From: Microcaldota archaeon
GTDB taxonomy: Archaea; Micrarchaeota; Micrarchaeia; Micrarchaeales; Micrarchaeaceae
Reading direction: 5' to 3'
DNA: 38,713 nucleotides
NCBI GenBank assembly: GCA_021801905.1
Contig: JAKABJ010000004.1
Span: forward strand, 1-38,713
Shown: positions 1 through 38,713 of the stretch, in pieces
Layout: each line of letters starts with the position of its first letter
Position numbering within the stretch: position 1 is the stretch's first letter
The notes under the pieces: generated by a model
Told to the model about the DNA's origin: nothing
What the model saw: the letters and a program-made list of their open reading frames with translations, nothing else
Databases searched by the model: none
Program-made: the position numbers and the translations under genes

Positions 1-19
1 GGCTATCAATCTTTGTAGT

Positions 20-340
20 TCACTTTCTCGCCTTTTTCTTTTCCTCTTTCAGTACTTCTTCAAGCCTGTCGAATCGCTCGTTCCACATCTTCAAAGTTTT
101 CTCGGTCCATCCCTCCACTTCCACCATCTCATTAGAGTTTATTTCATAGATGCGCTGCTGTGCATGTTTATGTACTATTAGAAGTTTGGCACTAAGAAGT
201 ACGCTTAAATGTTGCGATATTGCCTGTGCAGTAATGTCAAATTTCTTTGATATCTCAGTTGCAGAAAGCCGTCCGTTTGCTGCAATAAGCTCGATTATCC
301 TGCGCCTCCTCGGCTCTGCAAGTGCATAGAACGCATCCAT
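20..340 (-). CDS. ArsR-family winged-helix transcriptional regulator
   Basis: 106-aa ORF; 'ALAEPRRRRIIELIAANGRLSATEISKKFDITAQAISQHLSVLLSAKLL' matches the ArsR HTH pattern. Confidence 0.85.
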   Translation of the reverse strand: MDAFYALAEPRRRRIIELIAANGRLSATEISKKFDITAQAISQHLSVLLSAKLLIVHKHAQQRIYEINSNEMVEVEGWTEKTLKMWNERFDRLEEVLKEEKKKARK

Positions 341-352
341 GATTATATTATT

Positions 353-364
353 AAGTAATTACTT
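353..364. promoter_or_regulatory. 12-bp palindrome AAGTAATTACTT just upstream of the ArsR start; putative autoregulatory operator
   Basis: Perfect self-complement, 13 bp from the ArsR ATG; TTAAG...CTTAA symmetry continues outward to about 383. Confidence 0.35.
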
Positions 365-441
365 TATAAAGTTACTGCTTAAATAATGGAATTGCAGTAT
401 TTGCCAGAATATGCTATAAGAGTTCTGATACCTCGATTTAT

Positions 442-624
442 TTGCCGAAAAGAATATCGAAAGCATTCAAGTTGGACAAAGACACAAACAAGATACTTGT
501 TATTGTGGCTGACGGCTCTGATAGCATTCTCCTGATGAAGGATACAAAGGTTGCAGAAATGATTAAGCCACTTGTTTTGTATATGCGCAAGATATTGAGT
601 TCCAAATTAAGTAAATTATCTTAA
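442..624 (+). CDS. small hypothetical protein (60 aa, TTG start)
   Basis: ORF track only; no recognised motif. Confidence 0.3.
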   Translation: MPKRISKAFKLDKDTNKILVIVADGSDSILLMKDTKVAEMIKPLVLYMRKILSSKLSKLS

Positions 625-669
625 TGGGGTGCAAAATCGGGATTATGTATATAACCCCAAGCACTAAAT

Positions 670-741
670 GGGGAGTCCGAGATTTGAACTCGGATAACCA
701 GCTCCCAAAGCTGGCAGTCTACCAGGTTAGCGTAACTCCCC
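670..741 (-). tRNA. tRNA-Pro(TGG)
   Basis: Minus strand GGGGAGT...ACTCCCC acceptor (7 bp); CCAGC-TTTGGGA-GCTGG anticodon arm; CCGAG-TTCAAAT-CTCGG T arm; weak D stem. Confidence 0.9.
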
Positions 742-830
742 TTTGATATTACGGACTACTTTTGCACAAAAGTTAATAAATACATTTACAACTACAACTA
801 AATAGATTTGCTGTTTATTTTGGTGCTTTT

Positions 831-1796
831 ATGAAGAATATAGACTTGCCTTGGCAGGAGAAATACAGGCCTAAGTCTCTTTCCGAGGTGATAGGCCAGA
901 AGCTGATAGTGAACCGGCTTAGCTCATTTGTTAAGAGAGGCAACTTTCCAAGCATGATATTTGCCGGAAGCGCAGGAATAGGAAAGACATCATGCGCGCT
1001 TGCAATGGCGAGAGACCTTTATGGCGATGACACAGAGAGCGCGTTTAGAGAGCTCAATGCTAGCGATGACAGAGGCATAGGGATAATACGGGGGAAAGTA
1101 AAGGAATTTGCAAAGACCATATCTATGGCAAAGGTGCCGATAAAGATAATCTTCCTTGACGAGGCAGATTCTTTAACTGCAGAGGCGCAGCATGCGCTCA
1201 GGAGGACGATGGAAAGATACTCTTCTGAAACTCGCTTTATACTCAGCGCCAACTATGCAAGCAAGATAATAGAGCCGATACAGAGCAGATGCGTTGTCTT
1301 TAGGTTCAAGCCCCTTGGAGAGCCTGAGATGCGCGAATACATAGAAAGAATAGTTAAGGGAGAGGAGCTGGATATTGAAGATAAGGCCATATCTGCGCTT
1401 ATTTATGTTGGAGAAGGAGATTTGAGAAAAATAACCAACATACTTCAGAGCGCAGCTATGGAGGGAAAAAGCATAAGCGAGAATAGCATCTATCAGATAG
1501 CGTCCAGGGCGAGGCCTAAGGAGATTACATCCATGCTTAGATATGCTCTTGGAGGGGAATTTGAAAATGCAAGGAATGAGCTTGACAACCTTATGCTTAA
1601 CCAGGGCCTAAGCGCTGAAGACATACTCTCGCAATGCTACAAAGAGGTTCAGGGATTGAACGTGGATGAGAGGGCTAAGCTCAAGATAGTGGTCGAGATG
1701 GGAGAGTGCAATTTCAGGATAGTTGAGGGGGCTAACGAGCGGATACAGCTTGAGGCCATGCTTGCGGGGATAGCGCTTATTGCAAAAGAAAAATGA
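831..1796 (+). CDS. rfcS: Replication factor C small subunit
   Basis: 'LPWQEKYRPKSLSEVIGQ', Walker A 'GSAGIGKTS', 'DEADSLTAEAQHALRRTME', 'SRCVVFRF'. Confidence 0.95.
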   Translation: MKNIDLPWQEKYRPKSLSEVIGQKLIVNRLSSFVKRGNFPSMIFAGSAGIGKTSCALAMARDLYGDDTESAFRELNASDDRGIGIIRGKVKEFAKTISMAKVPIKIIFLDEADSLTAEAQHALRRTMERYSSETRFILSANYASKIIEPIQSRCVVFRFKPLGEPEMREYIERIVKGEELDIEDKAISALIYVGEGDLRKITNILQSAAMEGKSISENSIYQIASRARPKEITSMLRYALGGEFENARNELDNLMLNQGLSAEDILSQCYKEVQGLNVDERAKLKIVVEMGECNFRIVEGANERIQLEAMLAGIALIAKEK

Positions 1797-1820
1797 GCTG
1801 CGGCTTTCGCTTTCGGCACA

Positions 1821-2525
1821 TCATTCTATCTTTAGTTCCATAGGCCCTGCATAGTCAACTTCTGGCGCTTTTATAATGAATGTAACTATATAGCTGTTCG
1901 GGTTATCTATCTTAAAAGGCAATTTTGGGTCGGAGTCTATAAGCTCAAATGGCTCTGATATGGTGACTTTCGAGGCATACTCCCCATAGCTCATTGCTTT
2001 ATACATCTGTATGCTGTTCTTGAATACTCCATTAGGAGGTATGTTTAATATCACACCAGAATTCTCAATCTCTGCTTTCTTGGATTTTGTTGAGAGTATT
2101 ACTTTGTTTAGCTGCACCTTTATCATGCTTGCTTCCGGGGATCCTATTACTACTGTAAGCGGGCCTGAATAAGCATAATCTGGCGCATCCGCAGTTATTG
2201 TGATCTCAATTTTTTCTCCGCTGCTTACGGTAATTGGCAGCCTTGGCTCTGTAGATACAAGCTTGAACGGATCCGAGAGCTGGATGGAGCTTATCACTGC
2301 AGGAGGCACCTCCTGCGCTTTAAATTTTTCTTTTAACGCGGCAAATTGCTCGAGGGCGCTGTCCTGCGTCTTATTTTGAAACGGTATCGATATCGTAAAT
2401 CTTTTTTCCTTTGGGATAAAGCCATCCATGGCATGCATTTGCCCCCTCCACCGTATGTTGAGAGCAGATATTGCCACTTTATCAGGTTTTTTCCTTGCGA
2501 AAAGATTGCCTATGTTGAATTTCAT
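1821..2525 (-). CDS. hypothetical protein with two tandem Ig-like beta-sandwich-type repeats
   Basis: Internal duplication 'LSDPFKLVSTEPRLPITV...YAYSGPLTVVI' / 'ISEPFELIDSDPKLPFKI...VDYAGPMELKI'. Confidence 0.7.
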   Translation of the reverse strand: MKFNIGNLFARKKPDKVAISALNIRWRGQMHAMDGFIPKEKRFTISIPFQNKTQDSALEQFAALKEKFKAQEVPPAVISSIQLSDPFKLVSTEPRLPITVSSGEKIEITITADAPDYAYSGPLTVVIGSPEASMIKVQLNKVILSTKSKKAEIENSGVILNIPPNGVFKNSIQMYKAMSYGEYASKVTISEPFELIDSDPKLPFKIDNPNSYIVTFIIKAPEVDYAGPMELKIE

Positions 2526-2651
2526 AGATTAACATCCTCTAACTACCTTGGTATTTCTTTCTCAGAGCTAGCAATGATAGCCGATTGTAGAGCTGTAAAG
2601 TAAATTTGTACATCTGCATATAAAAGTTTAATGCATAAATGTATTGATTTC

Positions 2652-3104
2652 ATGATAAAAGAAGGCTCAAAGGCACCGGATTTCAAGCTTAAGGGAGTAG
2701 ATGGCAAAATTCACAGCCTGAAGGATTTCAAAAATGGTTATCTCGTTCTGTATTTTTATCCAAAAGATCTAACTCCGGGATGCACAATACAGGCAAAAAA
2801 ATATTCCGGAAATATGCGCAGACTCAAGATGCTTGGTGCAACAGCAGTAGGAGTAAGCAAAGACGATGTTGAACTGCACAGGAAATTCAAGAATAAATGC
2901 GGGCTCAGGATACTCCTCTTATCTGACCCTACTAGCAAGATAATAAAGAAATACGGCGCATATGGAAATAGGGGAATCTTTGGTATGGGTACGATCAGGA
3001 ATACGTACATCATAAAAGGCGGGAAAGTTGTAAAGGTCTTCAGGAAGGTGGATCCGATTAAGGATGCAGGAATTGTAGTGGATTACCTTAAGAAAAAAAA
3101 CTAG
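2652..3104 (+). CDS. bcp: Peroxiredoxin, BCP/AhpC-TSA family
   Basis: 'GSKAPDFKL', 'LYFYPKDLTPGCTIQAKKY', 'GVSKDD'; ORF opens at 2631, ATG at 2652 more likely. Confidence 0.9.
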   Translation: MIKEGSKAPDFKLKGVDGKIHSLKDFKNGYLVLYFYPKDLTPGCTIQAKKYSGNMRRLKMLGATAVGVSKDDVELHRKFKNKCGLRILLLSDPTSKIIKKYGAYGNRGIFGMGTIRNTYIIKGGKVVKVFRKVDPIKDAGIVVDYLKKKN

Positions 3105-3325
3105 AGGTAGCCTAACTCCCTAAGCTTCTTCTTTATCATATCTGTCTCGTAATTCGAGGCATCTGAGCTTTTGCTATCGCTAAGTATCATACGGAGTAGG
3201 AAAGCCACGTAGCTGGATACAGACGGAAATCCTGTTTTTTCTATGTGCTTCTCTGTTTTCTTGAAGAGCGCCGTAGGTACTGAAACCGAAGTGAATGTAA
3301 TCTTATTATCCCTCTTGATCCTCAT
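3101..3325 (-). CDS. putative ribbon-helix-helix DNA-binding protein (74 aa)
   Basis: 'ITFTSVSVPTALFKKTEKHIEKTGFPSVSSYVAFLLRMIL' fits the RHH beta-helix-helix pattern. Confidence 0.65.
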   Translation of the reverse strand: MRIKRDNKITFTSVSVPTALFKKTEKHIEKTGFPSVSSYVAFLLRMILSDSKSSDASNYETDMIKKKLRELGYL

Positions 3326-3352
3326 ACATTTATATTTGAAGGAAAGCTTTTT

Positions 3353-3383
3353 ATATCTAATTATATATAATTAAAGTAGATAT
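3353..3383. promoter_or_regulatory. Overlapping palindromes between the divergent RHH gene and the 102-aa/CysDN operon
   Basis: Perfect 16-bp palindrome TAATTATATATAATTA (3358-3373) plus inverted repeat ATATCTA (3353-3359)/TAGATAT (3377-3383). Confidence 0.45.
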
Positions 3384-3403
3384 TATACATAATTAGTGAT
3401 AAC

Positions 3404-3712
3404 ATGGAGAAATCTATTAAGGCAAAAAAGATTGTTGAGGAGCTTAACAGGAATCCCGAGAAGAAGAACTGGGAGGCTTTCAGGAATTACCTGGTAAAAA
3501 GCAATGCAAAGTACTACAAGGCCTTCTTTCCTAAGAAGCTTAAAAGAAAAAATGACCTGCTTGCCGCATATGTAACAATATACGATGCGAAGTATTTGCC
3601 AATGTTCAGAATACCTATAATGATGAAGAAAAACGGTAAAGTTGAGGGCGCATCGATTTATTTTAAGAACCTGATTAATACGAATAAGGACTATAAAGAG
3701 TGGATTGCATGA
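3404..3712 (+). CDS. hypothetical protein, 102 aa, coupled to CysD
   Basis: Stop TGA at 3710-3712 overlaps the downstream ATG (ATGA at 3709-3712). Confidence 0.7.
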   Translation: MEKSIKAKKIVEELNRNPEKKNWEAFRNYLVKSNAKYYKAFFPKKLKRKNDLLAAYVTIYDAKYLPMFRIPIMMKKNGKVEGASIYFKNLINTNKDYKEWIA

Positions 3713-4497
3713 TAAAACAAAACATAGCGCAGCTGGAGGAAAAGAGCATCTATATACTTAGGGAAGCCAACATGAAGTTCAAGAATGTGGCAGCGTTGTG
3801 GTCTATGGGCAAGGATTCGACAACCATGCTTGCGCTGGCGAGAAAGGCATTTTTGGGAAAGATCCCTTTTCCAGTTATACATATAGATAACGGCATTGAT
3901 TTTCCTGAGACATACGCTTTCAGGGAGCAGCTTGCAAAGAAATGGAAGCTCAACCTCATAGTGGCAAATAGCAGTATAAAGCCGGATTCTGTAGGATCAG
4001 CATGCTGCGGGTCCAACAAACCTGAGACTTTGAAAAAAGTAATGAAGGAGAATGGCTTTGATGCCCTTATTGTATCTATAAGGAGGGACGAGCACGGGAT
4101 CAGAAGCAAGGAGAGGTATATGAGCCCAAGGGATGAAAAATTCCGATGGAAATACAAGGATCAGCCTGCTGAGCTATGGGATGATTATGCAAGCAAACTT
4201 GATGAGGGCGGACACGTCAGGGTCCATCCTCTTTTGGACTGGAACGAGATAGATATTTGGAGGTATATAAAGCAGGAGAAGATACCCATAAACCCCCTTT
4301 ATTTCTCAAGGAATGGATTCAGGTATAGGAGTCTTGGCTGCCTCCACTGCACTGTCCCTGTGAAGTCCAATGCAAAAAACGTGGATGAAATAGTAAAAGA
4401 GCTCGAAACCACCAAAATAGAAGAGAGATCGGGAAGGAGCATGGACAAAGAGGCAGAATACACTATGCAGCGCTTGAGATCTTTGGGATACATGTGA
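3709..4497 (+). CDS. cysD: Sulfate adenylyltransferase subunit 2-like (CysD; PP-loop ATPase)
   Basis: PP-loop 'ALWSMGKDSTTML', 'IDNGIDFPETYAFRE', 'RRDEHGIRSKER', 'WNEIDIWRYI', 'RSLGCLHCTVPV', C-term 'ERSGRSMDKEAEYTMQRLRSLGYM'. Confidence 0.8.
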   Translation: MIKQNIAQLEEKSIYILREANMKFKNVAALWSMGKDSTTMLALARKAFLGKIPFPVIHIDNGIDFPETYAFREQLAKKWKLNLIVANSSIKPDSVGSACCGSNKPETLKKVMKENGFDALIVSIRRDEHGIRSKERYMSPRDEKFRWKYKDQPAELWDDYASKLDEGGHVRVHPLLDWNEIDIWRYIKQEKIPINPLYFSRNGFRYRSLGCLHCTVPVKSNAKNVDEIVKELETTKIEERSGRSMDKEAEYTMQRLRSLGYM

Positions 4498-4501
4498 TTT
4501 T

Positions 4502-5725
4502 ATGGCGGAGGTAAGAAGCATAACATTGCTCGGGCATAAAGACCATGGAAAATCAACATTGATTGGAAGCGCGCTTATGCTGACAAATTCTGTGACAAAA
4601 GTGCGAATAAACGAAGCCCAGAAATACAGCAAGAAGCTCCACAAGAATTTCGAGCCTGCGTTTATACTTGACAGCTTTCACGAAGAGAGAGAAGGAGGCC
4701 TGACGATAGACATAACAAGAGCCGAGATACTCTACAAGAAAATCGCCTTTTCTTTGATAGACGTGCCAGGCCATGAGGAGCTGATAAAGAACATGATAAG
4801 CGGAGCATCGTATGCCAGCACTGCGCTTCTTCTCGTATCGGCAAAGAAAGATGAGGGAATAAAAGGGCAGACAAAAAGGCACTTATTCATAGCGAAGATG
4901 ATGGGCATAGACTATCTGGTAATAGCGGTTAACAAGATGGATACAGTTGCATATTCAGAAAAGCTTTTTGATTCAATAAAAGGCGAGCTCGCAGGATTCA
5001 TAACAAAAATAGGGTTTGATAGCAAGAATATTTCATTTGTTCCTGTTTCAGCATATAAAGGAGACAACATTCTCACAAAAAGCGGGAAGATGCAATGGTA
5101 CAGAGGAAAGCCCCTTCTTGAAGTTCTGTATAGGAATTCTGGAAAAGGCACTCTGAAGGACGATGGGGCACTTAGGATTGCGCTTCAAGGAACCCTAAAC
5201 AACAGAAAGAACATGGTGGCGGGAAGGATTGTAAGAGGGCATATAAAAGTGGGAGAGAAGGGGACATGCATAATACCTCTTGATATAAACGTATCTGTAA
5301 AGAAGATAGTTTCTGGAGGCAGATCTGTAAAAAGCGCGCATGTTGGCGAGAGTGTTGCTTTAGAGCTGGACAGAGATGTGAACGGTGATCCAAGAGGCTC
5401 CATACTTTGCGGAGAATCGTATTGCCCTATTGCTAAAAATAAAATAAGGGCGAGGATATTCGTAACAGGAAAGCTGAACGGAAAGCTAAGCATTCATTTC
5501 AACGGAATAGAGATAGGCTGCATATCGATAAAAATAAACTCGCAGATAGACACGACAATTGGTGAGCAGATTGGAAGCGGTAAGATAAAAGAGCTTAATG
5601 CTATTGATGCTGAGCTTGAACTAAGCAAAAAGATTCCGGCCGAGAGTTTTTCTAGCACTAGAGAGCTTGGTAGGTTCGTACTTTATTCTGGAAAAGAGTT
5701 TGCCGGAATAGGGATTGTGCTTTGA
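4502..5725 (+). CDS. cysN: Translation-factor-type GTPase, CysN-like (sulfate adenylyltransferase subunit 1)
   Basis: P-loop 'GHKDHGKST', 'EREGGLTIDIT', 'DVPGHEELIKNM', 'AVNKMDTV'; directly follows cysD. Confidence 0.75.
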   Translation: MAEVRSITLLGHKDHGKSTLIGSALMLTNSVTKVRINEAQKYSKKLHKNFEPAFILDSFHEEREGGLTIDITRAEILYKKIAFSLIDVPGHEELIKNMISGASYASTALLLVSAKKDEGIKGQTKRHLFIAKMMGIDYLVIAVNKMDTVAYSEKLFDSIKGELAGFITKIGFDSKNISFVPVSAYKGDNILTKSGKMQWYRGKPLLEVLYRNSGKGTLKDDGALRIALQGTLNNRKNMVAGRIVRGHIKVGEKGTCIIPLDINVSVKKIVSGGRSVKSAHVGESVALELDRDVNGDPRGSILCGESYCPIAKNKIRARIFVTGKLNGKLSIHFNGIEIGCISIKINSQIDTTIGEQIGSGKIKELNAIDAELELSKKIPAESFSSTRELGRFVLYSGKEFAGIGIVL

Positions 5726-5866
5726 TGCCTGCAAAGGACAGCATTGATCTGCACAGGATTAGATGAACAGGAGCACTTTGCATCTCGTTTTGGAGCCGCT
5801 TCCAGATTTTTGTTAGCAAAGCAGGCTTGAGAGATTCGCTTGGCTTATGCGGTTCCTAGCAGAAGC

Positions 5867-6691
5867 TCAGCTGAATGCAAATGCAGCATAGTCTACAACC
5901 CCTTCCGTGTCGCCTGTCTGCTCTCCAGAATCCGACCTGTCAAGCATCATTCCTTTTGAAGCATTCTGCACTGCTTTGGCAAACATCATAGATACAGCCA
6001 TTGGGCCGTACCCGCAAGCACTCTCGTTCTGCCGTTCCCTTTCGGCATAGAAGCCATCTATATCCATTCCCTCTATTCTGCTGAACAGGGGGAGGTCCTT
6101 TCTGTCTGCAATGCTCCTTGATTCATAATGATTGAAGTCTGAACTTGCTATCATTATGGCTTTTCTGCCAGTAGATTCAATCGCTTTTATGACTGCATTT
6201 GAAACAAGGTTTGCCGCAGAAATGCTCTGGTCTCTCATTGAGATGAAACAGCACTTTAGATCTGGAAAAAGCTGCTTGATAAAAGGAAGCTGCACCTCAA
6301 CCGAATGCTCATGCTTATGGGCGGTCTCATCCTTCTCCAATCCTTTTGTCTTGCATATTTCGTTTGAAAGCCCAGTATCATTATACGAGATGCCAATAGG
6401 AGTCATCCAATCCTGCAGCGAGACGGAGATCGGCTTTCCCTCCCCTGTATGGTTTGGACCTATTATAATAATTGATTCTACAGACTCAACATCTTTTTTC
6501 CCAAGAATTGCTGAGTATACGTGAGCTGCAGTTCTTCCAGAGTATGCATAACCAGCATGCGGAGCTATGTAAGAGGCTGCATTCTCTATGTCATGCTTAA
6601 GCCTTACCTCTTTGACTGCCTTATCTATGAAGTTTGCCAGTTCGTCCCTGTCTGAAGGGTAAAATGTTCCTGCCACAACCGGATTCCTCAT
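5867..6691 (-). CDS. MEMO1 family protein (AmmeMemoRadiSam system protein B)
   Basis: 'MRNPVVAGTFYPSD', 'SYIAPHAGYAYSGRTAAHVY', 'IIGPNHTG', 'HEHSVEVQLPF', 'IASSDFNHYE'. Confidence 0.93.
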   Translation of the reverse strand: MRNPVVAGTFYPSDRDELANFIDKAVKEVRLKHDIENAASYIAPHAGYAYSGRTAAHVYSAILGKKDVESVESIIIIGPNHTGEGKPISVSLQDWMTPIGISYNDTGLSNEICKTKGLEKDETAHKHEHSVEVQLPFIKQLFPDLKCCFISMRDQSISAANLVSNAVIKAIESTGRKAIMIASSDFNHYESRSIADRKDLPLFSRIEGMDIDGFYAERERQNESACGYGPMAVSMMFAKAVQNASKGMMLDRSDSGEQTGDTEGVVDYAAFAFS

Positions 6692-6769
6692 ATTGTCACG
6701 CCAATAACGATTAAAGCAATTTAATTATCCCGCATTTGGAGAATGCTCTGTCATAAGTATATTAGAGTA

Positions 6770-6781
6770 AAAATTTATATT
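6770..6781 (+). promoter_or_regulatory. BRE/TATA-like element AAAATTTATATT upstream of DNA polymerase IV
   Basis: 12-mer 19 bp 5' of ATG at 6801 region; identical 12-mer lies upstream of asnS. Confidence 0.55.
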
Positions 6782-6799
6782 GATTGAAGCAAATATTGA

Positions 6800-7858
6800 A
6801 TGAGCAGTATGGCACTTATATTATACATAGACATGGATTCCTTCTTCGCGTCGTGTGAAATTGCCAGGCATCCCGAACTTAAAGGCAAGCCGCTCATAGT
6901 TGGATCAAGCCCTATAAAAACAAAAGAGAGAGGAGTTGTGCAAGCATGCAATTACGAGGCAAGGAAATACGGAATTCGAAGCGCTATGCCAACAACGATG
7001 GCTTACAAACTCTGCAGCGATGTTGCCTATTTAGAAGCCGATAATTCGTATTATGAGAGGGTTTCTTCAGAAATAGAGGCCTTGCTTAAAGCGCATAACC
7101 TCAGGATGGAGATGGACAGCATAGACGAGGCTGCGATTGAATTGGAAACCGATGGGAGAGATTCTGCATTGGAGCTCGCTAAAAGAATAAAGAATGATAT
7201 AAAAAATAGGTTTAACCTGCCCTGCACTGTTGGAATAGCAAGAGGCAAGATCATAGCTAAGATGGCGTGCGACTCTGCAAAGCCCGATGGACTGATATTC
7301 TTGGACAGGACGGACGTAAAGGCTTTTCTTCAAAACCTAAGCGTAGGCAAGATACCAGGAGTCGGAAATAAGACAGAGAATAAACTTGGAATGCTGGGTA
7401 TAAAAACTGTGGGGGACCTTGCAAAAACAGATCCAACGGTCCTGTTTGGCGCTTTGGGATCTTTTGGCAAAGAGCTTTTCCTCATAGCAAACGGGAATGA
7501 CCAGAGCAGGGTTTTGGACGAAACTCCGGCAATATCAATAGGCAGGGAAAAGACTTTAGATAAGAATGCAAATTCTGTTGATGAAATGTCAGGCACCATA
7601 TTGGAACTTGCAGATGCGGTAATGGAAGAGGCTAAAAAGAGGAATGTGGCGTTTAAAAACATAGGGGTAAAGACCAGATATTCTGATTTTACAGACCGTA
7701 TAAAAAGCAGAAGCCTAAACAATTATTCTGAATCTAAGGAAGTGCTGATAACCACGGCAAAAAAGCTTTTCTCTGAACTTGTAGGAAAGAAGCCTGTGCG
7801 AAAAATAGGAGTGAGGGTATCCATGCTCTCGCAAAGAAAAGGGCAGAAAAGCCTTTGA
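6800..7858 (+). CDS. dinB: DNA polymerase IV (Y-family)
   Basis: 'ILYIDMDSFFASCEIARHPELKGKPLIVG', 'SIDEAAIEL', 'KIPGVGNKTENKLGMLGIKTVGDLA'. Confidence 0.95.
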   Translation: MSSMALILYIDMDSFFASCEIARHPELKGKPLIVGSSPIKTKERGVVQACNYEARKYGIRSAMPTTMAYKLCSDVAYLEADNSYYERVSSEIEALLKAHNLRMEMDSIDEAAIELETDGRDSALELAKRIKNDIKNRFNLPCTVGIARGKIIAKMACDSAKPDGLIFLDRTDVKAFLQNLSVGKIPGVGNKTENKLGMLGIKTVGDLAKTDPTVLFGALGSFGKELFLIANGNDQSRVLDETPAISIGREKTLDKNANSVDEMSGTILELADAVMEEAKKRNVAFKNIGVKTRYSDFTDRIKSRSLNNYSESKEVLITTAKKLFSELVGKKPVRKIGVRVSMLSQRKGQKSL

Positions 7859-7859
7859 A

Positions 7860-8777
7860 TCATTTCTGAATCTTCTGGAGATACTCCCTCACTCTTAGGG
7901 CTGCCTTTATACCGGAAGAGGATGCTGTTCCGGCCTGCCTGTAAAATTTGTCAGAGTTGTCGCCTGCTACGTAAACTCCCTCTATATCTGTTAAAACCTC
8001 CTCCTTTGCCGCCACATATCCTTGATCATCAAGCATCAGCTTGCCTTTTAGAAAACCAGTTGTAGGAATGTGCCCGATTGCAATGAACACGCCATCTATA
8101 GGCATTTCTGTAATCTTGCCAGAGGCGTCCTTTAGCCTAATTCCCGTTACTTTTTCCTCTCCGAGGATCTCGATAACTTCGGTATTCCATATTACCTTTA
8201 TTTTGGGATTCGAAAGGACCTTTTCCTGCATTGCTTTGCTGGCGCGGAACGAGTCCCTTCTGTGTATTATCGTAACGCTTCTGCAGAACCTAGTTGAGAA
8301 GAGAGAGTCTTCCATCGCAGTATCCCCTCCTCCTATGACAACTATGTCCTTATTTTTATAAAAAGGTGAATCGCAAGTGGCGCATGTGCTTACTCCATGC
8401 CCAATCAGCCTTTTTTCAGAATCTATGTTCAGCATTCTGGAACTGGCTCCTGTAGCTATCACCACAGCATCTGCCTGGTAATTGTTTGATTGGGTCTTTA
8501 TGATAAAAGGCCTAGAAGTAAATTCTACACCAATTACATCTTCATTGATGAATCTCGTGCCAAACTTCTCAGCTTGAACCCTCATGCGCTCTATCAATTC
8601 CGGCCCGTCTATACCATCCGGGAAGCCTGGCATGTTCTCAACTTTTGTGGTAAGCATAAGCTGGCCTCCGGGAATGCTTCCGCCTATAATAAGCGGATCA
8701 AATCCTTCTCTTGCAAGATATATGGCTGCGCTAAGTCCAGCCGGGCCAGAACCTATTATTATCACTTTCTCTGTCAT
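7860..8777 (-). CDS. trxB: Thioredoxin reductase
   Basis: 'VIIIGSGPAGLSAAIYLAREG', 'CATCDSPFYKNKDIVVIGGGDTAMEDSLF', 'GVYVAGD'; ATG at 8777 preferred over the 8828 ORF start. Confidence 0.95.
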   Translation of the reverse strand: MTEKVIIIGSGPAGLSAAIYLAREGFDPLIIGGSIPGGQLMLTTKVENMPGFPDGIDGPELIERMRVQAEKFGTRFINEDVIGVEFTSRPFIIKTQSNNYQADAVVIATGASSRMLNIDSEKRLIGHGVSTCATCDSPFYKNKDIVVIGGGDTAMEDSLFSTRFCRSVTIIHRRDSFRASKAMQEKVLSNPKIKVIWNTEVIEILGEEKVTGIRLKDASGKITEMPIDGVFIAIGHIPTTGFLKGKLMLDDQGYVAAKEEVLTDIEGVYVAGDNSDKFYRQAGTASSSGIKAALRVREYLQKIQK

Positions 8778-8860
8778 AATGCTTACCAAGGTGCCATCTA
8801 TATGCGAGTGTAAATTTATACCGCACAACCTTTTTATTATAATCTACTGCAATTATTTGT

Positions 8861-9442
8861 TTATAGCAATAATGGTATAATATATTTTGTGTTTTTCCTG
8901 TATCTGTTATACTCGCTTCCGAGATGCTCTATCAGGAAACCCTCCTCTATTTTTATCCTATACCATATAAAAAACATAGAAATCGCAGCTGCGCATATAA
9001 CCCCTTCCAATGATCCGCCTTCGATCGCAATGCCAAATATTATTATGAAGAGACCGAGATAGGAAGGATGCCTGACTAACCTGTATGGCCCTTTCTTTAC
9101 AACAGTGTGCCCTTTTACTAGTCTTACATTAACATTGAAGAAGCGTCCTAGAACTGCTATGGACCACTGGCGTATTGCTATGCCAGCAAATATAACTACA
9201 AAGCCCAGGTATAGCAGCCATTGAGGGAAATTCGCAAAGCCAAGCCTTTCGAAAAATACTATAAGCAGCAGGATTGCAAGCATGCCTATGGATATAATGC
9301 CAAGAGAGCCTTTCTTTGCGGTTGCGGTCTGCTTTAATCCCTTTGCGCGGAGCCTTGGCAGTATTCTAGCCCCTATATACTCGCTAATTGCAAAAGCGGC
9401 TATGCCGATATAAAATAATACCTGTTGAGTTATGCCGAACAT
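8861..9442 (-). CDS. Isoprenylcysteine carboxyl methyltransferase (ICMT)-family membrane protein
   Basis: Multiple TM segments; 'KKGPYRLVRHPSYLGLFIIIFG', 'RIKIEEGFLIEHLGSEYNRYRKNTKYIIP'. Confidence 0.85.
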   Translation of the reverse strand: MFGITQQVLFYIGIAAFAISEYIGARILPRLRAKGLKQTATAKKGSLGIISIGMLAILLLIVFFERLGFANFPQWLLYLGFVVIFAGIAIRQWSIAVLGRFFNVNVRLVKGHTVVKKGPYRLVRHPSYLGLFIIIFGIAIEGGSLEGVICAAAISMFFIWYRIKIEEGFLIEHLGSEYNRYRKNTKYIIPLLL

Positions 9443-9559
9443 TTTATCTTATTGTTTTTTAATTAAGCTAAGGATATGATCAAATCAGTATTTATATTAG
9501 CTAATGTTTTGTACTCCATTTTAGCAAAACCTTTTAAATCCAGACATTGATACTAATTT

Positions 9560-9817
9560 ATGAAACAGAAAATAAAATTTGGAACATCAATTGTTGGAGG
9601 CATTATAATTACAATGATTACTGGGCTTGTATCCAGCACCCCTAAAAACCTTGTTGGAGCGGTTTGGTATGGATATCCATTGAACTGGATAAATAAGCTT
9701 ATTACTTACCCAACTGCATGGAGGATACAGCTTGGAGGACTAGTAATAGATCTAATCTTCTGGTTTGCTATTGTATTGATAGCGCTAATGGTAGTGGAGA
9801 AGATTAGGGGAAGATAA
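9560..9817 (+). CDS. small membrane protein, hypothetical (85 aa)
   Basis: Two hydrophobic segments; no family recognised. Confidence 0.5.
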   Translation: MKQKIKFGTSIVGGIIITMITGLVSSTPKNLVGAVWYGYPLNWINKLITYPTAWRIQLGGLVIDLIFWFAIVLIALMVVEKIRGR

Positions 9818-9848
9818 TTCCTTCAATGAAGGTTGGATTCTAAAACGT

Positions 9849-10370
9849 CTACTTCTCCTTTCCAGATTCATTTGCCCTGGCGCGTGATTCGGATATCACT
9901 TTTGCTGCGGAATTTGCATCTCCAATCCCTTTTATCTTTACGAATTTGCCAGGTAGGCCGTCTTTGTTATGCTGTATGTAATAGACTAGATTATCTATTA
10001 TGCCTGCGTTAATTTCTTCTATTTTTGAGACTCCGGAATACGATTGATCTCCATCAAAAGTTGCAATTATTTTATCATCTCCTCCGTTCTCATCCTCCAT
10101 ATAAATTACTCCGATAGGCTTTACTGGAAGTTTATCTCCCAGAGAAACTTTTGCCCCGCTTATTACAAATACATCAAGCTCATCTCCATCTTCCCCCAGT
10201 GTTCCATGTAGGAACCCGTAGTTATACGGCTCGGGAAGCGGTTTCGGAAGCGCTCTCTGCACAGTAATATTTCCAGTATTGGCATCATATATGTGCTTTA
10301 TGTTAGAGCCGCTTACCATCTCTATCCTTGCGTGCAATGGCAAGCTTGAATCTCTTTTAGGGTCCATCAT
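9849..10370 (-). CDS. ppa: Inorganic pyrophosphatase (family I)
   Basis: 'YNYGFLHGTLGEDGDELDVFVISG', 'KPIGVIYMEDENGGDDKIIA'. Confidence 0.92.
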   Translation of the reverse strand: MMDPKRDSSLPLHARIEMVSGSNIKHIYDANTGNITVQRALPKPLPEPYNYGFLHGTLGEDGDELDVFVISGAKVSLGDKLPVKPIGVIYMEDENGGDDKIIATFDGDQSYSGVSKIEEINAGIIDNLVYYIQHNKDGLPGKFVKIKGIGDANSAAKVISESRARANESGKEK

Positions 10371-10999
10371 CTTCTCATCATGCTCAAATTCTGGTTTATA
10401 ATATTTAAATACTCTTGATAGCTCTTTCCTAAAGCAGTAGCCAAAATGCGATCCACCTCTTCAACAGTATCAGGTATGTGAAGAACATTGTCTATTGATT
10501 TACCATTCTTCCCATCAAACATATCAACTATTGACATCCCATTACTAAACATCTTCCTTAACGTGCCTTCTTGCGCCCATATTGGATCTGACCCCCCTCT
10601 TATTTTGAAAAGTTTGCTAATCGCATCTAGTCCAGCAAAAACCAAAATGTAGGGGCACGCGCCTTTATGAGTATTAACTTCCACATTTCTCACCCAGTTC
10701 CCTATGCTTATTGTATCTTTTGGGTCTAGATTGTGTCTTTTTAATATAGAATTCATCTCTTCTTCAGGAATGCCCATTCTGGAGAATGCCAGCAGGACTT
10801 TTTCTCCCACCTCCTTAATTTTAGCCTCGCCTTCGAAATGCGCATTGATCATCTTACTAGAAATTTCTGGAAGTATGCTGCAGCCTTCTACCATCATTAA
10901 GCCATTTTCACAAGAATATTTTCTTAAATAATCGATTATTAGATCTTTTCTGCCATCTTTTACAGTATCCGGCTTTAATATAACACAGGCTATCTCCAT
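10367..10999 (-). CDS. Nucleoside diphosphate kinase-like protein with central insertion
   Basis: 'ACVILKPDTVKDG' (KPD), 'KIRGGSDPIWAQEGTLRKMFS', 'DNVLHIPDTVEEVDRIL' (NxxH); 4-nt overlap with ppa start. Confidence 0.75.
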   Translation of the reverse strand: MEIACVILKPDTVKDGRKDLIIDYLRKYSCENGLMMVEGCSILPEISSKMINAHFEGEAKIKEVGEKVLLAFSRMGIPEEEMNSILKRHNLDPKDTISIGNWVRNVEVNTHKGACPYILVFAGLDAISKLFKIRGGSDPIWAQEGTLRKMFSNGMSIVDMFDGKNGKSIDNVLHIPDTVEEVDRILATALGKSYQEYLNIINQNLSMMRR

Positions 11000-11294
11000 A
11001 TTTCCATTTTGGTCTCTTTTTGAATTAGATAGAGATGATACTAATTGGTGCATATTATCAACGCATAATCAAATGTTTTTAATATAAATATCTAATTTTG
11101 CTTTCGTTTATAGTCGAATAGTTGTATTAATGCCGTATTTGGAATAAATAATCCAACCCTACCACATAAGCAGAAACATATAAAGAATGGAGAGAATCAA
11201 GTTTTATGGCAGGTTTGTTGGTAAAATCAATCAGCATTTTTTATGAATAAAAAGCGTAAGAAGAATGCAATAATATATCTCATTACTAGGAAAC

Positions 11295-12755
11295 ATGCGG
11301 GAAGGTAATCTAGTGAAAAAATCGCAGCAGAAGATAAAAGCTAAAATCGTATTTACGTATGCATTAATCATAATTCTTTATGCGTTTGCATTTTTTGATG
11401 CACTCCGTATGTATGATTTAGGAGGTGCTAACTGGGATTTTGTTGCGCATTGGTTATGGGCAAAATCCCTTACTAACTATAGTTTTTACTCTGCACTTTT
11501 TAGCGGGCACTTAGCAACTGCCATCCTATATGGCAATACATTCTATTTTGAAACATTGCGTGCGCCGCTCACGGGAGTCATTATGGTGCCTTTTACATTG
11601 CTGGGTGCTGGATTGGCCATGCCGCTCTATTTTGCATTCATATTGGCGTTGCTCTTATGTTCGGCAATATACGCATCAAAGACTATTTCTGCAAATCCTT
11701 TGGTATTGTCGCTGCTGCTGTTTACCCCTTATGTGGCATTATTTCTTATGCTATTAAACGGCACAGAAATAGTTTCGGTAATACTGTTAATAATCCTGAT
11801 AGCAATGCTGATAAGTAAAGATTGGAAAGCAGGCATTGTTCTTGCGCTTGCTGGATTGGCAAAGTACCCGAATTTAATATTTATTCCTTTGCTGCTCTTT
11901 CTTCCGAAGGGAAAACGGTTGAAAGCATTTGTCTTCTTTCTTATTGTGACTGGCCCATGGATTGCTTTTAATGCAATTGTATACCACAACCCAGTACTAA
12001 GTTATATTATTTCGATGAGTTCATTTTCAAATAGCGCTGCGCAAGGTTACTTTCCAGTTAATATAATTTCACAATCGCTTTTATTGATACTGCCGGAGCT
12101 TGTCCCAGCTTTGCTAGTTTTAATTGTTGGACTACTTTTGATGTATAGAAGAAAGAAAGGATTGAAAGCACAAATAAACGTGTTAGGAAGAAAAATTATT
12201 TCATGGAATAATCTTAGGTACAAGATCATTATTTCTTTTCTTGCTTTAGGATTTTTTGGATTCCTTGTTACTTCGTTTAGAGGGTCGATAAATGATCTTC
12301 CGCGGTTGGGTTACTTGATATATACAGGCATTGCCCTTTTCATTGCCGTCTCTCTCTCCGATCTTGCAAATAGATTTCCTTCTCAAAAAAAGGAGCATTT
12401 GTACCTTCTTACAGGCCTATTTGTTATCTCGATTATAATGCTTGTAACATGGTTTCCGTACAATGGATACGTATTTTATGGTTCATCGAGCCCTGCGCTA
12501 GGAGCAGCAGTGAATGCAATGGCATCACAAGGAATAAGTCACTGTAATATTATATCAAACAGCTGGGTTTACTTGATATATTTAGGATATAAAGCGCATT
12601 TTCCATATTATTACAATTACACATCGCAGCATTATCCGATAGTATTCTTTACTAACACTGGCTCTAATCAATCACCAATAAACTTTGCAAACGTTTCTTT
12701 GAGGATAAACTACTCGAATTTTTTCATAGCATTTCCTAAAAATTATTCATGCTAA
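11295..12755 (+). CDS. Polytopic membrane protein, GT87/DUF2029 or PMT-like glycosyltransferase
   Basis: About 10 hydrophobic segments; N-terminal 'LGGANWDFVAHWLWAKSL' luminal acidic loop typical of GT-C enzymes. Confidence 0.55.
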   Translation: MREGNLVKKSQQKIKAKIVFTYALIIILYAFAFFDALRMYDLGGANWDFVAHWLWAKSLTNYSFYSALFSGHLATAILYGNTFYFETLRAPLTGVIMVPFTLLGAGLAMPLYFAFILALLLCSAIYASKTISANPLVLSLLLFTPYVALFLMLLNGTEIVSVILLIILIAMLISKDWKAGIVLALAGLAKYPNLIFIPLLLFLPKGKRLKAFVFFLIVTGPWIAFNAIVYHNPVLSYIISMSSFSNSAAQGYFPVNIISQSLLLILPELVPALLVLIVGLLLMYRRKKGLKAQINVLGRKIISWNNLRYKIIISFLALGFFGFLVTSFRGSINDLPRLGYLIYTGIALFIAVSLSDLANRFPSQKKEHLYLLTGLFVISIIMLVTWFPYNGYVFYGSSSPALGAAVNAMASQGISHCNIISNSWVYLIYLGYKAHFPYYYNYTSQHYPIVFFTNTGSNQSPINFANVSLRINYSNFFIAFPKNYSC

Positions 12756-12800
12756 AATATGTTAGAAAAAGATGGCTTTTATATAACCCAACCTGAATGT

Positions 12801-12874
12801 GCTCCGATCGGGATTTGAACCCGAGTTTCAGCCTTGAGAGGGCCGTGTCCTTGACCGAGCTAGACGATCGGAGC
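12801..12874 (-). tRNA. tRNA-Glu(CTC)
   Basis: Minus strand GCTCCGATCGTCTAGCTCGGTCAAGGACACGGCCCTCTCAAGGCTGAAACTCGGGTTCAAATCCCGATCGGAGC; anticodon loop CTCTCAA. Confidence 0.92.
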
Positions 12875-12906
12875 CTTAAATAAAGATTACTTCAATATAT
12901 ATTAAG

Positions 12907-13698
12907 CTACTTCCTTATCATCCTTGCTGCATTCTCTCCGAAAAGTTCGTCGTCATGGAGTTTTTCTGATATGAAATCGGCTATTGAAAGCCTTTCCGCC
13001 TCAGATATTGCAACTATCTCATTTACCGCAAGTTCGGTAAGCATGCTGTCCTCTTCGATTCTGAAACCGCCCTGCATTATTCTCTCTATGGCAGAGTCCA
13101 GCTGGTTCATTGAGAGAGAGAGCCTTTTCATTGAGCTTTCGCCTATGTCCTTCAGGCCTATGGATTGCTGCAGAAGCTCGATATGCATCGCAGCCTTGGA
13201 GCTCTTGCGCAAGAATGCGAGCGGAGAGGCATACAGCCATCTTGAAAGATGGGCCATTGCTTTGCCCCTTTTCTCTTTAGCGCATGCCATTATCGCAGGT
13301 ATAATTATGAGATTCTTTGCTTTGGGAATCCTGTCAGACATCTTGTGCCTGTCAGCGCGCTCTATGAAAGCAATTCTTGCTGGATCGTCTATAGAGTAGA
13401 AGAAGCCAACGTATGAGTTGACTGCGGATGCGATCCTTGAGCGAACCTCCTTCAACCCGTCAGGGCCTTGCGGATTGGTGAGCATGCTATGAAGGATTTC
13501 CCTGTGTCTTCTTATTGTTGCAATCCTCCTGGCTGCAGTGGTTCCTTTTTTTACTCCCTCTGAGCATGGATCCGACATAAGATATGATATCGCATAGAGA
13601 AGGCTCTTCAATGGAAGCATTATAAGCCTTTTTCTTATCGAGGCCGCATCTGTCTTTCGCGCGTTCCGCTTCAGCTTTGGCTGCTTCTGCCGCATCAA
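12907..13698 (-). CDS. hypothetical alpha-helical protein (263 aa)
   Basis: Long ORF between tRNA-Glu and the DUF460-like gene; basic N-terminus; no family recognised. Confidence 0.6.
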   Translation of the reverse strand: MMRQKQPKLKRNARKTDAASIRKRLIMLPLKSLLYAISYLMSDPCSEGVKKGTTAARRIATIRRHREILHSMLTNPQGPDGLKEVRSRIASAVNSYVGFFYSIDDPARIAFIERADRHKMSDRIPKAKNLIIIPAIMACAKEKRGKAMAHLSRWLYASPLAFLRKSSKAAMHIELLQQSIGLKDIGESSMKRLSLSMNQLDSAIERIMQGGFRIEEDSMLTELAVNEIVAISEAERLSIADFISEKLHDDELFGENAARMIRK

Positions 13699-13761
13699 TC
13701 TATCACCGGTCGCCTTACTATGTGTAGGATATATTCAACATGCCATTCTTATTACTTTGCC

Positions 13762-14235
13762 TCATCTGTTTGCTTTTTTTCCGTGTATGGCCTCGCTTAT
13801 TGAGTACTTGTTGAACACCTTCGCCTTTATGGAATCAGTATCATTTACATTCATTACCCTTGATATGTGCTCAGCCTGATTGAGTTTGTTAGCCATAGCA
13901 TGGTATGCCTTCAAAGCTGCGGAATATGCGTCCCTTTCGTGAGGGTTGCTTATGCCGGCATCTTTTGACATCCTCCTCTTCTCCTTCATTGATATGTCTT
14001 TCTCAGGCATTACAAGCCTTGAGTTGAATATTGAGTTGAGCTTCTTGGCCATGGCACTTGGGTTCTTCTTGTCGATAGCAATCACCGAAGGAACTCCTAT
14101 CTCCCTAATCTTGCTTACCATCCATTCTAAACCTGCATTTGCGCGGTGGGATGCCATGATAAGCTTGCCATTAAAAGTAAGGCATGCTATTGCTGATGTC
14201 TTTCCAGGATCTATTCCAACTATTATGTGCGCCAA
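13762..14235 (-). CDS. DUF460-like RuvC/RNase H-fold protein (single domain)
   Basis: 'IIVGIDPGKTSAIACLTFNGKLI', 'GVPSVIAIDKKNPSAMAKKLNSIFNSRLVMPEKDISMKEKRRM', 'NPHERDAYSAALKAY'. Confidence 0.75.
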   Translation of the reverse strand: MAHIIVGIDPGKTSAIACLTFNGKLIMASHRANAGLEWMVSKIREIGVPSVIAIDKKNPSAMAKKLNSIFNSRLVMPEKDISMKEKRRMSKDAGISNPHERDAYSAALKAYHAMANKLNQAEHISRVMNVNDTDSIKAKVFNKYSISEAIHGKKANR

Positions 14236-14419
14236 TCAATCATTCACTGCATGGTTTAAAAGATAGGCAGGAAACCTTATAGAGCTTAAAGGATGGATAA
14301 ACCAGAATCGTTGACGAATATAATTCCAAATGCGGTTTTGTCTGCAGAGAATGCAATTTTTCCCATTCGCATTATCATTGTCGTTCGATTTGAAAGAGCT
14401 TATGATTTGCATATGAATG

Positions 14420-15466
14420 TCACGAATTTATGCTCTTTAAAGTATAATTTATCGCATAGCCTGCTGTTTCTGGTATTGTAGAATATCTGCAGTCAACTAT
14501 GACCTGAGGCGTAGAGACAACATTGTAGAATGCTGCGAGCTTTGCCTGGTAGTCAAGGGATGTTGTGCTGTTAGCCAAACATGCATTTAAAGAGCTCGCA
14601 TTAAGGCCAGAGCCTATCGCAGTCTGATAAAGGGTGTCGTTGGGAAGCGGCCTTCCATCAAATATCTTTGTAAGGTTGGCTGAGAACTGTGCAATCTTCT
14701 TTTGAGAAGCGGAGCAGAAAAGATAGTTGCCTATAGCCTGCGTCTGCAAAACTCCGTATCCGGAATATTGCTTTGCAGAGTAGTTTGTAAATATGAAGTC
14801 GTAGCTTAGATTAAGCTTGCCGGGATATGCAGATGACAGGTTTATCGCTTTTGCCAGCCCGGAGAATGCGCCTGGAGCATATGGGTCTGTTATATAGTAT
14901 ACTGGTATTGGGGGCTTGGTCTGGCAGTACACCTTTCCTGAGAGCTGGACAGTCCCGAGCGATACAACAGTATCATTGCCCTGCAGCTTAGGGTTTATGC
15001 TCTGAAGGTAAGAATTGCTAAGGGAAAGATTTTCCCCAGACAGTATAAAAGAGATACTGAACCTGCTGTTATTGGCGAGAGGATCTATATATGGTACATT
15101 TACAATCCACTCATTTAAGTTTGGAAGATATGATGCATTCGCCATGTTGGGCTCGGAATAATAAGGGAGCAGCGAAAGCGAGGAATTAACAAAAAGATAG
15201 CTTGCAAGTACCTTTCCAGAGGCTGATATTGCCTGGGTGGAATTGTACTTTGGCTGAATGCATGTGTTGTTAAGCACGCCATATTGGCAGTTGCGTATTA
15301 TAGAATTTGGCTTGAATAGAGACAGGGAGAATGAGAGTGCTATAAGGATTATCACTAGCGCTATCAATGATATGTGAAGGTAATCAAGACCTCCGTGTTT
15401 TAGCGCTGGCTTTACTATAAATATAGGCTCCTGCTTTGCTTTCTTTTCATTTTGCTTTTTCGCCAA
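14420..15466 (-). CDS. Membrane-anchored extracytoplasmic DsbA/thioredoxin-fold-like protein lacking CXXC
   Basis: One N-terminal TM; 'PIPVYYITDPYAPGAFSGLAKAI' at the active-site position; 'VVSTPQVIVDCRY' cis-Pro-like motif; many N-X-S/T sequons. Confidence 0.55.
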   Translation of the reverse strand: MAKKQNEKKAKQEPIFIVKPALKHGGLDYLHISLIALVIILIALSFSLSLFKPNSIIRNCQYGVLNNTCIQPKYNSTQAISASGKVLASYLFVNSSLSLLPYYSEPNMANASYLPNLNEWIVNVPYIDPLANNSRFSISFILSGENLSLSNSYLQSINPKLQGNDTVVSLGTVQLSGKVYCQTKPPIPVYYITDPYAPGAFSGLAKAINLSSAYPGKLNLSYDFIFTNYSAKQYSGYGVLQTQAIGNYLFCSASQKKIAQFSANLTKIFDGRPLPNDTLYQTAIGSGLNASSLNACLANSTTSLDYQAKLAAFYNVVSTPQVIVDCRYSTIPETAGYAINYTLKSINS

Positions 15467-15598
15467 TCGCTCACCATGCGTTTTTCAATAAATAGTTTTT
15501 AAGTGCGAAAACATAATAAAGGTTTTGAACTCTCTCAATTAAAGCTTTACAACAGCATATTCAGGATCTGAATACATATTTGCTTATAAGCTTTAGGC

Positions 15599-15686
15599 GG
15601 GCTCGGCGGGATTTGAACCCGCGGCCTATGTCTGCCTCCAAAAAAGATAGGAGGACATCGCTCTATCCAAGCTGAGCTACGAGCCC
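15599..15686 (-). tRNA. tRNA-Arg(CCT), intron-containing
   Basis: Minus: GGGCTCG-TA-GCTCAGCTTGGATAGAGC-G-ATGTC-CTCCTA-[TCTTTTTTGGAGGC]-A-GACAT-AGGCC-GCGGG-TTCAAAT-CCCGC-CGAGCCC; all arms pair. Confidence 0.88.
15634..15647 (-). other. 14-nt tRNA intron after position 37 of tRNA-Arg(CCT)
   Basis: TCTTTTTTGGAGGC; its GGAG pairs with exon CTCC to give a BHB-like central helix. Confidence 0.75.
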
Positions 15687-15702
15687 ACGTTTACCAGTAT
15701 GC

Positions 15703-16080
15703 TTATTCCAAAATTTTTTTTGCAAGGCTGCTCTCAAAAAGCCAGTACTCGTTCCCATCAAGATCCAAGAACTTAGCCATCTTGTATCCTTCGTTATTGC
15801 TAGGTGGTTCGCTGAACTTCACCCCTTTATCCATCATTTCCTTGCAGGTTTGGTCAAAATTATCAGCAGTAAATCCTATTCCTGTGTTGCCGGGCTCAAG
15901 AGGAGCAAAATTGTCGCCGCACAGGTGCAGCATTAGACTCTTGCCTTCCACGTTTGGGCTTACGCATATCGCATGCCCTTTTTCAAGGATTGCCTTAAAG
16001 CCCAGCTTTTCAACATACCACTTCTTAGCTTTTTGAGCATCAGATACAACTACAGCAACGTCAGTATATCCATCAATCAT
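15703..16080 (-). CDS. VOC-family (glyoxalase/bleomycin resistance-like) protein
   Basis: 'VVVSDAQKAKKWYVEKLGFKAI', 'KMAKFLDLDGNEYWLFE'. Confidence 0.85.
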   Translation of the reverse strand: MIDGYTDVAVVVSDAQKAKKWYVEKLGFKAILEKGHAICVSPNVEGKSLMLHLCGDNFAPLEPGNTGIGFTADNFDQTCKEMMDKGVKFSEPPSNNEGYKMAKFLDLDGNEYWLFESSLAKKILE

Positions 16081-16081
16081 T

Positions 16082-16300
16082 TTATGACACCATCCAACGG
16101 CTATAGCCGTTCACTCCCACTGCATTTGGATGGCATGTTACTAGTTCTGCTAGGGCAGTCTCAGCTTTTGGCCTTGCGCCATCCTTTTGAAGCTGTATTA
16201 CAGCTTTTTTGTTATTCATCCTATATACCTTTCACGCCATTGGCCTGCCGCTGAAGGCGACAGATTTGCAGGCAGATCATTTACAACCTATAGTATAACA
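16082..16300. other. Hairpin-rich intergenic region; candidate structured RNA or decayed mobile-element end
   Basis: Palindrome AACGGCTATAGCCGTT (16096-16111), CCATCCAA/TTGGATGG (16090-16097/16126-16133), AAGCTGTA-T-TACAGCTT (16190-16206) followed by T run. Confidence 0.35.
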
Positions 16301-16304
16301 AAAG

Positions 16305-16316
16305 AAAATTTATATT
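16305..16316 (+). promoter_or_regulatory. BRE/TATA-like element AAAATTTATATT upstream of asnS
   Basis: Identical to the dinB upstream 12-mer. Confidence 0.45.
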
Positions 16317-16385
16317 ATTGCTTGAGAATTAAGAATATACAAAAGCCTTTTATTATGAGGTTTTGCATCATATAGCAGGGATAAC

Positions 16386-17732
16386 ATGCCAAAGAAATCA
16401 GGTAAGCATGAGGATAAAAAAGAGATTAATAGAATATCAAGCGTTAGGCTTGATGAAGGAAAAAAAATATTCATACGCGACCTGCTGGATGATAAGAATG
16501 TGGGAAAAACGGTATCGCTCCTTGGATGGGTTTGGAGGAAAAGGGAGCATTCCAATGAAATTTTTGTTGTTGTAAGGGACTCTACAGGAGTAATGCAGGC
16601 GGTTATACCTTCGGAACTCGTCAAGAAGCCAGTATACATAGAAGCATCTGTGGAGATAACTGGAATTGTTGCAAAGGACGAAAGGGCGCCTGGAGGGTTT
16701 GAGATCCGTGCAAGCGGGATAAGCATAATAGGAGACTCTGACAAGTATCCAATATCAAAAGATTTTTCAGAAGAATTCCTTCTTGATGTAAGGCACCTCT
16801 GGAATAGGTCCACAAAAATAAAAAATATAATGCTGGTAAGGGAGAAGGTGCTCCAAGGTGCGCGGGAATGGTTTGCATCACAAGAGTGGCACGAGGTTAA
16901 TCCTCCAATATTGACAGGCAGCGCTGTGGAAGGAGGTGCTACCCTCTTTGAGCTGGATTACCATGGTAAGACGGCATACTTATCGCAATCAGCCCAACTT
17001 TATCTTGAGACCTTGATTTTTCCTTTGGAGAAAGTCTGGTCGCTAACTCCATCATTCAGAGCAGAGAAGAGCAGAACCAACAGGCACCTGATGGAATTCT
17101 GGCATCTTGAGGGGGAGGTAGCGTGGCTGGATTTTGAAGGAATTCTTAAAGCCGAAGAACAGCTACTTACAGCGATGATCCATAGGGCAGCCGAAGACGT
17201 GCCAAAGGAACTTGCAGCATTGGGAAGGGACCCTGAAGAGCTTTTCAGCATAAAACCTCCATTCAAAAGGGTGCATTACGATGATGTTTTAAGGATAATG
17301 AAGAAAAGCAATGTAAAGATGGAGGCGGGAGAAGATTTGTCTTCTGAACATGAGAAGATACTTACCGCAAACGAGAAAGCCCCAATTTTTGTGGTTGAGT
17401 ATCCGAAAGGGGTGAAGCCTTTCTACACAAAAATAGACCAGAATAGGCCTGAGTTTGTTCTCTCTGCGGATATGCTGGCACCGGAAGGCTATGGCGAGAT
17501 CAGCACTGGAGGGCAGAGGGAGGAGGACCTTGATATGATAATAACAAGGATAAAATCCGAAGGGTTCGATCCTAAAGCTTACGAATGGTATTTGGATCTA
17601 AGGAGATATGGAAGCGTACCTCACTCTGGTTTTGGCCTAGGCATAGACAGGGCTGTGAAATGGATAACAAAAAGAGAGACGATACTTGACACTCTCCCCT
17701 ACCCAAGGACGCTCTCCCGCATATACCCTTAG
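16386..17732 (+). CDS. asnS: Asparaginyl-tRNA synthetase (class IIb)
   Basis: 'FRAEKSRTNRHLMEFWHLEGE', 'GYGEISTGGQREED', 'YEWYLDLRRYGSVPHSGFGLGIDR', C-term 'YPRTLSRIYP'. Confidence 0.88.
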   Translation: MPKKSGKHEDKKEINRISSVRLDEGKKIFIRDLLDDKNVGKTVSLLGWVWRKREHSNEIFVVVRDSTGVMQAVIPSELVKKPVYIEASVEITGIVAKDERAPGGFEIRASGISIIGDSDKYPISKDFSEEFLLDVRHLWNRSTKIKNIMLVREKVLQGAREWFASQEWHEVNPPILTGSAVEGGATLFELDYHGKTAYLSQSAQLYLETLIFPLEKVWSLTPSFRAEKSRTNRHLMEFWHLEGEVAWLDFEGILKAEEQLLTAMIHRAAEDVPKELAALGRDPEELFSIKPPFKRVHYDDVLRIMKKSNVKMEAGEDLSSEHEKILTANEKAPIFVVEYPKGVKPFYTKIDQNRPEFVLSADMLAPEGYGEISTGGQREEDLDMIITRIKSEGFDPKAYEWYLDLRRYGSVPHSGFGLGIDRAVKWITKRETILDTLPYPRTLSRIYP

Positions 17733-17813
17733 CCGGCCTGAAAAGAAAGGCTTTTAAACCAACCTTGCAATTAATCATCATGGAGGATTAGAGTCCTTTT
17801 TTCGGTAGATATA

Positions 17814-18077
17814 ATGGAAGATGAATTTGGAACTGGAGGAGAGAGAAGAGAAAGAGGAAGGGGAATGAACATAAAGTCAAGTTACTTCCTGCCCAAGCCG
17901 GTCAAGATAGGGGATGAGGTTGAGATAAGCATAGATTCCGTAGCTGAAAAAGGCGATGGAATAGGAAGAAAGGATGGATTTGTAATATTTGTAAAAGGAG
18001 GAAAGCAGGGTGACAAATTAAAGATAAGGATAACTGATGTAAAGACAAGATTTGCTGTAGGAGAACCCCTGCAGTAA
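17814..18077 (+). CDS. TRAM-domain protein
   Basis: 'KIGDEVEISIDSVAEKGDGIGRKDGFVIFVKGGKQGDKLKIRITDVKTRFAVGEPLQ'. Confidence 0.9.
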   Translation: MEDEFGTGGERRERGRGMNIKSSYFLPKPVKIGDEVEISIDSVAEKGDGIGRKDGFVIFVKGGKQGDKLKIRITDVKTRFAVGEPLQ

Positions 18078-18162
18078 AAATTTGTGATGTAGCATTTTAT
18101 TTTTGATGCGGTTGCATCTATGGCAATTTTTATGTTTGAGCAGAGACTGTGAAGGTGTATAA

Positions 18163-20625
18163 TTGGACAATAAGGATAGCGAAGATGTTCAAACGAAGTG
18201 GATTTCCTACTGGGAAAGCTCCGGGCTTTTCAAATTTGACAGCAAGGAGACTGAGAAGCCGCTTTTTGTAATAGACACGCCTCCCCCTTTTACAAACGGA
18301 AAACTGCATCTGGGGCATACCTTCTGGGTCTGCTATGCAGATGCGATAGCTAAGTATAGAAAGATGGCGGGATACAATGTGCTCCACCCAGTAGGCTGGG
18401 ACACGCATGGCTTTGCCACCGAACTGGCAGTAGAAAAGCAATACGGAAAGGGGCTGAGCAGGGAGGACTTCTATTCTAAATGCCTTGACCTGTCCATGGC
18501 AAACATAAAAGAAATGAAAGACATGATGAAACTGCTTGGAGCTACGTTTGACAGCTCATTAGAATACACGACCACCAGCAAAGACTATGTATCTAAAGTG
18601 CAACTCTCCCTTCTTGAGATGCACAAAAAAGGACTTATCTATCTAGGAGTTCATCCTGTAGAGTGGTGCACGAGATGCGTATCAGGAATCTCAAGAGAAG
18701 AGACGGAAGAGCGCGAAGAAGAATCAATGCTGCATCATATTGAGTTTATGATTGCTGATGGTACTGGTGAGAGTGGCAGTTTGATAATAGCGACATCGAG
18801 GCCAGAGATGCTGCACGCATGCGTAGCCATAGCAGTAAACGGATCTGACAGCAGGTATTCCGGCCTTGTAGGAAAGTCTGTTAAAACCCCAATCTATGGG
18901 AAGACGGTTAAGATAATATCAGATGCAGGTGTGGACATCGAGTTTGGAAGCGGGGCAGAGATGATCTGCACATTTGGAGACAAGGCAGACATAGCAATGT
19001 TCTACAGGCATAAGCTGGAGCTAATAGAGGCAATAGACGAGAAAGGCGCGCTTATCAATGCCGGAGAGCTGAATGGAAAGAGCTTGCTAGAAGCGAGAAA
19101 GCTTATTGTTGAAATGCTCTCTAAAGCCGGAGCCCTGAAAAAAAGCGAAAATATAAAGCATACGATAAAAGTCCATGATAGGGACGGCTGCCCTATAGAG
19201 CTGGTATCTTCAAAACAGTGGTTCCTGAAGATAAAGGAGAGCGCAGAGGAGATAAAGAGCGCAGCGCACGAGATTACATGGATACCTGAAAATACGAGGC
19301 AGAGGCTTGACGACTGGGCGAATTTTATAGAATGGGACTGGAACATATCAAGGAACAGAATATTTGGAACGCCGATACCTTTCTGGAGATGCGAAAAGTG
19401 CGACAATATAATTGCGCCTTCCAGGGAGATGCTGCCAATAAACACCTTAAAAGACCGGCCAAAGGAAGATAAGTGCCAGAAATGCGGAGGGAATATTATA
19501 GGCACTCCAGACACCGCAGATGTGTGGATAGACTCTTCCATTACCCCATTGGTGATAGCAGGCTGGCCAGACAACAAGGAGCTGTTTAAGAGGGCTTTCC
19601 CTGCCTCTGTGCGTATACAGGGCGCAGACATAGTAAGAACTTGGGCTTTCTACACGATATATAGGATGCTTATGCTGACCGGAAACAAGCCTTTTGAGAG
19701 CATAGTTGTCCACGGGCTTATTCTTGGAACAGATGGAAAAGAGATGCATAAGCGCTTTGGAAACGGGATAATGCCGGACGAGCTTATGAAAAAATACCCT
19801 GTTGATGCGATACGCCTTTGGGTTGCGCTTAGCGGGGCACTGGGCAAGGACAAGCCTTTTTCTTACGCAGAGATGGACTACGCAAAAAGCTTCTTGACAA
19901 AATTCAAGAACAGCATTGCATTTGTGGAGCTTGCGCTTAAGAAAGGTAAGCTTCCAGAAAACGAAGAGGAACCATCAAGACATTTCAATATCTTTGATAT
20001 TTGGATACTGAATAGGCTGAATGCAGTAATAAAGGAAGTGGTAGAGGCATACGACTCATACTCTTTGCACGTTGCAATAGGCACTGCAATATCCTTCTAC
20101 TGGCACGAATTCGCAGATTATTATATAGAGAACGTAAAGCACAGGATATACACAGAGGACAAGAGCGAAAATGCAGAGGCAAGCAGGTCTGCCGCTCTTT
20201 TCACACTGAAGTACGTGGTCTACGGAGCATTGAGGATATTCGCCCCAGTTATGCCTTTTACATGCGAGGAGATGAATTCTAAGTTTACAGAGAAGAGCAT
20301 CTTCTCGATGAAGTTCCCGGAATACAAGAAAAGGGATTCGCCTTCAGATTACGTTATAAACGGCATTGTTTTCAAGAGCGCCATTGTAGACATAGAACCC
20401 GATAGCGTGGCCGTTATGCTGAATAATATAATCTCGCAGGTGAGGCGCGCCAAGGCATCTGCAAGGTTAGCGCTGAACAAGGAGATAGCATCAATAAATA
20501 TAAATGTTCCTGAACAATACTATAACGCCGTTGCTGCGTCCGAGGAGGACCTGAAGCGGATATTGAAGTCGGTTAAGATAGAATTAAAAGGCAGCGACGA
20601 GCTGTCGGTTTCTATAAATGTATAA
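18163..20625 (+). CDS. valS: Valyl-tRNA synthetase (TTG start)
   Basis: 'DTPPPFTNGKLHLGHTF' (HIGH), 'DVWIDSSITPLVIAGWP', 'RIQGADIVRTWAFYTIYRMLMLTG'; KMSKS replaced by EMHKR. Confidence 0.88.
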   Translation: MDNKDSEDVQTKWISYWESSGLFKFDSKETEKPLFVIDTPPPFTNGKLHLGHTFWVCYADAIAKYRKMAGYNVLHPVGWDTHGFATELAVEKQYGKGLSREDFYSKCLDLSMANIKEMKDMMKLLGATFDSSLEYTTTSKDYVSKVQLSLLEMHKKGLIYLGVHPVEWCTRCVSGISREETEEREEESMLHHIEFMIADGTGESGSLIIATSRPEMLHACVAIAVNGSDSRYSGLVGKSVKTPIYGKTVKIISDAGVDIEFGSGAEMICTFGDKADIAMFYRHKLELIEAIDEKGALINAGELNGKSLLEARKLIVEMLSKAGALKKSENIKHTIKVHDRDGCPIELVSSKQWFLKIKESAEEIKSAAHEITWIPENTRQRLDDWANFIEWDWNISRNRIFGTPIPFWRCEKCDNIIAPSREMLPINTLKDRPKEDKCQKCGGNIIGTPDTADVWIDSSITPLVIAGWPDNKELFKRAFPASVRIQGADIVRTWAFYTIYRMLMLTGNKPFESIVVHGLILGTDGKEMHKRFGNGIMPDELMKKYPVDAIRLWVALSGALGKDKPFSYAEMDYAKSFLTKFKNSIAFVELALKKGKLPENEEEPSRHFNIFDIWILNRLNAVIKEVVEAYDSYSLHVAIGTAISFYWHEFADYYIENVKHRIYTEDKSENAEASRSAALFTLKYVVYGALRIFAPVMPFTCEEMNSKFTEKSIFSMKFPEYKKRDSPSDYVINGIVFKSAIVDIEPDSVAVMLNNIISQVRRAKASARLALNKEIASININVPEQYYNAVAASEEDLKRILKSVKIELKGSDELSVSINV

Positions 20626-20654
20626 TAAGTTAACAGAGTGATTTAACGGCAAGA

Positions 20655-21110
20655 ATGCACACAAAGAAAAAAGGAAAATCAAGCTCGAGAAAGCTCAGGA
20701 TGGAAGAAGCTGAAGCAAAGAGCGGGCTTGGAAAGGAAGAGATAGAGAAGCTCATAGTCTCGTATGCAAAAAGCGGCATGCCTGCAGAACTTATAGGCGA
20801 AACGCTAAAGAAAAAGCATAATGTATTGTATATAAGAAAGGAAACAGGCAAAAGGCTTATGCAGATAATAAAGGAGAACAATTTGGAATCTTCTCTGCCT
20901 CCGGATATGCTGCAGCTGGTAAAAAAGGCGGTAAACATAAGGGAGCACCTTTCTTCCAACAAAAGCGATGTTCACAACAGGATAAGGCTTGGCAGGATAG
21001 AATCAAAGATTTGGAGGCTGGTCAGGTACTACAAAAAAGAGGGAGTGCTCAGCAGAGACTGGAAATACGATCCATCAACTGCAGAGCTGATAATAAGAGG
21101 AAAAGCGTGA
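20655..21110 (+). CDS. rps15: 30S ribosomal protein S15 (archaeal type)
   Basis: N-terminal 'MHTKKKGKSSS', 'IRLGRIESKIWRLVRYYKKEGVLSRDWKYDP'. Confidence 0.92.
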   Translation: MHTKKKGKSSSRKLRMEEAEAKSGLGKEEIEKLIVSYAKSGMPAELIGETLKKKHNVLYIRKETGKRLMQIIKENNLESSLPPDMLQLVKKAVNIREHLSSNKSDVHNRIRLGRIESKIWRLVRYYKKEGVLSRDWKYDPSTAELIIRGKA

Positions 21111-21117
21111 TTTTAGC

Positions 21118-21684
21118 ATGGCGATTCAAAAAGGCATAGACAAATGGAAAACCAAAAAATGGTTTACAGTATACGCTCCGAAAGCATTCGAGGAAAAGAA
21201 GATATGCGAGATACCTGGCGAGGACGAAAAGGCGGTGCAGGGCAGGAAGATAAAAGTAAGCCTTGACACTCTTACTCACAAGCCTCAGCATTCGATATCC
21301 AATGTTATAATGAGAGTAGAGAGCGTGAATGGAGACTCTGCACATACAAAGCTCGTAATGATAGAGGAGGTCTATAGCTACATAAGATCCCTTGTGAGGA
21401 GGTATAGAAGCGTTTCATCGGTTGTTGTACCTGTAAAATCTAGCAGCGGGGATTCTTTTGTAATAAAGGCCATGGCTATAACAAAGGAGAGAACTGCGGC
21501 ATCAAGGCTGAAAGCGATAAGAAAGATTATCGAGGAGAGGATAAAGGAGCTCTCTGCAGAGAACAGCTCTGACTGGATAGTAAAGTCCGTTATAGAAGGC
21601 ACGATGCAGGCAGACCTTCACGAAAAGGCCAATAAGATAGCGCAGATAGGAAAAATAGAGATAAGGAAAATAGAAATAATGTGA
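21118..21684 (+). CDS. rps3ae: 30S ribosomal protein S3Ae
   Basis: 'KWKTKKWFTVYAPKAFEEKKICEIP', 'SIRSLVRRYRS'-type core, 'KIGKIEIRKIEIM'. Confidence 0.92.
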   Translation: MAIQKGIDKWKTKKWFTVYAPKAFEEKKICEIPGEDEKAVQGRKIKVSLDTLTHKPQHSISNVIMRVESVNGDSAHTKLVMIEEVYSYIRSLVRRYRSVSSVVVPVKSSSGDSFVIKAMAITKERTAASRLKAIRKIIEERIKELSAENSSDWIVKSVIEGTMQADLHEKANKIAQIGKIEIRKIEIM

Positions 21685-21695
21685 TTTTCTACTTC

Positions 21696-22031
21696 TCAGC
21701 TAATTGCTATGAAAAACACTCCTATAGTTATTACTACAACACCCGCCCATCTTAGCAAGGAAACCTGTTCTGACAGGATGAAATATGCAAAGAGAGTCGC
21801 AAGTATGTAGCTCAATCCTCCTATACCGTACGCCCAGCTCAAATGAACCCTGCTTAGCACATAGAAGTATATGAGCGTGGAGACGATATATGCTACAAAA
21901 CCGCCCAGAAGCCATAATGGAAGCACGCCGCTGTTTGTTGGAAGGGCGTATTTGAATAGCAGCTGCCCGATAGCCCCAAGGGCGGTAGATCCCAGGAGCA
22001 TGGAGAGATTCTTTGTCTTTTCATTTGCCAT
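21696..22031 (-). CDS. SMR/EamA-like small membrane transporter
   Basis: 4-TM 111-aa protein; 'GAIGQLLFKYAL', 'LSWAYGIGGLSYILATLFAYFILSEQVSLLRWAGVVVITIGVFFI'. Confidence 0.8.
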   Translation of the reverse strand: MANEKTKNLSMLLGSTALGAIGQLLFKYALPTNSGVLPLWLLGGFVAYIVSTLIYFYVLSRVHLSWAYGIGGLSYILATLFAYFILSEQVSLLRWAGVVVITIGVFFIAIS

Positions 22032-22042
22032 AAGACCACACG

Positions 22043-22399
22043 CTAGAGCGAAATAGCTATTATGCTTATCCCTATAAAGATCAAGGCCATGCCTATTATG
22101 CGCTTTGCTCCTATTTTCTCTTTCAGCACAAACCCGGAAAGAAGCGTCACGAATATGAATGTGCTTGCAAAGGTCGGGTATACTATAGATAGCTGTGACT
22201 TGGAGAGGGCAAAAAGGTATATTACCAGGCTTATTGCATATCCAAAAAGCCCAAGAAGGACATTTTTTTTCATGAAGACATTTATCATGTCTCTTGTGCT
22301 TTCTATCCTTTTCCCTATGTTTTTCTTGTATAGGATTTGGGAGAAGGATGCGATCAACGCCGCAACAAGTGTTATTAATATTACTAAATAAATATTCAT
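22043..22399 (-). CDS. SMR/EamA-like small membrane transporter (second, paired)
   Basis: 4-TM 118-aa; 'ASFSQILYKK', 'SIVYPTFASTFIFVTLLSGFVLKEKIGAKRIIGMALIFIGISII'. Confidence 0.8.
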   Translation of the reverse strand: MNIYLVILITLVAALIASFSQILYKKNIGKRIESTRDMINVFMKKNVLLGLFGYAISLVIYLFALSKSQLSIVYPTFASTFIFVTLLSGFVLKEKIGAKRIIGMALIFIGISIIAISL

Positions 22400-22417
22400 T
22401 ATCTCACCAGTGGCTGC

Positions 22418-22672
22418 ATGAACAATATTAAAGAGACCATAAACATAGCTCTTTCCATAATAACAGTTGTTTTATTCGTAATTGCAATAGTCGTATTTAT
22501 AGATTATGGTGGTAATGCCGTATTCTATGCTGTTGTTGTGCTTGCCATCGCGCTGGGCTTTGTGAATGCCTGGCTTATATCAAAAAGCACAGAAACAAAA
22601 AGAGGAGCACCACAAAAAATGAGGAGAGCATCAGCAAGAAAAGGACGAAGAAGCACAAGGCGGAGAAGGTAA
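22418..22672 (+). CDS. small two-TM protein with Arg/Lys-rich C-terminal tail
   Basis: 84 aa; two hydrophobic segments then 'KRGAPQKMRRASARKGRRSTRRRR'; ends 2 nt before topA. Confidence 0.65.
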   Translation: MNNIKETINIALSIITVVLFVIAIVVFIDYGGNAVFYAVVVLAIALGFVNAWLISKSTETKRGAPQKMRRASARKGRRSTRRRR

Positions 22673-22674
22673 GC

Positions 22675-24867
22675 ATGAAAACTCTTATAATAGCCGAGAA
22701 GCCCAGCGTTGCGCTTAGGATTGCATCTGCAATAGGAGGCAACAAGACTTCCCAGAAAAAAACCAAGGACAAAGTCTCGTATTATGAGATAGAAGACGGC
22801 AAAAATTCGGTCTATGTGGTTGCTGCAGTTGGACACCTTTTCACAATAAAGCAGAAAGAGAAGAATACAGGATATCCTGTGCTTGACGTGGAATGGGCGC
22901 CTTCATACTCTGTTGGAAAGTTATCAGGATACACGAAAAAATACCTTGACTGCATAACATCAGTTGCGAAAGGCTGCAGTTTTTTCATAAATGCATGCGA
23001 CTACGACATAGAAGGCACCGTGATAGGCACAAACATAATAAAATTCATCAATAATGGCAGGCTGGACGCCACATCTAAGCGAATGAAGTTCTCTACCACA
23101 ACAACAAAAGACCTTGTTGAGGCATATTCGAAAATGTCTAAATTGGACTTGAATAACTTTTATGCAGGGGAAGCAAGGCACATGCTTGACTGGATATGGG
23201 GGATAAACCTAAGCAGGGCGCTTACAACTGCGCTTGTTGGAAGGAGCTTCAGCAGGTCTCTCAGCATAGGCAGGGTGCAGGGCCCGGCACTCGCCATACT
23301 TGCAAACCTTGAGATTTCAATAATGAACTTTGTCCCAAAGCCTTTCTGGAGGGTATCCGCTTATATAAAGGGTGCTGAGTTTTTCTCTATAAGAGGGGAC
23401 ATACAGGAAAAGGCGGTTGCTGAGCAGGCTTATGGTAAGATAAACGGGGCCGGTTCTGGAATTGTTGAGTCTGTAGAGACAGTAGAAAGAAAAGTAAACC
23501 CATACCCTCCTTTCGACCTTACTTCGCTGCAGATGGAGAGCAGCAGGGCGCTGAGGATGGACCCTACAAGGACGCTGGCTGTGGCACAGTCTCTTTACGA
23601 GAAAGCCTACATATCCTATCCAAGGACGTCATCGCAGAAACTGCCGCAGAGCCTCGGCCTTAAAGGCATAATAAAAGAGATATCACGCAACCCAGCTTAC
23701 GGCAAACTTGCAAAAATGCTAATTGATGCCGGAAGATACAGCCCTGTAGAAGGGCAGAAAAATGATGAGGCGCATCCGGCGATATTTCCAACAGGCGTAA
23801 TGCCTGAAGGGCTGGACCAGGAAGAGGCAGCGCTTTACGACATGATTGTGAGGCGCTTCCTTTCCTGCTTTGCAGAGCCGGGAATTGTGGCAAGGCTCAA
23901 GGTCATCTGCGATTTCGGAGGGGAAAAACTGCAGGCAAACGGATCAAGGATGATAACACAGGGATGGCTTGAATATTACACGTATACAAAGCTTGAAGAG
24001 AAGGAGCTGCCACGTTTCTCGAAAGGCGAAAAAGTATCTGCAAATGATGCAAATATAAAGGAGCTGCAGACCCAGCCTCCAAAAAGGTACTCCAAGGCTA
24101 CGCTCGTTTCCGAACTGGAGAAAAGGAATCTCGGAACCAAGGCAACACGTGCAGCCATAGTTGACACTTTGTTTAGGAGAAATTACATAGAAGGCACAAG
24201 CATCAAAGTTACAAAATTTGGCATGGTTGTTTACAACACCCTTAAGAAAAACTGCTCGATGATAGTTGACGAAGAGACTACAAAAAGGCTTGAAGAGGAC
24301 ATGGAGGAGATATCAAGAGGCAATAAGAGCGAATCGGAAGTTGTTGATGAGGGCAAGCAGATGCTGCTTGATGCCATAAAGTCATTTGACCAGCATAAAG
24401 AGCAGATTTCAGAAGCAATGAGAAAAGGGCTCTATGAGAGCGAGATACTGGGCAAATGCCCTAAAGACGGAGGCGATCTTGTCATAAAAAGGTCGAAAGC
24501 TGGAAAATACTTTGCAGCATGCAACAATTATCCTAAATGCGCCAATACCTATTCATTGCCGCAGGGCGCCAAGATACTCCCAACTGGGAATACTTGCGAG
24601 CATTGCAATACTCCGATAATAAAAGTTATAAGAAAGGGCAGGCGTCCTTTTGAAATGGATTTGGACCCTAACTGCATAACCAAAAAAGAATGGGCTAAGG
24701 AAGTACCAGCCCCGCTACCGGCCTCTTTGGTTGCTGCTGAAAAGCCAGCCATTGAGATAAAGACAAAACCGGCCAGGAAGAAAGCGGGAGTTGCAGCCCG
24801 GAAGAGACAGACCCAGAGAAAAAAATCTTCCAGAAAGACCAAGAGCATTGACGGTGCTGATGAATGA
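22675..24867 (+). CDS. topA: DNA topoisomerase I (type IA, archaeal)
   Basis: 'LIIAEKPSVALRIASAIGG', 'ISYPRTSSQKLP', C-terminal Zn ribbons 'CPKDGGDLVIKRSKAGKYFAACNNYPKC', 'CEHCNTPII'. Confidence 0.95.
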   Translation: MKTLIIAEKPSVALRIASAIGGNKTSQKKTKDKVSYYEIEDGKNSVYVVAAVGHLFTIKQKEKNTGYPVLDVEWAPSYSVGKLSGYTKKYLDCITSVAKGCSFFINACDYDIEGTVIGTNIIKFINNGRLDATSKRMKFSTTTTKDLVEAYSKMSKLDLNNFYAGEARHMLDWIWGINLSRALTTALVGRSFSRSLSIGRVQGPALAILANLEISIMNFVPKPFWRVSAYIKGAEFFSIRGDIQEKAVAEQAYGKINGAGSGIVESVETVERKVNPYPPFDLTSLQMESSRALRMDPTRTLAVAQSLYEKAYISYPRTSSQKLPQSLGLKGIIKEISRNPAYGKLAKMLIDAGRYSPVEGQKNDEAHPAIFPTGVMPEGLDQEEAALYDMIVRRFLSCFAEPGIVARLKVICDFGGEKLQANGSRMITQGWLEYYTYTKLEEKELPRFSKGEKVSANDANIKELQTQPPKRYSKATLVSELEKRNLGTKATRAAIVDTLFRRNYIEGTSIKVTKFGMVVYNTLKKNCSMIVDEETTKRLEEDMEEISRGNKSESEVVDEGKQMLLDAIKSFDQHKEQISEAMRKGLYESEILGKCPKDGGDLVIKRSKAGKYFAACNNYPKCANTYSLPQGAKILPTGNTCEHCNTPIIKVIRKGRRPFEMDLDPNCITKKEWAKEVPAPLPASLVAAEKPAIEIKTKPARKKAGVAARKRQTQRKKSSRKTKSIDGADE

Positions 24868-25424
24868 TGCTTTCAAACGCTTATAGGAAAATGAAAAGGG
24901 GGCCGCAGGTGATGCTGCCAAAAGACATAGGAGTGATAATCGCTTATTCTGGAATATCAAAATCTAGCGCGTGCGTAGATGCTGGAACCGGAAGCGGCTG
25001 GCTTGCAGTCTCTCTTGCAAGGGTTGCTGGAAAGGTTACAAGCTATGACCAAAGGGAGGATTTCCTGGCCATTGCTGAAAAAAACAGGGAGATGGAACGC
25101 CTAGAAAACCTTGAGCTAAAGCTTGGGGATGTGAGGAAAAGCATAGCCGAGAGGAACGTTGACTTAATTACGCTGGATATGCCGAATTCGGAAAAGGCGC
25201 TCTCTAATGCAAAAAAAGCGCTGAAGGCAGGAGGCTATGTTGCCGGATACCTGCCGCATATGGAACAGGTCAAAAGGTTTGTATCAAAGCTTAACTCATT
25301 GAAATTTCATGACGTTTATATTACAGAGATAATAGAGAGGGACATGCTGGTAAGAGAGGAAGGGATGCGGCCCTCTACAAAAGGGGTCTGGCATACGGGC
25401 TATCTTGTATTTGCACAGAAGTGA
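24864..25424 (+). CDS. trmI: tRNA (adenine-N1)-methyltransferase (TrmI family)
   Basis: 'GPQVMLPKDIGVIIAYSGI', 'CVDAGTGSGWLAVSLARVAGKVTSYDQREDF', 'ITLDMPNSEKAL'; ATGA overlap with topA. Confidence 0.88.
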   Translation: MMLSNAYRKMKRGPQVMLPKDIGVIIAYSGISKSSACVDAGTGSGWLAVSLARVAGKVTSYDQREDFLAIAEKNREMERLENLELKLGDVRKSIAERNVDLITLDMPNSEKALSNAKKALKAGGYVAGYLPHMEQVKRFVSKLNSLKFHDVYITEIIERDMLVREEGMRPSTKGVWHTGYLVFAQK

Positions 25425-25493
25425 TATAATTAACTGTGGAATTAGCAGATCTGGTCTGCTTCAACCGATTTTGCATCGGCAGGGCTTTGAAGA

Positions 25494-26060
25494 TTAAGTT
25501 TTGACTCTCAAGATCTTGCAGTACCTGTCAAACTCAATATCTTGGCTTGCTAATTTTTTCAGCTCTGCATTAAGGGGAAGTTTGGGCACAAAATTGATCT
25601 TTGGTTTAATCTCTCTTATCTTGTTGGATGGGTATATAAGAACAGGAGGAGCTGGTGAGACCATATCCTTTAGCCTGGCGGAATACTTTGAGTTGCCTTC
25701 AGCATCGGCCACTATGATTTCCAGATAGGGATGCGTCCATTCCCACATGGCAGCCCAGCAGGTAAAGCATCCTGGAAAAATTTCTATTTCGTTATGCCCG
25801 GCGTCCTGGAATATTTCCACCATGCGCCTAAAATCAGTGCCATTATATCCTTCTGCCAGGGCTCTTACAATCCCTACCTCCTCGGCATGCAGCCCTTTGT
25901 GGCCGTATGTCTCCATATTAAATCCTCCAAATGCCTTCCCATCCCACATCTGAAAAGCTACCCCTACCGAGGACCTGAAGGTCCTGGCCATGCTCCTGTA
26001 ATGCTGTGCTGTTTTTATTAGATCCTTTATCTCTTTTGACTTGCTTGTCAAATTTCCCAC
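25494..26060 (-). CDS. Cytidine deaminase-like protein
   Basis: 'VGVAFQMWDGKAFGGFNMETYGHKGLHAEEVGIVRAL' and 'FPGCFTCWAAMWEW' (HAE ... CxxC). Confidence 0.75.
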   Translation of the reverse strand: MGNLTSKSKEIKDLIKTAQHYRSMARTFRSSVGVAFQMWDGKAFGGFNMETYGHKGLHAEEVGIVRALAEGYNGTDFRRMVEIFQDAGHNEIEIFPGCFTCWAAMWEWTHPYLEIIVADAEGNSKYSARLKDMVSPAPPVLIYPSNKIREIKPKINFVPKLPLNAELKKLASQDIEFDRYCKILRVKT

Positions 26061-26099
26061 CGCACATTAATGCCATTTTAAGAATATAAGCTTTTAGAT

Positions 26100-26310
26100 T
26101 TCTCAGCGCACGCAACTTTCCTTTAATGTTGTGGAATTTTATGAGAGCTTGCGCTGGAGGGTTAAAAAGTCGGGCGTATGCATGTGCATACGCCACGGGT
26201 GGATGAGAATAGGGTTGTTGCAGAATACGCGTAAAACTTCCAAAAAGGAAGTGTATGTAATTAAATTAAAGTCATTTATAAAGATTTGCTTTTATCGTTT
26301 TTACCATAGT
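26100..26310 (+). ncRNA. Candidate structured intergenic RNA (unknown class)
   Basis: CTCAGCGCA/TGCGCTGGAG (26102-26110/26150-26159), CGCAAC/GTTGTG nested inside, GGCGTATGCA-TG-TGCATACGCC (26173-26194), ACTTCC/GGAAGT (26236-26252); TATA-like before, T-rich after. Confidence 0.3.
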
Positions 26311-26316
26311 ATATGG

Positions 26317-26643
26317 CTATCTGCCCCTTGCCCCGGCCTTATATCTCTTTATCAGGGCAATTGCGTGATCGATAGCCTTTCTCACATCCTGCTTGGTTCT
26401 TGCTCCTGTGCATATGATCTTCCCGTTCTTGAAAAGGAGAAGCGCGGATTTTGGGTCATGGACCTTGAATATCGCCCCTGGGAACTGCTCTGGCTCATAA
26501 TCTATGTCTCTTGAGAGTTTTGCAAGGCCGTAAAGGTCTAAGTCTGTATGCAATTCTGCATGGGCAACAATATTTACTATAGTATATGTTGGCTTAAGCA
26601 CTATGTGCTTGCCAGATTTTTTTACTGCCATATAAACACGCAA
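26317..26643 (-). CDS. Single-repeat TATA-binding protein (half-TBP)
   Basis: 'IVNIVAHAELHTDLDLYGLAKLSRDIDYEPEQFPGAIFKVHDPKSALLLFKNGKIICTGARTKQDVRKAIDHAIALI' matches one TBP repeat; only one repeat before the TAG. Confidence 0.9.
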   Translation of the reverse strand: MRVYMAVKKSGKHIVLKPTYTIVNIVAHAELHTDLDLYGLAKLSRDIDYEPEQFPGAIFKVHDPKSALLLFKNGKIICTGARTKQDVRKAIDHAIALIKRYKAGARGR

Positions 26644-26662
26644 TTCATTTCTTATCTAAAGG

Positions 26663-26670
26663 TATAAATA
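26663..26670. promoter_or_regulatory. TATA-like element TATAAATA in the divergent half-TBP/eL21 intergenic region
   Basis: Most conspicuous TATA-like box in the 60-bp spacer; plausible distance to both starts (TATTTATA on minus). Confidence 0.45.
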
Positions 26671-26703
26671 TGTTTTACATTGAAATCATTCATCTGTGAT
26701 ATT

Positions 26704-26988
26704 ATGACAAAGAGATCAAACGGGCATTTCTCAGGAAAGACAAGAAACTTTGCAAGGCATCATAAGCCATCAAGCCTTAATACCAGCTCCATAATAAAGC
26801 AATTCGCAATAGGGGATAATGTGGCGATAGTGCCAAAAGGCAATGGATACAATAGCCCGCATCCAAGGTATAAAGGCAGGACTGGAAGAATAGAGGGAGT
26901 GCGCGGCTCTGCATATGTAGTAAAAGTAAATATAATGAATGCAGAGAGGACGCTCATAGTTCCTGCGCTGCACCTAGAGAAAGTATAA
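26704..26988 (+). CDS. rpl21e: 50S ribosomal protein L21e
   Basis: 'FAIGDNVAIVPKGNGYNSPHPRYKGRTGRIEGVRGSAYVVKVN'; ATG at 26704 preferred. Confidence 0.92.
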   Translation: MTKRSNGHFSGKTRNFARHHKPSSLNTSSIIKQFAIGDNVAIVPKGNGYNSPHPRYKGRTGRIEGVRGSAYVVKVNIMNAERTLIVPALHLEKV

Positions 26989-26994
26989 GCCAAT

Positions 26995-27573
26995 TTACCT
27001 GTATCTTCCTTCCCTCTTCGAATAAGGTTTTGTAAACATATAGAATCTTTCCGTTCCTTGAAGCTCGGATAGGACCCTTTCGCCTATTAGCTTTGCAGGA
27101 TCCTGCAGCAATGAAACCCTTGCATTTATATCTACAAAGCTCTCGAATCTCTTTTCATTCCTTGCTTTCAATATTGCTTCGAGGTGCTTTTTGCCGATTC
27201 CTGGGAGCAGCTCCAGAGCATGCTGTCTTATGTTTAAAGGACCAGCATTGTTGAAAACGTCGACGAATCTTTTCTCGTTGGCCTTTATTATTGTGCTTAT
27301 TGCCCTCTGCAATCCGTTCTTGGCTGTTTGAGTTAGATCATCATAACTTATCCTTGCCTTTATGAGCGAGACCTTCTCCCTTTCATCCTTTCCTATATAT
27401 ACTCTCTCGGCAAGCGCCATTGTGGCCCCTAGCTTTGGAGTAACTTCAAGAAGCGTAAACCATTCCTCTCCTATAAGCTGTGCTACAGGCTCAGATTTGT
27501 TCGAGAAAGACTTGCCAGTAGGCATGAAGTCAAGTACGTATGCATACTCTTCTCGTCTTTCTTCTTGCTGCAT
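26995..27573 (-). CDS. DUF655 family HhH protein
   Basis: 'EYAYVLDFMPTGKS', 'HALELLPGIGKKHLEAILKARNEKRFESFVDI'. Confidence 0.88.
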   Translation of the reverse strand: MQQEERREEYAYVLDFMPTGKSFSNKSEPVAQLIGEEWFTLLEVTPKLGATMALAERVYIGKDEREKVSLIKARISYDDLTQTAKNGLQRAISTIIKANEKRFVDVFNNAGPLNIRQHALELLPGIGKKHLEAILKARNEKRFESFVDINARVSLLQDPAKLIGERVLSELQGTERFYMFTKPYSKREGRYR

Positions 27574-27601
27574 TCAAAACACTTCACGGATCTCATCAGA
27601 A

Positions 27602-27931
27602 CTACTTCTGGTTTACTATAGAAAGTATTTTCTTTACATCTTCGTCTGCAAATGTCTTCTTTTCAGAAGCAAGTATCTGCCTGAGCAGCATCTCGCTTTT
27701 TGGCATTAGGTTTAATATGGTAACTATTGCGTTAGGGCTCAGGTATCCGAGCTCTTCCAGCCCCTTCTTGAGCTTCTGCTCTGTGGATTTTGAGCCTGCA
27801 AACTTAGAGGCATGATCATAGGCCACCTGCTGCTCATATGTCAAATCCTTCTCCTTCTTCCTTTTTTCTAGTATCTCCAGTACCTCAGATAGAGACGCGT
27901 TGCTTATATACTTTGACTCTTTTCCTATCAT
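27602..27931 (-). CDS. rpoF: DNA-directed RNA polymerase subunit F (Rpb4 family)
   Basis: 'SLSEVLEILEKRKKEKDLTYEQQVAYDHASKFA'; next to DUF655 as in other archaea. Confidence 0.85.
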   Translation of the reverse strand: MIGKESKYISNASLSEVLEILEKRKKEKDLTYEQQVAYDHASKFAGSKSTEQKLKKGLEELGYLSPNAIVTILNLMPKSEMLLRQILASEKKTFADEDVKKILSIVNQK

Positions 27932-28029
27932 TCATACCACAGTTTTTTAGACAACCGGAATGGCAGGTTATCTATTATAAGTTACCTATTTTAATAGTTC
28001 TGTTTAATCACTTATATAAAGGTTTTGAA

Positions 28030-28938
28030 ATGGAGCCAAAAGAGGCCTACGAGAAGGTTTTTGCAGAAGTTAGCAAGCATGTGGCAGGCAAGGAAGAGAC
28101 AATAAAACTTATCTTCATAGCAATGGTAGCCAATGGCCATGTATTGCTTGAGGGGGTGCCAGGAGTTGCAAAAACAACCATTACAAAAACTATAGCTGAG
28201 ACCATCAATGCCTCTTTCGGAAGAATACAGGGAATGCCAGATCTTGAGATAAAGGACATCATAGGATATGCTTACCTTGATGAATCGCACAACCCTGTAC
28301 TCAAAAAAGGGCCCATATTCAACAACATACTGCTAATAGACGAGCTTAATAGAGCCCCACCGAAAACCACCACTGCGCTGCTGGAAGCTCTGGAGGAGAG
28401 GCAGGTTACCATAGGCAATTCTACTATGCCGCTTGATAGGCCATTTATAGCTATAGCAACCCAGAACCCGCTGAATATAGAAGGCACTACACAGCTTCCG
28501 AAGGTGCTGGCAGACAGATTTCTTATGAGAATAGAGGTCACCTACCCTTCCGCAGAGGAAGAGAAGCAGATGCTGAGGATAAAGGAGAGCGATGAGAAGC
28601 TCTCTATAGCAAAAGTGATCGATAAACAGGATATGATAGAGATGCAAGCCAAAGTAAACTCTATACAGATGCAGGATGAGGTTGAGGAGTATATAACAAA
28701 ACTTGTAGAGGCTACAAGAACAGACATACACGTAGTCATGGGAGCAAGCCCAAGGGCAGAGATAAGCTTCATGAAGTGCGCCAAGGCAAAGGCATTGATA
28801 GAGGGAAGGAGCTCAATAACAATAGAGGACATAAAGTTCTTGGCGAAACCAGTGCTAAGCCATAGGATTGTGGCTAGGGCAACAGGAGGCATCGGAGTGG
28901 GAGGAATAATAAACGGCCTTGTTGCCATGCTTAAGTAG
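28030..28938 (+). CDS. MoxR-family AAA+ ATPase
   Basis: 'GHVLLEGVPGVAKTTITKTIAE', 'GPIFNNILLIDELNRAPPKTTTALLEALEERQVTI', 'FIAIATQNPLNIEGTTQLPKVLADRFLMRIEV'; ATG at 28030. Confidence 0.93.
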   Translation: MEPKEAYEKVFAEVSKHVAGKEETIKLIFIAMVANGHVLLEGVPGVAKTTITKTIAETINASFGRIQGMPDLEIKDIIGYAYLDESHNPVLKKGPIFNNILLIDELNRAPPKTTTALLEALEERQVTIGNSTMPLDRPFIAIATQNPLNIEGTTQLPKVLADRFLMRIEVTYPSAEEEKQMLRIKESDEKLSIAKVIDKQDMIEMQAKVNSIQMQDEVEEYITKLVEATRTDIHVVMGASPRAEISFMKCAKAKALIEGRSSITIEDIKFLAKPVLSHRIVARATGGIGVGGIINGLVAMLK

Positions 28939-28945
28939 TGGTCTG

Positions 28946-29407
28946 ATGAGATCCCAATCCGCAATCGAGTACCTTGTAACCTATGGGTGGGCATTGCTCA
29001 TAATTGCAATAGCGCTAATAGCGATTACGGCATTCGGGCTTTTTAACCCAGGCGGCTTTGTCGGAAATAGCTGCGTGCTTCCAAACGGCCTAAGCTGCAA
29101 AAGCGCAATTTTATCATCTAATGGAATGCTTACAATAAATATAGGGCAGGAGACTTCCTCTCCGATAAAAATAACGGAGGTGAGCTGCAATTCCAACCAG
29201 ACCGCTTATGATGGCATATCTGCGTCTGTGAATATTAACATAAACGGAAACGCCACTTTCACTCCTTTCTGCTATTACGCAGGAAATCAATTTAACGGCA
29301 AGATAGGGCAGGTCTATCACGGATTTGTCATTGTGAATTACACCTCCCAGTCTTCTTCAATATCGCAGCAGGCGATAGGCACATTTGTAGGCAAGGTGCA
29401 GAATTAA
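28946..29407 (+). CDS. Archaeal type IV pilin-like protein (class III signal peptide)
   Basis: 'MRSQSAIEYLVTYGWALLIIAIALIAITAFGLFNPGGF'. Confidence 0.85.
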   Translation: MRSQSAIEYLVTYGWALLIIAIALIAITAFGLFNPGGFVGNSCVLPNGLSCKSAILSSNGMLTINIGQETSSPIKITEVSCNSNQTAYDGISASVNININGNATFTPFCYYAGNQFNGKIGQVYHGFVIVNYTSQSSSISQQAIGTFVGKVQN

Positions 29408-29439
29408 AGAGAGGATTTTTCAGATAGGCAGCTTTCAGC

Positions 29440-31374
29440 TCATTGCTCTATACTGAACCTGCTAAGTGTCCTTTTCCTTCTGCTCTTGAAGGGCTTGAAC
29501 TGTACGCCGTTGCCTGTGTAGAACTTAGAGAAGAACTCAACATAAATCAGCCTTGCGCCTTGTATGCCAGATTCGAATATTGCGATTACAAGGTTGAATA
29601 CCTGCCCGACTACCAGTATTAGTATTCCGACTATGGCGAGAAGTATGCTGTGCGTTACACCGTGCAGGAATATTAGGTCTATTATGCCGGCAAGTATGAC
29701 AGAGGTAAGGAGTATGCCGACTAACCTGACATAGGAGAGTATGTGGCTGACTATTGAGGGAAGCTCCATCATGGACTGCACGCCCTCTCCATACAGCACA
29801 GCGATTACTCCTGCTATTATCATCCCAAAAGAGGCAAGTGAAAAAGGCGTAAGGAGAGGCGCCTTGTGAAGCACGTTGAGCCCCAATATGACTATCCCGA
29901 TTGCTGCAAGCATCCATCCGACTTTCGCAACTGCATGCTTTTTGTTGCCATGCGCCATGTTATTTATAAATCCAAGGGCAAATCCAAACTCCACCATCAT
30001 TACACCTATCCATCCGGAAATCAGAAGCAGGGTGGGAAGGCCTACCTCTACATTGAATAGGGCGGTGTATGGAAGCTGGAAGCCCATGTATTCATTGAAA
30101 ATTATTCCAAGCAGCATAGCTATCACTGCTCCTGGTATTATCGCCTTTGCAAGAATCTCAAGCCCGCTTGGGCTGACAATCATGGTTACAAAAGAGGCGA
30201 GCTTCTTGGGTATTCTGCTCTTCTTTGGCGGATGCTTCAGCCTATGAATAAGCCATGTTGCGCCGAGCAGCATTATAAGGCCATAGACAAAGTCGCCGAC
30301 CATGAATCCGAAGAATATGGGAAATACGATTGCAAATATAAGCGTTGGGTCTATCTCATCGCTTTTGGGGAGAGAATAGAACCTTATAAAAAATTCGAAA
30401 AGCTTTGACCATGCAGGGTTGTCAAATTGGGTTGGAGGCTGCTCATCTGAAGATATCTGCTCGACAACAAAATGCCCCTCAGATATCTTTGAGATTCCCG
30501 CCTCTACATTTCCCATTCGTTTTTCTGGGATCCACCCCTCTATGATTACTACCGATTTGCCCATTCCAATTTTGTTGGCTGCATCTACTTTCTCCATCTC
30601 TATCTCTAACTGCTCGGTTATGGCGCTGATTTTGGAATACCACTTCTCAGATATTGCATGGAGCTCATCCTGCAGAGACTTTACTCTCTCCTCGCATCTC
30701 TTTTTTGCCCTTCTCTCCTTATCGAGTGCATCAGCTGGCTTTCCATTCATCTCTGGAATTAATTGGATGCTTAGCTTGTAGCCCTCTGCAGAGCCGCTGA
30801 ACTCTTTTTCCCCTGAAGTGGTTATGCTGACTATCCATGCGTTTTTCAGGGAGATTATGCTTATGTTGTCTGATTCTTTCAGCTTTTCAATAAATTTTTT
30901 CCCATCCTTCCCGGATATGATGAATGATTTTATGCTTCCTGAACTGAAGATCTGAAGCTCTTTTTCAAAGTCCATTATTGTTTCAAGCATTGCAATTCTG
31001 CTTGAATGCTCCTTTATCTCTGCGGAATTTTTATCTACCTCTTTCCTTATTGAGCTTACCCTTTCGTCTATTTTTATTGAGTTTGCTTCTTTCATAAGTT
31101 CTTTTATGCTTTCAAAAGAGACTTTTGCTTCAGAAGCGGTTTTATACAGGCCGCTCTCCAGCCCCCTAAACCTCTGCAGCTCATTCTGTATCTCTTTCTG
31201 CGTGGCGATTCCCGCGCCTATCTGCGCTATGCCGCCCACCTGTGCTCCGGGAACCTCTATCTGAATAGCCCCCATGTCCTGAAGAATGGAGAGCGCGTCA
31301 TCATAATACTCCTTTGATATTATAATCCTGGCCTTCTTCATCTTTGATGGTTTAAGCATGCTCATATTCTCCAT
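29440..31374 (-). CDS. atpI: A-type ATP synthase subunit I (a)
   Basis: Soluble N-terminal coiled-coil region plus about 7 TM C-terminal domain; 'FFGFMVGDFVYGLIMLLGA', 'LSYVRLVGILLTSVILAGI', 'VYVEFFSKFYTGNGVQFKPF'-type end. Confidence 0.95.
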   Translation of the reverse strand: MENMSMLKPSKMKKARIIISKEYYDDALSILQDMGAIQIEVPGAQVGGIAQIGAGIATQKEIQNELQRFRGLESGLYKTASEAKVSFESIKELMKEANSIKIDERVSSIRKEVDKNSAEIKEHSSRIAMLETIMDFEKELQIFSSGSIKSFIISGKDGKKFIEKLKESDNISIISLKNAWIVSITTSGEKEFSGSAEGYKLSIQLIPEMNGKPADALDKERRAKKRCEERVKSLQDELHAISEKWYSKISAITEQLEIEMEKVDAANKIGMGKSVVIIEGWIPEKRMGNVEAGISKISEGHFVVEQISSDEQPPTQFDNPAWSKLFEFFIRFYSLPKSDEIDPTLIFAIVFPIFFGFMVGDFVYGLIMLLGATWLIHRLKHPPKKSRIPKKLASFVTMIVSPSGLEILAKAIIPGAVIAMLLGIIFNEYMGFQLPYTALFNVEVGLPTLLLISGWIGVMMVEFGFALGFINNMAHGNKKHAVAKVGWMLAAIGIVILGLNVLHKAPLLTPFSLASFGMIIAGVIAVLYGEGVQSMMELPSIVSHILSYVRLVGILLTSVILAGIIDLIFLHGVTHSILLAIVGILILVVGQVFNLVIAIFESGIQGARLIYVEFFSKFYTGNGVQFKPFKSRRKRTLSRFSIEQ

Positions 31375-31697
31375 TCCCTGGACAGGATTTTTTTAAATAT
31401 TTCATAAGATTCCTGAGGCGTTAGGCTCTTTATTTTTTTAGCCCTCTCAGACCATTCCCCCAGGATTTTCTGCGATCTTTCTTTTGCAGCATCATCTGCA
31501 TTTTTTAGTATGGATGCGTTTTTGATTTCTGCATCCTTTGCAGCATCTGAAAGTATTTTTGCAGCTGAAGATTGAGCATCCTTGATCATCATATCAGCTT
31601 TCTTATCAGCCTCTGCGATCTCCAATGCGGAGCTCTCCTCTGCCTTTTTTATCCTAAGCAGCGTCTCTTCAGCATCAACCTGCAATATTGCGCTCAT
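31362..31697 (-). CDS. atpH: A-type ATP synthase subunit H (peripheral stalk coiled coil)
   Basis: 111-aa Ala/Lys/Glu coiled coil directly upstream of atpI, overlapping its start. Confidence 0.8.
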   Translation of the reverse strand: MSAILQVDAEETLLRIKKAEESSALEIAEADKKADMMIKDAQSSAAKILSDAAKDAEIKNASILKNADDAAKERSQKILGEWSERAKKIKSLTPQESYEIFKKILSREWRI

Positions 31698-31816
31698 TTT
31701 AAAACCGCCAATGCAAGTATTACTGCAATTGCGGCGATGCCCAGGGTAAGGTTCGCCAGCAGGAATACTCTCTTTATCCTTGAAAACTCAACAGTTTTGT
31801 CATTGCTACTTTGCAT
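31694..31816 (-). CDS. unlisted 40-aa single-TM sORF within the A-ATPase operon
   Basis: Translated by hand: [40 protein letters not shown]; start overlaps atpD stop, stop overlaps atpH ATG (ATGA). Confidence 0.7.
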   Translation of the reverse strand: MQSSNDKTVEFSRIKRVFLLANLTLGIAAIAVILALAVLK

Positions 31817-32447
31817 TTATCTTCCTCTTTATGAATTTTAAAGAGACTATCTGATCACGCTCCATGTCTTCGAGCCTCTGCCTTATGTACAGAATTTTCT
31901 GCTGCATCTTTGGTATAACAACATTCTCTATCGCATTGGATCTTCTGTTAAGCTTCTCTATCTCATAAAGAAGCTTTCTTAGGGAATTCTCCTTCTCGGC
32001 TATCTCTATCAGCACATTGAAGAGGCTGGTATAGCTTTTTCTTGCATCTTGTACTGGAGTGGGCACAGATATCAGATCATATCCCAAACCATGCTCATGA
32101 GAAGCCTGCAAATTCAGGTTGGGTATCTTTACCCCCATGACGTTTTTTGCGTTTACGGATATCAGCATGCTGCTCTGTTCTGCAGCAATCCTCTCCAGGT
32201 TTATCCTTCCAGCATATATCTCTGCAATCTTTGTGCTGTCCATTGCCGACTGCACAGATGCGCCAAGGTTCGCCTTCAGGAGATGTATCTGCCTTGCCAG
32301 ATTGAAGAACTCCAGGACCAGGCTTGCCCTCTTCATCTTTATGAGAGAGAGCCCTTTGCTTGCGACAGCTACGCTTTTTCTGGTGCGTATCAATTCGATC
32401 CTTGTTGTCTTTATGTTAACAGCGTTTACCATGTTCACTCCTTCCAT
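31806..32447 (-). CDS. atpD: A-type ATP synthase subunit D
   Basis: Central stalk coiled coil; '[33 protein letters not shown]', '[31 protein letters not shown]'. Confidence 0.93.
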
Positions 32448-33814
32448 TTTCCGTATTTGGAAATGAATTCATCCTTTATCCTCTTCATATCATTCTTGGA
32501 GAGAGTGCTGAAAAGCTCCCAGCCAAGGTCAAGGCTCTTGTCTATGCTCCTATCTTCATCGTATCCCTGCTTTACGAACTTCTCTTCGAAAAGGTCTGCA
32601 AATTTCAGGCTGCGCCTGTCATTCTCGCTCAGGGCTTCCTCGCCGACTATTTCTGTAAGGCTTCTCAGGTCTTTCCCTGCAGCATACGAAGAATAGAGCT
32701 GGTCTGAAACATTCCTGTGATCCTCCCTAGTCCTCTCTTTCCCTATTCCCTGGTTCATGAGCCTTGAGAGGGAGAGCAGCACGTCGACATTCGGGTATAT
32801 CCCTTTCCTGTGCAGCTCTCTGCTCAGAACGATCTGCCCTTCTGTTATATAGCCGGTAAGGTCTGGTATCGGGTGAGTTATGTCGTCTCCAGGCATTGTA
32901 AGCATGGGTATCTGGGTTATAGAGCCCTTCCTGTTGTTTATCTTTCCAGCCCTCTCGTATATGGTGGAAAGGTCAGTATACATGTATCCAGGATATCCTC
33001 TCCTGCCCGGAACCTCTTCCCTGGCGGCAGATATCTCCCTAAGAGCCTCGGCATAGTTGGTCATGTCTGTTAATATAACAAGAACATGCATATTCTCCGT
33101 ATATGCAAGGTATTCTGCTGCGGTAAGTGCCAGCCTTGGGAGTATTACCCGCTCCATAGAAGGCTCTGATGATAGGTTTAGGAACACAACCGCCCTGGAA
33201 AGGGCGCCTGTCTCTTCGAGCTCCCTCTTGAAAAAGTTTGCCTCCTCGCTGTTTATTCCTATGCCTCCAAAAACAACTGCGAACTCTTCGCTCTCTCCCA
33301 GGATCTTTGCCTGCCTTGCAATCTGGGCAGCTATTCTGTTGTGCGGCAGTCCAGAGCCAGAGAATATGGGCAGCTTCTGCCCTCTTACTAGAGTGTTCAT
33401 GCAATCTATTGTTGAGATTCCGGTCTGTATGAATTCGGAAGGCTCCTCTCTGGCAGTAGGGTTTATTGGGCTCCCTGTTATCTCTATCTGCTCATTGCTG
33501 TATATCTGCGGTCCTCCATCCCTTGGATTGCCCACGCCGTCAAATATTCTGCCGAGCATGTCTGTGCTGACAGAGAGTTTTGCTGTGCTGCCTGTAAACC
33601 TGACTTTTGTTCTCTCAAGATTCATACCTCTTGTCTCTCCGAACGACTGCACTACAGCAATCCCGTTCCTGCTGTCTAGAACCTGCCCTGTCACAGTGGT
33701 CCCGTCTTCCAATGAGATTTCTGCTATCTCGTTGTAAGCAGCGTCGGTGACCCCTTCCACAAAAAGCAAAACGTTTGTTATCTGCTTTACAGTACTATAA
33801 TACACGTCTTTCAT
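32435..33814 (-). CDS. atpB: A-type ATP synthase subunit B
   Basis: '[27 protein letters not shown]', '[25 protein letters not shown]', '[21 protein letters not shown]'. Confidence 0.96.
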
Positions 33815-35571
33815 GATTGCACCTTATTTGTTTCAGTATTCGCAAGATCCCTGACTGATTTTTGGAAATCTTGGTAATATGAATCTATTTTAGCCTCAGG
33901 GACAAATTTCATCCTTGCCATCTTCTGCTTGGCATCGGTATTCGAAAGCTTGTCCATGGTAAAGCCCCTGTCAAGCAGTGTTCGCTCTGCAGCATCAAGT
34001 TCAAGTATCGCCTTGAGCATTATCGCCTGCTTCTTTATCGAGGTGTAGGTATCTACATCGTCAAATGCGCTCTGCTGCAGGAAGTCCTCCCTTATCACCT
34101 TGGCTATGTCTAGAACCTCTTTCTCCTTTTCAGGGAGAGCGTCGTACCCGACGAGCTGCACTACCTCGTTTATCTCAGCCTCTTTCTGAAGTATTGACAT
34201 CACAGTTGACCTCATATCATTCCATTCCTCTCCTACATTTTTATTATACCATTCACCAAGTTCGTCCAAATAAAGGGAATAGCTGTTTAGCCAGTTTATT
34301 GAAGGGAAATGCCTTCTGTTAGCAAGAGATGCGTCAAGCGCCCAAAATACTCGGGTAACCCTCAGTGTATTCTGTGATACTGGCTCTGATGTGTCTCCTC
34401 CCGGAGGAGAGACTGCCCCAATGGCCGTTACCGATCCTGTAAGCCCGTTTACGGTCTGCACCCTTCCAGCCCTCTCATAAAATTCTGCAACCTTCCTGCC
34501 AAGATATGCAGGATAACCTTCCTCTCCAGGCATCTCTTCAAGCCTTCCGGATATCTCCCTGAGCGCCTCAGCCCATCTTGAGGTGCTATCTGCCATAAGC
34601 GCAACGTTATATCCCATATCCCTGTAGTATTCTGCAAGGGTTATTCCTGTGTATATGCTTGCCTCCCTTGCAGCCACTGGCATGTTGGATGTGTTTGCAA
34701 TAAGGATGGTGCGGTCCATAAGAGGCTTGCCGCTCTTCGGGTCGGTAAGTTCTGGAAATGTTGTGAGTATTTCTGTCATCTCGTTTCCTCTCTCCCCGCA
34801 GCCTATATACACCACTATCTCGCTGTCTCCCCATTTTGCTAGCTGGTGGGATACTACAGTTTTGCCGCTTCCGAAAGGCCCAGGTATTGCTGCGCTTCCG
34901 CCTTTGGCTACTGGAAAGAGTGCATCTATAACCCTCTGCCCGGTAAGGAAGGGAACGTTTGGAGGGAGCTTGGACGAAACCGGCCTGGGTATCCTTACAG
35001 GCCACTCCTGCCCCATGCTTATGCTTCTTTTGCCATCCTTTGAGCCAATCTCTGCAACGCAATCAGAGATGGAAAAATCTCCCTCTGATATGCTTAATAT
35101 TTTGCCGTTTATCCCGTGCTGCACCATAACGAGATGCTTTATTAGGCTGGTCTCATTGACCTCGCCTATTATGTCTCCCCCTTTCACAGAATCTCCAATC
35201 TTTACCTTTGGGACAAAATGCCATTTTTTCTTTGTATCCACTGACTCTACATCTATGCCTCTTGGCATGAAATCTCCGCTTTTGCCCATTATCTTATCGA
35301 GAGGCCTCTGTATTCCGTCGAATATTGAGCCTATCAATCCTGGCCCGAGCTTTACTGATAGAGGCATGCCAGTGTCGGTGACAGGCTCCCCGGGCTTTAG
35401 CCCGGTTGTGTCTTCATATACCTGTATTGTTGCTTTCCCTGAATCAAGCTTTATGATCTCTCCAGTCAGTTTCTCGTCGCCTACCTTAACCACATTATAC
35501 ATTTTGGAGCCGGTAAGCCCGGTCGCTATAACTACAGGCCCGGAAACTCTGTACACTCTTCCATTTTCCAT
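33811..35571 (-). CDS. atpA: A-type ATP synthase catalytic subunit A
   Basis: P-loop '[17 protein letters not shown]', '[32 protein letters not shown]'. Confidence 0.97.
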
Positions 35572-35901
35572 CTATGCACCTTTTAGCATGCTTATATCAA
35601 CTCCCAGCACGCGCTTTGCCAGCCCCTCCACAGATTCCTGGGAGGCTGTGCTGCCGGGCACAGGTATGAATATTACAATGGGTTTTAATGAGGTTTCTGC
35701 CTGGCTTAGCGCCCACTGATCCATTCCTGCCCTTATTGTCTCGGATACAATGACAAGATTATACTCTTTCGAAGCGATAAGACTTGTAAGCCTGGACCTT
35801 GCATCTTTTTCATTTTCCATGAAAACATCCTTTATGCCGATCAGCTTGAAGCCCAATGCAAGCTCCCTTTCTCCGATAACAGCTATCTTGTCAAATTCCA
35901 T
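35572..35901 (-). CDS. atpF: A-type ATP synthase subunit F
   Basis: 'IAVIGERELALGFKLIGIKDVF', 'YNLVIVSETI'; position between C and A. Confidence 0.9.
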   Translation of the reverse strand: MEFDKIAVIGERELALGFKLIGIKDVFMENEKDARSRLTSLIASKEYNLVIVSETIRAGMDQWALSQAETSLKPIVIFIPVPGSTASQESVEGLAKRVLGVDISMLKGA

Positions 35902-36956
35902 CAGACCACGTGCTTCAATATCTTCATCCTATCTAATCTTGCTTTTCCTATATTATAATATTTGCCCAGCCATACCGCCCTCAACTCGTCGCGCTCTATC
36001 TCGCTCCTTATCAAGAAGCCTATTATCTGCTCTACGGATATCGAAGACTCATTGAACATTTTGAGATATTTTTTGTTAAGCTCGCGCTTGAGAGCCGCCT
36101 CTATATAAGAGGAGAATCGCTCCTCCCTATAGAGCTCGAATGCGTCATCTATCTTGAAAGGAAGTATCTGCTGGATCTGCATCACATCCCTGCCAAGCAT
36201 TTCGACAAGCTTGCTTTCCGGTATGCTCCCTCCTTTTATTATGAACTCCTTTATGTCCGTCCTGCCGTACTCTATCGCCTTTATAACGCTCATTATGTTC
36301 TTTATGTCAATCGAATTTTTTATGTAATCAAGCAGCATGCCTTCATTTCCCATGTAAAACTTAAATGAATCTGCAAGCCTTGCATAATAATACAGGTCAA
36401 GCACAAGAAACATGCCAGATACATCTCCTTTGCGCGCGTCGTCAAGATTTTTTAGCAGAGGAGTTCCATATCCGTATTTTACCGCGTATGTTACCACCCC
36501 CTCTATATCCTTCTGCGATATCATATTCGCATAGTCTTCCTTTGTTATCATGCCTGCAAGCAGCCCAACAGGAATGCCGCTCTGCACCGTAAGAAATGCC
36601 TGCGTATGCTCTATCGCATAGCCAAGCTTCTTTGAGGAGAGTATTGTCTTTATGTTCTCTATATCCCACTTTGTTATGAAGGCTGCAACTATATCTTTTG
36701 CAAGAGGCGGGATTGCAGTGGCTGAGGCTTGCGCCATGCGTATCATGTGCGCGTTTATTACAGCTTCCACAAGATCTGTGCCTTTGTAAATTCCTGAAAG
36801 TTCATCTATCTCTTTTCTGTATGAGGTTGATGAAAGAGAAGAGATGAAATCTGCCATCTCCTTCTGCTCTAGCTGCTCTATAAAAGAGGGGCTAAGGAAG
36901 TCGGACCTCATCGCCTTAAGCCTTCCGTACGCCCCGGTATAAGTGGAATCCATCAT
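35901..36956 (-). CDS. atpC: A-type ATP synthase subunit C
   Basis: V-ATPase d/AtpC-like, 'YGRLKAMRSDFLS', 'WDIENIKTILSSK', 'IGFLIRSEIERDELRAVWLGKYYNI'. Confidence 0.92.
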   Translation of the reverse strand: MMDSTYTGAYGRLKAMRSDFLSPSFIEQLEQKEMADFISSLSSTSYRKEIDELSGIYKGTDLVEAVINAHMIRMAQASATAIPPLAKDIVAAFITKWDIENIKTILSSKKLGYAIEHTQAFLTVQSGIPVGLLAGMITKEDYANMISQKDIEGVVTYAVKYGYGTPLLKNLDDARKGDVSGMFLVLDLYYYARLADSFKFYMGNEGMLLDYIKNSIDIKNIMSVIKAIEYGRTDIKEFIIKGGSIPESKLVEMLGRDVMQIQQILPFKIDDAFELYREERFSSYIEAALKRELNKKYLKMFNESSISVEQIIGFLIRSEIERDELRAVWLGKYYNIGKARLDRMKILKHVV

Positions 36957-37516
36957 TTCACCTTCTTCAAGACCTCTACCGCCACCTTGCCTTTTATAGA
37001 ATCAAGTATCCTGCCAAGCCTATAATCCATGGATCTTTTCCCGTCAGAAGAATATGCAATTATTCCTCCTTCAAAAGCTTCTTTTGCCTGCTGAATAGAT
37101 GCTCCGTGTATTGGTTTTATCATTTCCATGTCCTGCTTCCGCATCATTATTATGCATCCCTCTCCAAGCTCTTTTGAAGCCGATTCTGAAAGCCTTGCAA
37201 GCAGCCTTTTGTAATCATCGCTCTCTGTATATGATGCAATCTGCTTTCGTATCTCACCTATGGCAGACTCTATAGAATTGTTTAGTGCCTTCTGATAAAT
37301 TTGCGCACCTTCAACATTGGCTTTGCTCGAAGCTTTGGATAGGGCAGTATCTGCAGCCTCTTTTGCTGCTGATATCTTTTCCAATGTGTATTTCTGAGCC
37401 TGCTTCTTTGCATCCTCAATTATAGAATTGGATTTTAACCCTGCATCGTCAAGCGTTTTCTTTACTTTCAGCTCAGTCTCCTTCTCTATTCTAGCCACTA
37501 TTTCTTCGAGACCCAT
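36953..37516 (-). CDS. atpE: A-type ATP synthase subunit E
   Basis: 'MGLEEIVARIEKETE...' stalk coiled coil; globular C-term 'GGIIAYSSDGKRSMDYRLGRILDSIKGKVA'. Confidence 0.9.
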   Translation of the reverse strand: MGLEEIVARIEKETELKVKKTLDDAGLKSNSIIEDAKKQAQKYTLEKISAAKEAADTALSKASSKANVEGAQIYQKALNNSIESAIGEIRKQIASYTESDDYKRLLARLSESASKELGEGCIIMMRKQDMEMIKPIHGASIQQAKEAFEGGIIAYSSDGKRSMDYRLGRILDSIKGKVAVEVLKKVK

Positions 37517-37536
37517 TGAACCAATTTATGATACGC

Positions 37537-37764
37537 TCAAAGTATCTGCAATAGAAGTATAAGCCCTAGCACGAATCCGATTATCCATAATGTCTCAGGT
37601 ATTACGAAGAAGAATAGGACCTGGCCGAATTTCTCCGGTCTTTCGGCTATGATGCCCATTCCTGCAGCTCCGATTCCCTGCTGTGCCATACCCGTACCTA
37701 TAAGTCCTCCTGCTATAGCAATAGATGCTGCAACTGCGTATAAAGGATCTGCTGTAGTTACCAT
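37537..37764 (-). CDS. atpK: A-type ATP synthase subunit K (c ring proteolipid)
   Basis: 2-TM hairpin, 'GGLIGTGMAQQGIGAAGMGIIAERPEKFGQVLFFFVIPETLWIIGF' with ion-binding Glu; ATG at 37764 gives 75 aa. Confidence 0.9.
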   Translation of the reverse strand: MVTTADPLYAVAASIAIAGGLIGTGMAQQGIGAAGMGIIAERPEKFGQVLFFFVIPETLWIIGFVLGLILLLQIL

Positions 37765-37982
37765 TTGTTTCACCAATCTTAAAGCGCAAGGCGCAGAGAT
37801 ATATGTTGCATAATCTATAAAAAGCTGCACTTAGCAAAATGAGCGCGAAATCCAGCGCCAATAATTAATCAAGGCTTCATGATTGCATAAAAAAACATAA
37901 ACTGAAAAAACTTAATGAAAAATTGGATTTGGATTGTGCTGCTCAATGCGGAGCTTAAATATGGGGTTTGCCATCCTGCCTT

Positions 37983-38713
37983 TCATAGCATTTCCAAGAA
38001 GTCTGGATCTTCGATGTACCCCTTGAATGCATTGCCAAGTTTAACGGCCTCAGCGCCATCAACAACCCTATGGTCAAAAGTAATCGTGAAAGGCAGAACC
38101 TTTCCTACTTTCGGATTTCCATCTGCAAAGAACTGCCAGTCGCGAACTGCAAGTATTCCCACAATTGCAACGTCAGGAGGGTTTATCATTGGAACAGCAA
38201 GGAATCCCCCGCCAAGGCTGCCTATGTTCGTTATCGTTATTGTTGTATCTTTCATTTCGTCTATCTTTATCGTCTTGTCCTTTATTTTCTTTGAAAGATC
38301 CTGTATCTCTTTTGCGATCTCAGCTATGCTTTTTTTGTCTGCGCCTTTTATCACAACAACCCTCAGCCCGTCATCTGCCTCTGCAGCCAGGCCGATGTTG
38401 TAATATTTCTTTATTATTATTTCCTGGTTCTCCCTGTCATAGCTGGCGTTAAAATGAGGATTTTCTTTGAGGGCCTCTACAAGCGCTTTTATTATGAATG
38501 GAAGGAGGGTGAGATGCACATCCTTGCCTTTCATCTTTTCTTTCTCTTTGGAGATGATATTCCATAGCTCTGTCGCATTTATAAGATCCATATGAGTTGC
38601 CCTGGGGATTTTCCATGACTCCTCCATGTTCTTTGCTATCGCTTTTCTTGTCATAGACATCGGCACGCGCTCAATCTCTTCCTTATGGGATTCCTCAAGA
38701 ACTTCGGAATACT
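37983..38713 (-). CDS. 2-oxoacid dehydrogenase acyltransferase (E2), C-terminal part; truncated by window edge
   Basis: 'VPMSMTRKAIAKNM', 'TITNIGSLGGGFLAVPMINPPDVAIVGI', 'TFDHRVVDGAEA'; frame stays open from the listed start through 38713 ('YSEVLEESHKEEIER'). Confidence 0.92.
   Translation of the reverse strand, partial: YSEVLEESHKEEIERVPMSMTRKAIAKNMEESWKIPRATHMDLINATELWNIISKEKEKMKGKDVHLTLLPFIIKALVEALKENPHFNASYDRENQEIIIKKYYNIGLAAEADDGLRVVVIKGADKKSIAEIAKEIQDLSKKIKDKTIKIDEMKDTTITITNIGSLGGGFLAVPMINPPDVAIVGILAVRDWQFFADGNPKVGKVLPFTITFDHRVVDGAEAVKLGNAFKGYIEDPDFLEML

Follow-up and report, generated by a model that had tools for sequence, protein, structure and literature searches.

A single-repeat TATA-binding protein in a Micrarchaeota genome and the probable history of TBP repeat number in the phylum

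The stretch of DNA analysed here (38,713 nucleotides, hereafter the window) encodes a TATA-binding protein (TBP) with a single repeat, TBP-A. This protein is very probably paralogue A of the general TBP of Micrarchaeota, with one lobe per chain and acting as paired chains, a form that would have arisen by reduction in an ancestor and been followed by later re-duplication. The window corresponds to contig C4 of G000, a Micrarchaeota genome of 643 kb that is 91.5% complete.

Every textbook TBP is, to our knowledge, a covalent tandem with two lobes, and we know of the homodimeric single-lobe TBP ancestor only as a hypothesis. Single-TBP-domain (monopartite) proteins were reportedly found in some archaea by Brindefalk et al. 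in 2013 (doi 10.1093/nar/gkt045), a study that lies outside the texts covered by our literature search. That search returned no report of Micrarchaeota having a single-repeat TBP as their only TBP. Archaeal proteins with a single TBP domain are thus said to be known already, and what is unreported in the literature searched is a conserved single lobe as the sole kind of TBP in Micrarchaeota genomes. Surveys of DPANN archaea list TBP simply as conserved (PMC8407392, PMC8204110).

The TBP-A gene and its locus

TBP-A is encoded on the minus strand, from 26643 (TTG) or 26631 (ATG) to a TAG at 26317, giving a protein of 108 or 104 aa, respectively (Table 1). It contains one Pfam TBP domain alone (PF00352, residues 20-100, profile positions 2-84 of 85, E = 1.7e-25), which scores 89.1 bits against a curated cut-off of 22.9 and bears out the initial annotation of this reading frame as a stand-alone TBP repeat. 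The motifs noted at that stage (VNIVA, YEPEQFPG, LLLFKNGK and CTGA(R/K)) are all found, the last as CTGAR. Among solved structures the best matches are archaeal TBPs, each matched twice, once per repeat, and the two repeats of the S. acidocaldarius TBP match near equally (65.7 and 66.1 bits). TBP is defined by two tandem repeats in one chain, and TBP-A has one. As first described, no second repeat adjoins it: the stop codon is followed by AT-rich DNA, and the divergent eL21 gene lies upstream at 60-72 bp (initially given as about 60 bp, with the strand of TBP-A left unstated).

Table 1. Features of the TBP-A locus, in positions of the window
Feature	Position	Strand	Basis or remark
TBP-A, single-repeat TBP	26317..26631	-	ATG 26631 likelier start; TTG 26643 alternative
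LLLFKNGK: second intercalating Phe and Micrarchaeota-specific KNG	26419..26442	-	residue counts
Stirrup YEPEQFPG: first intercalating Phe and E-x-E pair	26476..26499	-	residue counts in single-repeat sequences
TATAAATA, candidate TATA box between divergent TBP-A and eL21	26663..26670	.	sequence
eL21 ribosomal protein	26704..26988	+	PF01157; synteny
DUF655 protein (HhH), conserved neighbour	26995..27573	-	PF04919 5.8e-62; synteny
RNA polymerase Rpb4/RpoF-like subunit, conserved neighbour	27602..27931	-	PF03874 3.6e-9; synteny

In nearly every Micrarchaeota locus examined, whether the TBP is single or tandem, the eL21 gene stands divergently beside the TBP gene, and this common locus indicates that repeat number changed without the gene moving. 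The DUF655 and Rpb4 genes near eL21 are inverted in families f1 (the family of the window, Micrarchaeaceae) and f2, and co-directional with eL21 in other Micrarchaeota families. The candidate box in the intergenic region fits TWTAAATA, the genome-wide box of single-repeat relatives, and may be common to TBP-A and eL21.

TBP complement of the genome

A PF00352 search of G000 (E <= 10) gave two matches, TBP-A and an unlinked single-repeat TBP of 98 aa (TBP-B, G000:C18:10647-10895) with about 45% identity to TBP-A; no two-repeat TBP was found at this threshold, and so no full-length TBP coexists with TBP-A in the genome. The initial annotation had made an accessory role depend on a full two-repeat TBP elsewhere in the genome; a second TBP-domain gene is indeed present, yet it too is single-repeat. 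TBP-B, which had been missed, opens A/A, B/B and A/B dimers as possibilities in G000. The same genome encodes one complete TFB, with a Zn ribbon and two cyclin repeats. A search of 23 single-repeat genomes likewise gave no full-length TBP at E <= 10 (the 24th genome searched, G126, belongs to f7 and has a tandem TBP).

The TBP-B gene lies between glycosyltransferase and FAD-enzyme genes in f1, and beside the same glycosyltransferase gene in f2, and TBP-B forms its own ancient clade in the repeat tree (SH-aLRT 99). To judge from its own clade and conserved place, TBP-B goes back to a single old duplication, and much of f2 has since lost it. A viral origin was considered for the single-repeat TBP and set aside: halovirus TBPs in the phage collection match weakly, and the gene of the one inspected, from HJTV-2, codes for about 204 aa.

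Distribution in Micrarchaeota and other archaea

Among 225 Micrarchaeota genomes at least 80% complete, TBP is present in 221. Families f1, f2 and f14-f27 have single-repeat TBP frames only, and families f3-f13 have two-repeat frames. Paralogues A and B occupy separate loci in most f1 genomes, and nearly all genomes of this family keep both; both are present, each as a single repeat, in the complete chromosome NZ_CP060530.1 (Ca. Micrarchaeum sp. A_DKE). Exactly one TBP gene is present in many genomes of f2 and in most of f14-f27. Within the single-repeat families, exactly one TBP match, a single repeat, is found in 26 genomes at least 90% complete (e.g. G039, a single contig of 771,545 bases; G037, 97% complete, 3 contigs; G137, 100% complete), and the absence of a two-repeat TBP recurs over all of these, although MAGs can miss genes. 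The same architecture is found in 153 distinct sequences and more than 100 species, the named relatives being MAGs of Micrarchaeota, some few of them under the labels Marsarchaeota or Mancarchaeum, together with the A_DKE chromosome. A frameshift or an assembly error hiding a second repeat, either of which had been named at the outset as fatal to the claim, is rejected on the strength of the complete chromosome, the 153 sequences and the conserved flanks, and so is chance.

Outside Micrarchaeota, every TBP frame listed is two-repeat (177 archaeal genomes at least 95% complete), including those of small-genome lineages. Some of these archaea give extra weak matches, mostly of about 20-26 bits and always beside a full TBP, which are stand-alone proteins of 95-110 aa or segments of frames of about 320-370 aa. 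The diverged stand-alone proteins of 95-110 aa, seen beside full TBPs in G251, G266, G294, G326 and G346, are probably the monopartite proteins of the literature, and differ in kind from the Micrarchaeota single-repeat TBP.

Several Micrarchaeota loci depart from the general pattern of their families. G145 carries, together with a normal single-repeat TBP, a diverged stand-alone TBP-domain protein of 105 aa (L163, G145:C12:19300-19539) that scores 42 bits and shares about 25% identity with other repeats. A bin assigned to f1 contains a canonical-type two-repeat TBP of 185 aa with an N-C identity of 43% (L005, G017:C43:2733-3251) in addition to two single-repeat TBP genes, and L005 looks mis-binned. 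G139 (f15; nearly closed, 2 contigs) has three unlinked single-repeat TBP genes, an independent expansion. At the end of contig C39 of the f2 genome G059 (L022:1400-1897), a single-repeat TBP is preceded by an in-frame second repeat and a linker; the contig ends inside this second repeat, which is identical to the first over the part that overlaps it. The locus may reflect recent tandem re-fusion, or else the effect of an exact repeat on the assembly.

Functional residues, TFB and promoters

All 153 distinct single-repeat sequences have the minor-groove Asn and the two intercalating Phe. The first glutamate of the E-x-E pair is likewise found in 153/153 and the second in 152/153; the pair is present in 47/47 canonical C repeats, and its two positions are conserved in 21/49 and 35/49 canonical N repeats. 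The pair (C.L3.2, C.L3.4) is a C-lobe signature contacting TFB/TFIIB (PMC7221094), and on these residue counts the single lobe carries the TFB-binding signature, as expected of a lobe doing both jobs. The motifs FPGAI and KNG are Micrarchaeota-specific and are present in both repeats of the Micrarchaeota tandem TBPs, KNG being rare in canonical repeats. TBP-A and TBP-B each keep the full set of DNA- and TFB-binding residues, with no role division visible. A TFB with two cyclin repeats is encoded in all 32 genomes tested, G000 included.

Promoters were analysed by an EM search of upstream regions, compared with shuffled sequences. In G039, which has one TBP gene, the search of 205 regions recovered AA, a gap of two and T(T/A)TAAATA, peaking 25-45 nt before start codons, with a log-likelihood of 188.6 (shuffled sequences: mean 56.8, maximum 70.2). 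The motif of G015, which has both A and B, is alike (164.6, against a shuffled mean of 63.5 and maximum of 77.9). In G000 the 36 upstream regions available are too few, and the signal is no higher than in shuffles. Single-repeat genomes (G039, G015) thus use an ordinary BRE and full 8-bp TATA boxes, and a whole 8-bp box implies two TBP lobes. A preference for palindromic TATA boxes, considered as a sign of a symmetric dimer, was not taken up: the boxes of G039 and G015 are the ordinary TWTAAATA with a one-sided BRE and no clear added symmetry, and are too AT-rich to decide the matter.

Structure of the lone lobe

AlphaFold folding, which covered single chains, models TBP-A (31-sequence alignment) as one complete lobe, S1-H1-S2-S3-S4-S5-H2, with a pLDDT of 88, and the model superposes on TBPs in Foldseek with an rmsd of 0.9 A over 78 columns. 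A natural Micrarchaeota tandem from f9, whose repeats are 71% identical, is modelled with a pLDDT of 96 and a pTM of 0.86, and matches PDB TBPs with TM scores mostly of 0.80-0.90. The modelling of this tandem as a saddle suggests that two lobes of the Micrarchaeota type can form one. Strand S1 has 6 residues in the lone TBP-A lobe versus 11-12 in the tandem; we infer from the models that the rest of S1 would form only across the dyad, so that the unsatisfied edge of the lone lobe would be closed by dimerisation.

Phylogeny of the repeats and of the species

The repeat tree comprises 139 repeats over only 82 columns (39 single, 20 tandem-N, 20 tandem-C, 30 canonical N and 30 canonical C). All 79 Micrarchaeota repeats form one clan (SH-aLRT 99), apart from canonical N and C, which joins the tree between the two canonical clans. 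Placing the single repeat among archaeal N and C repeats, as had been proposed at the outset, gives a separate clan that the tree puts neither inside N nor inside C, with AU p 0.70-0.85 for alternative placements. Within it, tandem N repeats are intermixed with tandem C repeats (9 and 10 changes), the two forming separate clades in f4 and in f9+f10. Constraining tandem-N repeats with canonical N lowers lnL by 40.6, at an AU p of 0.062, just above the 0.05 level; the data do not reject a single re-duplication (p 0.26). The two repeats of Micrarchaeota tandem TBPs are 47-76% identical to each other within a protein.

In a C-versus-N profile score, canonical C repeats score +45 bits, canonical N -43, tandem-N +10.8 and tandem-C +17. 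Single repeats score +2, between the canonical values, and the idea that the lone repeat is a canonical N or C half kept unchanged is rejected on these values.

In the RpoB tree (39 rows, 604 columns), the single-repeat clade f21-f27 is basal in the phylum and tandems occur in three clades (f7-f10; f4 and f6; f3, f5 and f11-f13); the tree requires 4 state changes, and by itself does not separate loss from gain. In G125, RpoB domain 6 is spread over two frames (G125:C2:18986-20214), possibly a frameshift or a split gene.

Proposed mechanism and history

In the proposed mechanism, two single-lobe chains would pair along S1, the first strand of each, to build the usual saddle. The saddle would sit on an ordinary 8-bp TATA box, with two Phe pairs and two Asn in its minor groove. 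One of the two identical E-x-E stirrups would recruit a normal two-cyclin TFB, and the BRE would set the direction of transcription. In much of f2 and in f14-f27 the dimer would have to be a homodimer, since only one TBP gene is present. In the window's family, A homodimers, A/B heterodimers or two specialised homodimers may be used. The homodimer put forward in the initial annotation is supported at the level of the phylum, with 26 one-gene genomes and a normal TFB wherever tested; G000 itself has a second paralogue, which makes other dimers possible there.

As to history, the phylum ancestor would have dropped one of the two repeats of a canonical TBP, the repeat that remained becoming symmetrised, and about three clades would then have re-duplicated and fused the repeat in place. 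A single-repeat phylum ancestor followed by about three re-duplications is most likely the best explanation of the trees and profile scores taken together. Of the relic and the reversion first suggested for this protein, a reversion in the Micrarchaeota ancestor is the likelier, since all other archaeal groups in the sample have two repeats; the repeat tree is also compatible with a relic.

One rival reading is that the working TBP of Micrarchaeaceae is an obligate A/B heterodimer, the canonical lobes having re-evolved as two genes. This is a possibility to be taken seriously, if a doubtful one: the retention of both genes in nearly all f1 genomes, the ancient TBP-B clade at its conserved place and the low A/B identity all speak for it, but the many f2 genomes that kept A and lost B indicate that A alone is enough there, and each paralogue has a complete set of binding residues. 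An accessory or dominant-negative role for TBP-A, which was among the options raised initially, or its being a TBP fragment or an assembly artefact, can be given almost no credence; in some other archaea, diverged proteins of similar length (about 20-25 bits) are indeed found beside a normal TBP, but G000 has no full TBP for TBP-A to accompany, the Pfam score of TBP-A is about 89 bits, its functional residues are invariant, and the same gene recurs in over 100 species and on a complete chromosome.

The main alternative to a single-repeat ancestor with re-duplications is an ancestral tandem whose N and C repeats were made alike by gene conversion, the single-repeat lineages being several independent losses. 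This is unlikely. The high N-C identity within proteins would fit conversion, and the species tree alone permits several losses; against this, tandem N repeats do not score like canonical N, holding them with canonical N costs likelihood (p 0.062, as above), and the separate N and C clades of f4 and f9+f10 indicate that conversion is not continuing there. Less probable again is a primitive single repeat, never duplicated in Micrarchaeota, with two-repeat TBPs arising independently elsewhere and several times within the phylum. The intermediate position and scores of the Micrarchaeota repeats and the single-repeat state of the deepest RpoB branch in the phylum agree with it, but long divergence can bring a reduced lineage to the same tree position, and all other archaea sampled, small-genome lineages included, are two-repeat. 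It also needs Micrarchaeota to branch before all other archaea, against current DPANN phylogenies.

A whole clade of living archaea, including one whose genome is complete, appears to depend on a single-lobe TBP for transcription, and in its sister clades the repeat is seen naturally re-fused at this same locus, with up to 76% identity between the two copies. Small, expressible proteins thus become available for direct tests of the homodimer hypothesis, of whether promoter direction needs asymmetric lobes, and of how duplication and fusion proceeded, and the supposed first step of TBP evolution is open to test in living organisms.

Comparison with known systems

Canonical archaeal TBP (PF00352; PDB 1mp9, 1ais, 2z8u) shares with the Micrarchaeota single-repeat TBP the lobe fold, the DNA- and TFB-contact residues, the TFB partner and BRE/TATA promoters; the Micrarchaeota protein differs in having one lobe per chain, no N/C asymmetry, and FPGAI and KNG. 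The N domain of RNase HIII is also a single TBP-fold domain that binds duplex nucleic acid (PMC7221094, PMC12917281), but it is fused to an RNase, is no transcription factor and lacks the TFB-binding glutamates. The monopartite TBP-domain proteins of some Archaea resemble TBP-A in being one stand-alone TBP domain; those of this type outside Micrarchaeota match weakly (about 20-25 bits) and occur with a full TBP, whereas TBP-A is a conserved lobe of the sole kind of TBP in its genome.
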